A DNA stretch of 64,000 nt from Aneurinibacillus sp. (lineage in GTDB: Bacteria > Bacillota > UBA5301 > DYFA01): contig DYFA01000016.1 of the NCBI GenBank assembly GCA_020725425.1, forward strand, positions 1 to 64,000, read 5' to 3'. Both the position numbers and the translations under genes were made by a program. Numbering within the stretch: position 1 is the first letter of the stretch; each line of letters begins with the position of its first letter. Shown here one piece after another: positions 1 to 64,000 of this stretch. Under the pieces are notes generated by a model. It was not told the origin of the DNA and ran no database searches. It saw nothing but the letters and a program-made list of their open reading frames with translations.

Positions 1-528
1 ATCCACCTGGTCATCGCCACCCAGCGCCCCTCGGTGGACGTCATCACCGGGCTGATCAAAGCGAACATCCCCAGCCGCATCGCCTTCGCCGTGTCGTCCC
101 AGGTCGATTCCCGGACCATCCTTGACATGGCCGGGGCCGAGCGGCTCTTGGGCAAAGGCGACATGCTGTTCTGTCCGGTGGGGGCGGTCAAGCCTCTCCG
201 CGTCCAGGGGGCATACATAACCGACCGCGAGGTGGAAGCCCTGGTGGAATTCTGGAAGCGGCAGGGCCGCCCCGAATACCAGGCCGACCTGGGGACCAAC
301 GAGGTCCGGGTGGAGGCGGAGACGGGGGACGACGAGCTCTATGACGACGCAGTGAAGCTGGTGGTGTCGACCGGAAACGCCTCGATCTCCATGATTCAGC
401 GGCGTTTCCGTATCGGGTACGCCCGGGCAGCCCGGTTGATCGACATGATGGAGCTGGCCGGGATAGTCGGCCCGTACCAAGGGTCCAAGCCGCGAGAAGT
501 TCTGGTTTCGCCGGAGGATGAGGGATAG
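1..528 (+). CDS. ftsK: FtsK/SpoIIIE-family DNA translocase, C-terminal part
   Basis: This is the 3' end of a hexameric ATP-driven DNA translocase that moves chromosomal DNA through the division or sporulation septum; the 5' part lies outside the window. The visible residues begin inside the RecA-like motor ([16 protein letters not shown], then IPSRIAFAV and the [18 protein letters not shown] block typical of the family). They end in the winged-helix gamma domain (about residues 110-170, [11 protein letters not shown] to REVLVS), which reads orientation signals on DNA. SpoIIIE and FtsK cannot be told apart without the N-terminal membrane domain; the spore-forming context allows either. The next gene follows closely, suggesting one operon. 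Confidence 0.93.
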
Positions 529-556
529 CGGCCGAAGACCAGCGGGAGGGATCATC

Positions 557-1459
557 GTGGAAGGCATGCAGGAGATCGGCGGGCGGCTCCGGGCGGAACG
601 GGAACGCCAGGGCCGTTCGCTGGACGAGGTCCATCGGACGACGCACATCACCACCCGGTACCTGGAAAGCCTGGAAGCGGGAGAGTTTGAGGTCATTCCG
701 GGAGAGGTTTATCTCAAAGGCTTCCTCCGCCGGTATGCCGAGTTTCTGGGGCTTGACGGCGAGGAGTTGATCGAGCAGTATCGGGCCCGCCGGGCGGAGT
801 CGCAGGCGACAACTCCGGCGGCGCCGGAGAGCGCCCCCTGGCGCCAGCCGGCGGGGGCAGCCGCGGCCCAGCCGAACCGTCCGCTTCGGTTCGGCCTGGT
901 GATCGTCGCCCTGACCCTGGCGGCGGCTGCCACCGGGTGGGCGCTGGCTATCTGGTCGGTCCGGGCGCCGGCTCCGGCGCGTCCGCCGCAGGTCGTAGAG
1001 CCCCGGGAGCTTCCCGCACCGATTCCAACTGTTCTCCCGGCTCCGCCCCGCGATGGCCCACAGGCGGACGCGGAGCCGGCTCCTCCGGCGGCGCCGGTCC
1101 GGGTGAGGGTGGAACTGAGTGACCGGTGCTGGTTTCGGGTCGCGGCCGACGGACAGGTCGTTTATCAGGGAGAACTGCCAGCGGGGGCCGAGACGGAGTG
1201 GACGGCGCAGGACCGGTTGACCGTCCGCATCGGCAACCCCGAAGGGGTCAGGCTGACCTGGAACGGGCGGCCAGTGGACCTGGAGAGTCAAGAGCCGGTG
1301 ACCCGGCTCTTCACCCGGGAGGCGGTGATCATCCCACCCCCTCCGCCACCGCCGCCCCGCCCGGCGCCGACCTCAGCCCCGCCCGCTCCGCCCGCGGCGC
1401 CGGCTTCTCCAGAGGCGGAGGCGGGGGCGGCTACACCATCCACCCCGCCGACGCCTTGA
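557..1459 (+). CDS. RodZ-like helix-turn-helix membrane protein (DUF4115)
   Basis: A 300-residue protein with a cytoplasmic Cro/C1-type HTH (about residues 4-70, IGGRLRAERERQGRSLDEV), a Q/P/A-rich linker, one membrane helix near residues 115-140, and an extracytoplasmic DUF4115-like beta domain (about 180-255, RVELSDRCWFRVAADGQ). A Pro/Ala-rich tail follows, including a run of eight prolines. RodZ-type proteins link MreB filaments to the wall-elongation machinery, which is the likely role. The GTG at 557 is preferred because GGGAGGGA sits five bases upstream; ATG 566 is an alternative. It follows the translocase directly. The proline tail may span the wall. Confidence 0.82.
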   Translation: MEGMQEIGGRLRAERERQGRSLDEVHRTTHITTRYLESLEAGEFEVIPGEVYLKGFLRRYAEFLGLDGEELIEQYRARRAESQATTPAAPESAPWRQPAGAAAAQPNRPLRFGLVIVALTLAAAATGWALAIWSVRAPAPARPPQVVEPRELPAPIPTVLPAPPRDGPQADAEPAPPAAPVRVRVELSDRCWFRVAADGQVVYQGELPAGAETEWTAQDRLTVRIGNPEGVRLTWNGRPVDLESQEPVTRLFTREAVIIPPPPPPPPRPAPTSAPPAPPAAPASPEAEAGAATPSTPPTP

Positions 1460-1512
1460 CTCCCGGCTGGGGGAGTGGCGCTTCTGGCAGGTCCGGCGCT
1501 GGTCGCCGGACC

Positions 1513-1541
1513 TTGCCTCATCAGTGTAAATGCGGTAGTAT
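1513..1541 (+). promoter_or_regulatory. Putative sigma-A promoter for glyQS
   Basis: TTGCCT (1513-1518) and TAGTAT (1536-1541) are separated by 17 bases, in the gap before the glycyl-tRNA synthetase gene. A GGAGG ribosome site follows at 1559-1563. No T-box leader is visible between this promoter and the start codon. Confidence 0.5.
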
Positions 1542-1571
1542 GAGGGTAATATTGGGTTGGAGGAGTAAGCG

Positions 1572-2885
1572 TTGAGCGGACGCGGCCTGACGGACATGAA
1601 CGACCTCATCTCGCTCTGCAAGCGGCGGGCGATCATCTTCCCGTCCAGCGAGATCTACGGTGGGATCAACTCCTGCTGGGATTACGGACCGCTCGGGGCG
1701 GAGCTGAAGCGCAACATCAAGGAGGCTTGGTGGCACCGGGTCGTCCAGCAGCGGGACGACGTGGTGGGGGTGGACACGAGCATCATCATGCATCCCGCGG
1801 TTTGGCGGGCTTCCGGCCACGTCGAGAACTTCACCGATCCCCTGGTGGACTGCAAGGCCTGCAAACAGAGGTTTCGGGCCGACCATCTGAAGGCGGACCG
1901 GTGTCCGGAATGCGGGGGCGAATTGACCGAGGCCCGCCAGTTCAACCTGATGTTCAAGACGTACCTGGGGCCGGTCGAAGAGTCGGCGGCCATCGTGTAC
2001 CTGCGTCCCGAGACGGCGCAGGGGATCTTCGTGGACTTCCGCACAGTGCGGGACGCCGCCCGCCTGCGGGTTCCCTTCGGTATCGCCCAGATCGGGAAGT
2101 CCTTCCGCAACGAGGTCACCCCGGGCAACTTCGTCTTTCGCACCCGCGAATTCGAGCAGATGGAGCTGGAATTCTTCGTGGACCACCGGACCGACATGGA
2201 GTGGTTCGAGTACTGGGTGAACGAGCGGTACCAGTGGTACCTCGACCTCGGCGTGCGGCCGGAGAAGCTGCGCCGCCGCCCGCACGAGAAGGACGAGTTG
2301 GCCCATTACGCCAAAGGTTGCGTGGATGTGGAGTACGAGTTCCCCTTCGGGTTCTCGGAGATCGAGGGGATCGCCCACCGCGGGACGTTCGACCTCAGCC
2401 AGCACATCGAGCATTCGGGTAAGGACCTCTCCTACTTCGACGACCTGACGGGCGAACGGTACGTCCCGATCTGCGTCGAGTCCTCGGCCGGGGTCGACCG
2501 GGCGCTCCTCACCTTCCTGGTCGACGCCTACGAGAATGACGAAGCCAACGAGCGGGTCGTGCTTCACCTGCATCCCCGGATCGCCCCGGTCAAGGTGGCG
2601 GTGTTGCCGCTGTCCAAGAAGGCGGAGCTGATCGAGAAGGCGCAGGCCCTCCGGGCGGAACTCAGGGAGGAGTGGGTCACGGCCTATGACGACGCCGGCT
2701 CCATCGGCCGGCGCTACCGCCGCCAGGACGAGGTCGGCACTCCCTTTTGCGTGACCGTCGACTTCCAGTCCCTGGAGGACCAACAGGTGACGGTCCGGGA
2801 CCGCGACACCATGGCCCAGGACCGGATACCGATCGGCCGGGTCCGGGAGTACCTGAGGGAGAGGCTCAAGGGGAACGGGCGATGA
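1572..2885 (+). CDS. glyQS: Glycyl-tRNA synthetase, dimeric GlyQS type
   Basis: Class II aminoacyl-tRNA synthetase that charges tRNA-Gly. The 437 residues cover the whole enzyme: class II catalytic core starting at FPSSEIYGG, a CxxC...CxxC zinc-like insertion (about residues 95-115, CKACKQ and CPECG), motif 2 (FRNEVTPGNFVFRTREFEQ, about 178-196), motif 3 (SAGVDRALL, near 310), and a C-terminal anticodon-binding domain (from about 330, VLHLHPRIAP). This single-chain type replaces the GlyQ plus GlyS tetramer. The TTG at 1572 is supported by GGAGG eight bases upstream; ATG 1596 is possible. Its stop overlaps the start of hslO (ATGA). Confidence 0.95.
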   Translation: MSGRGLTDMNDLISLCKRRAIIFPSSEIYGGINSCWDYGPLGAELKRNIKEAWWHRVVQQRDDVVGVDTSIIMHPAVWRASGHVENFTDPLVDCKACKQRFRADHLKADRCPECGGELTEARQFNLMFKTYLGPVEESAAIVYLRPETAQGIFVDFRTVRDAARLRVPFGIAQIGKSFRNEVTPGNFVFRTREFEQMELEFFVDHRTDMEWFEYWVNERYQWYLDLGVRPEKLRRRPHEKDELAHYAKGCVDVEYEFPFGFSEIEGIAHRGTFDLSQHIEHSGKDLSYFDDLTGERYVPICVESSAGVDRALLTFLVDAYENDEANERVVLHLHPRIAPVKVAVLPLSKKAELIEKAQALRAELREEWVTAYDDAGSIGRRYRRQDEVGTPFCVTVDFQSLEDQQVTVRDRDTMAQDRIPIGRVREYLRERLKGNGR

Positions 2886-3793
2886 GGAATGGGGATTACC
2901 TGGTGCGGGCGGTGGCGGCGGAGGGCCAGGTCCGGGCCTTCTGCTGTCGTACGACCGGGCTCTGCGAGGAGGCCCGCCTGCGCCATGGAACCTGGCCCAC
3001 CGCCACGGCAGCCTTGGGGAGGGCCTTGACTGGGGCGGCCATGCTGGGGGCACTGCTCAAGCGCGAGGAGCGCGTTACTCTGCAGGTGGTGGGCGACGGC
3101 CCGCTCGGGTCGGTGGTGGCCGAAGCCGACGCCCAGGGGTACGTCCGGGGTTACGTGCGAAATCCCCAGATCCACTTGGCGCCGACCTCCGAGGGGAAGC
3201 TCGACGTCGCCGGGGCGGTAGGCCGCAACGGCCACCTGTACGTCCTGCGCGACTTCGGGCTGAAGGAGCCGTACCGGGGATCGGTGCCCCTGGTGAGCGG
3301 GGAGATCGCGGAGGACCTGACTTACTACTTCGCGCGCTCCGAGCAGACGCCCTCGGCGGTGGCATTGGGGGTGCTGGTCGAGGTCGATCACTCGGTCCGG
3401 GCGGCGGGAGGATACCTCCTGCAGGTGATGCCGGGAGCCGACCCGAGTCTTGGGGGGGAGTTGGAGGGGGCGGTGGGCCGGTCCGGCCCGGTCAGCGGGC
3501 TGATCGACTCCGGCCGCTTGCCCGAGGAGATCCTGGCGGACCTCCTCGGGCCGCTGGGCGTCGAGGAGCTGGGGCGGCAGCCCCTCGCCTATCGCTGCCG
3601 CTGCAATCGGGAGAAACTCAGCCGGGCGCTGGTGGCGCTTGGTCCGGCGGAACTGGCCGACTTGGCCGCGGAGCCGAACGGCGCCGAGTTGGTCTGCCGC
3701 TTCTGCGGGGCGCGCTACCGGTTTCCTCCCGAAGAGCTCGAGCAGTTGGGTGAATCCGCCCAGCGGCCCGCCGGCCCGCCCGGGACCCGCTAA
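2882..3793 (+). CDS. hslO: Hsp33 redox-regulated chaperonin
   Basis: Cytosolic holdase chaperone that is activated by oxidative unfolding. The protein has 303 residues, the usual length. The N-terminal dimerisation/substrate domain is recognisable (LVRAVAAEGQVRAF, TAALGRALTGAAMLG, VVGDGPLGSVVAEA). The C-terminal zinc switch has the expected four cysteines as CRC about 35 residues before CRFC. The start ATG overlaps the glyQS stop by four bases, so translation is probably coupled. Zinc release and disulphide formation are known for the family; here only the cysteine pattern is seen. Confidence 0.95.
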   Translation: MRNGDYLVRAVAAEGQVRAFCCRTTGLCEEARLRHGTWPTATAALGRALTGAAMLGALLKREERVTLQVVGDGPLGSVVAEADAQGYVRGYVRNPQIHLAPTSEGKLDVAGAVGRNGHLYVLRDFGLKEPYRGSVPLVSGEIAEDLTYYFARSEQTPSAVALGVLVEVDHSVRAAGGYLLQVMPGADPSLGGELEGAVGRSGPVSGLIDSGRLPEEILADLLGPLGVEELGRQPLAYRCRCNREKLSRALVALGPAELADLAAEPNGAELVCRFCGARYRFPPEELEQLGESAQRPAGPPGTR

Positions 3794-3811
3794 ACAGAGG
3801 AGGGGCGCAAG

Positions 3812-6514
3812 ATGGGACACCGTTCCACGCTGGTCATCCTGGTCCTCGTGGTTCTTTTGGCCAGCGGCCTGCTGAACGGGGTGGTCCGCTTTTACACGGA
3901 TTGGCTGTGGTTCGGCAGCCTGGGGATGACCTCGGTGTTCTGGACGGCTTTCGCCACCACCTGGGCGGTGCGTCTCCTGGTCGGACTGGTCTTTTTCCTC
4001 TTTCTCTTCTTTAATCTGTTGCTTACTCGCCCGGTCATCGGCCGGGCGTTGAGCCGCTTCGAGGGAACGCCCCTGCCAGAGCTCCTGACCGCTTCCCGGG
4101 TCACCCGCCTCTTTGCCGCCCTGGCGGCGGTGGTGGCGGTCCTGGGTGCGCTGGCCGCCTCACTCCACTGGGAGATCGTCCAGAAGTTCCTCCACGGCGG
4201 CGCCTTCGGCCTCACCGACCCGCTGTTCGGGCGGGATCTGGGGTTCTATATGTTCCGCCTCCCCTTCTACCTCTACTTGTACCGGACAGGGATGGGCCTG
4301 CTCCTCCTTGCGCTCGCGGCGGTCGGGTCCATCTACGTGCTCTCCGGAGAGCTTCGTCTCTCCGGCCTCTCCTTGTCGTTCCAGGGGCGGGCCCGCTACC
4401 ACCTGGCGGTGCTTCTGGCCGGGGTGTTCGCCCTCAAGGCGTGGGGCTACTGGCTCAGCCAGGCCAACCTCCTGTACTCGACCCGAGGGGTGGTCTTCGG
4501 GGCGGGGTACACCGACGTCCACGTCAACCTGCTGGGCTTACAGGTGTTGACCGTTGTCGCCCTGGCCTGCGCCTTCATCGTCCTGCTTTCGACCGTCGCC
4601 CGCAGCGGCCGGTGGCTGCTGGCCGGGGTTTTCCTCCTGGTCTCGGTCTCTCTGCTTTTGGGCAGCGCCTACCCGGGACTGGTGCAGCGGTTCGTGGTCG
4701 AGCCGAACGAGCTGGCCAAGGAGGCGCCGTATATCCAGCACAACATCAAGTACACCCGGCTGGGGTGGGGCCTGGACAAGGTCGAGGAGCGCCCCTTCAC
4801 GGTGCGGGACGATCTGACCTATGCCGAACTGCAGGCGGAGCGGGAGACGCTCCAGAACATCCGTCTCTGGGACTGGCGGCCGCTTCAGGCCACCTATGGC
4901 CAGTTGCAGGAGATGCGGCCGTACTACGACTTCGTGGGTGTGGACGTGGACCGCTACCCGATCGACGGGCGGGTCCGCGCCGTGACCCTGGCGGCCCGGG
5001 AGCTCAACCCGGAGAAGGTCCCGGCTCAGGCCCGCACCTGGCTGAACCTCCACCTCAAGTACACCCACGGGTACGGCCTGGTGATGAGCCCGGTGAACGA
5101 GGTCACGGAGGAGGGCATGCCCGACTTCTGGATCAAGAACATCCCGCCGGAGTCGCGCCTGGGGCCGAAGGTGACGCAGCCGGAGATCTACTACGGTGAG
5201 TTGGCGGGGGACTACATCATCACCAACGCGCGCTCGCCGGAGTTCAACTACCCGCTGGGCGACCGGAACGCCTACACCCGCTACCGCGCCAAGAGCGGGG
5301 TGCGCCTCTCGTCCCCCCTGGTCCGCCTCGCCTTTGCCGCCCGTTTCGGTACGGCGAACCTCCTCCTGGCGACCGATATCACCTCGGACAGCCGGGTCCA
5401 CCTGTACCGCCACATCCACCAGCGGGCCCGGCGGATCGCGCCCTTCCTCCGCTACGACAACGACCCCTACCTGGTGGTGGCCGACGGCAAGCTTTACTGG
5501 CTTTTGGACGCCTACGTGACGAGCGACCTCTTCCCGTACTCGGAGCCGATGGGGGAGTGGGGCAACTATGTTCGGAACTCGGTGAAGGTGGTCATCGACG
5601 CTTACTCCGGGGAGACCACCTTCTATCGGTGGGACGAGCAGGAGCCGGTCGCCGCGGTCTACGCCCGGATCTTCCCCCGCCTCTTCAGACCCCGCTCGGC
5701 CATGCCGGCGGAGATCCTGGAGCACGTCCGCTACCCGGAGGACCTTTACCGGCTGCAGGCACAGGTGTACACGGTGTACCACATGAGCGACACCAACGTC
5801 TTCTACAACAAGGAAGACGTCTGGGCGGTGCCGCGGGAGGTGTACGCCGGGGAGCAGGTGGAAGTGGAGCCCTACTACGTGCAGATGCGCCTCCCCGGCC
5901 GGGACCGGCCGGAGTTCGTGCTGATGCTGCCCTTCACCCCGGCCCGCAAGAACAATATGATCGCCTGGATGGCGGCTCACTGCGACCCGGGGGAGAACTA
6001 CGGGAAGCTCGTGGTCTTCAAGTTCCCCAAGCAGTCGCTGACCTTCGGCCCGAGCCAGGTAGAGGCCCGGATCGACCAGGACTCGGAGATCTCCCGCCAG
6101 CTCACCCTCTGGAACCAGAAAGGGTCGCGGGTCATCCGGGGGAACCTGCTGGTCATCCCGGTCCGCCAGTCCATCCTCTACGTAGAGCCCATCTATCTGC
6201 AGGCGGAGCAGTCGCAGATGCCCGAGTTGAAGCGGGTGGTGGTCGCCTTCCGGGACCGGGTCGTCATGGAGGAAACCCTGGAGGCCGCCCTGGCCGCAGT
6301 GTTCGGGGTGACGGCTCCCGTGACGCCGCCGCAGCCGCTGCTTCCGGAAGCTCCCGGCATCGGGCCGGGGGTGACCGCCGGAGCCCTGATCCGGCAGGCC
6401 GCCGAGAGTCTGCGAGAGGCGGAACAGCGGTTGGCCGACGGGGACTGGACCGGCTTCGGCTCAGCCATGAACCGGTTGCGACAGGCGCTGAGCAGGCTGG
6501 AGGGCACCCGATGA
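3812..6514 (+). CDS. UPF0182 family large membrane protein
   Basis: A 900-residue protein of the UPF0182/COG1615 family, whose function is not known. The first ~300 residues contain about seven hydrophobic helices (for example near residues 7-27, 45-70, 95-118, 150-175, 195-215, 240-260 and 268-290). A large domain outside the membrane follows (about 300-840), with family blocks such as LRYDNDPYLVV, NVFYNKEDVW and SRVIRGNLLVIPV. The extreme C-terminus is charged and helical. GAGGAGGGG lies just before the ATG. It is co-directional with hslO and the downstream Nudix gene, which overlaps its stop codon. Confidence 0.9.
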   Translation: MGHRSTLVILVLVVLLASGLLNGVVRFYTDWLWFGSLGMTSVFWTAFATTWAVRLLVGLVFFLFLFFNLLLTRPVIGRALSRFEGTPLPELLTASRVTRLFAALAAVVAVLGALAASLHWEIVQKFLHGGAFGLTDPLFGRDLGFYMFRLPFYLYLYRTGMGLLLLALAAVGSIYVLSGELRLSGLSLSFQGRARYHLAVLLAGVFALKAWGYWLSQANLLYSTRGVVFGAGYTDVHVNLLGLQVLTVVALACAFIVLLSTVARSGRWLLAGVFLLVSVSLLLGSAYPGLVQRFVVEPNELAKEAPYIQHNIKYTRLGWGLDKVEERPFTVRDDLTYAELQAERETLQNIRLWDWRPLQATYGQLQEMRPYYDFVGVDVDRYPIDGRVRAVTLAARELNPEKVPAQARTWLNLHLKYTHGYGLVMSPVNEVTEEGMPDFWIKNIPPESRLGPKVTQPEIYYGELAGDYIITNARSPEFNYPLGDRNAYTRYRAKSGVRLSSPLVRLAFAARFGTANLLLATDITSDSRVHLYRHIHQRARRIAPFLRYDNDPYLVVADGKLYWLLDAYVTSDLFPYSEPMGEWGNYVRNSVKVVIDAYSGETTFYRWDEQEPVAAVYARIFPRLFRPRSAMPAEILEHVRYPEDLYRLQAQVYTVYHMSDTNVFYNKEDVWAVPREVYAGEQVEVEPYYVQMRLPGRDRPEFVLMLPFTPARKNNMIAWMAAHCDPGENYGKLVVFKFPKQSLTFGPSQVEARIDQDSEISRQLTLWNQKGSRVIRGNLLVIPVRQSILYVEPIYLQAEQSQMPELKRVVVAFRDRVVMEETLEAALAAVFGVTAPVTPPQPLLPEAPGIGPGVTAGALIRQAAESLREAEQRLADGDWTGFGSAMNRLRQALSRLEGTR

Positions 6515-6960
6515 CGGAGGAACGGCAGATGGCTCCGGAAGTCTCGGCCGGGGGGGTGGTGGTAGACGGCGGCCAGGTGCTGGTCATCCGCCACGCCCGA
6601 GGCGAGTGGATCATGCCCAAAGGCCACGTGGAGCCGGGGGAGGAACCCGAGCAGGCCGCTCTCCGGGAGGTCCGGGAGGAGACCGGACTTGAGGCCCGGA
6701 TCATCGCCCCGCTGGGCGAGACCTCTTACGCCTACCGGCGCAAGGGGGAGGCGATCCTCCGTCCCAAGCGGGTCATCTGGTACCTGATGCGGCCGGTAAC
6801 GCCCCGGGACCGGCTCCGGCTCCTCACCGCAGAGGGGTTGCTGGAGGCGGCCTGGTTGGGATGGGAGGAGGCCCGTCAACGGTTGACCTGGGCCGGCGAC
6901 CGCCGCATCCTCCAACGGGCCGCCGCGCTGCCGGCGGCGCAGCGGGGATACCGCCGTTGA
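6511..6960 (+). CDS. Nudix hydrolase
   Basis: A 149-residue Nudix-domain pyrophosphohydrolase. The Nudix box is complete: GHVEPGE, seven residues, then REVREETGL (about residues 38-60), with the metal-binding glutamates in place. The overall size and the SAGGVVV start resemble small Ap4A or NDP-sugar hydrolases, but the substrate cannot be read from sequence. ATG 6511 overlaps the stop of the UPF0182 gene (ATGA) and opens directly into the domain; the reading frame also extends upstream but only through that gene. Confidence 0.88.
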   Translation: MTEERQMAPEVSAGGVVVDGGQVLVIRHARGEWIMPKGHVEPGEEPEQAALREVREETGLEARIIAPLGETSYAYRRKGEAILRPKRVIWYLMRPVTPRDRLRLLTAEGLLEAAWLGWEEARQRLTWAGDRRILQRAAALPAAQRGYRR

Positions 6961-7013
6961 CCCTCGAAAACCAACCGCTCACCCGGCGATTGGCGGTGTT
7001 GGCCGCCCGTTTG

Positions 7014-7042
7014 TTGCGCCCCCGTTCCCCCTCGGGTATGGT
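7014..7042 (+). promoter_or_regulatory. Putative promoter for acsA
   Basis: TTGCGC (7014-7019), 17 bases, TATGGT (7037-7042), about 30 bases before the acsA start. The match to sigma-A consensus is moderate. Confidence 0.4.
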
Positions 7043-7071
7043 GAAGGCATAAGAGCAGAGGGGGAATAGCG

Positions 7072-9036
7072 ATGGCGCTCGACGAGAAAACCCTGGACGC
7101 CTTGTTGGCGGAGAACCGCACCTTCCCTCCGCCGGCGGACTTGGCCGCGTCCGCCAACGCCCGCGATCCGGAGCTCTATGCCCGGGCGGCAGCGGACCCC
7201 GAAGGGTTCTGGGCTGCCCACGCCGCCGAACTCGACTGGTTCCGCCCATGGGATACCGTCTTCCAATGGGCCCCCCCGTTCGCCCAGTGGTTTGTGGGCG
7301 GCAAGCTGAATGCCAGCTATAACTGTATCGACCGCCATCTTCGGACCTGGCGCCGGAACAAGGCAGCCCTGATCTGGGAAGGGGAGCCGGGCGACCACCG
7401 CGTCCTCACCTATCAGGACCTGCACCGCGAGGTCTGCCGCTTCGCCCACGCTCTGCGCCGCCTGGGAGTCAAGAAAGGCGACCGGGTGACGCTCTACATG
7501 CCGATGATCCCCGAACTGGCCATCGCCATGCTGGCCTGCGCCCGCCTCGGGGCGGCCCACTCGGTGGTCTTCGGCGGTTTCTCGGTGGAGGCTCTGCGGG
7601 ACCGCATCCTGGATGCCGAGTCCCACGTGGTGGTGACCGCCGACGGCGGCTACCGCCGGGGCGGGATCGTGCCGCTCAAGCGGAACGTGGACGAGGCGCT
7701 GAAAGAGTGCCCCCAGGTGAAGTCGGTCGTGGTGGTCCGGCGGGTGGGGCACGAGTCGCTCGACGTGATGGTGGACGGGCGGGACCACTGGTGGGAGGAG
7801 CTCGTCCACGAGGCTCCCCTGACCTTTGAGCCGGAGCCGATGGACTCCGAGGACCTGCTCTTCATCCTCTACACCTCCGGCACCACCGGCAAGCCGAAGG
7901 GGATCGTCCACACCACCGGCGGGTACCTGACGGGGACTTACACGACCACCAAGTACATCTTCGATCTGAAGGAAGACGACGTCTTCTGGTGCACCGCCGA
8001 CATCGGCTGGATCACCGGGCACTCCTACGTAGTCTACGGGCCGCTGGCCAACGGGGCTACCGTCGTCATGTACGAGGGGGCGCCGGACTTCCCGGCCCGC
8101 GACCGGTTCTGGGAGATCATCGAGAAGTACCGGGTGACGATCTTCTACACCGCCCCGACTGCCATCCGGACCTTCATGCGGTGGGGCACCGAGTGGCCGG
8201 CCAAGCGTGACCTCTCGAGCCTGCGCCTCCTGGGCACAGTGGGCGAGCCGATCAACCCTGAGGCCTGGATGTGGTACTACCACTTCATCGGCAAGGAGCG
8301 CTGCCCGATCATGGACACCTGGTGGCAGACGGAGACCGGGGCGATCATGATCACCCCGCTGCCCGGACTGGTTACCACGAAGCCCGGCTCTGCCACCATC
8401 CCCTTCCCGGGGATCGAGGCCGACGTGGTGGACAACGACGGTAACCCGGTGCCGCCGGGGAAGGGCGGATACCTGGTGATCAAGCGGCCGTGGCCGTCCA
8501 TGCTGCGCAACATCTACGGTGATCCCGAGCGGTTCAAAGCCCAGTACTGGAGCCGCTTCCCGGGCGTGTACTTCACCGGCGACGGTGCCCGGAGGGACGA
8601 GGACGGGTATTTCTGGGTCCTGGGGCGGATCGACGACGTGATCAAGGTCTCCGGCCACCGCATCGGCACCATGGAGGTGGAGTCGGCGCTGGTCGACCAC
8701 CCGCTGGTGGCGGAGGCGGCGGTCATCGGCCGTCACCACGAGATCAAGGGGCAGGCCATCACGGCCTTTGTCACCCTCAAGGAAGGGGCGCAGCGGAGCG
8801 AGATCCTGGCGCAGCAGCTGCGGGACCACGTGGCGGCCAAGATTGGGCCAATCGCCAAGCCGGACGACATCATCTTCACCGCCGAACTCCCCAAGACGCG
8901 GAGCGGCAAGATCATGCGGCGTCTGCTGCGGGACATCGCCGAAAGCCGCCAGCTGGGCGACACCAGCACCCTGGCGGACGCGTCGGTCATCGAGAGCCTG
9001 AAGAAGGTGTACTCGACCGAGGAAGAGGCCGGCTGA
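7072..9036 (+). CDS. acsA: Acetyl-CoA synthetase, AMP-forming
   Basis: Converts acetate, ATP and CoA to acetyl-CoA, AMP and pyrophosphate in the cytosol. At 654 residues it is full length for Acs. Visible features are the N-terminal Acs domain, the adenylate-forming signature [15 protein letters not shown] (about residues 266-280), the acetate-pocket region WWQTETGA (about 416-423), the hinge region ([14 protein letters not shown]) and the C-terminal [11 protein letters not shown] lysine site that is acetylated in homologues. No acuA/acuC genes are adjacent. A LytS/LytR pair lies downstream and an ActP-type symporter 11 kb away, which fits acetate scavenging. Confidence 0.96.
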
Positions 9037-9063
9037 GACCAAAAGACGCACTTCCTGCAGCCG

Positions 9064-9098
9064 AAAGCCCTGGGTCCCTCGAGGCGGCCCAGGGTTTT
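9064..9098 (+). terminator. Rho-independent terminator after acsA
   Basis: CCCTGGG (9068-9074) pairs with CCCAGGG (9088-9094), followed by TTTT. The preceding AAAG can extend the stem into the T run, so it could also work on the opposite strand. Confidence 0.75.
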
Positions 9099-9150
9099 CG
9101 CCTCATCACCGCGCTCACCTCCCCGTCATACCCTGCTGTAGACCGGGGGG

Positions 9151-9630
9151 ATGCCTGTGTCAAGTCTTCTTGGGGCCGCGACGGCCCTGTTCCTGGATTG
9201 GTGGGCGAGTCGCCCGGGGAGGTGGCGTCTGCTGTCCCTGCTCTTGGCTGGAGGTGCGACGGTAGCGGGAGGAACCGGGGTGGGGCGATGGCTGGCGGTC
9301 GGGATCCCGCCGGTGGGGGCATCGCTCTTAGGCAGCGGAGTCCTGGGCTGCCTGGGCCTGGTTCACCTGGCGGAGTCGGTCGGCCCCGGCCGGGCTGGCC
9401 TGGACGCCGACTGCGAGCTGCTGGTTCGCTCGCTCCTGGCGGCGACCGGGACAGCGCTGATGGCCTCGAACCCAGTCAGGGCGCTGGCCGTTTCCCTGGG
9501 GGGGTTGCTGGCGGGACTCGGGGCGGCGGCCATCGGGAGCCGCACCCGACCCTTCTGGCGGGGGATGCGACTGCTGGCGGGGCTCTTGCTCCTCGGGCTC
9601 TGCTTTTTCACATTCCGAGGAGCGACTTGA
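9151..9630 (+). CDS. Small hydrophobic membrane protein, unknown
   Basis: A 159-residue protein with no family that I recognise. It is made almost entirely of hydrophobic stretches (about residues 3-17, 26-43, 50-72, 90-108, 112-130 and 138-156), suggesting five or six membrane helices. GGGGGG directly before the ATG could serve as ribosome site but is very close. Its 3' end overlaps the convergent lytR-type gene by 23 bases. Position next to a LytS/LytR pair hints at a link, but nothing in the sequence shows one. It could be a spurious frame in GC-rich DNA, although the helix pattern argues for a real protein. Confidence 0.5.
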   Translation: MPVSSLLGAATALFLDWWASRPGRWRLLSLLLAGGATVAGGTGVGRWLAVGIPPVGASLLGSGVLGCLGLVHLAESVGPGRAGLDADCELLVRSLLAATGTALMASNPVRALAVSLGGLLAGLGAAAIGSRTRPFWRGMRLLAGLLLLGLCFFTFRGAT

Positions 9631-10375
9631 GGCGGCGGCCCTGCGCCCGGCTGACCGGCACCTCGCTGCGGCGGGGGTCGTCCAGGAGGAGGACGTAGGT
9701 GCCGTTGCAGTACGGCACAATCTCCTTCACCCGCCGCAGGTTAACCAGATAGCTCCGGTGGCACTGGAAGAAGGGCGGCTGGCGCAACCGGGCCGCCAGA
9801 TCCTTCAGGGTGTACCGGGTCAGCAACCGCTCCTGCTGTAGCTGGAGGTAGACCACGTCATCCTTGGCGAAGGCGAAGTAGATCTCCTTCTCATCCACCA
9901 GGACGGTCTTCCCTCCACGCTCGGCCAGGATGCGATCGAGGCGGGGCACTCGGGGGGCGGTCTGTTCCACCCCTGGCGACGGCCTGGGCGCGGCTCCGTC
10001 GGAGGCGGCCAAGGCGCGGAAGACCTTGTTCATCGCCTGGTGCAACCGCTTCTCATCGAACGGCTTCAGCAGGTAGTCCACAGCGTTGACGTTGAACGCT
10101 TGCAAGGCGTAGTTGTCGTAGGCCGTGACGAAGATGACCGCGGGGGGGCGGCTCATCCCCTGCACCTGCTGGGCCAGGTCCAGGCCGGAGAGGCCGGGCA
10201 TGTCGATGTCGAGGAAGAGGATCTGGTAGTCGACTGCTTGGAGCAGGGCCAGAGCCTCTGCTGCGTGCGCTGCCTCGCCGACCACCTCCACTCGGTCGCG
10301 GAACGACTGAAGTAGGTAGCGCAGTTCCGCCCGGGCGGGGTATTCGTCGTCCACGATCAGGGCTTTAAGCACCAT
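9608..10375 (-). CDS. LytTR-family response regulator
   Basis: A 255-residue regulator with a receiver domain (residues 1-120: acidic pair D9-D10, likely phospho-acceptor D56 in FLDIDMPG, T/Y switch region VTAYDNYALQAF, lysine in YLLKPF). A linker leads to a LytTR DNA-binding domain (about 150-253, FQCHRSYLVNLRRVKEI). It is the partner of the upstream kinase, whose 3' end it overlaps by 11 bases. LytTR regulators bind pairs of short direct repeats; targets here are unknown. The neighbouring acsA and the actP cluster suggest acetate or overflow-metabolite control, as in other LytSR-like systems, but this is inference. Confidence 0.93.
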   Translation of the reverse strand: MVLKALIVDDEYPARAELRYLLQSFRDRVEVVGEAAHAAEALALLQAVDYQILFLDIDMPGLSGLDLAQQVQGMSRPPAVIFVTAYDNYALQAFNVNAVDYLLKPFDEKRLHQAMNKVFRALAASDGAAPRPSPGVEQTAPRVPRLDRILAERGGKTVLVDEKEIYFAFAKDDVVYLQLQQERLLTRYTLKDLAARLRQPPFFQCHRSYLVNLRRVKEIVPYCNGTYVLLLDDPRRSEVPVSRAQGRRLKSLLGM

Positions 10376-11696
10376 CTGCCAGCCGCTCCTTCTCCCGCTG
10401 ACGGGGATCGAACTTGATGGTCACGGTGGTGCCGCGGCCGGGGGCCGACTCCACCGAGAAGCCGAGGCGCTCTCCATATAGCCGGGTCAGCCGCTCGTAG
10501 ACGTTAGAGAGTCCCACCCCGTTGCCCGAGCCGACACCGGGTTCGAGCACCGTCCGCAACCGCTCCGGGCTCATCCCCACCCCGTCGTCGCTGACCCGGA
10601 CCACGATACTCCCGTCCACCTCCCGGCGGATCGCCACCTCCACCGTTCCGGGCCCGATTTTCGGCCCGATCCCGTGCTTGACGGCGTTTTCCACCAGCGG
10701 CTGAATGGTCAGCACCGGCACCTCTTCGTCCCGCAACGACGGGTCGACGGAGAGGCGGACGCGCAGCTTGTCCTTGAAGCGGTTCCGCTCCAGGTAGAGG
10801 TAGGTGCGAAGGTAGGCCAGCTCGTCCCGGAGGCTTTGGAAGTGGCCGGGGGTCTTCAGGGCTTGCCGGAAGAACTCGGCCAGGCGGACGAGGAGCCTGC
10901 GGGTTTTCTCCGGATCGACCCGGCTGTACATGATGATCGTGTTGAGGACGTTGAAGAAGAAGTGGGGATTGATCTGGGCCCGCAGGGCGTCCAACTCGGC
11001 TCGGGTCACGAGTTGAGCCTGCCGGTCGAGTTCGGCCATCTCGATCTGGGTCGAGAGAAGTTGTCCGAGCCCCACGGCCAGCTTGACCAGGTGGGAGGGG
11101 AGCGCCCCGTTCTTGGTCTGGTACAGCTTCAACGCCCCGACCACCCGGTGTTCCACTTTGAGCGGTACGATCACTGCGGCCTCGAGGGGGCAGGGGCAGT
11201 CGGTACGGGCGCAGTTGAAGTCCCGCTGGTTCGTCACGATCTGCAACTCGCCCGTGCTGAGGGCTCGCCGGGTCGCCTCGGTCAGGATCGGGTCTCCGGG
11301 GTGGTGATGCTCGCACCCCGCGCCGACGAAGGCCAGTACCCGCTCAGTGTCGGTGATGGCAACCGCCGCCACCTCGCTGATCTTCTGGATGATCTCGGCC
11401 ACCTTGCCGGCAGTCTCGGCGTTGAACCCCTGCCGGATGATGGGGAGGGTCTGGGAGGCGATGTGCAGAGTCTGCTCCGCCCCGCTGGAGGGGAGAGGGG
11501 CCGGAGCGGCCGGTAGCGGCGGCTGGAGGAGGCGCAGGGCCGTCCAGCCGGCGGCGGCGCCCGTGCACGCTGCGACCAGCGCCGCCACGGCCGTTTCCCT
11601 GGCGGACAGCCCGAACCCTGCCAGAACGGCGGCCTGGAGCCCCGCCGCCAGGAGGGCGAGGCCAGCCAGGAACAGTGGTGTGGGACGACGGGCCAT
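10365..11696 (-). CDS. LytS-like sensor histidine kinase with GAF domain
   Basis: A 443-residue kinase: two short membrane helices (about residues 7-26 and 33-53), a GAF-like domain (about 80-225) with a Cys-rich segment (CARTDCPCPLE), then a His_kinase domain with the phospho-acceptor in INPHFFFNVLN (His near 245) and a HATPase_c domain (QPLVENAVKHGI, SDDGVGM, GTTVTIKF). Typical LytS has a much larger 5TM-LYT sensor, which is absent here. ATG 11696 is preferred over GTG 11705 because GAGGTGAGG lies at a suitable distance. It forms one transcription unit with the downstream regulator. Confidence 0.92.
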   Translation of the reverse strand: MARRPTPLFLAGLALLAAGLQAAVLAGFGLSARETAVAALVAACTGAAAGWTALRLLQPPLPAAPAPLPSSGAEQTLHIASQTLPIIRQGFNAETAGKVAEIIQKISEVAAVAITDTERVLAFVGAGCEHHHPGDPILTEATRRALSTGELQIVTNQRDFNCARTDCPCPLEAAVIVPLKVEHRVVGALKLYQTKNGALPSHLVKLAVGLGQLLSTQIEMAELDRQAQLVTRAELDALRAQINPHFFFNVLNTIIMYSRVDPEKTRRLLVRLAEFFRQALKTPGHFQSLRDELAYLRTYLYLERNRFKDKLRVRLSVDPSLRDEEVPVLTIQPLVENAVKHGIGPKIGPGTVEVAIRREVDGSIVVRVSDDGVGMSPERLRTVLEPGVGSGNGVGLSNVYERLTRLYGERLGFSVESAPGRGTTVTIKFDPRQREKERLADGA

Positions 11697-11775
11697 GGGC
11701 CTCACCTCGGCAACAAGGGTAGTTTCACAATATTCGGCGCAGGTCTAAGGATTCCTGCGGCAAATCCGGCCGGTT

Positions 11776-11802
11776 ATACGAGCCCCGCAGGGAGCATAGA
11801 GA
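11776..11802 (+). promoter_or_regulatory. Possible sigma-E-type promoter for spoIIP
   Basis: ATA (11776-11778) lies 16 bases before CATAGAGA (11795-11802), close to the sporulation sigma-E pattern ATA-N16-CATAnnnT, though the final T is one base late. spoIIP is sigma-E dependent in Bacillus subtilis. The match is partial. Confidence 0.35.
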
Positions 11803-11830
11803 TTCTGTAAGTGAAAGGGGGGGTCTAACC

Positions 11831-12616
11831 TTGCGGTCGCACGATTTCGACTCGGAGCGGAATGGGCCGGGGCTTTTCTTTATTCTGGTGACGCTGGTGG
11901 TGGTGGCGGTGCTGGGAGCCCGTTACCTGGGCTTCTATCCGCCCGGGGGGTTGAAGGACCTGATTCCGCCTCGGCTGGCAACCCGGCAGACAGCGGCCCG
12001 GATAGGCCCGCTGGTAGCGATCTACCACACCCACACCTCGGAAAACTATGCCCCCGGGGAGTCGCATGCCCGGGGGGAAGCCGGTGAGATTGTGGAAGTA
12101 GGGCGCGCCTTCAAGGAGGCGCTGGCAGAGCGGGGGATCACCGCCGTCCACTCGGAGACGGTGCATGACTACCCGGTCTTCAAGGACGCCTTCGACCATT
12201 CCTACGAGACGATCGCCGAGCAACTCGCCCAGAACGCCAGCATCAAAATGGTCTTCGACTTGCACCGCGACGGGCTCCCGCCGGAAGTCACCACCGCCAC
12301 CACGGCAGTGGTCAACGGGGAGAAGGTGGCCCGGATCGGCTTCGTGGTGGGAGATCAGGATAACCCGCACATGGCGCAGAACCTCGCCTTCGCGGAGAGC
12401 CTCGACGCCAAGCTGAACGAGCTCCACCCCGGCGTCTCCCGGGGCGTCAAGGTCCAGCGCGGCAGCTTCAACCTGCGGGTCAGTCCGCAGGCCGTGACCG
12501 TCTTCATCGGCAGCTACCCGCAGAACACGCTGGAGGAGGCAGAGCGGGCGGCGAGACTGCTGGCGGACGCGGTGGCGGCGCTGGCCCTACCGGCCCAGCC
12601 GGTGAAGGAACAGTAA
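11831..12616 (+). CDS. spoIIP: Stage II sporulation protein P
   Basis: Spore-engulfment cell-wall hydrolase (amidase and endopeptidase) acting with SpoIID and SpoIIM at the septum. The 261 residues include one N-terminal membrane anchor (about 14-34) and the SpoIIP catalytic domain, with HTHTSENY near residue 70 and FDLHRDG near 143 carrying the histidine and glutamate residues conserved in the family. It is shorter than the B. subtilis protein because the spacer between anchor and domain is short. The TTG at 11831 follows an AAAGGGGGGG run. Diverges from the kinase gene. Confidence 0.92.
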   Translation: MRSHDFDSERNGPGLFFILVTLVVVAVLGARYLGFYPPGGLKDLIPPRLATRQTAARIGPLVAIYHTHTSENYAPGESHARGEAGEIVEVGRAFKEALAERGITAVHSETVHDYPVFKDAFDHSYETIAEQLAQNASIKMVFDLHRDGLPPEVTTATTAVVNGEKVARIGFVVGDQDNPHMAQNLAFAESLDAKLNELHPGVSRGVKVQRGSFNLRVSPQAVTVFIGSYPQNTLEEAERAARLLADAVAALALPAQPVKEQ

Positions 12617-12647
12617 ACCGCCGGCGACAACTGCATCACCGAGTGCG

Positions 12648-12666
12648 CCCGGGGGCTGCCCCCGGG
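12648..12666 (+). terminator. Perfect GC hairpin after spoIIP
   Basis: CCCGGGGG (12648-12655), loop CTG, CCCCCGGG (12659-12666): an 8-bp perfect stem 32 bases after spoIIP. Only a short GTTTG follows, so terminator strength is uncertain. The rest of 12617-12816 has no gene; it contains GGTTC/GAACC arms (12695-12699 and 12743-12747) that might close a leader structure, but no known riboswitch was recognised. Confidence 0.5.
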
Positions 12667-12816
12667 TCGCCGTTTGCCTAGGGAGCGGAGGGCGGGTTCA
12701 GACGGTCACCGAGTGGCGGGAGGGATGCGGAAACCCCGTGCCGAACCAGGGATAAGGGGTCCTTGCCGGGCAGATATTAGGAACCGAGGGAAAGGGCGCC
12801 GTTGGAGGGGGTCGTG

Positions 12817-14229
12817 GTGGTGCGGTCGCTTGCGGAAGGTCCGCTCTCAGTGCACATGATCGGCATCGGCGGGTCGGGGATGAGCCCGATTGCCAAGGTG
12901 CTGCTGGAGATGGGGCACCGGGTCAGCGGCTCCGACCTCAAGGGGTCGTCCACCACGCTGAACCTGGAGGCCATGGGCGCCCGGATAAGCCTCGGCCACC
13001 GTCCGGAAAACGTCGAGGGGGCTGACCTGGTGGTGGTTTCGACCGCCATCGCCGAAGGCAACCCGGAACTGGTGGCAGCCCGGGAGCGCGGTCTCCCGGT
13101 GGTGCACCGCTCGGACATGTTGGCGGCCCTGATGAACGAGCGCTATGGGATCGCGGTGGCCGGCGCCCATGGGAAGACCACGGTGACCTCGATGATCGCC
13201 CTGGTGCTGGAGCGGGCGGGCCTGGATCCGACCGTGGTCATCGGCGGGGAGCTGAACGACATCGGGGGCAGCGCCAAGTATGGCCGGGGATCTTACCTCG
13301 TGGCCGAGGCGGACGAGAGCGACCGCTCGTTCCTGCGCTACCGGCCCAGGATCGCCGTCGTCACCACCATCGAAGCCGACCACCTGGAGTATTACGACGG
13401 GACGCTGGCCAAGCTGGTGGCGACCTTCGAGGAGTTCCTCCGGAACCTGCCGCCGGACGGTCTGGCGGTGCTGGGAGTTGATGACCAGCGGGTCAGTGGA
13501 CTCCGGGAGCGCCTGCCCCGCCGGACGGCGACCTACGCTCTCCAGGCCGAGGCTGACTACACCGCCGACCACCTCTCACTTGCCGACCGGGGTTCGACCT
13601 TCGAGGTGTACCACCGGCGAACGTGTTTGGGCAGCCTGAGCCTGGTAGTCCCGGGGCGGCACAACGTGGCCAACGCCCTGGCCACCCTGGCCGTCGCGGC
13701 GGAGGTGGGGATACCCTTCGAGGCAGTCCGGGAGCATCTGGCTTCCTTTCACGGAGCCAAGCGCCGCTTCCAGTTTATCGGGGAGGAGGGGGGCGTCACC
13801 GTGGTGGACGACTACGCCCACCACCCCACGGAGATCAAGGCGACGCTGCGCGCCGCCCGAGAGGGTTGGCCCGGTCGGCGGATCGTGGCGGTCTTCCAAC
13901 CGCACCGCTACACCCGCACCCACTTTCTGATGGAGGAGTTCAGCAAGGCGTTCGGCTATGCGGATGCCGTGGTGCTGGCCGGGATCTACTCCCCACCGCC
14001 GGAGAAGCCGATTCCCGGGGTGACGGCCGAGCGGCTGGCTCGGCTCATCGAGGCCAACGAGGGGCGGCCGGTCGCCCTCATCGAGGATAACCGGGACATC
14101 ATCAACTACCTCGCCCGCACCGTGCAGGCCGGCGACATGGTCATCACCATGGGCGCCGGAGACATCTGGATGGTCGCCGAGGAGCTGGTCTCAAGGTTAC
14201 GCCAGGAGAGGGTGCCGGCCAGCCGCTGA
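12817..14229 (+). CDS. murC: UDP-N-acetylmuramate--L-alanine ligase
   Basis: Adds L-alanine to UDP-MurNAc, the first amino acid of the peptidoglycan stem, using ATP in the cytosol. The ~470 residues show all three Mur ligase domains: the N-terminal nucleotide fold (HMIGIGGSGMSPIA), the central ATPase with GAHGKTTVTSM, the EADESD segment, and the C-terminal domain (DDYAHHPTEIKATL, FQPHRYTRT). The gene stands outside a dcw cluster. GGAGG at 12804-12808 favours GTG 12817 or the adjacent GTG 12820 over the TTG at 12802. It is followed after three bases by the SNF2 helicase gene. Confidence 0.95.
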   Translation: MVRSLAEGPLSVHMIGIGGSGMSPIAKVLLEMGHRVSGSDLKGSSTTLNLEAMGARISLGHRPENVEGADLVVVSTAIAEGNPELVAARERGLPVVHRSDMLAALMNERYGIAVAGAHGKTTVTSMIALVLERAGLDPTVVIGGELNDIGGSAKYGRGSYLVAEADESDRSFLRYRPRIAVVTTIEADHLEYYDGTLAKLVATFEEFLRNLPPDGLAVLGVDDQRVSGLRERLPRRTATYALQAEADYTADHLSLADRGSTFEVYHRRTCLGSLSLVVPGRHNVANALATLAVAAEVGIPFEAVREHLASFHGAKRRFQFIGEEGGVTVVDDYAHHPTEIKATLRAAREGWPGRRIVAVFQPHRYTRTHFLMEEFSKAFGYADAVVLAGIYSPPPEKPIPGVTAERLARLIEANEGRPVALIEDNRDIINYLARTVQAGDMVITMGAGDIWMVAEELVSRLRQERVPASR

Positions 14230-14232
14230 CGC

Positions 14233-15927
14233 ATGGAGGTGCGATTCTCCCCGGATAACGCGGCGGTAGCGGAGGCCCTGCTGGCTGACCCCGCCGCCGG
14301 TCGCGACGCCTTTTTCGCCGCCTTGCGCTGGTCAGGCGGCCGGAAGGAGGAGGACGACCTTCTTCTACCCCGCGTCCTGCCGTTCCTCCACCTCTATTCC
14401 CATCAGCAGAAGGTGGTCCGGCAGGTGGTGAATGAGCTGGCCGGGCGGGCGCTTTTGGCGGACGGCGTGGGCCTGGGGAAGACCATCGAGGCGGGCGCCT
14501 GCCTGGCTGAGTGGCGGGCACGGGGACTGGTCCGCCGGGCTTTGGTGCTCGCACCGGCGGCTCTTCTCAGCCAGTGGGCGGCGGAGTTGCGGCGCCACTT
14601 CGGGTTGGCGGGCGTCCTGGCCCGCGCCCCCCGGGACTGGAGGGGGGAGCTGGTGATCGGCTCGCTGGACCTGGCCAAGCGCCCGGAGCATGCCCGGGTC
14701 ATCCTGGAGCGCCCCTATGACCTGGTCGTCGTCGATGAGGCCCACCGGCTGAAAAACCACCGCACGGCCAACTGGGGACTGGTTTGGGAGATCGAGACCA
14801 CCTACCTCCTGCTTCTCACCGCCACCCCCCTGCAAAACGACCTGCGCGAGCTCTACAATCTGGTGACCCTGGTCCGACCCGGCCTGTTCTCGACGCCGGC
14901 CGAGTTCCGCCGGGTCTTCCAGCTCGACCGGCTGCGCCCCAGGAACCCCGACCTCCTGCGGGAACGCCTCGGCACCGTCATGCTCCGCGCCGACTGGCGC
15001 TCCGCCAGCCTTGCCTTTCCCCCCCGGCGAGTGACCACGCTTGAGGTGGCCCTCTCCCCGGAAGAGGAGGCACTGTACGCCGCCTGCCTCGCCCTGCTGG
15101 CCGAGGCCCGGGACCTCGGCCGGAGTCGGCAGCAGGTGTTGCCCCTGGTGGTAGTGTTGCGGGAGGCCACCAGTTCCCCCGAGGCGGTCCGCCGGACGCT
15201 GCTCCGCATGGCGCGTACCCCCGGGGTGCCGGGCCAGCTGGCCGTCGGGTACCGGGAGGTGGCGGCGCGGGCGAAAGAGGTTGTTTGCCGGAAGGCCGGG
15301 CTCCTGCGGGACCTGGTGGTCCGGCGGAGGGAGAAAGTCGTCGTGTTCACGGAGTTCCGCGGCACTCAGGACACCCTGGCCAGGGAGCTTGCGGAGGCTG
15401 GGGTGGCGGCGGTGGTCTACCACGGCGGCCTCTCCCCTGCAGCGAGGGAGGCGGCGGTGAAGGAGTTCGCCGGCCCGACCCGGGTGATGATTGCCACCGA
15501 GGCCGGAGCGGAGGGGTACAACCTGCAGTTTTGTCACTGGCTGATCAATTATGACCTGCCCTGGAACCCGATGCGGTTGGAGCAGCGGATCGGGCGGGTC
15601 CACCGGCTTGGCCAGGCGGAGACGGTCGAGATCACCAACCTGGTCACCGAAAGGACCATCGAGGCCCACGTCCTGGCGATCCTCGGGGCCAAGCTCGAAC
15701 TCTGTGAGACAGTCTTGGGCGAGCTGGACCTTATCCTCGAACACGGGCTGGAGCGGCGGATCGCGGAGCTGGTGCTGGAGGCGCGGACCGCTCAGGACCT
15801 GGATAACGGGTTCAGCCGGCTGCGCCGGGAGATCGCCGAGCGACGCGCCGCCTTCGCCGCCGCTGCCCGGCGGAACGACGAACTGCTGGGATTGGCCGGC
15901 TCCGGAGCGGGGGCCGCCGGTGAGTAA
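14233..15927 (+). CDS. SNF2/RapA-like helicase-family ATPase
   Basis: A 564-residue superfamily 2 ATPase of the SNF2 type. Motifs in order: I DGVGLGKT (about residue 78), II DEAH (about 165), III TATP (near 196), then the second RecA lobe with VVVFTEFRGTQDT, ATEAGAEGYNLQ and VI QRIGRVHRLGQ. Such enzymes translocate on double-stranded DNA and remodel protein-DNA complexes. It lacks the N-terminal Tudor-like domains of RapA/HepA and the large C-terminal region. No convincing ribosome site precedes ATG 14233, so translation may be coupled to murC. An eight-base overlap joins it to the next gene, which may supply the missing C-terminal part. Confidence 0.9.
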   Translation: MEVRFSPDNAAVAEALLADPAAGRDAFFAALRWSGGRKEEDDLLLPRVLPFLHLYSHQQKVVRQVVNELAGRALLADGVGLGKTIEAGACLAEWRARGLVRRALVLAPAALLSQWAAELRRHFGLAGVLARAPRDWRGELVIGSLDLAKRPEHARVILERPYDLVVVDEAHRLKNHRTANWGLVWEIETTYLLLLTATPLQNDLRELYNLVTLVRPGLFSTPAEFRRVFQLDRLRPRNPDLLRERLGTVMLRADWRSASLAFPPRRVTTLEVALSPEEEALYAACLALLAEARDLGRSRQQVLPLVVVLREATSSPEAVRRTLLRMARTPGVPGQLAVGYREVAARAKEVVCRKAGLLRDLVVRRREKVVVFTEFRGTQDTLARELAEAGVAAVVYHGGLSPAAREAAVKEFAGPTRVMIATEAGAEGYNLQFCHWLINYDLPWNPMRLEQRIGRVHRLGQAETVEITNLVTERTIEAHVLAILGAKLELCETVLGELDLILEHGLERRIAELVLEARTAQDLDNGFSRLRREIAERRAAFAAAARRNDELLGLAGSGAGAAGE

Positions 15928-16522
15928 GTCGGGCGGCGGCCGGTGCGTCTTCGTCTTCCGGGCTACGCTCTTCGGGCCCCTCTGGCGGCAGGAGCAAGTG
16001 GCTGTGGTGGTCGACTCCCGGCCTGGCCTGGCTGCAGCCTACGCCCGGGCCGAGGAAGCCTGCCGGGCCGCCCTGACGCCGTTGGTGGCGGAGTGGGAGC
16101 GGGAAGTGGCACAAGGGCGGGCGGCGGCCGAGGAGGAACTGGCCCGGTACTACCACCGCTCCCTGGAGGAGGAGGTGGCAGGGTTACGCCGGGTCTTCCA
16201 CCAGGTGGCGGTCTTGAAAGTGCGGGTGTCGCTGGCCCGCCGCACCGCGACCCGCCGCCAGTTCCGGAGCGACCTGCGCCGGTGGGAAAAGGAGTTGTCC
16301 CGACAGCTCGGGGGGAAGGAGAGCCGGGCGGCCCAGCTCGCTGCGGAACTCCGGCGGCGCCAGGCCGAGGTAGCCCGCCGGTACGCCGCCCGGGTGGAGG
16401 TGAAGCTGGTGGCGGCCGCCCGACTGACACCAGAGGACCGGAGGGTGGGGGAGGAAAGAGCGGAGCTCCTGCTTGACAGGGTCTTGCGAAGCAGAGATAA
16501 TGGGATGGGAAGTGCAAAATAG
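15920..16522 (+). CDS. Small charged helical partner of the SNF2 helicase, unknown
   Basis: A 200-residue protein without a family that I recognise. A short beta-rich N-terminus (CVFVFRATLFGPLWRQEQ) leads into a long charged, probably coiled-coil stretch (about residues 40-165) rich in Arg, Glu and Ala, ending in a hydrophobic strand (VEVKLVAAARLTP). Its GTG overlaps the helicase stop by eight bases, so the two are translationally coupled. The architecture resembles the C-terminal region that some RapA-like helicases carry in the same chain, so it may be a detached subunit; this is inference. The promoter for the next operon lies inside its 3' end. Confidence 0.72.
   Translation: MSKSGGGRCVFVFRATLFGPLWRQEQVAVVVDSRPGLAAAYARAEEACRAALTPLVAEWEREVAQGRAAAEEELARYYHRSLEEEVAGLRRVFHQVAVLKVRVSLARRTATRRQFRSDLRRWEKELSRQLGGKESRAAQLAAELRRRQAEVARRYAARVEVKLVAAARLTPEDRRVGEERAELLLDRVLRSRDNGMGSAK
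16473..16501 (+). promoter_or_regulatory. Consensus promoter for the exporter/Fur operon
   Basis: TTGACA (16473-16478), 17 bases, GATAAT (16496-16501): nearly perfect sigma-A promoter, located inside the 3' end of the preceding gene. An inverted repeat begins 12 bases after the -10 element. Confidence 0.75.
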
Positions 16523-16533
16523 AATCATTTGCA
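16513..16533 (+). promoter_or_regulatory. Probable Fur-family operator
   Basis: An inverted repeat TGCAAA-N9-TTTGCA centred at 16523, AT-rich within GC-rich DNA, just downstream of the expected transcription start. Fur-type boxes are 19-21-bp AT-rich inverted repeats of this form. The only regulator gene in the operon is the Fur-family gene at 17484, so autoregulation is the simplest reading. Confidence 0.62.
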
Positions 16534-16552
16534 CCTAGCCGGAGGTGCGGCG

Positions 16553-17470
16553 GTGGCGGACGCCTTTCGGGAGGCCTTGAGGGACACGGCGAATATGGTG
16601 CCCTGGCTCCTGCTCATCTACGTCGCGATCGAGTTCATCGAGTTCAAGTGGGGCGGCGCCCTCAGGTCCCGCATCATGCAGGCAGGCAAGGCCGGCCCCG
16701 CCCTGGGAGCCCTGTTCGGCGCCGTCCCTCAGTGTGGCTTCTCGGTCATCTCGTCGTGCCTCTACGCCCAGCGGCTGATCACCACTGGGACCTTGCTGGC
16801 GGTCTATCTGTCCACGTCCGACGAGGCACTGCCGGTGATCCTGTCCCAACCGGCCAGAGTCGGGTTGGTCTGGCCGCTGTTGGCGGTTAAGGTGACCCTG
16901 GGGTTGGTGGCCGGGTATGCGGTTGATCTCGGCCAGAACCTGCGGGCGAAAGCGGGCACCGCCAGAGAGGTCTCCGTCACGCGGGAGCCCTACCGCCAGG
17001 CGAGCCCGGTGGACGCCGACCCTTTTCCAGAAGAAAGAGGCTGTTGCTGCCACACCGTCCCCCCGCGGCAGGCGGCACTCAGGGAGTTGCTCTGGCACCC
17101 CGTCAAGCACACCCTGAGGGTGCTCTTCTTTCTCCTGGCGGTATCAACCGCCATCAACCTGCTCGTCGCCGGAGTCGGGGAAGCCAATCTGGGAAGGCTC
17201 TTCCTCCGCCACACCCCCTTGCAGCCCCTACTGGCCGGTCTGGTTGGCCTGATTCCGAACTGCGCCGCCTCGGTGGCGATCACGCAGGCTTACCTCAAAG
17301 GAGCCTTGAGCTTCGGGTCCGCCATCGCCGGCCTGTCCGCCAGCGCCGGCCTCGGAACGCTGGTGCTGGTCAAGGAGAACGGGGACTGGAAGGACACTGC
17401 CAGGGTGATCGGATTGCTTCTCGGGGTCAGTGTCGGTGTCGGAGTAGTCATCCAGTATCTCTATGGTTGA
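16553..17470 (+). CDS. Putative heavy-metal/manganese exporter (ArsP_2-like)
   Basis: A 305-residue polytopic membrane protein resembling the putative heavy-metal exporter family often labelled manganese transporter. Two homologous halves carry the matching blocks GAVPQCGFSVISSCLYAQRL (about residues 56-75) and GLIPNCAASVAITQAYLKG (about 235-253), each with a Pro-x-Cys in a membrane helix. They are joined by a hydrophilic loop with ERGCCCH, a likely metal-binding cluster. The GTG at 16553 has GGAGGTG seven bases upstream. It shares an operon with a Fur-family repressor and a candidate operator, supporting metal-controlled export; the metal is unknown. Confidence 0.78.
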   Translation: MADAFREALRDTANMVPWLLLIYVAIEFIEFKWGGALRSRIMQAGKAGPALGALFGAVPQCGFSVISSCLYAQRLITTGTLLAVYLSTSDEALPVILSQPARVGLVWPLLAVKVTLGLVAGYAVDLGQNLRAKAGTAREVSVTREPYRQASPVDADPFPEERGCCCHTVPPRQAALRELLWHPVKHTLRVLFFLLAVSTAINLLVAGVGEANLGRLFLRHTPLQPLLAGLVGLIPNCAASVAITQAYLKGALSFGSAIAGLSASAGLGTLVLVKENGDWKDTARVIGLLLGVSVGVGVVIQYLYG

Positions 17471-17483
17471 GGAGGGGCGCAAG

Positions 17484-17927
17484 ATGAACGCGGCGAGCAA
17501 CCGGCAGCACTTCCGGGGGATGCTGGCCGGCCAGCGACTCAGGATCACCAGGCAGCGGGAAGCCGTCCTCGGTGTGCTGGCGGAGGCCGGGGCGCCGTTG
17601 ACCGTGGAGAGCGTCTACCTCAAGCTGCGTGAGAGAGACGCTGCGATCTGCTTGTCGACGGTCTACCGGATCCTGGCGACCCTGGCTGGCAAGGGGCTGG
17701 TGACCAAGTCGTCCACTCCGGCCGATCACCGGTCAAGGTTTGCCCTCACCACCGACCGCCACTGCCACCACCTGGTCTGCCTCGGTTGCGACCGAAGGGT
17801 GCCGATCGCCGACTGCCCGTTGAAAGAGCTGGAGCAGGCGCTCCACCGAAACACGAACTTCGCCATCAGCGGTCACACGCTCGAGATTTACGGTTACTGT
17901 CCGGCGTGTCAGGAAACGAACGCCTAG
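17484..17927 (+). CDS. Fur-family metal-dependent regulator
   Basis: A 147-residue Fur/Zur/PerR-type repressor. The N-terminal winged helix includes RITRQREAVLGVL and the recognition region AAICLSTVYRILATL. The C-terminal dimerisation domain has HCHHLVCLGCDR and a final YCPAC, forming the two CxxC pairs of the structural zinc site. Which metal it senses cannot be decided from sequence. ATG 17484 is preferred because GGAGGGG lies six bases upstream; an ATG at 17463 overlaps the exporter stop. It probably binds the TGCAAA inverted repeat at 16513. It meets the exonuclease gene tail to tail with a four-base overlap. Confidence 0.92.
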   Translation: MNAASNRQHFRGMLAGQRLRITRQREAVLGVLAEAGAPLTVESVYLKLRERDAAICLSTVYRILATLAGKGLVTKSSTPADHRSRFALTTDRHCHHLVCLGCDRRVPIADCPLKELEQALHRNTNFAISGHTLEIYGYCPACQETNA

Positions 17928-18646
17928 ACGAGGCAGCCCAGAGAAGACATGGTCAAGTGCGACTGGTGCACGGCGTAGCGCCGCACCGCCCGCACGGTGC
18001 GACAGTTCCGCTCCGACAGGGCGGGCAGGGCCCGCCGGAACAGCTCCGCGGCGAGCACCGCGTCGCCCAGGGCGGTGTGTCGACCCGCCGGAGGTATGCC
18101 GTGGAGGTCGAGCAGGGCGTCCAGGGAATAGTCGGCCAGTTCCGGGTAGAGGAAATGATACAGGCGGCGGGTATCCAGGACGAGGTGCCGGAGGTGGCCG
18201 CGGCAGGTTCGTCGAAGCTCATGGTCGAGAAAGGCCAGGTCGAAGTCGGCGCCGTGCCCTACCAGGATGGCGTCGCCGGCAAAGTCCAGAAAACGGTCGA
18301 ACGCCTCCAGAAAGGTTACTCCTTCTGCCCGCAGGACCTCATCGGTTATTCCGGTCAGCTCCTGCACCGCGCGGGGCACTGGACGGCCGGGGTTCACCAG
18401 CTGGTGGAAGGATTGTTCGGGCTGTATTTCCCCGCCGTGGCAGACCACTGCTCCGAGGGCGATCACCGCGTCCCCCCGGTGCGGGTAGAAACCGGTGGTC
18501 TCCGTGTCGAAGGCGACGAACCTCGCTTCGGCGAGAGGGAGGTGCCCTGACAGGTGGGCGGCCGCCGCCAAGCGATGCCTGACTCGGGCGGCCAAGGAGA
18601 GGTCCCGCTGTGCCGACCCTTTCAGTCTTCCCACCACCGACAACAC
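17924..18646 (-). CDS. DEDDh 3'-5' exonuclease (DnaQ/PolC epsilon-like)
   Basis: A 240-residue exonuclease-fold protein. The catalytic residues are visible: D47 and E49 in FDTETTG, the second acidic motif in GHGADFDLAFL, and the HTALGDA motif supplying the DEDDh histidine and final aspartate. About 40 N-terminal residues precede the domain. It is not a full DNA polymerase. In many bacteria this gene sits next to a CBS/DUF294 protein and an acetate symporter, exactly as here, although the functional link is unknown. The GTG at 18646 has AGGAGG nine bases upstream. Confidence 0.9.
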   Translation of the reverse strand: MLSVVGRLKGSAQRDLSLAARVRHRLAAAAHLSGHLPLAEARFVAFDTETTGFYPHRGDAVIALGAVVCHGGEIQPEQSFHQLVNPGRPVPRAVQELTGITDEVLRAEGVTFLEAFDRFLDFAGDAILVGHGADFDLAFLDHELRRTCRGHLRHLVLDTRRLYHFLYPELADYSLDALLDLHGIPPAGRHTALGDAVLAAELFRRALPALSERNCRTVRAVRRYAVHQSHLTMSSLGCLV

Positions 18647-18659
18647 GTTTCCTGCCCTC

Positions 18660-20570
18660 CTAATACACCAGGAAAGAGTGGGCGGTGAGCGTCTGTAGCC
18701 TGGCCGCCGCCTTCAGGGCGGAGACCAGTTGTCCGCGTTCCCGCTTGGTCAGGCTCTTCGGGTCGAGCCACTCGTCCGGCTCCTCTCCGGCCGCGCTCAG
18801 GCGCAGGTGGTGGCGGACGCGGAAGAAGACCAGGCTCTGGTAGGCGGTGGCGAGGGCGGCGCTTTCCTCGACCCCGAAGATCCCCAGCCCGGTCAACTCC
18901 TTCAACCTGCCCAGGGTCGAGGTGTCCTCGAGCCGGTGCTTCAGCGCCAGGAGCCGCAGGCAGTCGACAAGGTGCACGCAGACCGCGGTCTTCAAGTTGA
19001 TCCGGCCCCGGTGCGGCCCTCGCCGGGCAGTCATCACCAGCCCCCAGGGTCCGAGCGGCACTGGGGAGGAGGCGTCATCCTCCGCCAGCATGCGGAGGAT
19101 CACCGGGAAGGAGGAGATCAGCTCCAGCACGTAAGCGCGAAGCGCCTGCGCCAAATGGTGTTCGCCGTGAACCGGGCGGAAATCGAGGAAGATGCTGAGC
19201 AGGCGGACGTGCTCCGGCTCCGGGTGCTTTATCCATTCCGAGAGGAGCGCCCGCCACTCTGGGAGCGAACGGCACCAGGTAGGGTTGGAGGCCATGACGT
19301 TACCCTTGCAGCGGGCGAAGCCGCAGGCCGCCAGCCCCCCGACCACCTTGTCGGCCAGCCGCAGGAAATACTGCCGCGCGCTCTCGGCCTGGTCGGGAGC
19401 AACCTCCTGGTAGATCAGAGCGCTGTCCTGGTCGGTGCGGAGGATCTGCTCCTTGCGTCCCCCGCTGCCCATCACAATCCAGCAATAAGGTGAGGGCGGC
19501 GGGCCGTGACCCTCGGCAGCCATTTCTCCCTCGCAAAGCTCGAGCACTTTACGGGTGAGCCGGTCGTAGAACTCCGTCATCAGGGAGAACAGCTCCGGTA
19601 TGGGAGCTTCCTCGGCCACCATGGCCTTCAGAACCTGGTCGACCTCCAGGCTGGCCGGCACCAGCCCCGCCACCGTCTCCTGGTTCTCGATCTCGCCCAC
19701 GATGCTGAGCACACCCATGTTGCGCGACCTAACGAGGTCCCGGACCGTCACGATACCGACCGCCCGGCCGTCCTCCACCACCAGGGCGTGCTTGACCCGG
19801 CGGCGGACCATGGTGAGGAGGATCTGGTAGAAGTAGTCCTCCGGCGAGACGCAGGCCGGCTCGGCGTTCATGACCGACTCGGCCGGCTGTTCGCCCCCGA
19901 GCCCCGGGGTCGAGCCTTGCGCCAAGACCTTTTCGACCAGGTCCCGTTCGGTCACGAGGCCGGCCACCCGTCCGTCCGCCTCGAGGACCGCCACGGAGCT
20001 GACCCCTCGATCGGCCATCAGCGCCGCGACCTCGCGCACCGGCGCCGACCGGGCACAACTCACCACTGGAGCCGTCATCAACTCCCGAGCCCGCTTTTGC
20101 GTGGGTTGCTCTTCGTCCCCGACCGGCCTGACCTCCCTCTGTGCCGCCTGGCGGTGGACCTCCGGACTGATGCCCCCGAGGTCGGGCGCGAAGCAGCGGG
20201 CGAAGGAGGGGTGGGAGGCCAGGAGCTCCACGAAGTGCTCCTTTGCCAGAAGGAGGCAGTCCAGATCCACGGCCGCCCGGATCGAGGCGGGATAGACTTT
20301 CCCGGTGAGCAGGACGGCTTCACCGAAGAACTGCCCCGGGTAACAGTAGCCGACCACGGTCTCGCCCCCGTCTGCCGACTGTACCGCGACTTCCGCCAGG
20401 CCGGCCCGGATGAGGAACAGCACCCCTTGCGCAGGTTCCCCCTGCCGGACGACGTACTCGCCCTGGAGGTAACGGCGAGGCTGGAGCAGCCTGGCCAGGC
20501 GCTCCAGGTCGCTTTCCCCGAGGAAGCTGAAGGGTTCGGTCCGTTTCAGGGCCGTCAGCTCGGCCTGCAT
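18660..20570 (-). CDS. Cyclic-nucleotide-binding/CBS/DUF294 signalling protein
   Basis: A 636-residue cytoplasmic multidomain protein: cNMP-binding-like domain (about residues 10-125, with FFGEAVLLTG in the phosphate-binding region), two CBS domains (about 165-290, LMTAPVVSC and VMNAEPACVSP), the DUF294 nucleotidyltransferase-like domain (about 300-450, with IVMGSGGRKEQILRTDQDSA, a GSGGR...DQD pattern as in PII-uridylyltransferases) and the DUF294 C-terminal substrate-binding domain. It probably senses nucleotides and may modify a partner, possibly the adjacent symporter; this is inference. GGGGGTGGAG lies before the ATG. Confidence 0.9.
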   Translation of the reverse strand: MQAELTALKRTEPFSFLGESDLERLARLLQPRRYLQGEYVVRQGEPAQGVLFLIRAGLAEVAVQSADGGETVVGYCYPGQFFGEAVLLTGKVYPASIRAAVDLDCLLLAKEHFVELLASHPSFARCFAPDLGGISPEVHRQAAQREVRPVGDEEQPTQKRARELMTAPVVSCARSAPVREVAALMADRGVSSVAVLEADGRVAGLVTERDLVEKVLAQGSTPGLGGEQPAESVMNAEPACVSPEDYFYQILLTMVRRRVKHALVVEDGRAVGIVTVRDLVRSRNMGVLSIVGEIENQETVAGLVPASLEVDQVLKAMVAEEAPIPELFSLMTEFYDRLTRKVLELCEGEMAAEGHGPPPSPYCWIVMGSGGRKEQILRTDQDSALIYQEVAPDQAESARQYFLRLADKVVGGLAACGFARCKGNVMASNPTWCRSLPEWRALLSEWIKHPEPEHVRLLSIFLDFRPVHGEHHLAQALRAYVLELISSFPVILRMLAEDDASSPVPLGPWGLVMTARRGPHRGRINLKTAVCVHLVDCLRLLALKHRLEDTSTLGRLKELTGLGIFGVEESAALATAYQSLVFFRVRHHLRLSAAGEEPDEWLDPKSLTKRERGQLVSALKAAARLQTLTAHSFLVY

Positions 20571-20620
20571 CGCTCCACCCCCTGCGAATCCCTGCGCCGG
20601 GTGTAACCCCGCCGCACAGA

Positions 20621-22435
20621 TCAGGCGCCCGTCCGGGCCGCCTGCAGGCTGCGCTGGAGGCGCTCGCGCGCTGTGCCGTGAATCCGGATCCAGATCTCAT
20701 CCACGTTGGTAGGCAGCTTGGGGTCGAGGAGCGAGACCGCCACGATCACCAAGAGTCCCAAGGGCACGGTGAAGACAGTGGGGAAGGTCAGCGTCCCCAA
20801 CGTGCCGACCAGCGAGTCGGGGGCCACGGCGCCAGTCTGGCGGAGAATGTTGAAGATGATGAAGAGCACCGTCAGTCCACCGCCGGCGGCCATCCCCGCC
20901 AGGGTTCCCCGGAGCGTGGCGCGCTTCCACCAGATGCTGGTGATGAACATCGGCACGAACGACCCGGCGGACACCGCGAAAGCCCAGGTGACCATCATGG
21001 CGATCAGAGACGGATAGGCCTTGTCGAGCCCGATCGCCGGGATGCCCAGGCCCACCAGGAGCGAGAAGAGCGCCATGCCGACCACGGCAGCCTTGCCGAC
21101 GGCCACCTTCTTCCACTCCGGAGCGTTGGGATTGATGAACTGCTCGTAGATGTCGTGGCCCCACGAAGCCGCCGAAGCCATGAGCAGCCCGCCGATGGTG
21201 GAGAACATGGCCGCGAAGGCGCCGGCGGCGACGTAACCCAGCCCGAATTCGCCCGCCAGAATCCGGCCGAGCAGCGGCATCAACTGGTCGGTCACCTTTA
21301 GCTGGCCGTCGACGGTCAGGGAGGAGACCACCGGATCCGCGGCCGCGAAGGCCTTGAGCAATACCCGGCCAGCCACTCCGGCCAGAGTGGCCAGGATGTA
21401 GAAAGCGGCCACGAACGCCAGCACCCAGACAGTGGTCCAGCGGGCCGTCCGCCCGGAGGGGTTGGTGTAGTACCGGTTCATGATGTGTGGCAGGCCCATC
21501 GTCCCCAGCACGAGCGCCAGAACCATCGAGAACTGGTCCAGCCAGCGGTAGCGGTGGCCGGGTTCACCGAAGAGCATCGTCCGCTCGGGGTGTAGTTTGT
21601 TCTTCTGGGGCAGAACCACCCAGACGGCGGCGTCGGCGTCCCCCGCCTTGACCGCGGCGTCGACGGCCTGCATGGCTTCCGGACTCATGACCGCCTTGGC
21701 CTGGTCGTAGAGGCGCTTCCCTTCCTCCCCCGCCATCAACTGGGCGACCGTCACCTTGGCGGTGTTGGTCAGCGGGCCGCGGTTGAGCTCCGCTACCGCC
21801 CGCGAGAGGTTGAAGCCTCTGCCGAAGGCCAGGGCCACCACCAGGAACATCGCCGTGAAGAGCACCCAGAACTGGATCATCTGGTTGATGGTGGTCCCCT
21901 TCATGCCACCCATCGCCACGTAGAACATCATGATGAGCACGGTGACCACGACGCCCGTCGCGAACGGGCTCATGCCCAGGAGGCCCTTTCCCACCAGGAC
22001 GGTCCAAGTGGCCCCGGCGCCCACCATCTGAGGGGCCAGGTAGAAGATAGCGATCGCCTGGACCGCCGTCACCCCGATGAGCCGGGCCAGGGGGCTCTGG
22101 AACCGGGCAGCCAGGTAGTCCGGGATGGTGTACTCCCCGAACCGGCGCAGGGGACCGGCTACGAAGATCAGCACCGGGACGAACGCCGCGCCGAAACCGG
22201 TGGCGTACCAGACCCCGTCCAGCCCGGAGGCGTAGATGGCGGCGGCGACCCCCAGGAAGGAGGCGGCGCTGAAATAGTCCCCGCAGATAGCGGAGGCGTT
22301 CGTCAGAAACCCGATCTTCCGCCCCGCCAGGTAGAAATTCTCGGCCGTGCGGTTGAACTTCCGGGTGGCGACCGAGATCCAGACGGTCGCCGCGATCAAC
22401 CCGACCACCATCAGAATAGCCCACAGGTTAAGCAT
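20621..22435 (-). CDS. actP: ActP-like cation:acetate symporter (SSS family)
   Basis: A 604-residue sodium:solute symporter with about 13 membrane helices. Family blocks include NFYLAGRKIGFLTNASAICGDYF (here split as NFYLAGRKIG and ASAICGDYFSAASFLG), YTIPDYLAARF and GLPHIMNRYYTNP. A hydrophilic insert (about residues 225-290) is found in the long ActP/MctC-type members. ATG 22435 overlaps the DUF485 stop by eight bases. The ActP-DUF485 pair imports acetate or other short organic acids in known members; here acsA is in the same region. Substrate remains unproven. Confidence 0.88.
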   Translation of the reverse strand: MLNLWAILMVVGLIAATVWISVATRKFNRTAENFYLAGRKIGFLTNASAICGDYFSAASFLGVAAAIYASGLDGVWYATGFGAAFVPVLIFVAGPLRRFGEYTIPDYLAARFQSPLARLIGVTAVQAIAIFYLAPQMVGAGATWTVLVGKGLLGMSPFATGVVVTVLIMMFYVAMGGMKGTTINQMIQFWVLFTAMFLVVALAFGRGFNLSRAVAELNRGPLTNTAKVTVAQLMAGEEGKRLYDQAKAVMSPEAMQAVDAAVKAGDADAAVWVVLPQKNKLHPERTMLFGEPGHRYRWLDQFSMVLALVLGTMGLPHIMNRYYTNPSGRTARWTTVWVLAFVAAFYILATLAGVAGRVLLKAFAAADPVVSSLTVDGQLKVTDQLMPLLGRILAGEFGLGYVAAGAFAAMFSTIGGLLMASAASWGHDIYEQFINPNAPEWKKVAVGKAAVVGMALFSLLVGLGIPAIGLDKAYPSLIAMMVTWAFAVSAGSFVPMFITSIWWKRATLRGTLAGMAAGGGLTVLFIIFNILRQTGAVAPDSLVGTLGTLTFPTVFTVPLGLLVIVAVSLLDPKLPTNVDEIWIRIHGTARERLQRSLQAARTGA

Positions 22436-22745
22436 GCAGTGCACCGCCCTTCTTGCTGCTGTCAAGGGTGTGACTGGGCCGATTCAGCAGTTCGTCTTCG
22501 AGCCGGTTGGCCTGAATGGTATAGAACAGACCCATCAACCAGTAGACAAGGTGGAACACGATGCCTACCACCAGGAAGTTGAGAGTCAGGCCGCCCCAGA
22601 CGGGCCGGCCATACCACCATTCGGCGTTGATCGTGAGGTACGGGATAAGGAGGACAAGGAAGAAGAAAACCGCCGCATACGAGAAAGTGAGTCGCCGTTG
22701 TTTCCTGAAGACCTGATCCACTCGTTCGATGGTGTCCGGTTCCAC
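22428..22745 (-). CDS. DUF485 small membrane protein, symporter partner
   Basis: A 105-residue protein with two membrane helices (about residues 22-42 and 55-80), the usual DUF485 layout, found upstream of ActP-type symporters. The core RRLTFSYAAVFFFLVL and FHLVYWLMGLFYTIQAN are recognisable. GTG 22745 is chosen because AGAGGTG lies six bases upstream; longer starts add an unrelated N-terminus. It probably assembles with or stabilises the symporter, as proposed for homologues. Confidence 0.82.
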   Translation of the reverse strand: MEPDTIERVDQVFRKQRRLTFSYAAVFFFLVLLIPYLTINAEWWYGRPVWGGLTLNFLVVGIVFHLVYWLMGLFYTIQANRLEDELLNRPSHTLDSSKKGGALHA

Positions 22746-22786
22746 TACCCTCACCTCTTTTCTCGGCCTCGGCCGATGTTGAGATG

Positions 22787-22815
22787 ATAATACACTCCCC
22801 CCGGTGGAGCCGAAA
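22787..22815 (-). promoter_or_regulatory. Candidate promoter of the DUF485-actP operon
   Basis: Read on the minus strand: TTTCGG (22815-22810), 17 bases, TATTAT (22792-22787). The -10 is good, the -35 weak. Weak -35 elements are common in activator-dependent promoters; no activator site was identified. Confidence 0.4.
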
Positions 22816-22966
22816 GAAGAGGGGCGGGAAAGGTTGAAATCCAACTGCCAACGGCCGCACCCTGCGGCGAGCAGCGGACTGGCCGGCAGGTTCCCGGGGC
22901 AGACCGTTCGCCGGTCAAAACCGCCCGCTCGACCAGGGGAATCGGCGGGTTGGTCGGGATCGTGGA

Positions 22967-22996
22967 TTGACAGCCGGATCCGGCGGATGGTAAAAT
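22967..22996 (+). promoter_or_regulatory. Strong promoter for the acyl-CoA ligase gene
   Basis: TTGACA (22967-22972), 18 bases, TAAAAT (22991-22996), followed by AGGAGG before ATG 23050. Confidence 0.7.
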
Positions 22997-23049
22997 CACC
23001 CTAATTGCCTCGCCGAGTAGTCGAGAAGCGGAGAAGGAGGAACGGAAGA

Positions 23050-24720
23050 ATGAAGGACATTTTCTCCATGACCCTGGGGGAGCTGTTGGACCAGACCGCC
23101 CGAGCCTACCCTGCGAACGAGGCCGCCGTCTTCCCGGAGTTCGGTGTCCGCTGGACGTACGAGGAGTTCCGCCGCGAGTGCGACCGGGCAGCCCGGGGCT
23201 TGATGGCGCTTGGGATCCAGCCGGGGGAACACGTGGCCATCTGGGCCACCAACCGGCCGCAGTGGCTGGTCTCCCAGTTTGCCACGGGAAAGATGGGAGC
23301 CGTGCTGGTCACGGTGAACACCAACTACAAGCTGTTCGAGCTGGAGTACCTCCTGTCCCAGTCGGACGCCACGACCCTGCTGCTGATCGAAGGTTTCAAG
23401 GACGCCAACTACGTCGAGACGCTCTACGAGCTCTGCCCGGAGCTGCGGACCGCCCAGCCCGGGCAGCTCCAAGCAGCGCGGCTGCCTAAGCTGCGCAACG
23501 TCATTTACCTGGGGGATAAGGCCTATCCGGGGATGTTCACCTGGGACGAGGTGCTGGCTCTTGGGGAGCGGATCAGCGCGGAGGAGTTGCGGGCCCGCCA
23601 GGCCTCCCTTCACTACGATGACGTGACCAACATCCAATACACCTCCGGCACCACCGGGTTCCCCAAGGGGGCCATGCTCACCCACCGGAACATCATCGCC
23701 GACGCCAAGTTCATCGCCGACTGCATGCGGCTGACGGAGAGGGACCGGCTCTGCATCCCCGTGCCGTTCTTCCACTGCTTCGGCTGCGTCCTCGGCACCC
23801 TGGCCGCGGTGACCGCCGGGACGACCATGGTCTGCCTCGACTACTTCAGCCCCAAGAAGGTGATGGAGGCGGTCCAGGCAGAGCGGTGCACAGGTTTGCA
23901 CGGAGTGCCGACGATGTTCATCACCATCCTGGAACACCCGGACTTCGCCCAGTATGACTTTTCGAGCCTCCGCACCGGTATCATGGCCGGAGCGCCGTGT
24001 CCGGAGGAGGTTATGCGGCAGGTCATCGCCAGGATGCACATGCCCGAGATCACCATCGCCTACGGCCAGACTGAAGCGGCGCCGGTGATCACCCAGACCA
24101 CACCCGACGACACCTTCGAACGGCGGGTGGCCACGGTGGGCAAGGCCCTGCCGGCAATCGAGGTGAAGATCGTCGACCCGGCCACCAACGAGGAGGTGCC
24201 CCGAGGGATCGTCGGAGAGCTGTGCTGCCGGGGGTTCAACGTCATGAAGGGGTACTACAAGATGCCGGAAGCCACGGCCCAGGCCATCGACCGGGACGGC
24301 TGGCTCCACACGGGCGACCTCGCCACGATGGACCGTGACGGTTACTGCAGGATCACCGGGCGGATCAAGGACATGATCATCCGGGGCGGAGAGAACATCT
24401 ACCCGCGGGAGATCGAGGAGTACCTTTACCGCCATCCGAAGGTCGCCGACGCCCAGGTCGTGGGCGTTCCCTCCCAGGTGTACGGCGAGGAAGTGATGGC
24501 CTTCATCCGGCTGAAGCCGGGCGAGACCGCCACGGAGGTGGAGATCCAGGAGTTCCTGCGCTCCCGGATATCCCGCCACAAGGTGCCGCGGTACGTCCGC
24601 TTCGTCACGGAGTACCCCACCACGGCCTCCGGGAAGATCCAGAAGTACAAGCTGCGGGAGATGGCCGCTGTGGAGCTGCAACAAAGGGAGGAAGCGGCCG
24701 CGGGACAGACCGGATCGTAG
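23050..24720 (+). CDS. AMP-forming acyl-CoA synthetase
   Basis: A 556-residue adenylate-forming enzyme that activates a carboxylic acid to its CoA thioester. Key motifs are the AMP-binding loop YTSGTTGFPKGAML (near residue 197), YGQTEAAP (near 338), LHTGDLATMDRDGY (near 420), the hinge GRIKDMIIRGGENIYP and the C-terminal lysine in TASGKIQKYKLRE. The pattern resembles medium/long-chain fatty-acyl-CoA synthetases, but the substrate cannot be read off. ATG 23050 has GGAGG upstream. It forms a single-gene unit between a strong promoter and a strong terminator. Confidence 0.92.
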   Translation: MKDIFSMTLGELLDQTARAYPANEAAVFPEFGVRWTYEEFRRECDRAARGLMALGIQPGEHVAIWATNRPQWLVSQFATGKMGAVLVTVNTNYKLFELEYLLSQSDATTLLLIEGFKDANYVETLYELCPELRTAQPGQLQAARLPKLRNVIYLGDKAYPGMFTWDEVLALGERISAEELRARQASLHYDDVTNIQYTSGTTGFPKGAMLTHRNIIADAKFIADCMRLTERDRLCIPVPFFHCFGCVLGTLAAVTAGTTMVCLDYFSPKKVMEAVQAERCTGLHGVPTMFITILEHPDFAQYDFSSLRTGIMAGAPCPEEVMRQVIARMHMPEITIAYGQTEAAPVITQTTPDDTFERRVATVGKALPAIEVKIVDPATNEEVPRGIVGELCCRGFNVMKGYYKMPEATAQAIDRDGWLHTGDLATMDRDGYCRITGRIKDMIIRGGENIYPREIEEYLYRHPKVADAQVVGVPSQVYGEEVMAFIRLKPGETATEVEIQEFLRSRISRHKVPRYVRFVTEYPTTASGKIQKYKLREMAAVELQQREEAAAGQTGS

Positions 24721-24756
24721 AGATACAGGGGAAGAGGTGTGAAACAGCACGCCGGG

Positions 24757-24782
24757 GAGGGCCGGAAACGGCCCTCTCTTTT
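24757..24782 (+). terminator. Rho-independent terminator
   Basis: GAGGGCCG (24757-24764), GAAA tetraloop, CGGCCCTC (24769-24776), then TCTTTTC. Textbook structure ending the acyl-CoA ligase transcript. Confidence 0.9.
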
Positions 24783-24810
24783 CATGTGCGGGCCTGGCGG
24801 CGTGTCTGCG

Positions 24811-25188
24811 CTACTGCCGGGAGATGAACAGGACCCCCAGCACGATGAGGGCGGTCCCGATTACCCGGTTGAGCGGCAGCGGCTCGTGGAGAAAGAGAGT
24901 CGAGCCGGTGAGGATGAAGACGAAGTTCAGGGCGACGAAGGGGTAGGCGAAGGAGAGGTCGACCCGGGAGAGGACAGCCATCCAGAGGAAGGCCCCGATG
25001 GCGTAAAGACAGAGTCCGAGGAAAATGACCGGGTTGAGGAGCAGCCTGGCGACTAGGCCGGGCAGTTGTCCCAGGCTGGCCACTGCTAGGACGCCCATTC
25101 GGGAGACGCCCAGCTTCAGGCTGAACTGGCCCGCCACGCCGCAGAGGATGGAAGAGAAAATCAATCCGTAGACCATCTTCGACGGCAT
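24811..25188 (-). CDS. EamA/SMR-type four-helix membrane transporter
   Basis: A 125-residue protein with four membrane helices, in the small drug/metabolite transporter superfamily. It resembles half-length EamA proteins such as ArnE/ArnF-like subunits and paired SMR proteins (FSLKLGVSRMG in helix 1, SFAYPFVALNFVFI in helix 3, LHEPLPLNRVIGTALI before helix 4). Such proteins usually work as dimers; no second copy is adjacent. ATG 25188 is chosen because GGGAGGTT lies seven bases upstream. The substrate is unknown. Confidence 0.8.
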   Translation of the reverse strand: MPSKMVYGLIFSSILCGVAGQFSLKLGVSRMGVLAVASLGQLPGLVARLLLNPVIFLGLCLYAIGAFLWMAVLSRVDLSFAYPFVALNFVFILTGSTLFLHEPLPLNRVIGTALIVLGVLFISRQ

Positions 25189-25292
25189 CTGGCCAACCTC
25201 CCTGCCTTGTTGCGTGCAATCCCGGAGTGGATTCATCCTGCTCTTCCGGAAATCCTTCCGCGCAGCCGTTTCCATGGACTTACATAATTGGG

Positions 25293-25321
25293 TTGACAAG
25301 GCGGGTGGTTCTTCCTATAAT
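25293..25321 (+). promoter_or_regulatory. Perfect consensus promoter of the Tad pilus operon
   Basis: TTGACA (25293-25298), exactly 17 bases, TATAAT (25316-25321). Both hexamers match sigma-A consensus at every base. It lies in an AT-rich island within GC-rich DNA and leads into a ~145-base untranslated leader that carries Spo0A-like boxes. Confidence 0.85.
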
Positions 25322-25354
25322 GCAATTACACGATATGACGTGATTGGCGATGAT

Positions 25355-25404
25355 TTATCGACATATTTCGACATGATATCGCCTCTGAATGCTATTTCGA
25401 CAAA
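25355..25404 (+). promoter_or_regulatory. Cluster of Spo0A-box-like sites
   Basis: The Spo0A core TGTCGAA occurs on the minus strand exactly at 25367-25373 and 25396-25402 (the latter within TTTCGACAAA, a full 0A box). A six-of-seven match lies at 25357-25363, exactly 10 bp from the first. Further exact cores lie at 25472-25478 (over the first pilin start) and 25862-25868. They sit downstream of the -10 element, so binding would be expected to repress. Spo0A itself is not in the window. Confidence 0.6.
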
Positions 25405-25470
25405 ATTCGTCATCTTCGGCTGAAGCGAGAAGCAAGATTGCACCTAGAAACGGTGGGCGGGGAGTTGGCA

Positions 25471-25632
25471 ATGTCGAAAAAAGCGACACCGGTGAACGGT
25501 CAGGCCCTGGTGGAGTACGTGCTGGTGCTTGGCCTGATTTCGGCAGTGCTGGGGTTGCTCGGGCGGCTTTTGCGGACGGCAATTCTCATAGCCCAAGCCC
25601 GCTTCAGCGCCGGGGCGGCGCTCTTGCCCTAG
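25471..25632 (+). CDS. Flp-type pilin-like protein 1
   Basis: A 53-residue prepilin-like protein. A short basic leader (MSKKATPVNG) is followed by QALVEYVLVLGLISAVLG, the Gly-x-x-x-x-Glu-Tyr pattern of Flp pilins with glutamate at +5 and tyrosine at +6 after the cleavage glycine, then a single hydrophobic helix. GGGGAG lies six bases before the ATG. It is the first gene of the operon; compared with the next pilin it has a shorter polar tail. Confidence 0.75.
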   Translation: MSKKATPVNGQALVEYVLVLGLISAVLGLLGRLLRTAILIAQARFSAGAALLP

Positions 25633-25684
25633 CCCTGTTCAACTTTGGGGACGCCGCACTTTTGCACGGAAGGGGGGATTTGAC

Positions 25685-25852
25685 GTGAGGCAAGTTTGGC
25701 TGAGGTTGCGGAACGAGGAAGCCGGACAGAGCATGGCGGAGTACGGGCTGCTCACTGCCCTGATCGCAGTGGCATGCATCGTTTCCGTGCGAGCCTTGGG
25801 CGGAGCGATAACAACCAAGTTCACTAAGCTTGCCGCGGAGATTGTCAAGTAG
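25685..25852 (+). CDS. flp: Flp/Fap-type pilin 2 (probable major pilin)
   Basis: A 55-residue classical Flp prepilin. The leader MRQVWLRLRNEEAG ends in the cleavage glycine, followed by QSMAEYGLLTALIAVACIV, with the glutamate-tyrosine pair characteristic of type IVb pilins, and a C-terminal amphipathic part (FTKLAAEIVK). GGGGGG upstream of GTG 25685 provides a ribosome site. After peptidase cleavage it would form the pilus fibre. No prepilin peptidase gene is found nearby. Confidence 0.88.
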   Translation: MRQVWLRLRNEEAGQSMAEYGLLTALIAVACIVSVRALGGAITTKFTKLAAEIVK

Positions 25853-25897
25853 AACTCGTACTTCGACAACTCAAAAAATAAGGTACTGGCTGGTGAC

Positions 25898-25987
25898 GCC
25901 TGGCAGGGCAAACCGACAAGACAACCTGGCGGGGCGGCGTCCCCGAAAATATGCCTGCCTGGCAGAGTGCGGTAAAGGGGGATTACC
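25898..25987 (+). ncRNA. Candidate structured RNA before the first tadE gene
   Basis: In the 135-base gap after the second pilin gene, GCCTGGCAGGGC (25898-25909) can pair with GCCTGCCTGGC (25953-25963) with one mismatch and one bulged G. A hairpin C-GGGG/CCCC-G (25930-25934 with 25941-25945) lies inside. A final hairpin GGTAA/TTACC (25971-25975 with 25983-25987) holds the AGGGGGA ribosome site of the next gene in its loop. This may set expression of the minor genes relative to the pilins, or be a processing or stability element. Confidence 0.4.
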
Positions 25988-26332
25988 GTGGAAAGAGGTC
26001 AGAGTACGGTTGAAGTGGCAATCGCCTTCCCGGTGGCGGTCACCATCTTGTGGTGGACCATCGTCGCTCCTTTGGTCGGTGTGCGGGCCCTGGCCGCTCG
26101 AGTGGCGGCGGCGACCGGGGCGCGCCAGGCGGCGTTGGCGGATGGACCGGAGGCCGGACGGACCGGCCGTACCATTGAGAGGATGTGGAAGGGCCTCGGG
26201 GGCGCCGGTAGCGGGAAGAAGGTTGAGGTGTCGCTTTCGAACAGCTCAGTAGCGGTCAGTGCCCGGGAGGCACCCTTGGGGGCAGGAAGGATGAGCGACT
26301 TCCTGCTGTACGTGGGGCGGGAGAAAGACTGA
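25988..26332 (+). CDS. TadE-like minor pilin/pseudopilin
   Basis: A 114-residue protein with a TadE-type N-terminus: a short polar leader ERGQ, then STVEVAIAFPVAVTILWW, a hydrophobic helix with glutamate at position 5 as in type IVb pseudopilins. The rest is a small soluble domain. GTG 25988 follows the hairpin loop that contains GGGGG. Its stop overlaps the next start (TGATG). Likely a minor pilin or assembly factor of the Tad pilus. Confidence 0.7.
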   Translation: MERGQSTVEVAIAFPVAVTILWWTIVAPLVGVRALAARVAAATGARQAALADGPEAGRTGRTIERMWKGLGGAGSGKKVEVSLSNSSVAVSAREAPLGAGRMSDFLLYVGREKD

Positions 26333-27030
26333 TGGAGAGGTCGGCGGCGGGCGAGCGTGGACAGGTCGTGGTGGCGGCGGTTCTGGCGGTAGTTCTGGCC
26401 GGCCTCGCCTGGGAGGCGCTGGTTACCGCCTGGGCAGCCACCAGGGACCGCCTGGTGGTTCAGAACAGCTTGGACGCTGGGGTAACTACCGGAGCGGCTG
26501 TGTTGGCGGACGGCCTCAACACGCTGGCCATCATAAACCGGGCGTTGCTGGCATTAGGGATCACCGCCATGCTGGGAAGAGGGGAGTACGCCTACTGGGC
26601 CGCCCAACTGCAGCGGGCTCAGGACGAAGTGATCCGTCGCACGCCGGCTCTGGCCAAACAGGCGGCGTGGGGAACGGCGGTGGGGTTGGGCGCCCAGGGG
26701 GTCCGCTTCCCCCCCGGCGCCGGTGGGCAGTGGCCGAGTCTCATGGTGCGCCGGGTATACCTCCTTCCCTGGCTCTTGGGCTCCCAGTTCCCGCTCTGGA
26801 TCGCCGATGACCTGCACCCGGTCAGGGATCGGCGCTGGGGTAACCGGGTGGTGTACCTTGAAGGATGGAGGCTGAACCGTCGGGGAGCGGGCCAACTGCC
26901 GTTCCGCGCCAGGGCGGGAGCCGCGGCGTCCAGAAGAGGCGGGGGCCGAAGCAGTTGGCCCCTGCTCGCCACAGACTTCGACAGCCGGTTGATCCCCTTT
27001 GGGGGAGAAGAGGGGGCCGGTCACCGATGA
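26332..27030 (+). CDS. TadG/TadE-like Tad-associated protein
   Basis: A 232-residue protein starting with a prepilin-like segment (GERGQVVVAAVLAVVLAGLAWEALVTAW, of which the hydrophobic part is about residues 12-33). The following NSLDAGVTTGAAVLADGLNTLAIINR resembles the stretch after the helix in Tad-associated TadG-like proteins. The C-terminal half is basic and without clear features. The start overlaps the upstream stop, and its own stop overlaps the next ATG (ATGA), so the three tadE/G genes are tightly coupled. Confidence 0.62.
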   Translation: MERSAAGERGQVVVAAVLAVVLAGLAWEALVTAWAATRDRLVVQNSLDAGVTTGAAVLADGLNTLAIINRALLALGITAMLGRGEYAYWAAQLQRAQDEVIRRTPALAKQAAWGTAVGLGAQGVRFPPGAGGQWPSLMVRRVYLLPWLLGSQFPLWIADDLHPVRDRRWGNRVVYLEGWRLNRRGAGQLPFRARAGAAASRRGGGRSSWPLLATDFDSRLIPFGGEEGAGHR

Positions 27031-27434
27031 GTTGTCCGCAGGCAGTCAGCGGCAAACGTTCAGTCGGCACCTCTCCCAGCGGACAGGCCCTGATCGAATT
27101 GATCCTTGTCCTGCCCCTGCTCATCGCAACTGCGCTGGGGGGGCTGACCCTCTGCCGGCTGGCGGTGGGCCAGACCGAGGTGCGCCTTGCGGCAATTCTT
27201 GCCGCCGCGGAGCGAGATCCGGCTAGCACTGCCCGCGCTCACCTGGAACGCAACCGGGTAGTGCGGGCAGGACAGGCCGTGGTCAACGTGAGACACGCAG
27301 CCCAACTCCGCCTGATCACCGTCACTTGTCCCTTGTCTCCCGGCTGGTGGCCTGGAAAGGTCAAATCCCAGCTATACTTGACTGCAGTCGCCGGGCGCGG
27401 CCGGACGTTGCTTTGCACGAGACCAAGGAGGTGA
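27027..27434 (+). CDS. TadE-like protein
   Basis: A 135-residue protein with a 21-residue polar leader followed by SGQALIELILVLPLLIATALGG, a strong TadE signature (glycine, glutamate at position 5, hydrophobic helix with double proline-leucine). The soluble part is about 85 residues and contains two cysteines. ATG 27027 overlaps the previous stop. It is the third TadE/G-type gene in a row, as in many Tad loci with several minor pseudopilins. Confidence 0.72.
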   Translation: MSCPQAVSGKRSVGTSPSGQALIELILVLPLLIATALGGLTLCRLAVGQTEVRLAAILAAAERDPASTARAHLERNRVVRAGQAVVNVRHAAQLRLITVTCPLSPGWWPGKVKSQLYLTAVAGRGRTLLCTRPRR

Positions 27435-27438
27435 GGTC

Positions 27439-28221
27439 GTGAAAACCCATACTACCGTCATGGTCATGGCGCTGGTGACTTGCGCCCTTCTCTGGTGGAA
27501 GCTGAGCAGCCGGGCCAGCGCCCCCGCTCCGGTGCCGGAGGTTCCCCTGCCGTCGGGGTCGACCGTGATCAAGCGGCTGGAGTCGCTCGTCAACCTCCAA
27601 TGCACCCATATCACGATCGTCCGCACCACCCTGCGCCCGATGGAAGTCGATCGGTTCTACCGGGCCAGACTTGCGGCACTGGGGTGGCGGGAAGAGACCA
27701 GAGAGGCTCTCCCCGGTACGGACCGGCGTCCTTTACTGTTCCGCCGGGAGACGTGGGAGTGTACGACGTTCGCTTTTCCCGACCTGGAGCGGCAGACCAC
27801 CAATCTTCTGCTGCACTTGCGCTCGGCCGGTGCCGGACCGCGGCGGCGTCTGCTCAATCGGGGAGCGCTTGCCAGCCGGTTGAGCGGTTTCCCTCTGTTC
27901 CCGGGGGTCGGCGGCGCATTGCTGATTGAGGACGGAAGCTGCACCGGCCCGGCCACGCTTCTGTTCGAAACGGAGGCGCCGCTGACCAGGGTGGTGGAGT
28001 TCTACCGCCGCCACTTGAGTGGCGGCGGCCGGCCGTTCCCCGCCACGAGCGAGGAAGGCGACTGGGCATCCGGCACATTCCGGTTTCGCCAGTGGCACGT
28101 GGCGGTCAATCTGTGCCGACGCCCTGCCGGCGGCACCTCGGCTCTGGTCATCCTCAACCGGGTAGCGGAAGGCGCCCCGGGAGCGGAGGTGGAAGCGTGC
28201 TCCGGCGGCGCAACCTTCTGA
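27439..28221 (+). CDS. Unknown Tad-operon protein with an internal duplication
   Basis: A 260-residue protein with an N-terminal membrane anchor or signal (about residues 7-23). Two similar domains follow: residues ~35-110 (LPSGSTVIKRLESL...MEVDRFYRARLAALGW) and ~145-215 (FPLFPGVGGALLIED...TRVVEFYRRHLSGGG). Each has a Pro-x-Pro/Gly-rich strand, a beta region and an FYR..L helix, a pattern seen in small secreted domains of unknown function in Bacillota. AAGGAGGTGAG precedes GTG 27439. Position between tadE and cpaB suggests a pilus-assembly or surface role. No function is assigned. Confidence 0.65.
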   Translation: MKTHTTVMVMALVTCALLWWKLSSRASAPAPVPEVPLPSGSTVIKRLESLVNLQCTHITIVRTTLRPMEVDRFYRARLAALGWREETREALPGTDRRPLLFRRETWECTTFAFPDLERQTTNLLLHLRSAGAGPRRRLLNRGALASRLSGFPLFPGVGGALLIEDGSCTGPATLLFETEAPLTRVVEFYRRHLSGGGRPFPATSEEGDWASGTFRFRQWHVAVNLCRRPAGGTSALVILNRVAEGAPGAEVEACSGGATF

Positions 28222-28985
28222 TCGGTTCCCTTCTGGCGATTCTGGCGGGGACCTTCTCTTTCGGCTACTTGACACACGCCGAACGGTCCCTGGCCGCCAG
28301 GGAGGCCCGGGAGACGGTCGTTGTGGTACGGCAGAGGATACCTGCCCTCCGTCGTTTGGACCGTTCCTTGGTCCACCTTCAGGCGATTCCCAAAACAAAT
28401 ATTCTGCCCGGTGCCTATCGTTCTCTGGACGAGGTCGTGGGCCGGGTGACGACAGTCGCACTATGGCCCGGCGACCAGGTGATCGCAGGGCGAACGGTGA
28501 GCGCGGAGGAACCCGAGGCGTTGACGGCCCGCCTGAACCCTGGAGAACGGGGTTTGTCTGTACCCGTGGAGGCTGAAACCGCCAAGGCCGTTCACCCCGG
28601 AGCCTACGTGGACGTGGTGGCGATCGCTCCTTCCAGCGACGGGCTTTCCCAGGTGTCGCGCCTAGTGCCGGCGGTGAGAGTGCTGAAGGTCTGCGGGGAC
28701 GAGCAAGCCGCCGGGGGCCTCGACCCGTGGGTAATGCTCGCGGTTTCCCCGGTGCAAGCCCAGGCCCTGGCGTTAGCGGCGGAGACAGGGAAGCTCCGGC
28801 TGGTATTACGGGCCGCCGCGGAGCGGCCGGACCAGTCCGCACCGGCGGAGCCGGCGCTTCACCGGCCGAGTGCCCAGCCAATCGAGGTCGTCCGTCAGCC
28901 AAAGAAGTCAGCCAAAGCGGTGGAGGTGATCAAGGGTGTCGAGCGGGATCCGCTGGCCGGCGGACTGGCGCCGGAGTATCGCTGA
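28197..28985 (+). CDS. cpaB: CpaB/RcpC-like SAF-domain pilus assembly protein
   Basis: A 262-residue protein with an N-terminal anchor (about residues 5-24), a SAF domain (about 35-100, VVVVRQRIPALRRLDRSLV ... VTTVALWPGDQVIAGRTV) and the RcpC-like beta region (about 115-200, RGLSVPVEAETAKAVHPGAYVDVVA). CpaB proteins sit outside the membrane and are thought to link the secretin with the pilus. GTG 28197 is preferred with GGAGGTGG upstream and overlaps the preceding gene by 25 bases; the next gene overlaps its 3' end by 50 bases. Confidence 0.85.
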   Translation: MLRRRNLLIGSLLAILAGTFSFGYLTHAERSLAAREARETVVVVRQRIPALRRLDRSLVHLQAIPKTNILPGAYRSLDEVVGRVTTVALWPGDQVIAGRTVSAEEPEALTARLNPGERGLSVPVEAETAKAVHPGAYVDVVAIAPSSDGLSQVSRLVPAVRVLKVCGDEQAAGGLDPWVMLAVSPVQAQALALAAETGKLRLVLRAAAERPDQSAPAEPALHRPSAQPIEVVRQPKKSAKAVEVIKGVERDPLAGGLAPEYR

Positions 28986-30384
28986 CGCCTGCCTGCTGAC
29001 CCTGATTCTCGGGCTGTCGTTGTTTCTGGTCGCGGGAGGGGCGGCCAGAGGCGCCGAACCTCCTGAGGTGATCGTCGTGCGCACCGGAGAATCCCGGGTG
29101 ATCACCGTCCCGGAGGTCTCGCGGGTGGCGGTGGGACAGCCGGCAGTCGCCGACGTGCGGGTGATCTCGCCAGGAGAGATCCTGGTCAACGGCAAGAGCG
29201 AAGGTCAGACCACGCTTCTTCTTTGGCCCTCGTCAGGCCGGGTCATTGAGCAGCAGGTGCGCGTCCTGTGCCCCTCCCCGGTTCTATCAGAGCGGGACAT
29301 AGAGGACCTGGTGGCCGACGAGGGCATCCGGGTGCGCAGTGTAGGAGGTTACGTGGTCGTCGACGGCCGCCCGGCGGCAGAGGGACGGCTGAGGCTCGAG
29401 CGGCTGGCGGCCCTCCTTGGGTCGAAGCTGCTCGACCTTACCGGGTCAGTCGATGAGCGCGAGGAGGACTCCGGCACGCCGGTCTCCCGACCGCGCCAGC
29501 AGGACCTGGAGTGGGTGACCGCGCTGGTGCAGCGAAACAGCGGCGGGGGCGTGGTCTTGACCCGTCAGGCTGGGAGAATCGTGCTCGAAGGCCAGGTGCC
29601 GTCCGAAGCCGCTCGGCAAACGGCGATACGGCTGGCGGAAGCCTTTTTCCCCGGGCAGGTGGTGGATGCGCTGGCGGCAGTTGAGCCAAGCGGCCTGTTT
29701 TCAATCAAGGCCAGGCTGATCGAGGTTGACCGCCAGGCCTGCCGGGAGCTGGGGCTGGAGTGGCCGGCAGAGGCGGGGGTGGGCGAGCGGAGCCTGCCCG
29801 GCGGGATGCACCTTGAACCGCTGGCCAGGCTGGAACCGCTGCTCGTCAAGCTCAAGGCGCTCGAGGACTCAGGCCGGGCCAGGATTCTCGCCGAGCCGTC
29901 CATGACGGTGATGGACGGCGCAGCAGGATGCTTCCTGGCGGGTGGGCAGATCCCGGTGCCCCTGGAAGTCGACGGACAGGCTACTGTGGAGTGGAAGGAG
30001 TACGGCGTGCGGCTCGACGTGCGGCCGGCGCTGCTGCCGTCCGGAAGGATCCGCCTGACGGTCCGGCCCGAGGTCTCCACCCTGGACTGGGCGAACGGGG
30101 TGCGACTGGGCGCCGGAACCGTTCCGGCGCTGCGCAGCCGGTGGGCAGAAACGGCCGTGGAGCAAGAGAGCGGGGACACTTTGATTCTGGCGGGGCTCTC
30201 CCTGGCGGAGGAGACTGATCACGGCGGTCGTGTGCCCGCCCTGGCCAACGTCCCTCTGCTCGGTGGCCTGTTTCGCGCCGACCGGGCTGCCCGGAGGCAG
30301 ACCGAACTGACCATCCTTTTGACGACGACCCTGGTTTCGCCTTGTCCCACAGCCGGGGAGAAGCCTGAAGGTGGTGGAGAGTAG
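28936..30384 (+). CDS. cpaC: CpaC/RcpA-like secretin
   Basis: A 482-residue secretin-family protein. A signal-like helix (about residues 17-38) is followed by the pilus-type N-terminal domain (EVIVVRTGESRVITVPEVSRVAVGQP split over residues ~43-68, ISPGEILVNGKSEG), a BON-like stretch, and the secretin core (about 275-465, ARLIEVDRQACRELG, ILAEPSMTVMDG, EYGVRLDVRPALL, VPALANVPLLGGLF). GTG 28936 has GGAGGTGAT six bases before it. Secretins normally form outer-membrane pores, so this gene in a probable monoderm is notable. It might cross the wall or be an ancestral remnant. Confidence 0.88.
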   Translation: MSSGIRWPADWRRSIADACLLTLILGLSLFLVAGGAARGAEPPEVIVVRTGESRVITVPEVSRVAVGQPAVADVRVISPGEILVNGKSEGQTTLLLWPSSGRVIEQQVRVLCPSPVLSERDIEDLVADEGIRVRSVGGYVVVDGRPAAEGRLRLERLAALLGSKLLDLTGSVDEREEDSGTPVSRPRQQDLEWVTALVQRNSGGGVVLTRQAGRIVLEGQVPSEAARQTAIRLAEAFFPGQVVDALAAVEPSGLFSIKARLIEVDRQACRELGLEWPAEAGVGERSLPGGMHLEPLARLEPLLVKLKALEDSGRARILAEPSMTVMDGAAGCFLAGGQIPVPLEVDGQATVEWKEYGVRLDVRPALLPSGRIRLTVRPEVSTLDWANGVRLGAGTVPALRSRWAETAVEQESGDTLILAGLSLAEETDHGGRVPALANVPLLGGLFRADRAARRQTELTILLTTTLVSPCPTAGEKPEGGGE

Positions 30385-30385
30385 C

Positions 30386-32263
30386 GTGGTGAGAATGGTG
30401 GAGGACCGGGAACCGGGACGGGTGGTGGTCGTCTGGGGTGGCAAGGGAGGAGTAGGATGCACTCTTGTGGCGGCCGGCCTGGCGAGGCTGTGGCACCGCC
30501 AGGGGAGAGCGGTCGCGGCGGTTCAGGCGGGAGGGAGTGTCTGCGGTGCACTGGAGCTCCTTTTGGCGCGGACGGAGGTGCCGCTCCTCGCTCTGGAGGA
30601 GCCTTCCCGCGGCGGGGCACCCTCCCTGGAACAGTCGGTCGCCGCGGTAGGTCCCCAGGGAAGGGTGGTGGTGGACTGCGGTTCACGGGAATCCCCGCTC
30701 ATGCAACGGGTGATGTCGAGAGCGGACGTTGTAGCGGTCGTGGGGACGCCTGACCTCCTCGGCCTGCGCAGCCTCACCCGCGGTCGTCGGCGGGTACTGG
30801 CTCAGGGTTTGGAGGAGCGGCGCAGCGGATACGTGCTGAACCGGCTCGGAATGCCGGGAGGACTCGGCCTGGAGGAGGTCCAGGCCCTGCTGACCTCGGA
30901 GTGTTGGGGGATTCTGCCGGACGTACCAGAGGAAGTGGTGTCGCTGATCGCAGAAGGGGTCGCCGGTCCGGGCAGCGGGTCCTGGAGTGCCGCCCTTGAA
31001 GCGCTGGCGACCCGGATCGAACAGCTTCTGTCTACCCTGCCTCCGCTTCCTCGACCGGTGAACGCCAGCCGAACCCCTCCGCCAGCGCCGGTTCCCTTGC
31101 CTTGTCAGGCCAAGCAAGCGATCCTGCAGAAGTTGGTACGCCGGTTGGGAGAGTTCGACCGGTCCGGTGATCCGGCGGTCTTGCGGCGAAGGGTCACGGA
31201 GGAAGCCGCGGCGGTGGTGGAGGAAACGGTGGAGACGCGACGCCTCCCCCGGCGGGATGTGGACGCGATAATCCTCCAGCTGGTCGACGAGGTCCTGGGC
31301 TTGGGCGCCCTTGAAGACCTCATCCGGGATCCCGAGGTGACGGAGATCATGATCAATGGGCCGGCGCACGTGTACGTGGAGAAAGGGGGGCGGATTCAAC
31401 AGGTGCCGTGTCACTTTGCCTCCCCGGAGGACATCATCCGCTTGGTGGACAGAATCATCGGTCCGCTGGGACGGCGAATCGACGAGAGCAGCCCTATGGT
31501 GGACGCCCGCCTGCCTGACGGCTCCCGTCTCAACGCAGTGATTCCGCCGTTGGCGCTGGATGGCCCGCTTGTGACCATCCGCCGGTTCGGGGTGGCGGCC
31601 ATGACGATGGACGACCTGGTAGCGGCTGGAACCCTGGCCCCCGGTCTCGCCCGGCAACTGAAGCAGGCAGTGGTGGCGAAGAAAAACATCCTCCTCTCGG
31701 GAGGGACCGGGACGGGCAAGACGACGCTGTTGAACGCCCTTTCCGGCTTCATTCCGTCAACAGAGCGGATCATCACGATCGAGGACGCGGCCGAACTCCG
31801 GCTTCAGCAGCAGCACGTCGTGCGGCTGGAGGCCCGGCCCCCCAACGTGGAGGGGCTGGGCGCGGTCACGATTCGCGACCTCGTCCGGAACGCATTGCGG
31901 ATGAGGCCAGACCGCATCATCGTGGGCGAAGTGCGCGGGGCCGAAGCCCTTGACATGCTGCAGGCGATGAACACAGGGCACAGCGGGTCGATGGCGACGA
32001 TTCACGCCAATTCGGCGGCTGATGCCCTGTCCCGCCTCGAAACGATGACGCTCATGGCCAACGTCGCCTTGCCACTCAAGGTCGTCCGCGACCAGATCGC
32101 CGCCGCCGTCGACTTCGTCGTCCACCTCGAACGGCAACCGGACGGCAGTCGCCGGGTGACCGAAGTGGTACGGTTGAGCGGCACCTCTGCAGGGCGCTAT
32201 CAGACCCGGCGATGTTCCGGGGAAGAAGAGGAGGGCGCCGAGCCTGAGGTCGCGGAAGCTTGA
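30386..32263 (+). CDS. tadA: Fusion of CpaE/TadZ-like ATPase domain with TadA/CpaF secretion ATPase
   Basis: A 625-residue protein with two Tad functions in one chain. Residues ~1-215 form a MinD/ParA-like domain as in TadZ/CpaE. Its deviant Walker A is GGKGGVGCT, keeping the signature lysine but with cysteine in place of the P-loop lysine. A Pro-rich linker (~220-245) leads to a complete TadA/CpaF ATPase: [20 protein letters not shown], Walker [10 protein letters not shown] (~437), [25 protein letters not shown] and the [11 protein letters not shown] His box. TadA powers pilus assembly; TadZ localises the machine. GTG 30386 follows GGAG; GTG 30371 is an alternative. Confidence 0.9.
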
Positions 32264-32336
32264 GCGGCTTGCTTCGCTGCCGGAGCGGGCAAGGCGGCAC
32301 GCCCTGGCCAGAAAGGCAGAGGAGCAGCTTCCCGAA

Positions 32337-32846
32337 ATGATTCTCTCCCTGACCGGCGGCCTGCGGGCCGGGCTCAGCCTCAACCAGGCGCTGGCCCTGG
32401 CGGCGGCGGACACACCGCCGCCGCTGGGCCCGGAAGTACGGCGTTGCACGGAAGAGGTACGACTCGGGCTCTCCTGGGCCGAGGCCTTGGACAGCCTGCG
32501 GTGCCGCCTGCCCGGAGAAGGTCTGACTTTGCTGGTGTGGGCTCTGGCGGTCCACCGCCGGACGGGAGGGGATCTGCCTGCTCTGTGTGACCGGCTGCAT
32601 GATCTTTTGGGGGAGCGGCGGAGGCTGCGCGCCAAACTGGCCGCGGCGACTGCCCAGAGCCGGCTGAGCGCAGGAGTGGTGGCGGTGGTGCCCTTCTTCC
32701 TGGCTCTGACTCTCCGTCAGCTGGCGCCCGACTACCTGGCACCTCTCTTGCACACGCCGGCAGGCTGGGCTCTCTTGACCTGGGCCGGCCTTATGGACGC
32801 GGTGGGGGTAATGCTGATCTTGCGCTTGTCGACGCTGAAGTGGTGA
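32337..32846 (+). CDS. tadB: TadB-like inner-membrane platform protein, N-terminus short
   Basis: From the first conventional start, 169 residues with the T2SS F-type domain (SLTGGLRAGLSLNQALALAA; GLTLLVWALAVHRRTGGDLP) and two C-terminal membrane helices. The frame is open further upstream, and codons from about 32244 read [13 protein letters not shown]...RKAEEQLPE, which looks like the sequence that normally precedes this domain. AGGAGG at 32229-32234 lies nine bases before a CTG at 32244, so an unusual CTG start is possible. Either way the N-terminal membrane helices of typical TadB are missing. Confidence 0.7.
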   Translation: MILSLTGGLRAGLSLNQALALAAADTPPPLGPEVRRCTEEVRLGLSWAEALDSLRCRLPGEGLTLLVWALAVHRRTGGDLPALCDRLHDLLGERRRLRAKLAAATAQSRLSAGVVAVVPFFLALTLRQLAPDYLAPLLHTPAGWALLTWAGLMDAVGVMLILRLSTLKW

Positions 32847-32861
32847 GAGGAGGGGGGAGCG

Positions 32862-33755
32862 GTGGTCCCGACGGCGCTCAAGTGGCTGGCTGCCCTGGCC
32901 TGGGCCGCGACCTGCTTGGTGATAGTCGACCTGTTCCGCCCTCTGCGGCGAGATGAAGCGGTCTGGCGGGTCATCGAACCGGGAGGCTCGGTTGATGCTC
33001 ATGCCGTGCTCTCCCTCTGGTTACGCCGGTGGGGAGGCCGCGTTCGCCGGGTGACGCCGCAACCCCTCCTGCGTTGGATGGAGCGAACCTCCGCCCATCT
33101 TCCCGATTCTCTGGGTTGCGACGGGTGGTTCGGCCTGACGGTGGCGTTCGGCCTGGCGGGGGCGGTGTGGCTCCTCCCTTCGGGAGAGACCTGGCGCCTG
33201 ACGGCGGACGGTCTCTGTCGGGTCGTGGGGCGGATGCTCACCGGGTTCGCCCTGGGGAGCAGCGGCGCGTTGGCCTGGATGCACCTCCGGGCGACCGAGC
33301 GGCGCAGTCGGGTCGAGCGTGACCTGCCGGGGATGGTCGACCTGCTCCTCCTGGGGCTCGAGGGCGGGCTGAGTCTCAGCAACGCCCTCGGGGAGGCGGC
33401 GCGCCGCCTCGAGGGACCGCTCGGAGAGGAGCTAGCGGAAGTGGACCGGCAGGTGGCACTGGGTCTCCCCCGGGCTGAGGCGTTAAGAGCGATGGCCGCT
33501 CGCCTGGGAATCCGAGAGTTGGAGACCGTCGTCGCTCTGATCAATCAGGCCGAAAGTCTGGGTAGCGGCGTCACCAAAGCCGTGGGGGCTATTGCCAAGC
33601 GGTTGCGGACGAGCCGCGTGTTGACGGCGGAGCGCCGGGCGGGCGAGGCGCCGGTGAAGATGCTTTTCCCCCTGGTCTTCTGCCTTTTTCCCAGCGTGCT
33701 GGTTTTGCTGGTCGGCCCCTTGCTGATCAGCAGGGGCCGTGCCCTGAGCTGGTGA
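32862..33755 (+). CDS. tadC: TadC-like inner-membrane platform protein
   Basis: A 297-residue T2SS F-domain protein: membrane helices near residues 7-25, 88-105 and 122-145, the F domain (about 150-260, VERDLPGMVDLLLLGLEGGLSLSNALGEAA split at this length, then LINQAESLGSGV) and two C-terminal helices (KMLFPLVFCLFPSVLVLLVG). It pairs with TadB to form the platform on which TadA acts. GTG 32862 follows GAGGAGGGGGG. It ends the Tad operon. Confidence 0.87.
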   Translation: MVPTALKWLAALAWAATCLVIVDLFRPLRRDEAVWRVIEPGGSVDAHAVLSLWLRRWGGRVRRVTPQPLLRWMERTSAHLPDSLGCDGWFGLTVAFGLAGAVWLLPSGETWRLTADGLCRVVGRMLTGFALGSSGALAWMHLRATERRSRVERDLPGMVDLLLLGLEGGLSLSNALGEAARRLEGPLGEELAEVDRQVALGLPRAEALRAMAARLGIRELETVVALINQAESLGSGVTKAVGAIAKRLRTSRVLTAERRAGEAPVKMLFPLVFCLFPSVLVLLVGPLLISRGRALSW

Positions 33756-33831
33756 GGGGGGACAGCCCGGCTCCGAGCGGAGGGGAAAGGACGGGGGAAG
33801 CAGAATAGTAGGGGAAGAGGTGGGCCGCTGC

Positions 33832-34581
33832 ATGGGTGGGGTGAAGGGAAAGAAAACCGGCGTCGTGGTGGGGCACGGCTGCTTTGATGGAACCGAAGCC
33901 GAGCGGGAGATCCTGCGGCAGGCGGACGTCGTGGTCGCGGCTGACGGCGGGGCGCGCTACGCCTGGGAGGCGGGACGCCGGGCGGAGGTCGTCGTCGGCG
34001 ACGGGGACTCGCTGGGCGAGGCTCTGTCTGAGAAAGAGACAGAGCGCCCCGCTTTCCTGCGGGGTTGCCGGATCGTCCGCGTCCCGCGGGAGAAAGACGA
34101 GACCGACCTGGAGCTGGCTCTGGACGAGGCGGTCCGGCTGGGGTGCCGGGAAGTGGTCTTTCTCGGAGCGCTAGGCGGGCGCCTCGACCACACTCTGGCC
34201 AACCTGCAGCTCTTGGCGGCCGCAGCGGAGCGCGGGGTGAAGGCGAGCCTGGTCGACGCCGACCGTCGGGTCTACCTCCTCGCCGCCGGGGATACTCTTA
34301 AAGGCGGGGAGAGCGCCCTGGACGTGCTCGAGCTTTCAGGACGGCCGGGGGAATACGTCTCGCTGCTCCCGGTGACGCCGGTGGCCGCCGGGATTTGGAC
34401 GGAGGGGCTGAAGTATCCCCTGCAGGGGGAGGACCTCTACTTTGGGCGAGCCCGGGGAGTCAGCAACGAGTTCTTGGCCGAGCAGGCCCGGGTGTGCCTC
34501 ACCTCGGGCATGCTGCTGGTGGTGGTGCCCGGCGGGAGCCATGACGAGCTGAAGAACGGAAAAAGGAGGAGGGACGGGTGA
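33832..34581 (+). CDS. thiN: Thiamine pyrophosphokinase
   Basis: Transfers pyrophosphate from ATP to thiamine, giving thiamine diphosphate. The 249-residue protein has the family blocks ADGGARYAWE (about residue 42), VVGDGDSL (62), EKDETDLELAL (93), GALGGRLDHTLANLQLL (115) and C-terminal NEFLAEQARV. It is slightly longer than the B. subtilis enzyme. ATG 33832 is preferred with AGAGGTGG eight bases before; GTG 33820 is possible. The next gene overlaps its stop (GTGA). Confidence 0.92.
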   Translation: MGGVKGKKTGVVVGHGCFDGTEAEREILRQADVVVAADGGARYAWEAGRRAEVVVGDGDSLGEALSEKETERPAFLRGCRIVRVPREKDETDLELALDEAVRLGCREVVFLGALGGRLDHTLANLQLLAAAAERGVKASLVDADRRVYLLAAGDTLKGGESALDVLELSGRPGEYVSLLPVTPVAAGIWTEGLKYPLQGEDLYFGRARGVSNEFLAEQARVCLTSGMLLVVVPGGSHDELKNGKRRRDG

Positions 34582-35147
34582 AGATCGGGGTCATCAGCGA
34601 CACTCACGGGAGCCTGCCGGCCTGGCGGGCAGCCTTCAACCGCTATTTCTCCGACGCCGACCTGATTATCCACTGCGGGGACCTCTTCTACCACGCCCCG
34701 CGCAACCCGTTGCCGGAAGGTTACGCGCCGTTGGCCCTGGCCGAGGCGCTGAACGAGTGCCGAGTGCCGCTGGTCATCGCCCGGGGCAACTGCGATTCGG
34801 CGGTGGACGAGTCGTTGCTCAAGTGGCCGTTGGCCGCGCCCTACGCCTACGCCCGGTGGGAAGGGAGGACCGTCCTCGCCTGGCACGAGGGGGAGGTGCG
34901 GCCCGAGGCGGCGGAGGTCGTACGGCGGTATAAGCCGGATCTGTTTCTGGTGGGCCACACCCACAAGGGACGGGTCTGGCGGGATGGGACGTGCCTCTGC
35001 CTCAATCCGGGGAGCCCTGCCCTTTCTAAACTCCCCGGCGGGCGGCCGACAGTCGGCGTGGTCGATGACCAGGGAGTCCGGGTCCTCGACCTCGTGACGG
35101 GGAGCGTGGTGGCCGAAAGCGCATGGGAGCAGAAGGAGCAGGAATAG
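34578..35147 (+). CDS. yfcE: YfcE/MJ0936-type metallophosphoesterase
   Basis: A 189-residue metallophosphodiesterase. Metal-binding motifs are visible in order: SDTHG (residue 7 on), HCGDLFYH (32), ARGNCD (68), WHEGE (101) and GHTHKGR (125). Family members hydrolyse phosphodiesters in vitro; the in vivo substrate is unknown. GTG 34578 overlaps the thiN stop. A bidirectional terminator follows. Confidence 0.9.
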   Translation: MKIGVISDTHGSLPAWRAAFNRYFSDADLIIHCGDLFYHAPRNPLPEGYAPLALAEALNECRVPLVIARGNCDSAVDESLLKWPLAAPYAYARWEGRTVLAWHEGEVRPEAAEVVRRYKPDLFLVGHTHKGRVWRDGTCLCLNPGSPALSKLPGGRPTVGVVDDQGVRVLDLVTGSVVAESAWEQKEQE

Positions 35148-35169
35148 TTGCCGACAGCTTAAGGAGAAG

Positions 35170-35201
35170 GCCCTGGGTATGCAGAACAGCCCAGGGCTCT
35201 T
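35170..35201 (+). terminator. Terminator between yfcE and rpmB
   Basis: GCCCTGGG (35170-35177) pairs with CCCAGGGC (35190-35197), followed by TCTTT. It lies between convergent genes and could end transcription from both sides. Confidence 0.7.
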
Positions 35202-35223
35202 TCGCTTCTGGGTGTCGGCGGCG

Positions 35224-35415
35224 TCAAATCGCCCGCTGCACCTTGCCGGCCTTGAGGCACTTGGTGCAGACGTAGTGGCGCTCAGGCCTGCCCTCGACCA
35301 GGATGCGAACCTTCTGGAGGTTCGGCTCCCAGACGCGGTTCGTCTTGATGTTGGAATGGCTGACGAAGTGACCGGTCTGTCGGCCTTTCCCGCAGACGAC
35401 GCACTCTCTGGCCAT
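35224..35415 (-). CDS. rpmB: 50S ribosomal protein L28, zinc-binding form
   Basis: A 63-residue L28. The sequence has two CxxC pairs (CVVCGKG near residue 5 and CTKC near 51), the C-plus form that binds zinc, and the typical [15 protein letters not shown] core. AGGGAGGGTGAGAG precedes the ATG. It is a single-gene unit on the minus strand with its own promoter. Confidence 0.97.
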
Positions 35416-35446
35416 GCTCTCACCCTCCCTGAAGACTTACGGCGTT

Positions 35447-35476
35447 ATTCTATCACGCTGGTTACGGCCGGTGCAA
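35447..35476 (-). promoter_or_regulatory. Promoter of rpmB
   Basis: On the minus strand: TTGCAC (35476-35471), 18 bases, TAGAAT (35452-35447), about 30 bases upstream of the rpmB start. Confidence 0.6.
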
Positions 35477-35607
35477 GCGAGAATTCCTTGGCGGCTTGGA
35501 CAGGGCATATACTAGTGGGAGCGGGCGGTCTCGGGAGGATTTCGCACGCCACTGCCGAAGGATTACCGAAGCCTTTGCCAATCTCGAACGGGCGAGGAGG
35601 GTTCCCG

Positions 35608-35811
35608 GTGGAGATCACCAAGCAAACGACGATCATTGAGGCGCTGCAGGCCCACCCCAAGGCCAGGGAGGTTTTCGTCGAGCACGGCATGGGATGCATC
35701 GGCTGCATGGGCGCCGCCATGGAGAGCATCGAGAACGGGGCACGGATGCACGGCGTGGACCCGGAGGCCGTGGTGCGGGACTTGAACAAGCTGTTTCTGG
35801 GGGAGAAGTAA
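35608..35811 (+). CDS. DUF1858 redox-disulphide domain protein
   Basis: A 67-residue protein that is essentially one DUF1858 domain (ITKQTTIIEALQAHPKAREVF, then HGMGCIGC). The CxxC is the pair thought to act in redox chemistry in the hybrid-cluster-associated family; no partner enzyme is adjacent. GTG 35608 has GGAGG seven bases upstream. The upstream stretch 35416-35607 holds the rpmB promoter and no other gene that I can support. Confidence 0.85.
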   Translation: MEITKQTTIIEALQAHPKAREVFVEHGMGCIGCMGAAMESIENGARMHGVDPEAVVRDLNKLFLGEK

Positions 35812-35838
35812 AGGCGAGATGGGCCGGGAGGGGTTCAC

Positions 35839-36213
35839 ATGGGCAAGGAGATGACCAACGAGCTGGGCCAGGTAAACATCTCTGATGAGGTCATCGGGAT
35901 CATCGCCGGGGTGGCGGCGATGGAATGTTACGGCCTGGTCGGGATGGCCAACCGCAACATCCAGGACGGCATCTCCGAGCTCCTCCGCCGGGAGCAGTTG
36001 AACCGCGGGGTGGACGTCCACGTCGAACCGGACGGCGTCGTTCTCGACCTGTACATCATCGTCGAGTACGGGACCAACATCACCGAAGTGGCGCACAACG
36101 TCATGGACAAGGTCAAGTACACCGTCGAGAATCAGGTGGGGGTGAACGTCAGCCGGGTCAACGTGCACGTGCAAGGCGTGCGCGTGGGGTCCGCCCAGGG
36201 CAAGCGGAAGTGA
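35839..36213 (+). CDS. Asp23/Gls24 family envelope protein (YloU-like)
   Basis: A 124-residue Asp23-family protein (VNISDEVIGIIAGVAAMECYGLVGM; VDVHVEPDGVVLDLYIIVEYG, each shortened here to its start). Members are abundant membrane-associated proteins linked to envelope stress. As in most Bacillota it lies directly upstream of fakA, suggesting co-transcription. The C-terminus has the conserved NVSRVNVHVQGVR strand. Confidence 0.92.
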   Translation: MGKEMTNELGQVNISDEVIGIIAGVAAMECYGLVGMANRNIQDGISELLRREQLNRGVDVHVEPDGVVLDLYIIVEYGTNITEVAHNVMDKVKYTVENQVGVNVSRVNVHVQGVRVGSAQGKRK

Positions 36214-36257
36214 CGTCGAAGACGGGCGAGCACGGGCACGGTAGGGGGTTTTGACTG

Positions 36258-37967
36258 TTGCAGATTGAGCAGTTGGACGGCGTGATCCTGAAGGCGATGA
36301 TTCAGGCCGCCGCCTCCTGGTTGGACGTGAACAAAGAAGGGGTCGACGCGCTCAACGTCTTTCCGGTCCCGGACGGCGACACCGGGACCAACATGTACCT
36401 GACACTCCAAGCGGCGGTGCGGGAAGTCGAGAAGGTCCGGGACGACTCGGCGAGCAAGGTGGCTGACGCGGCCGCCCAGGGTTCGCTGATGGGCGCCCGG
36501 GGGAATTCGGGCGTCATCCTCTCCCAGTTTTTCCGGGGTTTCGCCAAGGCCATAAGCGGCAAGGAGAGCATCGACGCCGGCTGGCTTGCGAAGGGCCTAA
36601 GCGGGGCGGTCCGCCAGGCTTACCAGGCGGTGATGCGGCCAGTCGAGGGCACTGTGCTGACGGTGGCCCGGGAGGCGGCCAAGGCGGCGGCGGACACTGC
36701 CCGCACCAATTCCGACATCCTGGTGGTCCTTCAGGCCGCGCTGGTGCAGGCCCGTCGCACGCTGGCCCTGACCCCGACCATGCTGCCCGTGCTGCGGGAA
36801 GCCCGGGTGGTCGACGCTGGCGGCAAGGGTCTCGTGGTGGCGCTGGAAGGAGCCATCCGGGCGCTGCAGGGCGGCCAGGTGGCGGACTGGGAGCGGGTGG
36901 CCCTGGAGGAGCACGAGGCTGAACAGCGGGTGCAGGAGCCGGTGGGCGCCCGGGCGCTGGCGCCGGAGCAGGCGGCCGAGGCGCTCCGGTACAAATACTG
37001 CACCGAGTTCGTGCTGAAGGGTGAGGGCCGGCTCAACCTGGAGCGGATCAAGCGGGACCTCGGCCCTCACGGCGACAGCATGCTGGTGGTGGGCGACGCC
37101 AGAACGGCCAAGATCCACCTCCACACCAACCGGCCGGGGTTCGTCCTGGAGTACGCGATCAAGCTGGGCGACCTCATCGAAATCCAGATCAACAACATGG
37201 CTGAGCAGAACCGGGAGCTGGTGGAGCAGGGTCGGGCGCCGGGCAGCGACGTGCCGCCGGAGGACCGCGGGGTGGCGGCCGAAGCGGCGCCGGAGCCGGC
37301 GGGTCTGCCCAAGCCGATCGGGATCGTGGCGGTGGCGGTCGGCGACGGGCTGGAGGAGATCTTCCGGAACCTCGGGGCCGACGTGGTGGTGCGGGGCGGG
37401 CAATCCATGAACCCCTCGACCGAAGAGCTCCTGGGCGCGGTGGAGGCGACCAACGCCGAAGCCGTGATGATTCTGCCGAACAACGCCAACGTGATTCTCA
37501 CCGCGGGGCAGGTCAAGGACCTGACCCGAAAGCGGGTGGCGGTGTTGACCACCAAGACCATCCCTCAGGGGATCGCTGCCCTCCTGTCCTTCGACGACCA
37601 CCGCACCCTCGAAGAGAACGTGCGGGCGATGTCGGAAGCGGCCGGAGCGGTGAAGACCGGGGAGGTCACCTACGCCGTTCGCCGGACCCGCTTCAATGGG
37701 GTCGAAGTGGAAGAGAAGGACTTCATCGGGCTCGCCGACGACCAGATCAAGGCAGCCGGCAAGCTGCTCTCAGAGGTGACGGAGGCGCTCATCCGGGAGA
37801 TGGTGGGGGATAACGTGGAACTCCTCACGATCTACCGCGGAGCCGACGTGAGCGAGGAGGACGCTCAGAAGCTCGTGGAGAAGGTGCGCACCGTCCACCC
37901 GGAGTTCGAGGTCGAACTGCACTACGGCGGCCAACCGTTGTACTACTACCTGATCTCAGTCGAATAG
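36258..37967 (+). CDS. fakA: Fatty acid kinase A (YloV/DAK2)
   Basis: Kinase subunit that phosphorylates fatty acids held by a FakB (DegV) protein. The 569 residues show the DAK2 ATP-binding domain (VFPVPDGDTGTNMYLTL, GARGNSGVILSQFFRGFA), a middle domain with CTEFVLKGEG and DSMLVVGD, and a C-terminal FakB-like region (NNANVILTAGQ). The TTG start at 36258 gives LQIEQLDGVILKAMI, the usual family N-terminus. Downstream DegV is the likely partner. Confidence 0.94.
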   Translation: MQIEQLDGVILKAMIQAAASWLDVNKEGVDALNVFPVPDGDTGTNMYLTLQAAVREVEKVRDDSASKVADAAAQGSLMGARGNSGVILSQFFRGFAKAISGKESIDAGWLAKGLSGAVRQAYQAVMRPVEGTVLTVAREAAKAAADTARTNSDILVVLQAALVQARRTLALTPTMLPVLREARVVDAGGKGLVVALEGAIRALQGGQVADWERVALEEHEAEQRVQEPVGARALAPEQAAEALRYKYCTEFVLKGEGRLNLERIKRDLGPHGDSMLVVGDARTAKIHLHTNRPGFVLEYAIKLGDLIEIQINNMAEQNRELVEQGRAPGSDVPPEDRGVAAEAAPEPAGLPKPIGIVAVAVGDGLEEIFRNLGADVVVRGGQSMNPSTEELLGAVEATNAEAVMILPNNANVILTAGQVKDLTRKRVAVLTTKTIPQGIAALLSFDDHRTLEENVRAMSEAAGAVKTGEVTYAVRRTRFNGVEVEEKDFIGLADDQIKAAGKLLSEVTEALIREMVGDNVELLTIYRGADVSEEDAQKLVEKVRTVHPEFEVELHYGGQPLYYYLISVE

Positions 37968-37980
37968 GGGGGACGGCACC

Positions 37981-38826
37981 TTGGCAGTCAAGCTCGTGAC
38001 CGATTCGACGGCGGACTTGCCCGAAGCGTTGGTGCGCAGGTACGGCCTGACGGTGGTGCCGCTGCACGTCCACTTCGGGGAGGAGGATTACCGCGACGGG
38101 GTGGACATCTGGGCCAGCGAGTTCTACTACAAGCTTGAGACGAGCGGCGTGCTGCCTCACACCTCCCAGCCCTCGCCGGGGGATTTCCTCCAGGTCTACG
38201 AACCGCTGACCGCCGACGGCTCGGAGGTGGTGTCGATCCACCTCTCCCGGGCGCTTTCCGGGACCTGCCAGTCGGCGGAGATGGCAGCCGAGATGCTCGG
38301 CCGGCCGGCGGTGACAGTGGTGGATTCGGCCTCAGCCTCGCTGGGCGTGGGGTTGGTGGTTTTGGAGGCGGCCCGGCGGGTGGAGGAGGGGGCCTCCCGG
38401 GAGCAGGTGGCGGAGGCGGCGCGGCGGGCCAGCCGCCGGCTGGTGCTCTTCTTTGTGGTGGATACCCTGGAGTATCTCCAGAAGAACGGGCGCATCGGTC
38501 GCGCTACGGCGTTCCTGGGGTCGCTGCTGAACATCAAACCGCTGTTGACTCTGGAAGACGGGATTGTGACCCCGGTCGAGAAGGCGCGAGGCAAGAACAA
38601 GGCGCTCAGCCGGATTTTCGACCTGCTACACGAGCGGGTGGGAAGGAAGCCGGCCCGGTTTGCCGTAGTTCACGCCGACCGCCCGGAAGAGGCGATCAAC
38701 CTGGTGGAGCGGGTCAAGGGGGAGTTCGCCTGCCTTGAACCGCCGCTGGTCGGCGACATCGGCCCAGTCATCGGGAGCCACGTGGGGCCGGGGACGCTCG
38801 GGATCGTCGCTCTTCCGGAAGAATAG
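37981..38826 (+). CDS. DegV-family fatty-acid-binding protein (FakB)
   Basis: A 281-residue DegV protein: VTDSTADLP at the N-terminus, the fatty-acid contact region HTSQPSPGDF, SRALSGTCQSA, and a C-terminal LLNIKPLLTLEDG block, all typical. FakB proteins bind a fatty acid and present it to FakA for phosphorylation; the product feeds phospholipid synthesis with PlsX, which is encoded at 48.7 kb in this window. TTG 37981 starts the gene 13 bases after fakA. Confidence 0.93.
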   Translation: MAVKLVTDSTADLPEALVRRYGLTVVPLHVHFGEEDYRDGVDIWASEFYYKLETSGVLPHTSQPSPGDFLQVYEPLTADGSEVVSIHLSRALSGTCQSAEMAAEMLGRPAVTVVDSASASLGVGLVVLEAARRVEEGASREQVAEAARRASRRLVLFFVVDTLEYLQKNGRIGRATAFLGSLLNIKPLLTLEDGIVTPVEKARGKNKALSRIFDLLHERVGRKPARFAVVHADRPEEAINLVERVKGEFACLEPPLVGDIGPVIGSHVGPGTLGIVALPEE

Positions 38827-38908
38827 GGACACTTGGCGCCGAGCGGTGCGGGCCACGGCCGGGGATCTTCAGGCCGGGGCCCTTTTGCCACCCGGGGCGG
38901 AGGTTGCG

Positions 38909-41032
38909 GTGGACAAGCGGGCGAAGACACGGGATGAGGCGGCGGAGCTGTATGACGTGCCCCTTGAGCGGCTCAAGGGGATCGGGCCGCGCCGGGCGGA
39001 GCTCTTTCGCCGGCTGGGGGTCGCCTCGGTGGGTGACCTGCTTTACCACCTGCCCCGCCGGTATGAGGACATGTCCAACCTGACGCCAATCGGCCGGGTG
39101 GTTCCGGGCAAGCCGGTGACGGTGCGCGGCCGGGTGGTGGCGGTCCGGGAGACGCGGGCCCGTCACCGCCGGCTCTATGTGGTGAAGGCGGTGGTGGGGG
39201 ACGGCACCGGCACGATCAACGCCTTGTGGTTCGTGGCCGGGCGCCGCCTCCCGCTGGTCCAGCGGCTGGCAGAGGCCGGGGAGATTCTACTCCACGGCAC
39301 CGCCGTGGCCGAAGAGACGGGGCTGGTGATCAAAAACGGCGAGTGGGACGCCGTCGCCCGCGACTCGCTGCACCTGCAGGGCATCGTCCCGGTCTACCCT
39401 GCCACGGAAGGGTTGCCGGGCCGGGTCATCCGGAGCGCGGTCGCGGGCGCCCTGTCTGAGTTCGGGCCGCGGATCGCCGATCCCCTGCCGCTCGAGTTGG
39501 TAAAGCGCCAGGGTTTCGTAGCGCTGTCCGAGGCCTTGCGCCAGGTCCACTTCCCGCGGAGCGCCGGTGAAGCGGCCCGGGCCAGGCGTCGGCTGGCCTT
39601 CGACGAGCTGCTCCTCTTCCAGTTGGCGCTGGGCCTGCGGCGCCAGTGGCGGGAAGGGACGGGCCGGGGGATCCGCTTTGCCGGGCCCTTCTCCCTGACG
39701 CGGCAGTTCCGGGCGAAGCTCCCCTTCACCCTTACCCCGGCGCAGGAGCGGGTGATCGACGAGATCCTCGGCGACATGGCGGCCCCTCGACCGATGGAGC
39801 GGCTGCTTCTGGGTGACGTGGGGGCCGGCAAGACGGTGGTCGCTGCGGCGGCCCTGGTGCGGGCGGTGGAGTGCGGCTATCAGGGGGCACTGATGGCGCC
39901 CACGGCTATTCTCGCTGACCAGCATTGCCGCACACTGACAGCCCTGCTCTGCGAGGTGCCGGTCCGGGTGGGCCTGCTCACCTCCGGGCAGGAGGAGGAG
40001 CGCTGCCGGGTCCTGGCCCGGGCGGCCGCGGGGGAACTCGACGTCGTGATCGGTACCCACGCCTTGCTCGAAGAGGGGGTGCGCTTTGCCCGGCTGGGGC
40101 TGGTGGTCATCGATGAGCAACACCGGTTCGGAGTGCGGCAGCGGGCGGCGCTGGCAAGCAAGGGGAGAATGCCGGACGTCCTGGTGATGTCCGCCACTCC
40201 CATCCCCCGGACGCTGGCCCTCACACTCTACGGCGACCTGGAGCTGTCGATCCTGGACGGCAGCCTGCCGGGGCGGAAGCCGGTGCAGACGAGATGGCTT
40301 TCGGAGGAGGAGCGGCCGAGGGTGTACGACTTCCTCCGCCGACAAGCAGCGGCCGGCCGCCAAAGCTACGTTGTCTGCCCACTGGTGGCAGAGGGGGAGG
40401 AGAGCTCGCCGGGGATCAAGAATGCGGTGGAGGAAGCGCAACGCCTCGCCGCGGTCCTGCCGGGCCTGCGGATCGGCGTGCTGCACGGACAACTGCGGGC
40501 GGAAGAGAAGGACGAAGTCATGCGCCGGTTCCGCGATCATGAACTGGACGTGCTGGTGGCGACGACCGTCATCGAACTGGGGGTAGACGTGACGACGGCC
40601 GCGGTGATGGTGGTGGAGAACGCCGAGCGGTTCGGCCTGGCCCAGCTCCATCAGCTCCGGGGCCGGGTGGGGAGGGGGGCTATCCAGGGGTGGTGTCTGC
40701 TCTTCGGCGAGCCGCAGACGGAGAAGGGGAAGGCGCGCATGGCCGCTTTCGCCCGCCTCTCCAGTGGACAGGCCCTGGCCGAGGCCGACCTGAAGCTGCG
40801 CGGGCCTGGAGAGTTCTTCGGAACCCGGCAGGCGGGGTTGCCGGAGTTCCACCTGCCGCTTGAAGAACTCTTCGGGAACACGCGGGCAGTGGAGGAGGCC
40901 CGCCGGTCAGCCAGAGAGATCCTGGCGGGCGACCCTCAGTTGGCTCTTCCGCACCACCGGGGACTTGCGCAGGCGCTTCGGCGGCGCTTCGGCGCCCTCC
41001 TCGACGGGGCGGAGGGTCAGCTGTGCGGGTGA
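38909..41032 (+). CDS. recG: ATP-dependent DNA helicase RecG
   Basis: Branch-migration helicase that regresses stalled forks and processes recombination intermediates. The 707 residues include the wedge/OB region (LKGIGPRRAELFRRLG; DLLYHLPRRYED), helicase motifs GDVGAGKTVVA, DEQHRFG, MSATPIPRTLALT, and in the second lobe VIELGVDV and QLRGRVGRG, then the C-terminal FFGTRQAGLPEF. GTG 38909 is chosen, with GGAGG five bases upstream; the frame is open further back through degV. Confidence 0.95.
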   Translation: MDKRAKTRDEAAELYDVPLERLKGIGPRRAELFRRLGVASVGDLLYHLPRRYEDMSNLTPIGRVVPGKPVTVRGRVVAVRETRARHRRLYVVKAVVGDGTGTINALWFVAGRRLPLVQRLAEAGEILLHGTAVAEETGLVIKNGEWDAVARDSLHLQGIVPVYPATEGLPGRVIRSAVAGALSEFGPRIADPLPLELVKRQGFVALSEALRQVHFPRSAGEAARARRRLAFDELLLFQLALGLRRQWREGTGRGIRFAGPFSLTRQFRAKLPFTLTPAQERVIDEILGDMAAPRPMERLLLGDVGAGKTVVAAAALVRAVECGYQGALMAPTAILADQHCRTLTALLCEVPVRVGLLTSGQEEERCRVLARAAAGELDVVIGTHALLEEGVRFARLGLVVIDEQHRFGVRQRAALASKGRMPDVLVMSATPIPRTLALTLYGDLELSILDGSLPGRKPVQTRWLSEEERPRVYDFLRRQAAAGRQSYVVCPLVAEGEESSPGIKNAVEEAQRLAAVLPGLRIGVLHGQLRAEEKDEVMRRFRDHELDVLVATTVIELGVDVTTAAVMVVENAERFGLAQLHQLRGRVGRGAIQGWCLLFGEPQTEKGKARMAAFARLSSGQALAEADLKLRGPGEFFGTRQAGLPEFHLPLEELFGNTRAVEEARRSAREILAGDPQLALPHHRGLAQALRRRFGALLDGAEGQLCG

Positions 41033-41048
41033 GAGTGGGGCGCCGGCG

Positions 41049-41651
41049 GTGCGGGTAGTGGCGGGACGCCTCGGAGGCCTGCGTCTGAAGGCGGTACCGG
41101 GGCGGGCCACCCGGCCGACGACCGACCGCGTCAAGGAGTCGGTCTTCGGCATCCTGGGCGACCGGTGCCTCGGGGCTCAGGTTCTCGACCTCTTCGCCGG
41201 GACGGGGAGTCTCGGGATCGAGGCGCTGTCGCGGGGCGCCACCCGGGTGACTTTCGTGGAGCGCGACCCTGGGGCGGTCCGGGTGCTCCGGGAGAACCTG
41301 CGCGCCACGGGGCTTGCGGAGCAGGCGGCGATCCTCGTCAAGGACGTTTCGGCCGCACTTGGACTGCTGGCCCGGGAGGGAGCCGGCCCGTTCGACCTCG
41401 TCCTGCTGGACCCGCCGTACGGGTCTGGGCTGGTGGAGGCGGTCCTGGAAGGGCTCGACCAGGGAGGCGGGCTGCTCTCCCCGGGGGCGCTGGTGGTGGC
41501 AGAGCACAGCAACCACGAAGTGCCGACGGAGCGGGTGGGGAGGCTCGCCCTGTGGCGGCGCAGGCGCTACGGGGAGACGGTGGTATCGTTCTACCAGGCG
41601 GCGGGGCCGGCAAAGAGCCCCAGCGGCGAAGGAGGTGAGCCTGCGCCATGA
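41049..41651 (+). CDS. rsmD: 16S rRNA (guanine-966-N2)-methyltransferase
   Basis: A 200-residue SAM-dependent methyltransferase acting on 16S rRNA during 30S assembly. Features: RVVAGRLGGLRL start, RPTTDRVKESVFGIL, SAM motif LDLFAGTGSLGIEALSRGA, and catalytic DPPY (near residue 122). The last ~15 residues are low complexity. GTG 41049 follows recG by 16 bases; its stop overlaps coaD (ATGA). Confidence 0.93.
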   Translation: MRVVAGRLGGLRLKAVPGRATRPTTDRVKESVFGILGDRCLGAQVLDLFAGTGSLGIEALSRGATRVTFVERDPGAVRVLRENLRATGLAEQAAILVKDVSAALGLLAREGAGPFDLVLLDPPYGSGLVEAVLEGLDQGGGLLSPGALVVAEHSNHEVPTERVGRLALWRRRRYGETVVSFYQAAGPAKSPSGEGGEPAP

Positions 41652-42148
41652 AGCGGGCGGTGTATCCAGGCTCCTTTGACCCGGTGACCAACGGGCACCT
41701 GGATATCATCGAGCGGGCCGCGGTGCTGTTCGACGAAGTGATTGTGGCGGTGGCCAGAAACCGGGCGAAGCACGCCCTCTTTTCCGTGGCGGAGAGGCTC
41801 GAGATGCTGAGGGAGGTGACGGGGTCCCTGGTGAACGTGAAGGTGGACGCCTTCGACGGTTTGACCGTGCGGTATGCCAAGGCGCAGGGAGCCCAGGTGA
41901 TCATCCGCGGCCTCAGAGTCCTTTCCGACTTCGAAAACGAAATGATGATGGCGCTCATGAACCGCAACCAGGAACCCACCATCGACACGATCTTCCTCAT
42001 GACCAGCAAAGACCACGCTTTCCTCAGCTCCAGCGCGGTCAAGGAGCTGGCGAGTCTGGGGGGGGACATTTCTGCCCTGGTGCCGCCGGAAGTGGCGAGG
42101 CAGCTGGCGGCCCGGGTCCAAGGCGGGGGGTTAAGCAGGTGGCCGTAG
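41648..42148 (+). CDS. coaD: Phosphopantetheine adenylyltransferase
   Basis: Fourth step of CoA synthesis, making dephospho-CoA from 4'-phosphopantetheine and ATP. The 166 residues show the nucleotidyltransferase motif YPGSFDPVTNGHLDII, the RGLRVLSDFENE block and the SSSAVKELASLGG motif. Translationally coupled to rsmD, the usual pairing in Bacillota. GGAGGTGAGC precedes the ATG. Confidence 0.96.
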   Translation: MKRAVYPGSFDPVTNGHLDIIERAAVLFDEVIVAVARNRAKHALFSVAERLEMLREVTGSLVNVKVDAFDGLTVRYAKAQGAQVIIRGLRVLSDFENEMMMALMNRNQEPTIDTIFLMTSKDHAFLSSSAVKELASLGGDISALVPPEVARQLAARVQGGGLSRWP

Positions 42149-42630
42149 GAAAGATGAATGTGATCATTCTCCTCGACCAGGTGGAGAGTCTGCTCGAAGC
42201 GTGCCCGAAGGTGCCGCTGACGGGAAAAGTCATGGTCAACAGCGACGAGTTGCTCGACCTGTTGGACCAGATCCGCGGCGCCTTGCCGGAGGAGGTCAAG
42301 CGGGCCGAGTGGATCGCCCAGGAGAAGGAGCGGCTGCTCCGGGATACCCAAGAAGAAGCCGCCCGCATGATCAAGCAGGCGGAAGACTACGCCCGGAAGC
42401 TGCTCGAAGAGAACGGGCTGGTGGCGGAGGCGCGGGCGGAGGCGCAGAAGATTCTGAAGGAAGCCCAGGTCCGGGCGAAAGAGATCACCGGCGGGGCGGC
42501 GGATTACGCCGACCGGGTCCTGGCTGACCTGGCGGGCCACCTGGAGCATACGCTGAAAGTGGTGGCCAAAGGACGGGAGGAGCTGGCGCGCAAGTTCAAG
42601 GTCGCGGGCGACTCCGGGGAACCCAAATAG
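42139..42630 (+). CDS. Coiled-coil protein of unknown function (after coaD)
   Basis: A 163-residue, strongly charged helical protein. Residues ~1-50 hold a short hydrophobic start and a VPLTGKVMVNSDELLDLLDQ segment; ~55-155 is a near-continuous coiled coil rich in Glu, Lys and Ala (EVKRAEWIAQEKERLL, ARAEAQKILKEAQ). Similar proteins are common after coaD in Clostridia and are often labelled ATPase or F0-b-like from helix similarity only. The GTG overlaps the coaD stop by 10 bases; the 3' end overlaps convergent ylbJ by 35 bases. Confidence 0.8.
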   Translation: MAVGKMNVIILLDQVESLLEACPKVPLTGKVMVNSDELLDLLDQIRGALPEEVKRAEWIAQEKERLLRDTQEEAARMIKQAEDYARKLLEENGLVAEARAEAQKILKEAQVRAKEITGGAADYADRVLADLAGHLEHTLKVVAKGREELARKFKVAGDSGEPK

Positions 42631-43792
42631 CATAGAACCGCCGGGCAGCCCCTTGGGCGGCGGCGCCAAGCCCCAGAGCGGTGAGGAGGGCGAGGGCGAG
42701 CCCCAGGCAGCTCACAGACCGGCGGAGGTGGACGAGGGGTTCGACGACTGGTTCTGGAGGGCAGATCACCGGCGCGGCGGGAGTGAAGACCGGCGCCAGC
42801 GGCCACAGCACGGAGAAGAGCGCAGAACTTAGCGCCACGTGAAGCAGGCGCCCTTCCAGAAAGCGCCGGTAGGAGAGGCCTGCCGAGGCGCTTACCGCCG
42901 CCGCCTGGGCGTGAATCGACAGCCCTGACCAGGCAAGCAGAGCCGAAGCCGCGGCCAGGCGCGTCGGCAGAGGGTCGGGACTCGACGCCGCCCGGCTGAG
43001 GCCGGCGGTGACCTCCAAGAGACCGGCTAACCCGGCGGAGGGCAGCCCGGCCGGGAGGCGCAAGCCTGCTTCCAAGAGGCCGATCAGCACGGAGAAGAAG
43101 ATGATGAAGCCGCCGACCAGAAGGACCGCCTCCCCTCCTTCCCGGACGACCGTCCCCAGGAGTTGCCCGAGGGGTGGAGCGGTGGCAGCGGCCGTCCCCA
43201 GTTCCCTCCACGCGGCTCGGAGAGGGCGATCACCGGACCGGCGGGCCGGTCGGCCGTCGAGGGAGCGGCGGGCAGACGGCAGCCGGGCGAAGATCAGCCC
43301 CACCAGCAAAGCGGCGCCGTAGTGGACCAGGGCAAGCACCGGGGCGGCAGCAGGGGCGTGGAAGAGCGACACAGCCGTCACGCCGGTGACGAAGAGCGGC
43401 CCAGCGACGTTGGCGAACGCCGCCAGCCGGCTCCCCTCCTCCGGCGAGCAGAGGCCGGCGGAGGTCAGGCGGGCAGCGGCCCGGGCGCCGGAGGGCGGGC
43501 CCGAGGTGAAGCCGATCACCAGGGCGACTCCGGCCGCGCCCGGCAGAGCGAAGAGAGGGCGCATGAGGGGTTCCAGGAGGACTCCCAGCGCCTTGACCAC
43601 CCCGGTGGCCTGCAACAGGTCGCTGAGAATGAAGAAGGGAAGGAGCGAGGGGAGGACGGCGGTCCACCACAGGTGGATCCCCCGCCGGGCCGCGGCCAGC
43701 GAGACCACCGGGTTGGTCACCACCCCCAGCGCCAGGAGGGTGGCCAGCATCGGGAGAAGGGGGAAGGAGCGGCGGCCGCGTCGACTCGTCAT
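42596..43792 (-). CDS. ylbJ: Sporulation integral membrane protein YlbJ
   Basis: A 398-residue membrane protein with about eight helices and two nucleoside-transporter-gate-like repeats (SLLPFFILSDLL near residue 48; GFTSGPPSGARAAARL near 95; GGFIIFFSVLIGLLE near 226; LAWSGLSIHAQ near 288). YlbJ is needed for spore cortex formation in B. subtilis and is expressed from sigma-E. The promoter just upstream matches sigma-E consensus. GGAGGTG precedes the ATG. It is convergent with the coaD-linked gene. Confidence 0.9.
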   Translation of the reverse strand: MTSRRGRRSFPLLPMLATLLALGVVTNPVVSLAAARRGIHLWWTAVLPSLLPFFILSDLLQATGVVKALGVLLEPLMRPLFALPGAAGVALVIGFTSGPPSGARAAARLTSAGLCSPEEGSRLAAFANVAGPLFVTGVTAVSLFHAPAAAPVLALVHYGAALLVGLIFARLPSARRSLDGRPARRSGDRPLRAAWRELGTAAATAPPLGQLLGTVVREGGEAVLLVGGFIIFFSVLIGLLEAGLRLPAGLPSAGLAGLLEVTAGLSRAASSPDPLPTRLAAASALLAWSGLSIHAQAAAVSASAGLSYRRFLEGRLLHVALSSALFSVLWPLAPVFTPAAPVICPPEPVVEPLVHLRRSVSCLGLALALLTALGLGAAAQGAARRFYAIWVPRSRPRP

Positions 43793-43812
43793 GGGGCACC
43801 TCCGGCCACCGG

Positions 43813-43841
43813 ATTGTATGGCCCCCCACGTGGGAATATTC
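43813..43841 (-). promoter_or_regulatory. Sigma-E-type sporulation promoter of ylbJ
   Basis: On the minus strand GAATATT (43841-43835), 14 bases, CATACAAT (43820-43813). This matches the mother-cell sigma-E pattern (ATA, 16 bases, CATACAAT) at every key base. The expected start lies about 14 bases before the ylbJ ATG with GGAGGTG between. A CCCACGTGGG palindrome fills part of the spacer. Confidence 0.8.
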
Positions 43842-43871
43842 TACCGCGATGGATGATGGCGGGTGAATTGC

Positions 43872-44669
43872 ATGATGAGGCCAAAAGTGGGGCTGGCTCT
43901 GGGCGCCGGGGCGGCGCGCGGTTTGGCCCATCTGGGCGTCCTGGAAGTGCTGGTCCGAGAAGGGATCCCCATTGACTATCTGACGGGTACGAGCGCCGGA
44001 GCGCTAGTGGGGGGCGTCTTCGCCGCCGGCGCCGATCTTCTGTGGACGGAGCGGCTGGTGTGTCACCTGGAGTGGGAGCACCTGGTGCAGCTCGTGGTTC
44101 CGCGGATGGGCTTTGTCCGCGCCGACCAGCTGCTCCAGCTCCTTCGCCTGCTCACCAAGGGCAAAACCTTTGCCGAGCTGGAGATACCCTTCGCTGCTGT
44201 GGCGGTGGACATCGAGAGCGGTGAAGAGGTGATCCTGCAGGAGGGGCCGGTAGCCGAGGCGATTTTGGCCAGCGCCAGCGTCCCCGGGGTCTTCGAGCCG
44301 CAGCGGTGGGGCGGCCGCCTGCTGGTGGACGGCGGCGTCCTGAACCGCGTGCCGATCGATGTGGTGCGCCGGCTAGGCGCGGAGGTAGTCGTTGCGGTGG
44401 ACGTGGGGCTGGAGGAAACGGTAACCCAGGTGAAGAACATTATTGGCGTGATGAACCAGTCTTTTGAGATCATGCAGCGCGAGATCGCTCGCTTCAAGGC
44501 AGCCGAGCCAGCGGACGTGCTGATCCGCCCCGACCTGGGCCGGCTGTCCGGATACCGCTTGGAGGCGGCGGCGAGTATCATTGAAGCGGGACGAGTCGCC
44601 GCCGAGGCGGCGCTGCCGGCAATTCGCCAGGCCGTCGAGGAAAAGACGCCGACGGCCGCAGGGGAGTGA
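43872..44669 (+). CDS. Patatin-like phospholipase family protein
   Basis: A 265-residue patatin/RssA-type serine hydrolase. The oxyanion motif GAGAARGLAHLG (near residue 11), nucleophile elbow GTSAG (serine near 43) and catalytic aspartate in VDGGVLNRVP (near 155) are all present, so it is probably active on lipid esters. In Bacillota it commonly lies beside ylbJ, as here (YlbK). ATG 43872 or the next ATG 43875 is the likely start; the ribosome site is weak. Confidence 0.88.
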   Translation: MMRPKVGLALGAGAARGLAHLGVLEVLVREGIPIDYLTGTSAGALVGGVFAAGADLLWTERLVCHLEWEHLVQLVVPRMGFVRADQLLQLLRLLTKGKTFAELEIPFAAVAVDIESGEEVILQEGPVAEAILASASVPGVFEPQRWGGRLLVDGGVLNRVPIDVVRRLGAEVVVAVDVGLEETVTQVKNIIGVMNQSFEIMQREIARFKAAEPADVLIRPDLGRLSGYRLEAAASIIEAGRVAAEAALPAIRQAVEEKTPTAAGE

Positions 44670-44673
44670 CGGA

Positions 44674-45627
44674 GTGAGGGGCCAGTTTCCGTTGGCAGTC
44701 CTGGCGAGTCTTCTGGCGGTGGCCCTGCTGAGCCAGGGGGCGGGGGCTGCCCTGAGCCTCGGGAGCCGGGGGGAGAGCGTGTCAGCGGTCCAGGGCTATC
44801 TGAATGCTCTGGGGCTCCTGCCAGGACCCCCGGACGGAATCTTCGGCGTCGCCACCCGGGAGGCGGTCCGTGCCTTTCAGCGGCAGGCAGGGCTGGTGGT
44901 GGACGGCGTGGTCGGCGTGGCCACCCTCTCCCGGTTGCAGGCGGCGGTCGGAGGGGCGCGGACGATCGTCCACCGGGTGTCGCGGGGGGACACCGTCTAC
45001 GGGATCGCCCGGCGCTACGGCGCCTCGCCGGCGAGCGTGATCGCCCTGAACGGCCTGACCGAACCGCGGAAGCTCAGGCCGGGGCAGACGCTGGTGGTCC
45101 CGGCCAGGCCGGGCACAGCCCCGGAGTTGCCGGCGCGTCCCGAGGAGGGCGGGGTGGAGTTGCTCCCCTGGTCTGAAGCGGATCGGCTCTTTCCCAACGG
45201 GGCCGAGGCGCGGGTGGTCGACGTGCGGACAGGCCTCGCCTTCCGGGTGCGGCGGATTCAGGGAACCTACCACGCCGATTGCGTGCCCTTGACGGTTGGG
45301 GACACTGCAACGATGAAAGAGGCCTACGGGGGGGTGTGGAGCTGGGACCGGCACCCTGTGGTGGTCGAGATCGGCGGGCGGCGGCTGGCCGCCTCTATGA
45401 ACGGTTATCCCCACGGGACGGGCCACCGTTCCCAGAATGGCTACCCCGGCCACTTCTGCCTTCACTTCTACGGGAGCAGGACTCATGGCAGCAGAGTGGT
45501 CGACCCCGACCACCAGGCGGCGGTGCTCATGGCGGCCTGCGGCAGTGAACCGAAGCTCGTCGCGGGGACTTCCGGCGCGCCGCCGGCCCCGGTGAGCGAC
45601 GCGAACGGTCTCCGGACCGAGGATTGA
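44674..45627 (+). CDS. Secreted peptidoglycan-binding/LysM protein with unrecognised C-terminal domain
   Basis: A 317-residue exported protein. A signal peptide (about residues 1-25, ending QGAGA) is followed by a PG_binding_1 domain (about 28-90, VSAVQGYLNALGLLPGPPDG), a LysM domain (about 98-143, HRVSRGDTVYGIARRYG) and a C-terminal domain (about 165-300). That last domain has HADC, SMNGYPHGTGH, NGYPGHFCLHF and SRTHG, a Cys/His pattern suggesting a catalytic or metal site. I do not recognise the domain; L,D-transpeptidase motifs are not matched. Likely acts on the wall or spore cortex. Confidence 0.8.
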   Translation: MRGQFPLAVLASLLAVALLSQGAGAALSLGSRGESVSAVQGYLNALGLLPGPPDGIFGVATREAVRAFQRQAGLVVDGVVGVATLSRLQAAVGGARTIVHRVSRGDTVYGIARRYGASPASVIALNGLTEPRKLRPGQTLVVPARPGTAPELPARPEEGGVELLPWSEADRLFPNGAEARVVDVRTGLAFRVRRIQGTYHADCVPLTVGDTATMKEAYGGVWSWDRHPVVVEIGGRRLAASMNGYPHGTGHRSQNGYPGHFCLHFYGSRTHGSRVVDPDHQAAVLMAACGSEPKLVAGTSGAPPAPVSDANGLRTED

Positions 45628-45653
45628 CAAGGCCGTGTGGGCTTCGGTATAAT
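45624..45653 (+). promoter_or_regulatory. Promoter of yceD-rpmF
   Basis: TTGACA (45624-45629), 18 bases, TATAAT (45648-45653). The TGA stop of the preceding gene (45625-45627) lies inside the -35 hexamer. Confidence 0.8.
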
Positions 45654-45681
45654 ACTCCCTGTTGTGCGAGGGTGATGGGCG

Positions 45682-46260
45682 ATGCGGGTTAACGTGGGGC
45701 GGATTTCCCGCGACAAGGGCTCCCGCCTGGAGTTTGAGTTGGAGGAGCGATTTAGCCCGCTGGATGCGCCCGGAGGGTCGGTGGAGTTCACCCGGCCCGT
45801 CAGTGTCTCCGGAACTGTGACCAACACGGGGAAGTGCCTGGTGGTCCAAGGGACGATCCGGACGAACGTGGAGTTGGTCTGCGACCGGTGCCTGGAGAGG
45901 TTCCGCCGCGAGGTGGCTGTCCCGTTCGCGACCGAATTCTTCCGCCAAGGCCACGAAGCGGCCGGAGGGCGCCCGGATGACGGCCGGGAGAGCCTCCGCC
46001 AGGAGGAGGAGGCCTTTCTGGCCGACAACGGCCACCTCTTCCGAGGCGAGGACCTGGAGCTGGCGGAGACGGTGAGAGAAGAGCTCAGCCTGGCGCTGCC
46101 GATGCAGAAGCTCTGCCGGGAGGACTGCGCCGGCCTTTGCCCTGAGTGCGGAGCAAACCTGAACGAGACGACCTGCGCCTGCGAACGCAGCCCCCTGGAT
46201 CCTCGCCTGGCGGCGTTGCAGGAGTGGCTGAACCGGCAGAATCCAGGGCGGGAGGTGTGA
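45682..46260 (+). CDS. yceD: YceD/DUF177 family protein
   Basis: A 192-residue DUF177 protein, the usual partner of rpmF and linked to 23S rRNA/50S biogenesis in other organisms. Zinc-type cysteines are visible (VCDRCLERF near residue 75; CREDCAGLCPECGANLN near 143, then CAC). It sits two bases upstream of rpmF, as in most bacteria, and starts 29 bases after the promoter's -10 element. Confidence 0.92.
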   Translation: MRVNVGRISRDKGSRLEFELEERFSPLDAPGGSVEFTRPVSVSGTVTNTGKCLVVQGTIRTNVELVCDRCLERFRREVAVPFATEFFRQGHEAAGGRPDDGRESLRQEEEAFLADNGHLFRGEDLELAETVREELSLALPMQKLCREDCAGLCPECGANLNETTCACERSPLDPRLAALQEWLNRQNPGREV

Positions 46261-46263
46261 GAG

Positions 46264-46449
46264 ATGGCAAACCCGAAGAACAGGCATTCCAAGACCCGCA
46301 AGCGGCTGCGCAGGACCCACTGGAAGCTGGTGCTTCCCAACATGAGCACCTGCCCGCAGTGTCACGAACCCAAGCTGCCGCACCGTATCTGTGCCCACTG
46401 CGGATTCTACGACGGCCGCAAAGTCCTCGAGGTCAAGGCAGCTGAGTAA
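46264..46449 (+). CDS. rpmF: 50S ribosomal protein L32, zinc-binding form
   Basis: A 61-residue L32 beginning [21 protein letters not shown] (near residue 30) and CAHC (near 43) form the zinc ribbon, so this is the C-plus paralogue; L28 in the same window is also zinc-binding. GGAGGTG lies before the ATG. A strong hairpin follows. Confidence 0.97.
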
Positions 46450-46467
46450 CGCTCAGACGCTTGTCCG

Positions 46468-46498
46468 GCCGCAAGCCGATGGCTTGCGGCTCTTGCTT
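46468..46498 (+). terminator. Terminator after rpmF
   Basis: GCCGCAAGCC (46468-46477), loop GAT, GGCTTGCGGC (46481-46490): a perfect 10-bp stem, followed by TCTTGCTTT. Confidence 0.75.
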
Positions 46499-46801
46499 TC
46501 TCCGGGAGGGGGAGTCCCTACGCCTGAGTTCATCAGCGAACCGGTCGAGGTTTGGCAGGGCGGTGGGGTTGCCACCCCGGCAGCCTTTACCTGGCGGGGG
46601 AGGACCATGCGGGTAGTGGAGGTGGTCCAGGCCTGGCAGGACTATGGCTTCGGGGCTACCCATCCTGCTGCGCGAAACTGGCGGACCCGCCGCCACCGAA
46701 ACTACTACCTGGTGCGGGCAGAGGACGGGCGCCTCTACGAGCTCTACTTGGATCGGGGCGCCAAGCGGCGGCAATGGTACCTCTACCGCCGGCTCGAATA
46801 A
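46493..46801 (+). CDS. DUF6504-like small protein, start uncertain
   Basis: About 100 residues resembling a small Bacillota/Actinobacteria domain (DUF6504-like): FISEPVEVW, PAAFTWRGRTMRVVEV, then NYYLVRAEDGRLYELYLD and WYLYRRLE. The downstream conserved part is clear. The start is not: TTG 46493 lies in the T run of the rpmF terminator, while GGGAGGGGGA (46503-46512) is followed by no ATG, GTG or TTG at normal distance in this frame. A rare start codon or a decayed 5' end is possible. Function unknown. Confidence 0.55.
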   Translation: MLSPGGGVPTPEFISEPVEVWQGGGVATPAAFTWRGRTMRVVEVVQAWQDYGFGATHPAARNWRTRRHRNYYLVRAEDGRLYELYLDRGAKRRQWYLYRRLE

Positions 46802-46821
46802 GGACTACTCTTTGCCGTATT

Positions 46822-47861
<1,040 letters not shown>

Positions 47862-48023
47862 CGTGAGTGTTCACGGTCCGTCGCAGGGGAGGCGGAGCGC
47901 CAACTGCACAGATATCCGTCCTAGTGGTTGATGATGTTGCAGGGGATAGCTTTCTCCGTCAGACAGGCCTTATGCGAGGGCCACGGGAATGCCTGCCGAA
48001 CGGAGTGGGACGGGATTTTTTGC

Positions 48024-48052
48024 TTGCCTTCCCGAGGGGTGGCAGGTATAAT
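48024..48052 (+). promoter_or_regulatory. Promoter of the fapR-plsX-fab operon
   Basis: TTGCCT (48024-48029), 17 bases, TATAAT (48047-48052). A FapR-like inverted repeat lies just downstream. The region 47862-48023 upstream holds no gene; an ACCGTGA/TCACGGT hairpin (47860-47877) marks the broken end of the yyaL-like pseudogene. Confidence 0.75.
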
Positions 48053-48069
48053 CTGCATGTAAGTTGCTT

Positions 48070-48086
48070 TTAATAGCTGGTAGTAA
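48070..48086 (+). promoter_or_regulatory. Probable FapR operator
   Basis: TTAATAGCTGGTAGTAA, an imperfect inverted repeat of the TTAGTACC-type bound by FapR in other Bacillota, placed about 10 bases after the expected transcription start of fapR. In B. subtilis FapR represses its own operon and is released by malonyl-CoA. Confidence 0.62.
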
Positions 48087-48113
48087 ACAAAGGCGGCGGA
48101 GGCGGCGCACAGC

Positions 48114-48710
48114 GTGACGGTGAGGCTTCCCAAGAGGGTCCGGCAGAAGCAGTTGATGAAGAAGCTCAACGGCGATCCCTTCCTCACCGACGAGGACCTG
48201 GCGAAGATGTTCGGGGTGAGCGTCCAGACGGTCCGGCTGGACCGTCTGGAGCTCGGCCTGCCCGAGTTGCGCGAGCGGATGAAGAAGGTTGCCTCACAGG
48301 TCTATTCCAAGGTGCGGTCGGTCGGCTCCGGCGAGGTCATTGGCGACCTCATCGAGGTGGACCTGGGTAAGTCGGGCCTATCTATCCTGGACACAGGGGA
48401 GAGCATGGGCTTCGCCCGGACCAAGATCGTGCGGGGGCATCACATCTTCGCCCAGGCGAACTCCCTGGCGGTGGCCATCATCGACGCCCCGGTCGCCCTG
48501 ACGGGGTCGGTGGAGATGCGCTTTCTCCGCCCCGTGACGGTAGGCGAGCGCCTGGTGGCCAAAGCGGAGGTCGTGGCGGCGGAGGGGCGCCGGTACGTGG
48601 TCGAGGTGCACACCAAGGCCGGGAACGACGAGGTCTTCCGGGGCCGCTTCGTGGTGTTCGCCCAGCCCGAATCGGGGGACGGGCCGGAAAGGGCGGATGG
48701 TGAGCTGTGA
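48114..48710 (+). CDS. fapR: Fatty-acid and phospholipid biosynthesis regulator FapR
   Basis: A 198-residue repressor with an N-terminal HTH (about residues 5-45, LMKKLNGDPFLTDEDLA; FGVSVQTVRLDRLELG), a linker helix (LRERMKKVA) and a C-terminal hot-dog fold (about 75-185, DTGESMGFARTKIVRGHHIFAQANSLAVAI, shortened: key block RGHHIFAQANSLA) that binds malonyl-CoA in known members. It is the first gene of the fatty-acid operon and its operator overlaps the leader. The GTG at 48114 is used; plsX overlaps its stop (GTGA). Confidence 0.94.
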   Translation: MTVRLPKRVRQKQLMKKLNGDPFLTDEDLAKMFGVSVQTVRLDRLELGLPELRERMKKVASQVYSKVRSVGSGEVIGDLIEVDLGKSGLSILDTGESMGFARTKIVRGHHIFAQANSLAVAIIDAPVALTGSVEMRFLRPVTVGERLVAKAEVVAAEGRRYVVEVHTKAGNDEVFRGRFVVFAQPESGDGPERADGEL

Positions 48711-49759
48711 TCCGGGTGGCGTTGGACGCGATGGGTGGGGACCGGGCGCCGGGCGAAGTCGTCCGGGGGGCTATCCTGGCGGTGGAACGTCTGGACCTGC
48801 AAGTCTGGCTCGTGGGGCCCACCGAGAAGGTGGAGCGCGAGCTGGCCGGCGCCGGTTACCGGGGCGACCGGATCCAGGTGATCCAGGCGGCAGAAGTGGT
48901 GGCCATGGGGGCTCACGGAGCGGAGGCGGTGCAACGCGACCGGCACCGGCGGGCGACCTCTATCCTGGTGGCGACCGATCTGGTCCGCCGGGGCGAAGCC
49001 AGGGCGGTGGTGAGTGCCGGCTCGACCGGAGCCCAGTTGGCGGCAGCCCAGCTCTCCCTGCGGCGGATGAAAGGCGTCCACCGGGCGGCCATCGCCTCGC
49101 CCTTCCCCACGCTGGAAGGGATTTCGGTGCTGATCGACGCCGGGGCAAACCCCGATTGCGACGCCCGGGATCTTCTGACCTTTGCGGTGATGGGAAGCAT
49201 ATACGCTTCGGAAGTCCTGGGCATTGCTAACCCGCGGGTGGGGCTTCTATCCAACGGCGCCGAGGAGACGAAAGGGAACACCCTGGTGATGGAGGCCCAC
49301 CGGTTACTGGTCCGGAGCGGTCTGAACTTCATCGGCAACGTCGAAGGAAGGGATCTTCTGACCGGCGCGGTGGACGTTACAGTCTGCGACGGGTTCACCG
49401 GCAATGTGGTGCTGAAGGTGGCGGAGGGCATCGGAACAGGCGTTTTCCACATGATGAAGGCGGAGCTCCGGGACCTCCGTTCCAAGCTAGGCGCGGCTCT
49501 GCTGAAACCAGCCCTGCGGCGGGTCAAAGGGCGGATGGACTACAGCGAGTATGGCGGCGCGCCGCTTCTGGGCGTTCGGGGCGTCTCCATCATCGCCCAC
49601 GGCAGTTCGGACCGGAAGGCGATTTATAACGCCGTCCGAGTGGCGGCAGAGGCGGTCGAGAAGGACGTGGTGGGAAGGATTGAGCGAGCGCTGACCACGC
49701 ACGGCCTGGTAGAGGCGGGGGCCGCCAAGGACGAGTCAAGAGAGGATGCGACGGAGTAA
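48707..49759 (+). CDS. plsX: Phosphate acyltransferase PlsX
   Basis: Makes acyl-phosphate from acyl-ACP for phospholipid synthesis. The 350 residues carry the family blocks ALDAMGGDRAPGEVV, VSAGSTGAQLAAA, GLLSNGAEETKG, CDGFTGNVVLKVAEG and EYGGAPLLGV. The usual substrate of acyl-phosphate downstream is PlsY, not seen here; FakA also feeds this pool. Coupled to fapR by a four-base overlap and to fabH by a one-base overlap. Confidence 0.96.
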   Translation: MIRVALDAMGGDRAPGEVVRGAILAVERLDLQVWLVGPTEKVERELAGAGYRGDRIQVIQAAEVVAMGAHGAEAVQRDRHRRATSILVATDLVRRGEARAVVSAGSTGAQLAAAQLSLRRMKGVHRAAIASPFPTLEGISVLIDAGANPDCDARDLLTFAVMGSIYASEVLGIANPRVGLLSNGAEETKGNTLVMEAHRLLVRSGLNFIGNVEGRDLLTGAVDVTVCDGFTGNVVLKVAEGIGTGVFHMMKAELRDLRSKLGAALLKPALRRVKGRMDYSEYGGAPLLGVRGVSIIAHGSSDRKAIYNAVRVAAEAVEKDVVGRIERALTTHGLVEAGAAKDESREDATE

Positions 49760-50757
49760 TGGGACTTAGCCGGCCGGTCGGGATCGTGGGCACGGGGTCC
49801 TGCGTCCCCGAGCGAGTTCTCACCAATCAGGACCTGGAGAAGATGGTGGACACCTCGGACGAGTGGATCACCACCCGGACGGGGATCAAGGAGCGGCGAA
49901 TCGCCGACGAGGAGACCGCCACCTCGGATCTGGCGTGCGGGGCGGCCTGGCGGGCGTTGGAAAGCGCCAGAATCGGGGCGGACGAGTTGGACCTGATCAT
50001 CGTGGCTACAGTTACTCCGGACATGCTCTTCCCAGCCACGTCCTGCCTGGTCCAGGCAAGGCTGGGGGCGGCGCGCGCCGCCGCCTTCGACCTCTCCGCC
50101 GGGTGCTCGGGGTTCGTCTACGCTTTGGCCACGGGAGCCGGATTCATCGCCTCCGGCCAGTACGAGACGGTGCTGGTGATCGGGGCGGAGACGCTGTCCA
50201 AGATCACTAACTGGAAGGACCGCTCGACCTGCGTGCTCTTCGGCGACGCGGCCGGGGCCGCGGTCCTTCGGCCGGTTCCGGACGGGTACGGGATTCTCTC
50301 GGTAGTCCTCGGCGCTGACGGGACGGGAGGAGAGAAGCTGACGCTCCCCGGCGGCGGGTCGCGCCGGCCCTTCCGGTTCGAGCGGGCGGAGACCGACGAG
50401 GGGAGCCAGTACATCCATATGTGCGGGCCAGACGTGTTCAAGTTCGCGGTGAGAGTGGTTCCGCAGGCGGCCGAGGAGGCGCTCGTCAAAGCCGGGTTGA
50501 CCGCGGGGGACGTCCAGTTGCTTATCCCCCATCAGGCGAACATCCGGATCATCGACGCTGCCGCGGAGCGGCTCGGGATCGCGCCTGACCGGGTGATGGT
50601 CAACGTCGACCGGTACGGCAACACCTCGGCGGCCTCGATTGCTCTGGCGCTGGACGAGGCGGTCCGGGCGGGGCGGCTGAGGCGCGACGGGGTGGGCGTG
50701 CTGGTGGGGTTCGGCGCCGGCCTGACCTGGGCAGCAGCAGCGCTCCGCTGGTATTGA
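49759..50757 (+). CDS. fabH: Beta-ketoacyl-ACP synthase III
   Basis: Condenses acetyl-CoA (or branched acyl-CoA) with malonyl-ACP to start fatty-acid synthesis. The 332 residues include the catalytic triad context: cysteine in DLSAGCSGFVYAL (near residue 113), histidine in IPHQANIRI (near 255) and asparagine in YGNTSAASI (near 285). The ITTRTGIKERRIA start is standard. The ATG overlaps the plsX stop. Confidence 0.96.
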   Translation: MGLSRPVGIVGTGSCVPERVLTNQDLEKMVDTSDEWITTRTGIKERRIADEETATSDLACGAAWRALESARIGADELDLIIVATVTPDMLFPATSCLVQARLGAARAAAFDLSAGCSGFVYALATGAGFIASGQYETVLVIGAETLSKITNWKDRSTCVLFGDAAGAAVLRPVPDGYGILSVVLGADGTGGEKLTLPGGGSRRPFRFERAETDEGSQYIHMCGPDVFKFAVRVVPQAAEEALVKAGLTAGDVQLLIPHQANIRIIDAAAERLGIAPDRVMVNVDRYGNTSAASIALALDEAVRAGRLRRDGVGVLVGFGAGLTWAAAALRWY

Positions 50758-50771
50758 GGTGGAGGCCTCAG

Positions 50772-51722
50772 GTGGCTCTGGCATTTGTCTTCCCCGGGCA
50801 GGGGAGCCAGTACGTTGGAATGGGGCGCCGGCTCGCCGGACAGGACCCGGAGGCTGCCGGACTCTATGCAGAAGCAGATGAGGTCCTGGGGTTCCCCCTC
50901 ACCCGGCTGATGAGGGAAGGGCCGGAGGAGGAGTTGCGCCGGACGGTGAACACGCAGCCGGCCCTGGTGACAGTCAGTACCGCCGTGGCCCGCCGGTTGA
51001 TGCGGGACATCCGGCCGGACTACGTGGCCGGCCACTCGTTGGGGGAGTACAGCGCCCTAGTGGCGGCGGGGGCGCTCGGGTTCCCCGAGGTTTTACAGCT
51101 CGTGCGGCGGCGGGCGGAGGCGATGGAAGCCGCCGTTCCAGGCGGACGGGGCGGGATGGCGGCGGTGCTCGGCCTGGGCACAGAAGCAGTGCGTGAGGCG
51201 GTGGCTTCGGCGGCCGCGACCGGCGGGGCCGGCGCTGGGGTGGTGGAGATCGCCAACTACAACTGCCCCGGCCAAGTGGTGTTATCGGGGGAGACCGGCG
51301 CTCTCCGGCAGGCGGGGGAGGAGTGCCTGCGCCGGGGGGCGACGAAGGTCGTCGAGCTCGAGGTCTCAGGCCCCTTCCATTCTTCGCTCATGCGGCCGGC
51401 GGCCGAGGCGCTGGCGGCGGCCCTCGCCGGAGTGACCCTGAAGGACGCGGCAGTGCCGGTGGTGGCGAACTACACGGCCGCCCTTGAACAGGAGGCCGGG
51501 GAGATCCGGTCCAACCTGATTCGGCAGCTCACCGGGGCGGTGCGGTGGGAGGAGTCGATAAGACTGCTCATCGACCTGGGCGTGGATGTGTTCGTCGAGG
51601 TCGGTCCGGGCAAGGTGTTGAGTGGACTCATCAAACGAATCGACCGGAGAGTGGCTGTTCTGCAAGCCGAAGAGCCTGAAGGCTGCCAAAAGGTGCTTGA
51701 TTTTCTGGGGGGAGGTGGCTAA
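50772..51722 (+). CDS. fabD: Malonyl-CoA:ACP transacylase
   Basis: Transfers malonyl from CoA to ACP. The 316 residues start [18 protein letters not shown]; the catalytic serine is in [14 protein letters not shown] (near residue 85) and the partner histidine in SGPFHSSLM (near 200). GTG 50772 is chosen because GGAGG lies six bases upstream; TTG 50754 overlaps fabH. Ends two bases before the fabG start, within GGAGGTGG. Confidence 0.95.
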
Positions 51723-51723
51723 G

Positions 51724-52473
51724 ATGGAATTGGCCGGACAGGCCGCACTCGTCACAGGCGGCTCCCGGGGCCTGGGAAGGGCGATCGCGGTGGCCCTGGC
51801 GGAAGCGGGGGCGGATGTCGCCGTGAATTACGCTCAGCGGGCCGAGGCGGCAGAACAGGTCTGCGCCGAGATCGAGGCGTTGGGGCGCCGGGCTCTGGCT
51901 GTCCAGGCCGATGTGGGGAACCTGGCGCAGGTGGAAGCGGCAGTCGAGCGGGTCCTGCAGGCCTTCGGACGCCTGGACATCCTGGTCAACAACGCCGGGA
52001 TCACGCGTGACTCCCTTCTGGTCCGGATGCGGGAAGAGGACTGGGACACAGTTCTTACGACTAACCTGAAAAGCATATATAATTGCACCAAAACCGCCGC
52101 CCGCCACATGATGAAGGCCCGGAGCGGAGCGATTGTCAACATTTCGTCCGTGGTCGGGCTGGGCGGCAACCCAGGGCAGGCCAACTACGCCGCCGCCAAG
52201 GCCGGCATCCTGGGCTTCACCAAGACGGCGGCGAAGGAGCTGGCCCCGCGCCAAGTGCGGGTCAACGCCGTGGCGCCGGGGTTCATCATGAGTGAGATGA
52301 CCGACGCCCTGCCGGAGGAGGTGCGGCAGGCGTATCTGGCCCGGATTCCCCTGGGACGCTTCGGGAAGCCGGAGGAGGTGGCACGGGCGGTTCGCTTCCT
52401 CGTCTCGCCGGCTGCAAGCTACATAACGGGTGTGACGCTTGTGGTGGACGGCGGGTTGAGCATGGCGATGTAG
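51724..52473 (+). CDS. fabG: 3-oxoacyl-ACP reductase
   Basis: NADPH-dependent short-chain dehydrogenase of the elongation cycle. The 249 residues show the cofactor motif [12 protein letters not shown] (near residue 12), NNAG (near 88), the catalytic serine in NISSVVG (near 138) and YAAAK (near 152), and the C-terminal VDGGLSM. GGAGGTGG lies before ATG 51724. Confidence 0.96.
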
Positions 52474-52501
52474 CGCCGATGCCCCGGAAGGAGGTGAACG
52501 C

Positions 52502-52735
52502 ATGGAGATTTTCGATCGCGTCAAGGAAATCATCGTGGACCAGTTGGGGGTGGATGAGGAGGAAGTAACCCTGCAAGCGTCGTTTGTCGACGACCTGGGA
52601 GCCGACTCGCTCGACATCGTTGAATTGATCATGGCCTTCGAGGAAGAGTTCGATCTCGAGATTCCGGATGAGGACGCCGAGAAGATCGCCAAGGTGGGCG
52701 ACGCGGTGAATTACATCAAGGAGCGCACCCAGTAG
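52502..52735 (+). CDS. acpP: Acyl carrier protein
   Basis: A 77-residue acidic carrier protein. The phosphopantetheine serine is in [13 protein letters not shown] (near residue 37). GGAGGTGAACGC precedes the ATG. Lies between fabG and fabF in the standard order. Confidence 0.97.
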
Positions 52736-52763
52736 ACAGGGCGCGCTTTTCAGGGTGCAGGGG

Positions 52764-52798
52764 AAGTCCCGGGGGGTTCGCTCTGGGACTTTCTCAAC
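52764..52798 (+). terminator. Weak hairpin between acpP and fabF
   Basis: AAGTCCC (52764-52770) pairs with GGGACTT (52785-52791), followed by TCTC. It could reduce read-through, raising acpP over fabF, as is seen in other fab operons. No T run follows, so it may instead be a processing or stability element. Confidence 0.35.
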
Positions 52799-52826
52799 CT
52801 TCGCCCTGCTGCTTCAGGAGGTCGAC

Positions 52827-54074
52827 ATGAAGCACAGAGTCGTCGTGACAGGGCTGGGGCCGGTCACCCCGCTGGGGCTGGGCCGGAAGGTGTTCTGGGA
52901 GGCGCTGGTGGGCGGGAAGTCCGGCGTCGGCCCGATCACGCTGATGGACACCTCCGACTACCCCGTGCATATCGCGGCGGAGGTCAAGGATTTCCAACCG
53001 GAACAGTTTCTCGAGCGCAGAGAGGCGCGCCACATGGACCGCTTTACGCAGTTCGCGGTGGCGGCGGCCCAACTCGCCCTCGACGATTCCGGTCTGAAGC
53101 TGGACCGCCTCGACCGGGAGCGGGCCGGCGTGCTGATCGGAGCGGGGATAGGCGGCATCCAGACCCTGTACGAGCAGATGCGGGTGCTGCTGGAGCGGGG
53201 GCCCGGCCGGATCAGCCCGTACCTGGTACCGATGATGATCCTGGACATGGCGGCGGGGCAGGTATCGATCCGCTTCGGCTTCAAGGGGCCCAACTCGGCG
53301 GCGGTTTCGGCCTGTGCCTCGGCCAGTCACGCCATCGGTGAGGCCTTCAAGTGGATCCAGCGCGGGGAGTGCGACGTGATGGTGACGGGCGGCGCCGAGG
53401 CGGCCATCTCCCCGCCGGCGCTGGCTGGTTTCTGCGCGGCCCACTCCCTGTCCACGCGCAATGCTGAGCCCGAACGGGCGAGCCGACCTTTCGACCGGGA
53501 TCGAGACGGCTTCGTCATGGGTGAGGGCGCCGGAATCCTGATTCTGGAAAGTCTGGAGCATGCCCGGGCCCGCCAGGCCAGGATTTACGCGGAAATCATC
53601 GGCTACGGCTCGACCGGCGACGCCTACAACGTCGTGGCGCCGGAACCCAACGGGGACGGGGCGTACCGGGCGATGGCCATGGCGCTGCGCGACGCTGGAC
53701 TGAGCGCGGCCGAGGTGGACTACATCAACGCTCACGGCACCGCCACGCAAGTGGGGGACGTGGCTGAGACGCTCGCCATCAAGCGCCTGCTGGGCGGGGA
53801 GTCCCGGGCCTGCGTGAGCAGCACCAAGTCGATGACAGGGCACCTTTTGGGGGCGGCCGGCGGGGTGGAGGCCATCGCCACGGTTTTGACCCTCTATGAG
53901 GGGGTCGCTCCGCCCACCATCAACCTGGAGAACCAAGACCCGGCGTGCGACCTGGACTGCGTGCCCAATGTCGCCCGGTGGGGCGACTTCCGCGTGGCGC
54001 TCTCCAACTCCTTCGGCTTTGGAGGGCATAACGCCGTCCTGGCCTTTCGACGCTGGGCGGAGGATGAGGGGTGA
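52827..54074 (+). CDS. fabF: Beta-ketoacyl-ACP synthase II
   Basis: Elongating condensing enzyme. The 415 residues have the Cys-His-His site: cysteine in SACASASHAIGEA (near residue 165), histidine in NAHGTATQVGD (near 302) and histidine in KSMTGHLLGAAGG (near 338). ATG 52827 has CAGGAGG upstream; the frame is open further back without homology. The rnc start overlaps the stop (GTGA). Confidence 0.96.
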   Translation: MKHRVVVTGLGPVTPLGLGRKVFWEALVGGKSGVGPITLMDTSDYPVHIAAEVKDFQPEQFLERREARHMDRFTQFAVAAAQLALDDSGLKLDRLDRERAGVLIGAGIGGIQTLYEQMRVLLERGPGRISPYLVPMMILDMAAGQVSIRFGFKGPNSAAVSACASASHAIGEAFKWIQRGECDVMVTGGAEAAISPPALAGFCAAHSLSTRNAEPERASRPFDRDRDGFVMGEGAGILILESLEHARARQARIYAEIIGYGSTGDAYNVVAPEPNGDGAYRAMAMALRDAGLSAAEVDYINAHGTATQVGDVAETLAIKRLLGGESRACVSSTKSMTGHLLGAAGGVEAIATVLTLYEGVAPPTINLENQDPACDLDCVPNVARWGDFRVALSNSFGFGGHNAVLAFRRWAEDEG

Positions 54075-54802
54075 GTCGTGCCACCGGGCCGCCCGACGCG
54101 CTGCGGGAATGGCAGCAGAAAGTCGGGCTGAGCGATGTGGAGCCGGGACTGTTGCGCCAGGCGTTCGTCCACCGCTCGTACGCGCATGAACTGGATGAAG
54201 GCCCGGACAACGAACGTCTGGAGTTCTTGGGCGACGCCGTGCTCGGGCTGGTCATCAGCGAGCAGCTCTATCGGCGGCACCCGGAGTGCAGGGAAGGCGA
54301 GCTCACGCGGCGAAAGGCGTTCCTGGTGAGCCGGCGGACCCTGGCGGCTATCGCCGCCCGGTTGGAGATCGGACCCCTGCTGCAGCTGGGGCACGGGGAG
54401 GAGGCCACCGGCGGGCGGGAACGCGCTTCTGTCCTGGGCAATGCTCTGGAGGCGCTGATCGGCTGCCTCTACCTGCATGGGGGTTACCGGCGGGCGGAAG
54501 CCTTCGTCCTGCAGAACTGGCAGGTGGAGCTCGAAGCCTTGGGTGCCAGAGGTTCGACCGACGCCAAGTCGGAGCTCCAGGAGAAAACGCAGGCCTGGTA
54601 CGGACAGCGGCCGACGTACGTCCTGGTGAAAGCAGAAGGGCCGGACCACGCCAAACGTTTCGCCGTCCAGGTGGTCCTCGACAGTTTGATTCTTGGGGAA
54701 GGGGTGGGCTACACCAAGAAAGAAGCGCAACAAACTGCGGCCCGGGAGGCGTTGGGCCGCCTGTCCTCCCCGTCGGCGCACTCGGGGGAACTGCGGAGAT
54801 AG
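54071..54802 (+). CDS. rnc: Ribonuclease III
   Basis: Double-stranded RNA endonuclease that processes rRNA and other transcripts. The 243 residues hold the RNase III signature NERLEFLGDAVLGLV (near residue 47) with catalytic acidic residues and a second site (NALEALIGCLYLHGG), followed by a dsRNA-binding domain (about 165-235, SELQEKTQAWYGQRP; GYTKKEAQQTAAREAL). Coupled to fabF by a four-base overlap, a usual arrangement in Bacillota. Confidence 0.96.
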   Translation: MSRATGPPDALREWQQKVGLSDVEPGLLRQAFVHRSYAHELDEGPDNERLEFLGDAVLGLVISEQLYRRHPECREGELTRRKAFLVSRRTLAAIAARLEIGPLLQLGHGEEATGGRERASVLGNALEALIGCLYLHGGYRRAEAFVLQNWQVELEALGARGSTDAKSELQEKTQAWYGQRPTYVLVKAEGPDHAKRFAVQVVLDSLILGEGVGYTKKEAQQTAAREALGRLSSPSAHSGELRR

Positions 54803-54863
54803 TCCTTCCCCCGCCGGGTGAATTATTGTACAATAGAGGAAAATGGTGGAACGGAGGCAGCTC

Positions 54864-55631
54864 ATGCCGAGCGGACAGCGTGCGAAGGGAGCCGGCCTCG
54901 AAGGGAAAGAAGCCGGCCCTGCAGCGAAGAAAGCAGGTGTCGCCGGGACGGAGAGCCGAGCCTGCGACTCCGGGAGCGGCCTGGACCGGGAGACCGTCAT
55001 CGCCATCGAGAAGGCCTTGCAGAAGCTGCCGGGGGTTGGGTCGGTGCGCCTTTTGGTCAACGAGGCCGGCGAGATCCAGGAGGTCCACGCCCTGGCGGAC
55101 TCCGGCCGTTTGCCGAAACAGGTGGTGAAGGATTTCGAGACCCTGCTCCTCACCAAGTTCGGGATCGAGATCGACCACCGTAAGATCAGCATCGCCCAGC
55201 TCGGCGATGAGCCGAAGCCGCCCGGGCCGCTGCCGCGGCTGGTCATCCGCGGGCTGGAGCTGCGTAACCAGGGGACCGTGACCAGCGTCCGAGTGGAGTT
55301 GGCCGACCCGGAGCGTTCGACTGCCGGGGCGGCGGAGGGACCGTCCTCGACCACCAATAAGCTGCGGCTGGTGGCGCAGGCTACCCTGGCGGCGGTGAAG
55401 GGGTTCACCGGCGACCTCGTGCAGTATGTCTTGGAGGACGTCCGCCTGGAGCGGGTCGCCCGGCGCGAGGTGGTCGTGGTCTGCGTTACTCTGGTGGGAG
55501 CGAAGGGAGAGGAGACGCTGTTGGGTACGTGCCGGGTGGGGCGGGATGAAACGGAAGCCACGATCCGCGCTACGCTTTCGGCGTTGAACCGCCGCCTTGG
55601 CAAGTTGATCCCGCAGGCCAAGCCGGCGTAG
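54864..55631 (+). CDS. Unknown protein upstream of spoVS
   Basis: A 255-residue cytoplasmic protein that I cannot name. The first ~40 residues are a low-complexity Lys/Ala/Gly/Glu stretch. Then comes an alpha/beta domain (about 45-115, TVIAIEKALQKLPGVGSVRLL; VVKDFETLLLTKFGIEIDHRK; ISIAQLGDE) and a second one (about 125-245, LVIRGLELRNQGTVTSVRVEL; RLVAQATLAAVKGFTG). ATG 54864 has GGAGG six bases upstream. Position before spoVS suggests, but does not prove, a sporulation-phase or division link. Confidence 0.68.
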   Translation: MPSGQRAKGAGLEGKEAGPAAKKAGVAGTESRACDSGSGLDRETVIAIEKALQKLPGVGSVRLLVNEAGEIQEVHALADSGRLPKQVVKDFETLLLTKFGIEIDHRKISIAQLGDEPKPPGPLPRLVIRGLELRNQGTVTSVRVELADPERSTAGAAEGPSSTTNKLRLVAQATLAAVKGFTGDLVQYVLEDVRLERVARREVVVVCVTLVGAKGEETLLGTCRVGRDETEATIRATLSALNRRLGKLIPQAKPA

Positions 55632-55695
55632 GGGTAGGCCGGCGCGAGCGAGAGGATTGAGAGTGAACTGAAGAGAGTGGGGAGGGGGAACGGCA

Positions 55696-55956
55696 GTGGA
55701 GGTGCTGAAGGTCTCGGCCCAGTCCAATGCCAAGGCCGTGGCTGGCGCCTTGGCAGCGGTGCTGCGTCAGGAGAACCAGGCAGAGCTGCAGGCCGTCGGG
55801 GCGGCCGCGGTGAATCAGGCGATCAAGGCGATCGCCATCACCCGGGGGTACGTCGCGCCGAACGGCATCAACCTGGTCTGTGTCCCGGCCTTTGCCGAGA
55901 TTCAGATCGATGGTGAGGACCGCACAGCGATCAAGTTTCTCGTAGGCCCGCGTTGA
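55696..55956 (+). CDS. spoVS: Stage V sporulation protein S
   Basis: An 86-residue Alba-like protein (EVLKVSAQSNAKAVAGALAA; YVAPNGINLVCVPAFAEI, each the typical block). SpoVS is one of the most conserved sporulation proteins; in B. subtilis it affects septation and coat stages under sigma-H. GTG 55696 follows a GGGGAGGGGG run. A very strong hairpin follows. Confidence 0.95.
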   Translation: MEVLKVSAQSNAKAVAGALAAVLRQENQAELQAVGAAAVNQAIKAIAITRGYVAPNGINLVCVPAFAEIQIDGEDRTAIKFLVGPR

Positions 55957-55978
55957 GCCGGGCGCAAGGAGTGTGGGG

Positions 55979-56009
55979 GGGCGGCGGGCCGGGCCCGCCG
56001 CCCACTTTT
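55979..56009 (+). terminator. Strong terminator after spoVS
   Basis: GGGCGGCGGGC (55979-55989), loop CGG, GCCCGCCGCCC (55993-56003), then ACTTTTG: an 11-bp all-GC perfect stem. Confidence 0.8.
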
Positions 56010-56146
56010 GCTGCGCCCGCCTGCCCAGCACAAGCCTCCGTCCCCAAGAGCTTGACTTTCGCCCGGGAACAATGGGCGCCTTCTCCCAGGACGGCCTTCT
56101 GGGACACCGCATACGGTGGGGCAGAAACGACGGAGGTGAGTACACG

Positions 56147-56356
56147 ATGGGACACGATTACGTTCACCGCTTGAGGGGCTACGTCAGGGACCTGGATGAG
56201 ATGTGCGCGACCTGCGACCGGTGGATCGCCGACGCCGACCCGCCGGTACGGCGCAGGCTCATCTTTGCCCGCCGAGGCTTGGGGATCGCCCGGTTGGCCT
56301 TCCTGGCGATCCTGGGGTTGTTGGGCGTCGCCGCCCTCCGGCCGAGAGTCCTCTAA
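56147..56356 (+). CDS. Small membrane protein with CxxC, unknown
   Basis: A 69-residue protein: a charged N-terminal part (HDYVHRLRGYVRDLDE) with CATC near residue 22, then a basic stretch and one C-terminal membrane helix (about 46-65). CGGAGGTGAG before the ATG is a good ribosome site, which supports a real gene. I know no family. It lies between two GC-rich terminators as its own unit; no clear promoter was found in 56010-56146. Confidence 0.55.
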   Translation: MGHDYVHRLRGYVRDLDEMCATCDRWIADADPPVRRRLIFARRGLGIARLAFLAILGLLGVAALRPRVL

Positions 56357-56375
56357 GTCTGGAGACCCACCGCGG

Positions 56376-56411
56376 GGCGGGCCCGGCCCGCCGCCCTTTG
56401 CCTTTTCTGGA
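56376..56411 (+). terminator. Terminator after the small membrane gene
   Basis: GGCGGGC (56376-56382), loop CCG, GCCCGCC (56386-56392), then GCCCTTTGCCTTTT. It resembles the hairpin at 55979. Confidence 0.65.
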
Positions 56412-56498
56412 CAGACCGGGGAGCTTTTCCCCGGTCGACTGGCATATTTCGCCAACCACGGCGATAGACATTTTTCCAAGAGACCTAGCGCCGTGGGG

Positions 56499-57224
56499 GT
56501 GGGCCAGTTGACGGAGGAAAATCAGAAGCGCGATCTGTACCTGGTTCAGCGCGCCAGGCTCGGCGACCGGCTGGCTCAGGAGGAGCTGGTGCGGAAGTAC
56601 ACTCCGCTGGTGCGGCACATCGTCCGGAACTACTACGCTCGCTTCCTGGAGTTCGACGACCTCATGCAGGAAGGGCTGATCGGTCTGCTCCACGCTATCC
56701 GGGAGTACGACGGGGAACGGTATGCCGTCAAGTTCTCCTCCTTCGCCTACATCTGTGTCATCCGCAAGGTGTATAACGTGATCAAGCACACGAACGGGAC
56801 GAAGCACCGGGTGTTGAACGACGCAGTGTCCCTCTTCAATTTCGTCAACCTGGATGAGACCCGTATCGTGCTCGACGTGGTGGCGAGCGAGGACGCTGAA
56901 GTAGACCCTGAGAAGGTGGTGGAGGAGGAGTTCATTTCCGCCCGGGTGGAGCAGGTGCTGCGCGCCCACCTGTCGGTTTTGGAGTACACCGTAATCCGGA
57001 TGCTGCTGGCAGGGTACAGCTACGCCGACATGGAACGGGAGCTGGGCGTCAGCGCCAAGGTCATCGACAACGCCCGGACGCGGGTGCGCCTCAAGCTCAA
57101 GCGCATCCTGCAGAAGTACGGTTCTCTGCTCTCGCCCAAGGTGCCGGATAAGACCCGGCAACGCAAGGACCTCTACTACCGCTTCCCCACGCCGCTGCCT
57201 TCGGTGGCCGCCCTCGATCTGTAG
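56499..57224 (+). CDS. Sigma-70 family factor, SigH-like
   Basis: A ~241-residue sigma factor. Region 2 is clear: LVQRARLGDRLAQEELV, YYARFLEFDDLMQEGLIGLLHA (near residues 45-66) and KFSSFAYICVIRKVYNVIK. Region 4 follows (about 150-205, HLSVLEYTVIRMLLAGYSY; REL...SAKVIDNARTRVRLKLKRIL). The length and DLMQEGLIGL motif resemble sigma-H of endospore formers, but an alternative sporulation or stress sigma factor is possible. GTG 56493 or 56499 are possible starts; no ribosome site is obvious. Confidence 0.82.
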   Translation: MGQLTEENQKRDLYLVQRARLGDRLAQEELVRKYTPLVRHIVRNYYARFLEFDDLMQEGLIGLLHAIREYDGERYAVKFSSFAYICVIRKVYNVIKHTNGTKHRVLNDAVSLFNFVNLDETRIVLDVVASEDAEVDPEKVVEEEFISARVEQVLRAHLSVLEYTVIRMLLAGYSYADMERELGVSAKVIDNARTRVRLKLKRILQKYGSLLSPKVPDKTRQRKDLYYRFPTPLPSVAALDL

Positions 57225-57232
57225 GGAGGCCC

Positions 57233-57262
57233 TTTCCTTCGCTCTTCCTCCCGTGCTAAAAT
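57233..57262 (+). promoter_or_regulatory. Extended -10 promoter for smc
   Basis: TTTCCT (57233-57238), 18 bases, TAAAAT (57257-57262), preceded by TGC, an extended -10. The leader to the smc start is about 65 bases. Confidence 0.45.
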
Positions 57263-57331
57263 AAGCTAGCCCTTGCTTCCCGGACCGGCAGGGCTGGCTG
57301 TCATCGTATTCCCGACACGGAGGGCTGTTCG

Positions 57332-60300
57332 TTGCTCCTGCGAAAAATCAGCCTGCAGGGTTTCAAATCCTTTGCCGACCGCCTGGAGATGTCCTTTGAG
57401 CCCGGGATCGCTGCCATTGTGGGACCCAACGGCAGTGGCAAGTCCAACATCGCCGACGCAGTGAAATGGGTCCTGGGAGAGTCGAGCGCCCGCGAGCTGC
57501 GCGGGTCGCGGATGGAGGACGTCATCTTCGCCGGCAGCGCCCACCGCCGATCGCTGGGGCTGGCCGAGGTCTCCCTCACCCTGGACAACAGCGACGGCTT
57601 TCTGCCAGTCGAGTTCGCTGAGGTTAGCGTGACCCGGCGTCTCTATCGTTCCGGCGAATCCGAGTTCCTGCTGAACCACACCCCGTGCCGGTTGCGGGAC
57701 ATCCAGGAACTCTTCCTCGATTCCGGCGTGGGGCGGAATGCCTACGCCCTGCTGTCGCAAACCGAGATCGATTCCGTCCTTTCCGCCCATCCGGAGGAGC
57801 GGCGCCGCCTCTTCGAAGAGGCGGCCGGGGTGGCCAAGTTCCGGGCGAAGAGGGCGGAAGCTCTCCGGAGGCTCTCCGAGACCGAGCAGAACCTGACCCG
57901 GGTCGGTGACATCCTGGGGGAGCTTTCAGCGCAGCTCGGTCCACTGAAGGAGAAGGCGCGGCGGGCCGAACGACACGCCGCGCTCAGCGCCGAACTCTGC
58001 GAGGTGGAAGTGGCGCTGCTGGCCGGGGTGCTGCAGGAGGCGCAGCAGAGGGTGGCAGAGGCCGGAGAGGAGCTGACGCGGAGGGAGACGGCGGCGGCGG
58101 CGGCGCTGGCCGCGCTCCACCGCGCTGACGCGGCGGTCATGCAGGCCCGGCTGGCGGTGGCCAGCGCCGACGCGGCCCGGGAGGAAGAGGCCCGGGAGGT
58201 GCTGGCGCTCGCCACGGAGCTCGAGAAGGTCGAAGGACAGCTCAAAGCGGCCCGGGAACGGCGAGCGCGGTGGACGGACGACCAGGCCCGGGTGGCGACG
58301 GCCCGGGCCGAACTGGCGGGGAAGCTCGAAGTCGCAATCGCCCGGGCGGAGGAGCGGGAACGAGCCACCGCCGCCGCCGAGGCGAGCCTGGCGGAGGTCC
58401 GGGCCGCGGCGGCCAGCCGGGCGGAGGAGCTGGCCGAGCTCACCGCTCTGGTGCGCCGGCGGGAAGAGGAGCTCGAGGGCCAGAAGGGTGAGTTCATCGA
58501 GCGGATGAACGAGACGGCACAGCTACGGAACGAACTCCGGGGGCTGGAGGCGACCCGCCAGGCGGCGGAGAGCCATCGGGAGCGGCTGGCGCGGGAGGCG
58601 GAAGAGGCGCAGGGCGCGGTAGAGGCGGCCAGGCAAGCCGTGGCTGCGGCGGAGGAGCGGCGGCGGCAGGCCCGGGAGGCAGTGAACCTGTGGGAGCAGG
58701 CGCTCCACGAGGTGGAGCAGGAGGAGGCGGCAGTCAGCGAAGAGTCCCGGCGCCTGGAGAAGGAGCGGCGGGAAGGAGAGGCCCTCGCGGCCCGGCTGCG
58801 GTCGACATGGCAGGTGCTGAGTGACTGGCAGCGGAACCGGGAAGGCTATGCGGAAGGCCCTCGGGCAGTCTTGGACGAGCAGGCGGCGGGGCGGTTGAAC
58901 GGGGTGCTGGGGACGGTGGCCGAGCTCCTGCGGGTCCCGGTTGAGCTGGAGCGGGCGGTGGAGACCGCCCTCGGGGCGAGTCTGCAGGACGTGGTGGTCC
59001 GGGACGAGGAGGTGGCGCGCCAGGGGATCCAGTTCCTGAAGGTCAAGCGGGCCGGGCGGGCCACCTTCCTGCCGCTGGCGCTCCTCTCGCCGAGGCCGCT
59101 GGGCCCCCGGCAGCGGCGGGAGTTGGCGGCGGTCGGCGGTGAAGGCTTCCTCGGTGCCGCAGACGAGCTGGTGGAATATCCGCCGCAGGTGCGACCGGCG
59201 GTGGAGTACCTGTTGGGGCGGGTGCTCGTCACCCGCGACCTGGAGACGGCCTTGCGAGTCGGGCGGGCCTGCGGCCTGCGCTACATGGTGGTGACGACTG
59301 AGGGGGACGTGGTCCGGCCGGGAGGGGCAGTGACCGGCGGGCGGGAGGTGCGCAACCGGGGGCTCCTGCGACGCCAGCGGCAGCTGACCGAGGTGGAAGC
59401 CGCCCTCCGCGCCGCCGAGGAGCGACAGGCCCAGTTGGAGCACGAAGCGAAGGAACTGCTCCGCCGGGTGTCTGCCTGCCGGGAAGAGCGGTCGCACCTG
59501 GAGCGGGCCCGACGTGCGGAAGAAGAGAAGGTTGCCGCAGCGGAGCGGGAGGCGGCGGTCCGCACCTCGGAACTGCGCCAGGCCGAAGCGGCGGTGGCAA
59601 GGATTCGGGCCGAACTAACCGCCCTGGATGCCGGGGCCGGCGGGCAGCGGGAAGAAGAGCTGAAGACCCGGTTGAGCGCGGCGGAAGGGGCAAGGAGGGC
59701 GCTGGAAGAGGCCATCACCCGGGGGACGGAGGAACTCCGCCAAATGGTGCGACGCCGGGAAGAGGCGGCGGAGAGGCTTACCGCGGCCAAGGTCGCCTTG
59801 GCGGAGAGGGAGAAGGATGCTGCAGCTGCACAAGCAGAGGCGGCCCGGGCCCGAGTCGAGGTGGAGGAGCTCCTCCGGGAGGCGGCGGCGGCAGGGGAGC
59901 GGGCGGCCGACCTGGAGCGGCGCATGGCTGAGACCGAAGAGCAGCTGGTCCAGTTGGAAGCGGAACGAGACGCCTTGGGTCGCCGCCGGGCGGAAGCCGA
60001 GCAGCGCGCCGCGATCCTGGCCCAGGAGCGGGCGACGGTGGGTCGGGCGCTGGCCGCGGCGGAGGCGGAAGCCGACCGGGCCCGCCTCCTCCGGGACGAG
60101 GCCCAGCAAAACGTGCATGAAGCGGAGCTCCAGGCGGCCAAGGCGGACTTGGAGGCGGAGAGCGTTGCGGCGCGCCTCTGGTCGGAGTGGGGGGTTGATC
60201 GGGCCACCGCTCTGTCCCAGGCGGGGACCCCGCCGGAGGAGCGGGCGGCCGCGGCAGAGCGGGCGGAGGCGCTCCGGCGGCGCCTGAAAGCGCTGGGCAC

Positions 60301-60895
60301 GGTGGATCCGGAAGCAGTCGGCGAATACGCCGCCCTGGTGGACAGGCACAGCTTCCTCTCCCAGCAATACGCTGACCTGACCGCCGCCCGGGCGAGGCTG
60401 ACCGAGGTTCTGAGTGAGGTCGAGAGGGCCACGGCGCGGCAGTTCGCTGAAACCTTCGCGGCGGTGAGAGAGGAGTTCGCGGCTCTCTTCCGCCGGGTCT
60501 TCGGCGGGGGCCGAGCCGACTTGCGCCTGACCGACCCGGAGCGGCCGACCGAGTCCGGCATCGAGGTGGAGGCCCAGCCGCCGGGAAAGAAGAACCAGAG
60601 CCTGCTGTCGCTCTCCACCGGGGAGCGGACACTGACCGCGCTGGCCCTCCTCTTCGCCATGATGCGGGTGAGGCCGGCGCCCTTCTGCGTGCTGGACGAG
60701 GTGGACGCCGCGCTCGACGAGGCCAACCTGGAGCGGTTCGTGGCTCTCTTGCGGGAGTTCGCTGCGGGGATGCAGTTCGTGGTCATCACCCACCGCCGAC
60801 AGACTATGGAGGCAGCTGAAATCCTTTACGGAGTGACGATGGAGGAGCCGGGGGCGTCGCAGTTGGTCTCGGTGCGACTGGCGGAGGCGGGGTAG
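57332..60895 (+). CDS. smc: Chromosome segregation protein SMC
   Basis: Condensin ATPase that organises and segregates the chromosome with ScpA/ScpB. The 1187 residues have the full layout: N-terminal head with Walker A GPNGSGKSNIADAV (near residue 32), a long coiled coil (~170-500), the hinge (~505-660, RVPVELERAVETALGASLQD), the return coiled coil (~660-1000) and the C-terminal head with signature LSTGERTLTALALLF and Walker B FCVLDEVDAALD. The coiled coils are unusually rich in Ala, Arg and Glu. TTG start; ftsY follows. Confidence 0.96.
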   Translation: MLLRKISLQGFKSFADRLEMSFEPGIAAIVGPNGSGKSNIADAVKWVLGESSARELRGSRMEDVIFAGSAHRRSLGLAEVSLTLDNSDGFLPVEFAEVSVTRRLYRSGESEFLLNHTPCRLRDIQELFLDSGVGRNAYALLSQTEIDSVLSAHPEERRRLFEEAAGVAKFRAKRAEALRRLSETEQNLTRVGDILGELSAQLGPLKEKARRAERHAALSAELCEVEVALLAGVLQEAQQRVAEAGEELTRRETAAAAALAALHRADAAVMQARLAVASADAAREEEAREVLALATELEKVEGQLKAARERRARWTDDQARVATARAELAGKLEVAIARAEERERATAAAEASLAEVRAAAASRAEELAELTALVRRREEELEGQKGEFIERMNETAQLRNELRGLEATRQAAESHRERLAREAEEAQGAVEAARQAVAAAEERRRQAREAVNLWEQALHEVEQEEAAVSEESRRLEKERREGEALAARLRSTWQVLSDWQRNREGYAEGPRAVLDEQAAGRLNGVLGTVAELLRVPVELERAVETALGASLQDVVVRDEEVARQGIQFLKVKRAGRATFLPLALLSPRPLGPRQRRELAAVGGEGFLGAADELVEYPPQVRPAVEYLLGRVLVTRDLETALRVGRACGLRYMVVTTEGDVVRPGGAVTGGREVRNRGLLRRQRQLTEVEAALRAAEERQAQLEHEAKELLRRVSACREERSHLERARRAEEEKVAAAEREAAVRTSELRQAEAAVARIRAELTALDAGAGGQREEELKTRLSAAEGARRALEEAITRGTEELRQMVRRREEAAERLTAAKVALAEREKDAAAAQAEAARARVEVEELLREAAAAGERAADLERRMAETEEQLVQLEAERDALGRRRAEAEQRAAILAQERATVGRALAAAEAEADRARLLRDEAQQNVHEAELQAAKADLEAESVAARLWSEWGVDRATALSQAGTPPEERAAAAERAEALRRRLKALGTVDPEAVGEYAALVDRHSFLSQQYADLTAARARLTEVLSEVERATARQFAETFAAVREEFAALFRRVFGGGRADLRLTDPERPTESGIEVEAQPPGKKNQSLLSLSTGERTLTALALLFAMMRVRPAPFCVLDEVDAALDEANLERFVALLREFAAGMQFVVITHRRQTMEAAEILYGVTMEEPGASQLVSVRLAEAG

Positions 60896-60920
60896 GCGTG
60901 ACAGAAGCGGAGGTGGCAGT

Positions 60921-61865
60921 GTGGAGGGTGGTGGCATCCTGGCCAAGCTGCGGCAGGGCCTGGCGCGGACTCGGGAGGGACTCCGTTCGCGCCTGGGTGA
61001 GCTGATTGCCGGGTCACGCCTTCTGGACCAGGAGTTTTTCGACGAGCTGGAGGCCATCCTGCTGCAGGCCGATGTTGGGGTCTCCACGACCGACAAGATC
61101 CTGGAACAGCTCAAAGAGAGACTCAAGGCGGAGCGCATCTCTGAGCCGGCCGCGGCGCGGGCCGCCTTGAAGACGATCATCCGCGGACTCCTACCCCCTG
61201 GCCCGAGCGAACTGGCCCGGCCAGCGGCAGGGCCGGCGGTGATCATGGTGGTCGGAGTGAACGGGACCGGCAAGACTACCACTGTGGGCAAGCTGGCCCA
61301 TCTGTTGCGGGAACAGGGCGCCAAGGTGATCCTCGGCGCCGCTGACACCTTTCGCGCTGCGGCCACGGAGCAGCTGTCCGTCTGGGCCCAGCGGGCCGGG
61401 GTGGAGGTCATAAGCCAGAGGTCCGGGAGCGACCCGGCGGCTGTGGCCTTCGACGCCGCCAAGGCCGCGGTGGCGCGCCGGGCGGATTACCTCTTGATCG
61501 ACACCGCGGGGCGGCTGCACACGAAGGAGAACCTGATGGCGGAGCTGCAGAAAGTCTCCCGGGTGCTGGGGCGGGAGATACAGGGGGCCCCGCACGAGGT
61601 GCTGCTGGTGCTGGATGCCACCACCGGCCAGAACGCCCTCACTCAAGCGAGGATTTTCGGCGAGGCGGTGGGGGTGACAGGGATTGTCCTGACCAAGCTG
61701 GACGGTACCGCCAAGGGCGGGGTGGTGATCGGGATCGCCGACTCACAAGGGGTGCCGGTGAAGTATGTCGGGCTCGGGGAGGGAGTGGACGACTTGCGCT
61801 CCTTCGAGCCTGACCTGTTCGTGGCGGCCCTGTTCGAGGAGGCAGAGGAGGAAAAAGAGGGTTGA
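60921..61865 (+). CDS. ftsY: Signal recognition particle receptor FtsY
   Basis: SRP receptor GTPase that docks ribosomes making membrane proteins. The 314 residues include the four-helix N domain and the G domain: GVNGTGKTTTVGKLAH (near residue 110), DTFRAAATEQL, DTAGRLHTKENLM, TKLDGTAKGG and the closing GVDDLRSFEP. The acidic A domain of some bacteria is absent, as in many Bacillota. GTG 60921 has GGAGGTG upstream. The promoter of the next gene overlaps its stop. Confidence 0.96.
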   Translation: MEGGGILAKLRQGLARTREGLRSRLGELIAGSRLLDQEFFDELEAILLQADVGVSTTDKILEQLKERLKAERISEPAAARAALKTIIRGLLPPGPSELARPAAGPAVIMVVGVNGTGKTTTVGKLAHLLREQGAKVILGAADTFRAAATEQLSVWAQRAGVEVISQRSGSDPAAVAFDAAKAAVARRADYLLIDTAGRLHTKENLMAELQKVSRVLGREIQGAPHEVLLVLDATTGQNALTQARIFGEAVGVTGIVLTKLDGTAKGGVVIGIADSQGVPVKYVGLGEGVDDLRSFEPDLFVAALFEEAEEEKEG

Positions 61866-61890
61866 CACGGGAGTGGCGGACCGGTATACT
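61862..61890 (+). promoter_or_regulatory. Promoter of ylxM-ffh
   Basis: TTGACA (61862-61867), 17 bases, TATACT (61885-61890). The ftsY stop codon TGA (61863-61865) lies inside the -35 hexamer. Confidence 0.78.
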
Positions 61891-61931
61891 GCCGCTGTAA
61901 AGGAGTTTCCCTTGACAAAGGGGCCGACGCC

Positions 61932-62300
61932 ATGCTGGCCAAGACCGTACGCCACGGGCTGCTCCTCGACTTCTACGGGCCGCTCCTGACCGCTCAGCAG
62001 CGCGAAGTTCTGGGGAGCTACTTCGAGGAGGATCTGTCCCTCGGGGAGATCGCCGAACAGCGGGGGGTCTCCCGGGCGGCGGTGCACGACGTAGTCCGGC
62101 GGGGACTCAGAGCCCTGGAGGAGTACGAGGAGCGGTTGGGTCTCGTCGCCCGCTACGAGCAGGAGCGGCGCAGTCTGCACGGGCTTCTCTCCCGGGTCGA
62201 GGAGGCGCTGGCCGCGGGATCCGGGGAGAGGGCCGCCCTGAAAGAGGTCAGGGCGATTCTCCGGAAGGCGCTGGCCGAGGGCGAGTGGCCGCTTGCTTGA
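61932..62300 (+). CDS. ylxM: YlxM/p13-like HTH protein
   Basis: A 122-residue helix-turn-helix protein, standard upstream neighbour of ffh in Bacillota. The HTH is visible in LLTAQQREVLGSYFEEDLSL and EIAEQRGVSRAAVHDVVRRG (about residues 18-58); a helical C-terminus follows. In streptococci the family stimulates SRP-pathway GTPase activity. AAAGGGG precedes the ATG. It has its own promoter separate from ftsY. Confidence 0.92.
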   Translation: MLAKTVRHGLLLDFYGPLLTAQQREVLGSYFEEDLSLGEIAEQRGVSRAAVHDVVRRGLRALEEYEERLGLVARYEQERRSLHGLLSRVEEALAAGSGERAALKEVRAILRKALAEGEWPLA

Positions 62301-62337
62301 GCTGGCAGGCTGGCTGAGCCGGGAGAGGAGGAGTCCG

Positions 62338-63672
62338 GTGGCGTTTGAGAATCTGACGGCCCGTCTGGCCGAAACTTTCCGCCGCCTGCGGGGGAAAGGC
62401 CGCCTTACCGAAGCAGACGTGGACGCGGCGCTGCGGGAAGTGCGGGTGGCGCTGCTTGAGGCGGACGTCAACTTCCGGGTGGCCAAGGAGTTCATCGCCC
62501 GGGTCAGGGAGCGGGCGGTGGGCCGGGACATCCTCGAGAGTCTGACCCCGGCCCAGCAAGTCATCAAGGTGGTTTACGAGGAACTGGCAGCACTGCTCGG
62601 CGGGGCTCAGGCGAAGCTGGGGCAAGCCGGGCGGGGGCCGACAGTGATTATGCTCTGCGGACTGCAGGGTTCCGGCAAGACCACCACCGCTGGCAAACTG
62701 GCGCTTCACCTGAAGAAGCAGGGCCGGCGCCCGCTTCTCGTCGCCTGTGACGTGTACCGGCCCGCTGCCGTGCAGCAGTTGCAGGTGGTGGGTGAAGCCG
62801 CGGGAGTCCCCGTCTTCAGCCGGGGGACCGTGGAGCCGGTGGGGATCGCCTGGGCGGCAGTGGAGCACGCCCGGCAGCACGGCCACGACCTGGTGCTGCT
62901 CGACACCGCCGGCCGGCTGCATATCGACGCCGAGCTCATGGAGGAGTTGCGGCGGATGAAGGAGGCGGTCCACCCCCACGAGATCCTGCTGGTGGTGGAC
63001 GCGATGACCGGCCAGGACGCCGTGGCGGTGGCGGAGCGGTTCAACGCCGACCTGGGCGTCGACGGCGTCATCCTGACCAAGTTCGACGGGGACGCCCGGG
63101 GCGGGGCGGCGCTCTCCCTCCGGGCCGTGACTGGGAAGCCGATCAAGTTCGTCGGCACGGGGGAGAAGCTGGAGGGGCTGGAGCCGTTCCATCCGGACCG
63201 GGCAGCCTCCCGGATCCTCGGGATGGGCGACGTGCTGACGCTGATCGAAAAGGCCGAGGAGGCCTTCGACGCCAAGCAGGCCCAGAAGATGCAGGAGAAG
63301 CTGCAGGAGGCTCGCTTCGACCTGGAGGACTTCCTCGCCCAGATGCAGCAGATGCGGAAGATGGGGCCGCTCAACGAAGTCCTGCGGATGCTGCCCGGGG
63401 CCGCCGGCCGGGGATTGGCCGGACTCCAAGTGGACGAGAGGCAGCTGAAGCGGGTCGAGGCGATCATCCAGTCGATGACCTCTGACGAGCGCCGGAATCC
63501 GCAGATCATCGACGGGAGCCGCCGGAGGCGGATCGCCGCCGGCAGCGGTACCCAGATCCAAGACGTGAACCGTTTGTTGAAACAGTTCGAGGCGACGCGC
63601 CAGCTCTTGCGCCAGTTCGGCTTCGGGGAGAAAAAAACCAGGCACGGTCGGCGCCTCCCCTTCTTCCGGTAG
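62338..63672 (+). CDS. ffh: Signal recognition particle protein Ffh
   Basis: SRP GTPase that binds signal peptides and 4.5S RNA. The 444 residues show the N domain (VAFENLTARLAETFRRL), G domain (CGLQGSGKTTTAGKLA near residue 105; DTAGRLHID; TKFDGDARGG) and the methionine-rich M domain (from about 310, AQMQQMRKMGPLNEVLRMLPG; RRRRIAAGSGTQIQDVN). GTG 62338 is chosen with GAGGAGGAG upstream; the frame is open further back through the ylxM end. No SRP RNA gene was found in the window. Confidence 0.96.
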   Translation: MAFENLTARLAETFRRLRGKGRLTEADVDAALREVRVALLEADVNFRVAKEFIARVRERAVGRDILESLTPAQQVIKVVYEELAALLGGAQAKLGQAGRGPTVIMLCGLQGSGKTTTAGKLALHLKKQGRRPLLVACDVYRPAAVQQLQVVGEAAGVPVFSRGTVEPVGIAWAAVEHARQHGHDLVLLDTAGRLHIDAELMEELRRMKEAVHPHEILLVVDAMTGQDAVAVAERFNADLGVDGVILTKFDGDARGGAALSLRAVTGKPIKFVGTGEKLEGLEPFHPDRAASRILGMGDVLTLIEKAEEAFDAKQAQKMQEKLQEARFDLEDFLAQMQQMRKMGPLNEVLRMLPGAAGRGLAGLQVDERQLKRVEAIIQSMTSDERRNPQIIDGSRRRRIAAGSGTQIQDVNRLLKQFEATRQLLRQFGFGEKKTRHGRRLPFFR

Positions 63673-63731
63673 CCGGCGGCGTCAGCCCGAGGCTCCGCGA
63701 GCCAAAGCATCCTGAGAGGAGGTGAGCAACC

Positions 63732-64000
63732 TTGGCAGTGAGGATTCGGTTGAAGCGGATGGGAGCCAAGAAGCGGCCATTTTACCGGCTGGTGGTGGCT
63801 GACTCCCGCTTCCCGGCCGACGGCCGGTTCATCGAGACGATCGGCGAGTACAATCCCATCGCCGAGCCGGCTGAATTGCGCGTGGACAAGGAGAAGGCCA
63901 TCGAGTGGCTCAAGAAGGGGGCCCAGCCATCGGACACCGCGCGGCGTCTCCTGTCACAAGCGGGAGTCCTGAAGGAGTTGGCCGCCGGCAAAGCTGCGCA
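63732..64000 (+). CDS. rpsP: 30S ribosomal protein S16 (runs off the window)
   Basis: The first 89 codons of S16: [39 protein letters not shown] and [20 protein letters not shown] are diagnostic. The TTG at 63732 has GGAGGTGAG upstream. The stop codon lies beyond the window, but most of the protein is present. Following ffh, it opens the usual rpsP-rimM-trmD operon. Confidence 0.95.

Follow-up and report, generated by a model that had tools for sequence, protein, structure and literature searches.

Paired Spo0A boxes predicted downstream of a Tad pilus promoter suggest that the pilus operon is repressed on entry into sporulation

The present study suggests that Spo0A directly represses a Tad pilus operon. 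Two tandem pairs of predicted Spo0A boxes lie behind the operon's promoter in a stretch of 64,000 nucleotides (64 kb), hereafter the window. A preliminary description had proposed Spo0A sites here, and the proposal is well supported by boxes in tandem at 10 bp, by the same motif at spoIIE, by a canonical Spo0A in the same genome, and by box arrays in three related tad leaders. Binding of Spo0A to these boxes is thus very likely. For the whole statement, that Spo0A~P binds downstream of the promoter and represses the tad operon when cells enter sporulation, we estimate a probability of about 0.68 from the sequence.

Pfam searches recovered a Flp pilin, RcpC/CpaB, a secretin, a CpaF/TadA ATPase, TadB and TadC, which define a Tad/Flp operon. 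The genes are as follows.

25471 to 25632, plus strand: flp1, a short prepilin-like ORF of 53 aa (containing GQALVEYVLVLG), assigned from its position and a flp-like motif as in relatives; a Pfam search of it gave no match
25685 to 25852, plus strand: flp2, Flp/Fap pilin (PF04964)
27024 to 27434, plus strand: TadE-like protein (Pfam, 22.5 bits, just under the cut-off)
28173 to 28985, plus strand: RcpC/CpaB (PF16976)
28936 to 30384, plus strand: RcpA/CpaC secretin (PF00263)
30371 to 32263, plus strand: CpaE-CpaF-like fusion with a ParA/MinD-type N-terminus and a T2SSE ATPase (TadA) (Pfam)
32337 to 32846, plus strand: TadB-like membrane protein (Pfam T2SSF)
32862 to 33755, plus strand: TadC-like membrane protein (Pfam T2SSF)

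CpaE-like and CpaF-like domains are joined in one 630-aa ORF (30371-32263); N-terminally extended CpaF homologues occur in several relatives. Ahead of the operon, a sigmaA promoter (TTGACA-17-TATAAT, 25293-25321, plus strand) matches the consensus hexamers at 12/12 positions, which bears out the earlier claim of a perfect promoter upstream of the sites. Transcription is predicted to start near 25328, and the leader comprises the 150 nt between the promoter and the flp1 ATG at 25471. Within it lie the two pairs, each with its boxes one helical turn apart.

25357 to 25373, minus strand: predicted tandem Spo0A box pair 1, ATCGACA at 25357-25363 (6/7) and TTCGACA at 25367-25373 (7/7), 10-bp spacing
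25396 to 25412, minus strand: predicted tandem Spo0A box pair 2, TTCGACA at 25396-25402 (7/7) and TTCGTCA at 25406-25412 (6/7), 10-bp spacing

On the minus strand, pair 1 reads TGTCGAA-ATA-TGTCGAT, an exact match to TGTCGAWNNNTGTCGAW in the genome-wide search, and pair 2 reads TGACGAA-TTT-TGTCGAA. All four boxes share one orientation, the pairs start 39 bp apart, and the two were also detected as one imperfect 25-nt direct repeat. In the core TGTCGAA, the bases that Spo0A contacts are G2, C4 and G5 (PMC3485338); these three bases are kept in 4/4 leader boxes (TGTCGAT, TGTCGAA, TGTCGAA and TGACGAA). The preliminary description had listed four exact cores, at 25367 and 25396 (TTCGACA, minus strand), 25472 (plus strand) and 25862 (minus strand). 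It had also noted a 6/7 match at 25357, offset from the first core by exactly 10 bp. All these positions are right, and as Spo0A sites the cores at 25367 and 25396 belong to the array, whereas the other two are incidental. The core at 25472 was dropped as an array member, being the first codons ATG-TCG-AAA of flp1, whose start ATGTCGAAA creates it by chance; that at 25862 was dropped as isolated, without a partner at 10 bp, and positioned after flp2. The box at 25406 (6/7), exactly 10 bp from 25396, had been missed and completes the two-pair symmetry. Across the whole 64 kb the exact core is not enriched (7 found against 4.75 expected). Of 5000 dinucleotide-preserving shuffles of the leader, none scored as high as its two phased pairs, and therefore the local box cluster is not due to chance.

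Does the motif mark Spo0A targets elsewhere in this genome? Genome-wide statements here are pattern searches of the 2.38-Mb draft genome. The pattern WTCGACANNNTTCGWCA, built from the window's tad leader, had three exact matches, namely the two leader pairs and one at C55:9338 directly upstream of spoIIE, the latter gene being identified by Pfam SpoIIE_N (259 bits). The general tandem form TGTCGAWNNNTGTCGAW, with at most one mismatch, had four: both leader pairs, the spoIIE promoter, and the region upstream of a Spo0E-like gene, a small ORF whose Spo0E-like match is weak and below the Pfam cut-off. A reversed control pattern gave 0 matches in the same search. spoIIE is a classical Spo0A target, and since the motif was derived from the tad leader, its reappearance there constitutes an independent test. 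Furthermore, in 6/7 genomes of the class, spoIIE has a -10-like hexamer that lacks a -35 and is preceded at 21-22 bp by TTCGACA (in G001 by ATCGACA). This fixed layout is the geometry expected for Spo0A activation and calibrates the motif. Counting against the Spo0A reading, no tandem pairs were found at spoIIA, spoIIG or spo0A of the window's genome.

A canonical Spo0A (L001) is encoded next to a SpoIVB-like gene in the window's genome. The recognition helix of this Spo0A, LVERNLRHVIEHTW, matches RVERAIRHAIEVAW of the 1LQ1 and 1FC3 proteins with VERxxRHxI intact, as suits the TGTCGAA core. Besides, each genome of the class has at least two Spo0A_C proteins, which raises the question of whether the second one binds the tad leader. 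This protein (L002, C56:22604-22921 of the window's genome) has an RsmB-like neighbour and counterparts in all class genomes. Its helix GGVEAAIRNAILTAW reads VEAAIRNAIL, against VERxxRHxI, in all members read; where canonical Spo0A has an Arg and the His, this helix has Ala and Asn. With such a helix a changed specificity is expected, and the protein probably reads a different DNA sequence, so that we consider it very unlikely to be the binder.

Conservation in related leaders, on which the preliminary description had let its reading depend, was found in part. The window's genome (G000) was compared with six genomes of the same class (G001-G006), none of the same genus, family or order. Their syntenic tad operons have flp1, then flp2 with GQSMAEYGLLTALIAV, then the remainder; the leader is complete in G001, G002, G003, G005 and G006 and cut by a contig end in G004. 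Phased arrays, of 2, 4 and 8 boxes, occur in three of the five complete leaders. G001 has one 10-bp pair (score reached in 8/5000 shuffles). In G005, four boxes follow one another every 10 bp (3/5000). G003 has eight boxes, some degenerate, grouped as two phased sets of four that are separated by 11 bp (0/5000). All three arrays lie downstream of TTGACA..TATAAT. The eight-box array is unusual. G002 and G006 have the promoter and no array, though both genomes encode Spo0A. With the window included, boxes are thus present in 4/6 complete class leaders (G000, G001, G003 and G005) and absent from G002 and G006. Since G003, G005 and G006 belong to one family, gain or loss of the array has occurred even inside a single family, and the boxes of class tad leaders appear to undergo turnover. 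Box number and orientation vary between class genomes, the window's boxes running opposite to those of G001, G003 and G005; this variation and the two leaders that lack boxes count against the Spo0A reading. Outside this group of leaders, no phased array was found in any of 24 tad leaders from the wider genome contig set, and about 30 other tad leaders of the phylum, including the second tad locus of the window's genome, yielded only one marginal pair with two mismatches. Occurring in class leaders and almost nowhere among more than 50 others, the array is specific to this type of operon in the class.

Alternatively, the repeats could have arisen by chance, or could function only as RNA or through DNA shape. 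The absence of an array from two of the six class leaders would fit such an explanation, as would a weak hairpin that the boxes overlap in the window's leader; however, the leader RNA folds no better than shuffled sequence (z -0.55). The shuffle tests and the 10-bp phasing argue in the opposite direction, and so do the co-occurrence of the motif with spoIIE and the independent arrays (2, 4 and 8 boxes), which differ from one another in sequence and orientation. This explanation is therefore hardly probable. In addition, an Rfam search of the window's leader down to E 5 found no known riboswitch, its two chance matches both lying outside the leader.

Another regulator that binds heptads at 3-bp spacing could occupy the leader, CtsR being the obvious one. 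CtsR operators consist of heptads that are directly repeated and separated by 3 bp, and CtsR is encoded in 7/7 class genomes. At the ctsR promoter of the window's own genome, however, the sequence is AGTCAAA GGTCAGA GAA GGTCAGG, and in G001 it is GGTCAAA GAA GGTCAGA. These heptads contain GTCA with a purine at position 1, whereas the tad boxes contain GTCG (TGTCGAW) or read TGACGAA. CtsR was therefore disfavoured as the leader binder, as the tad boxes are not of the RGTCAAA type. A further argument against it is that the tad motif recurs at spoIIE, where its distance to the -10 is constant. An exact TGTCGAA-GAA-TGTCGAA pair about 200 bp upstream of ctsR in G001 (L189:1501-1517; G001:C97:21886-21902) is unexplained and keeps a small doubt alive, so that CtsR retains a very low probability.

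As to the direction of control, we infer the switching off of the pilus at sporulation from the position of the boxes downstream of a near-consensus promoter; dependence on the phosphorylation of Spo0A is presumed. A position behind the promoter does not by itself make a box repressive. Spo0A might bind the leader and activate the operon, or act both ways at different Spo0A~P levels. In other bacteria, early Spo0A~P promotes surface and matrix functions. Spo0A is presumably an activator at spoIIE in the same class, and the window's boxes are oriented as the spoIIE box is. The boxes of G001, G003 and G005, however, point the opposite way and always lie behind the promoter. Furthermore, both hexamers of the window's promoter are already perfect, and a complete promoter should need no activator. 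When the leader sequence was read, no -10-like hexamer was seen 21-22 bp downstream of either pair, which also speaks against activation. Activation thus appears unlikely. The complete promoter, the boxes at about +30 to +85 and the missing hexamer together make repression the most likely outcome.

Spo0A repression could then proceed as follows. During growth, the consensus sigmaA promoter would drive the tad operon. On starvation, Spo0A~P would rise, and dimers of canonical Spo0A would bind both 10-bp-phased pairs. Occupying about +30 to +46 and about +69 to +85, the two Spo0A-bound pairs would repress tad transcription, most likely by forming a roadblock that stops the polymerase from escaping or elongating. 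Such a roadblock has been described in B. subtilis, where the boxes that follow the sigmaA promoters of abrB and spo0A (Pv) exert repression once polymerase has bound (PMC12090719). Like the window, abrB has TGTCGAA-type boxes downstream of a sigmaA promoter, and it is repressed by Spo0A~P (PMC12090719). In contrast to abrB, which encodes a transition-state regulator, the window has a pilus operon with two separate pairs (and G003 up to eight boxes), for which repression is inferred. The vegetative sigmaA promoter of spo0A, Pv, is likewise followed by several boxes (0A1-0A3) and lowered by Spo0A~P (PMC12090719); unlike at spo0A, no second sigmaH promoter was identified for the window's operon, and its control would not be autoregulation. 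Direct Spo0A repression outside the core sporulation genes is also known in the clostridial line, at the C. difficile sin locus (PMC7643835). That target is non-structural, a regulator pair, whereas the window's is a structural operon.

The mechanism is thus already known, and it is the target, a Tad pilus operon, that would be new to the Spo0A regulon. Our literature search found no paper with both Spo0A and the Tad pilus, an absence that is not proof. Spo0A is known for sporulation, biofilm and competence. If our reading is true, it also directly governs a Tad pilus operon, and the choice to sporulate is tied to surface attachment in a class that has been little studied. In that case TGTCGAWNNNTGTCGAW, calibrated on spoIIE, is a motif with which Spo0A regulons can be predicted in sporulating bacteria that have not been cultured.

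In the relatives, which share the TTGACA..TATAAT promoter type, a phased array or an RNA element follows the promoter. The RNA element, of 80-110 nt, was seen in five class relatives directly upstream of flp1, behind the array or, where there is none, behind the corresponding place.

L142, 9210 to 9313, minus strand: flp1-leader RNA element
L143, 9292 to 9401, minus strand: flp1-leader RNA element
L148, 2601 to 2679, plus strand: flp1-leader RNA element
L200, 317 to 398, minus strand: flp1-leader RNA element
L252, 477 to 558, minus strand: flp1-leader RNA element

It consists of a long hairpin with compensatory changes and a UGGCNG loop, a second helix near GCRACC, and then a U-rich run. A model built from four leaders found the fifth (G006) next to flp1 with an E value of 2.5e-9 genome-wide, and Rfam gave no match for the element in the three leaders scanned. 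In the window, the covariance model found the element absent, the best score (4.6 bits) lying outside the leader on the other strand.

The second tad operon of the window's genome carries a c-di-GMP-I riboswitch (76.6 bits) in its flp leader (L151:1826-1914, plus strand, contig C41) and has no 0A boxes. Like the window's operon, it has a flp leader under a lifestyle signal; the window's locus differs in having boxes and no riboswitch match. Given this riboswitch, the two tad operons appear to answer different signals. A broader proposal, which we regard as tentative and on balance doubtful, is that the class tad leader is a composite switch. Two to eight phased Spo0A boxes would nucleate a roadblock of cooperatively bound Spo0A~P, and the number of boxes would determine how strong it is. 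In relatives, though not in the window, a structured leader RNA that has no Rfam match would come next, and the two pili of the window's genome would answer separately to sporulation and c-di-GMP.

Degenerate or multiple boxes were also noted at other genes. A degenerate tandem pair lies upstream of a GGDEF diguanylate cyclase gene in the window's genome (L158:2083-2099; C24:87082-87098), a possible link between Spo0A and c-di-GMP. In G003 (L197:1490-1520, contig C26) and G005 (L210:880-927, contig C54), three tandem 0A-type boxes at 10 bp precede one conserved gene; its product, a DUF5937 protein, has an ArsR-type HTH and is a candidate for a regulator activated by Spo0A.

Follow-up and report, generated by a model that had tools for sequence, protein, structure and literature searches.

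The locus examined here raises the question of what a MinD/ParA-like domain does when it belongs to the same polypeptide as the motor ATPase of a Tad pilus. By the window we mean the whole stretch of DNA analysed, 64,000 nucleotides of contig DYFA01000016.1 from Aneurinibacillus sp. (assembly GCA_020725425.1). The gene of interest lies at 30386..32263 (+) and encodes a single chain of 625 amino acids in which a TadZ-type MinD domain precedes a TadA/CpaF ATPase. A first-pass annotation of the window had described one chain carrying a MinD/ParA-like domain of TadZ/CpaE type and a complete TadA, and this description is borne out by the open frame, Pfam, NCBIfam, a profile of split TadZ proteins (TadZ encoded separately from TadA) and AlphaFold models of the domain and the full chain.

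The frame runs from 30386 to its stop at 32263 with no interruption. Two start codons are candidates, GTG at 30371 and GTG at 30386; the second directly follows the stop codon of the secretin gene (30382-30384) and has a GGAG at a distance of 6 nt on its 5' side, which makes translation of the fusion within the Tad operon probable. Pfam assigns residues 14-179 to CbiA/MinD (E 9.6e-7) and residues 306-593 to T2SSE (E 1.3e-63), and the best NCBIfam model is TIGR03819, of the TadA family (E 9e-105), at a score of 350.6 bits that is slightly below the 373 cut-off. The N-terminal domain, of MinD/ParA fold, covers residues about 11-217 (30416..31036, +), and is followed by a proline-rich, disordered linker of ~22 residues (about 218-239; 31037..31102, +), for which AlphaFold predicts no secondary structure and pLDDT <50 at residues 226-233. 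The motor part (31103..32260, +) was delimited with a profile of CpaF from the PDB, invariant columns and the AlphaFold model, and consists of a three-helix NTD1 (residues 240-304), NTD2 and the C-terminal ATPase; its Walker A motif (GGTGTGKTT) and the GEVRG motif with the catalytic glutamate are intact and fall in invariant columns. The full-chain model has a pTM of 0.57, and how the MinD domain is placed against the motor is predicted with low confidence.

The N-terminal domain alone is predicted by AlphaFold to adopt a MinD fold (pLDDT 85.4, pTM 0.83), and Foldseek matches this model best to MinD (4v02, E 5e-11), as well as to FlhG and ParA-type ATPases. An HMM built from the MinD domains of 116 split TadZ proteins recognises it with 61.8 bits (E 8e-20), while the MinD model TIGR01968 gives no match to the fusion at E 1e-3; the true MinD of this genome, on contig C46, scores 391 bits with TIGR01968. 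The domain is therefore of the TadZ type, and since it is without a receiver domain we refer to it as a TadZ-type MinD domain rather than as a complete TadZ. Its covalent attachment to a complete TadA, as first proposed, fixes the two at a 1:1 stoichiometry. Elsewhere in the genome, contig C32 (58837-59556) contains a frame of 496 aa whose MinD-type domain scores 90 bits with the split-TadZ HMM; no TadA adjoins it within the stretch examined.

Variable N-terminal extensions (NTD0) occur in some TadA/CpaF proteins (PMC11300603), and the N-terminal domain could in principle be a plain extension of this kind, or the fusion an artefact of assembly. The MinD fold and the match to the split-TadZ HMM speak against the former; assembly error is ruled out by the identical architecture in many independent, unrelated genomes. 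We therefore give this alternative practically no weight.

Among 399 sampled Bacillota genomes, at least 14 of the 217 with a TadA match carry the fusion, most best matches in this phylum being adjacent tadZ and tadA genes with a stop codon between them. The fusion is found in 13/23 TadA-bearing genomes of the Omnitrophota (58 sampled) and as a full-length fused frame in 47/59 genomes of the Bdellovibrionota, 6 further genomes being partly covered, with single cases in the Acidobacteriota, Eremiobacterota and FCPU426. The architecture is thus established in several phyla and is not peculiar to the genome of the window, as this survey of domain architectures shows; the fusion is not unusual, and the initial statement that the two proteins are as a rule encoded apart is true of most Bacillota and fails for the Bdellovibrionota. 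Our literature search found no published description of a MinD-TadA fusion. In Bdellovibrio bacteriovorus, TadA (bd0111) is listed between TadB (bd0110) and RcpA (bd0112), and no TadZ is named (PMC5430801); the papers that we consulted on Bdellovibrio Tad loci give TadA without remarking on a fusion.

The fusion is part of a full Tad pilus cluster on the forward strand (25472-33755). Two Flp-type pilins were recognised by eye from the sequence, a second, Flp-like pilin at 25472..25633 (GQALVEYVLVLG) and the major pilin at 25686..25853 (GQSMAEYGLLTALIA). They are followed by a TadE-like minor pilin (25988..26332), identified by its N-terminal GQSTVEVAIAFPVAV motif, seen by eye, and an iterative profile match; by a TadG-like protein (26332..27030) with no Pfam match, assigned by synteny as one found in fused-type clusters; and by a further TadE-like minor pilin (26865..27434; Pfam TadE, E 2.6e-4, slightly below the cut-off), whose true start is probably further downstream. 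The next gene (27439..28221) encodes a protein of unknown function that synteny reveals to be common to several fused-type clusters and to clusters of the same class that lack the MinD domain (see below). CpaB/RcpC (28092..28985; TIGR03177, over the cut-off) and a CpaC/RcpA-type secretin (28936..30384; Pfam Secretin, E 6.9e-34) lie 5' of the fusion, the secretin directly so, and the inner-membrane platform proteins TadB (32337..32846; Pfam T2SSF, E 1.4e-21) and TadC (32862..33755; Pfam T2SSF, E 1.2e-12) lie 3' of it. The order CpaB, secretin, fusion, TadB is kept across fused clusters, with TadC next in most of them; none of the genes at 25472-33755 was recognised as encoding a prepilin peptidase of the TadV type. 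Omp85 (PF01103) is present in 7/7 genomes of the class; the lineage of the window thus belongs to the outer-membrane-bearing (diderm) Bacillota, in which a secretin makes sense. The same genome has a second, canonical Tad cluster on contig C41 (11647-13851), in which receiver-TadZ and TadA occupy separate frames of 443 and 470 aa, respectively.

What separates the fused proteins from split TadZ is the receiver domain, which is present in 111/116 split TadZ and 0/25 fused proteins (Fisher p 4e-23, uncorrected for shared ancestry); Pfam Response_reg was found in 8/8 split TadZ tested. Because the fused clusters share ancestry, this absence amounts to about three events rather than 25, and the correlation of fusion with loss of the receiver rests on these few independent events. 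In a quick tree of 81 clusters three changes suffice (in the Bacillota, the Bdellovibrionota and one Acidobacterium), with three long-branched actinobacterial rows set aside and the MinD-less clusters counted with the fused ones. A comparison of neighbourhoods revealed no separate receiver gene that consistently accompanies fused clusters and might take the place of the missing domain. Cryo-ET density from Caulobacter has been fitted with six CpaE dimers around the CpaF hexamer, with contacts attributed to the REC domains, and the dimers are proposed to touch one another through the receiver domain of CpaE (PMC13170226). The proposal of a motor tethered by the fusion to a positioning domain is weakened, since none of the fused proteins examined has a receiver domain. 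We also considered whether fusion is marked by loss of a tail that targets the membrane and set this aside, as the figures (79/116 split, 10/25 fused) mostly reflect amino-acid composition; the linker in the window contains no C-terminal amphipathic membrane helix of the TadZ/CpaE kind.

The Walker A motif of the N-terminal domain (30440..30466, +) reads GGKGGVGCT, confirming that the signature lysine is present and that a cysteine (residue 25, codon TGC, 30458-30460) stands in place of the P-loop lysine. It had been suggested that conservation of this cysteine across homologues would support a functional change, and the comparison points the other way. In an alignment of Walker A motifs from 23 fused proteins the P-loop position is lysine in 15, arginine in three, alanine and threonine in two each, and cysteine only in the protein of the window; split TadZ are equally variable (K86 R12 T7 A7 C3 S2 V1; non-lysine in 32/118), the three with cysteine being from Anaerolineae. 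About a quarter of split TadZ are without the P-loop lysine, the signature lysine being almost always present. A link between fusion and loss of the P-loop lysine was rejected (lysine in 15/23 fused and 86/118 split, p=0.46). Judged from these alignments, the cysteine has no significance in itself and belongs to a range of changes that this position tolerates. A distinct function, such as redox or metal sensing, might be argued from the cysteine shared with the three Anaerolineae, yet no fused relative has it and elsewhere the position is occupied by R, T, A, S or V, making such a function very improbable.

The signature lysine of MinD/ParA ATPases acts across the dimer. Its retention in the window would fit a dimerisation switch that still works with ATP, cysteine standing in for the P-loop lysine and the fusion coupling the state of the switch to the motor, as would the lysine at the P-loop in 15/23 fused relatives. 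The TadZ family is already known for its atypical Walker A motif, and such TadZ proteins are known to bind ATP and to hydrolyse little of it (PMC6668835; PMC13170226). Against this, the switch aspartate, present in 48/50 relatives, is glutamine in the window (D47Q), and two asparagines have been replaced, Asn31 (N31G; present in 46/49 relatives) and Asn189 (N189A). Alignment to relatives also reveals the lack of a loop of about 35 residues, while the signature lysine, the glycines, the Walker B aspartate and the NR motif are retained. We consider an ATP-driven switch in this protein unlikely. The claim that the domain may bind but not hydrolyse ATP is plausible, if generous: given K25C, D47Q, N31G, N189A and the missing loop, even binding is uncertain. 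With the switch residues gone (K25C, D47Q, N31G), the domain of the window is most likely a passive scaffold.

A further alternative is that the N-terminal domain is a decaying leftover, TadZ being no longer needed in a second Tad system and its residues, including the P-loop lysine, having drifted. This possibility gains force from three genomes of the same class, all of family f4, G003 (contig C52), G005 (contig C23) and G006 (contig C193), which have window-type Tad clusters in which TadA (387-429 aa) carries no MinD domain and no tadZ is nearby. Each of them has another Tad cluster too, and in G003 and G005 this one includes normal receiver-TadZ and TadA; in G006 the contig ends short. In a tree of concatenated TadA, TadB and TadC from 31 clusters, a branch with 100/98 support separates the split clusters from the fused clusters and the three MinD-less ones, and the latter are sister to the cluster of the window (96/86), on a long branch that makes their exact place less sure. 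Synteny supports this placement in 2/3 MinD-less clusters, which have the TadG-like gene and the gene corresponding to that at 27439 in the same order; the contig of the third is too short to cover these genes. The simplest reading is that the MinD domain was lost in the sister group; the trees are unrooted, so gain and loss are not separable with certainty. Since these sister clusters exist, the MinD domain may be dispensable, and the loss of several near-invariant residues and of about 35 residues from the domain of the window is likewise what decay would produce. On the other hand, the domain is still confidently predicted to fold, its frame contains no stop codon, the motif residues listed above are all kept, and the length of the f4 branch leaves the sister relationship less sure. 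Decay is a serious possibility that we nevertheless think somewhat unlikely.

The reading that we favour, by a modest degree, is that the window encodes the motor of a secretin-bearing second Tad pilus, whose subunits carry a flexibly linked, receiver-less MinD domain as a docking module that here serves as a passive scaffold. In the standard machine, by analogy with Caulobacter, TadZ/CpaE dimers would surround the TadA/CpaF hexamer and contact each other through their receiver domains. With the MinD domain covalently attached to the motor, recruitment by the receiver would become unnecessary, and the receiver domain could be lost. A fused hexamer would then bear six MinD domains, perhaps as three dimers, making up a collar or docking module integral to the motor; in the window, the residues lost from the domain suggest a scaffold rather than an ATP-driven switch. 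We infer the docking role from the fitted density and the AlphaFold3 interactions reported for one other species. Whether fused MinD-TadA proteins constitute a distinct Tad machine, with a MinD collar of its own and no receiver ring, and with the collar in the window independent of nucleotide and nearing loss, can be proposed only tentatively; we hold it to be possible, on the doubtful side of even.

The analysis adds three points: how widely the fusion occurs, that fused proteins consistently lack a receiver domain, and that there is a graded series within one class, from receiver-TadZ with separate TadA, through fused receiver-less MinD-TadA, to TadA alone. Such a natural series bears on the unsettled role of TadZ/CpaE. 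The fused motor has a 6:6 ratio, as opposed to the twelve CpaE around six CpaF of the Caulobacter model, and therefore offers a direct test of whether a tethered MinD domain still requires a receiver domain and an ATP switch. Most Bdellovibrionota appear to have the fusion, and this phylum includes a predator that can be cultivated in the laboratory, B. bacteriovorus HD100.

Compared with known systems, the N-terminal domain resembles TadZ/CpaE in its MinD fold, its deviant Walker A with signature lysine, its match to the split-TadZ HMM and the position of its coding region beside that of TadA, between the secretin and TadB. It differs in being joined to TadA, without a receiver domain or a free C-terminus, and in the change of the P-loop lysine to cysteine and the loss of the switch aspartate and other residues. 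With the fusions of the Bdellovibrionota, Omnitrophota and other phyla it shares domain order, absence of the receiver and gene neighbours, although most of those keep the P-loop lysine. The motor part is like TadA/CpaF in its NTD1, NTD2, C-terminal ATPase domain and catalytic motifs, and in its profile match to solved CpaF, and is unlike them in having a MinD-fold domain where the disordered NTD0 would be. Four TadA proteins in our set have long N-terminal extensions that look FHA-like by eye, as in KilF of Myxococcus, and the TadA tree places them near some of the fused proteins. KilF itself offers a parallel to the fusion, as there too a separate cytoplasmic domain is fused N-terminally to a Tad motor (PMC8460266), an FHA domain in KilF and a MinD domain in the protein of the window.
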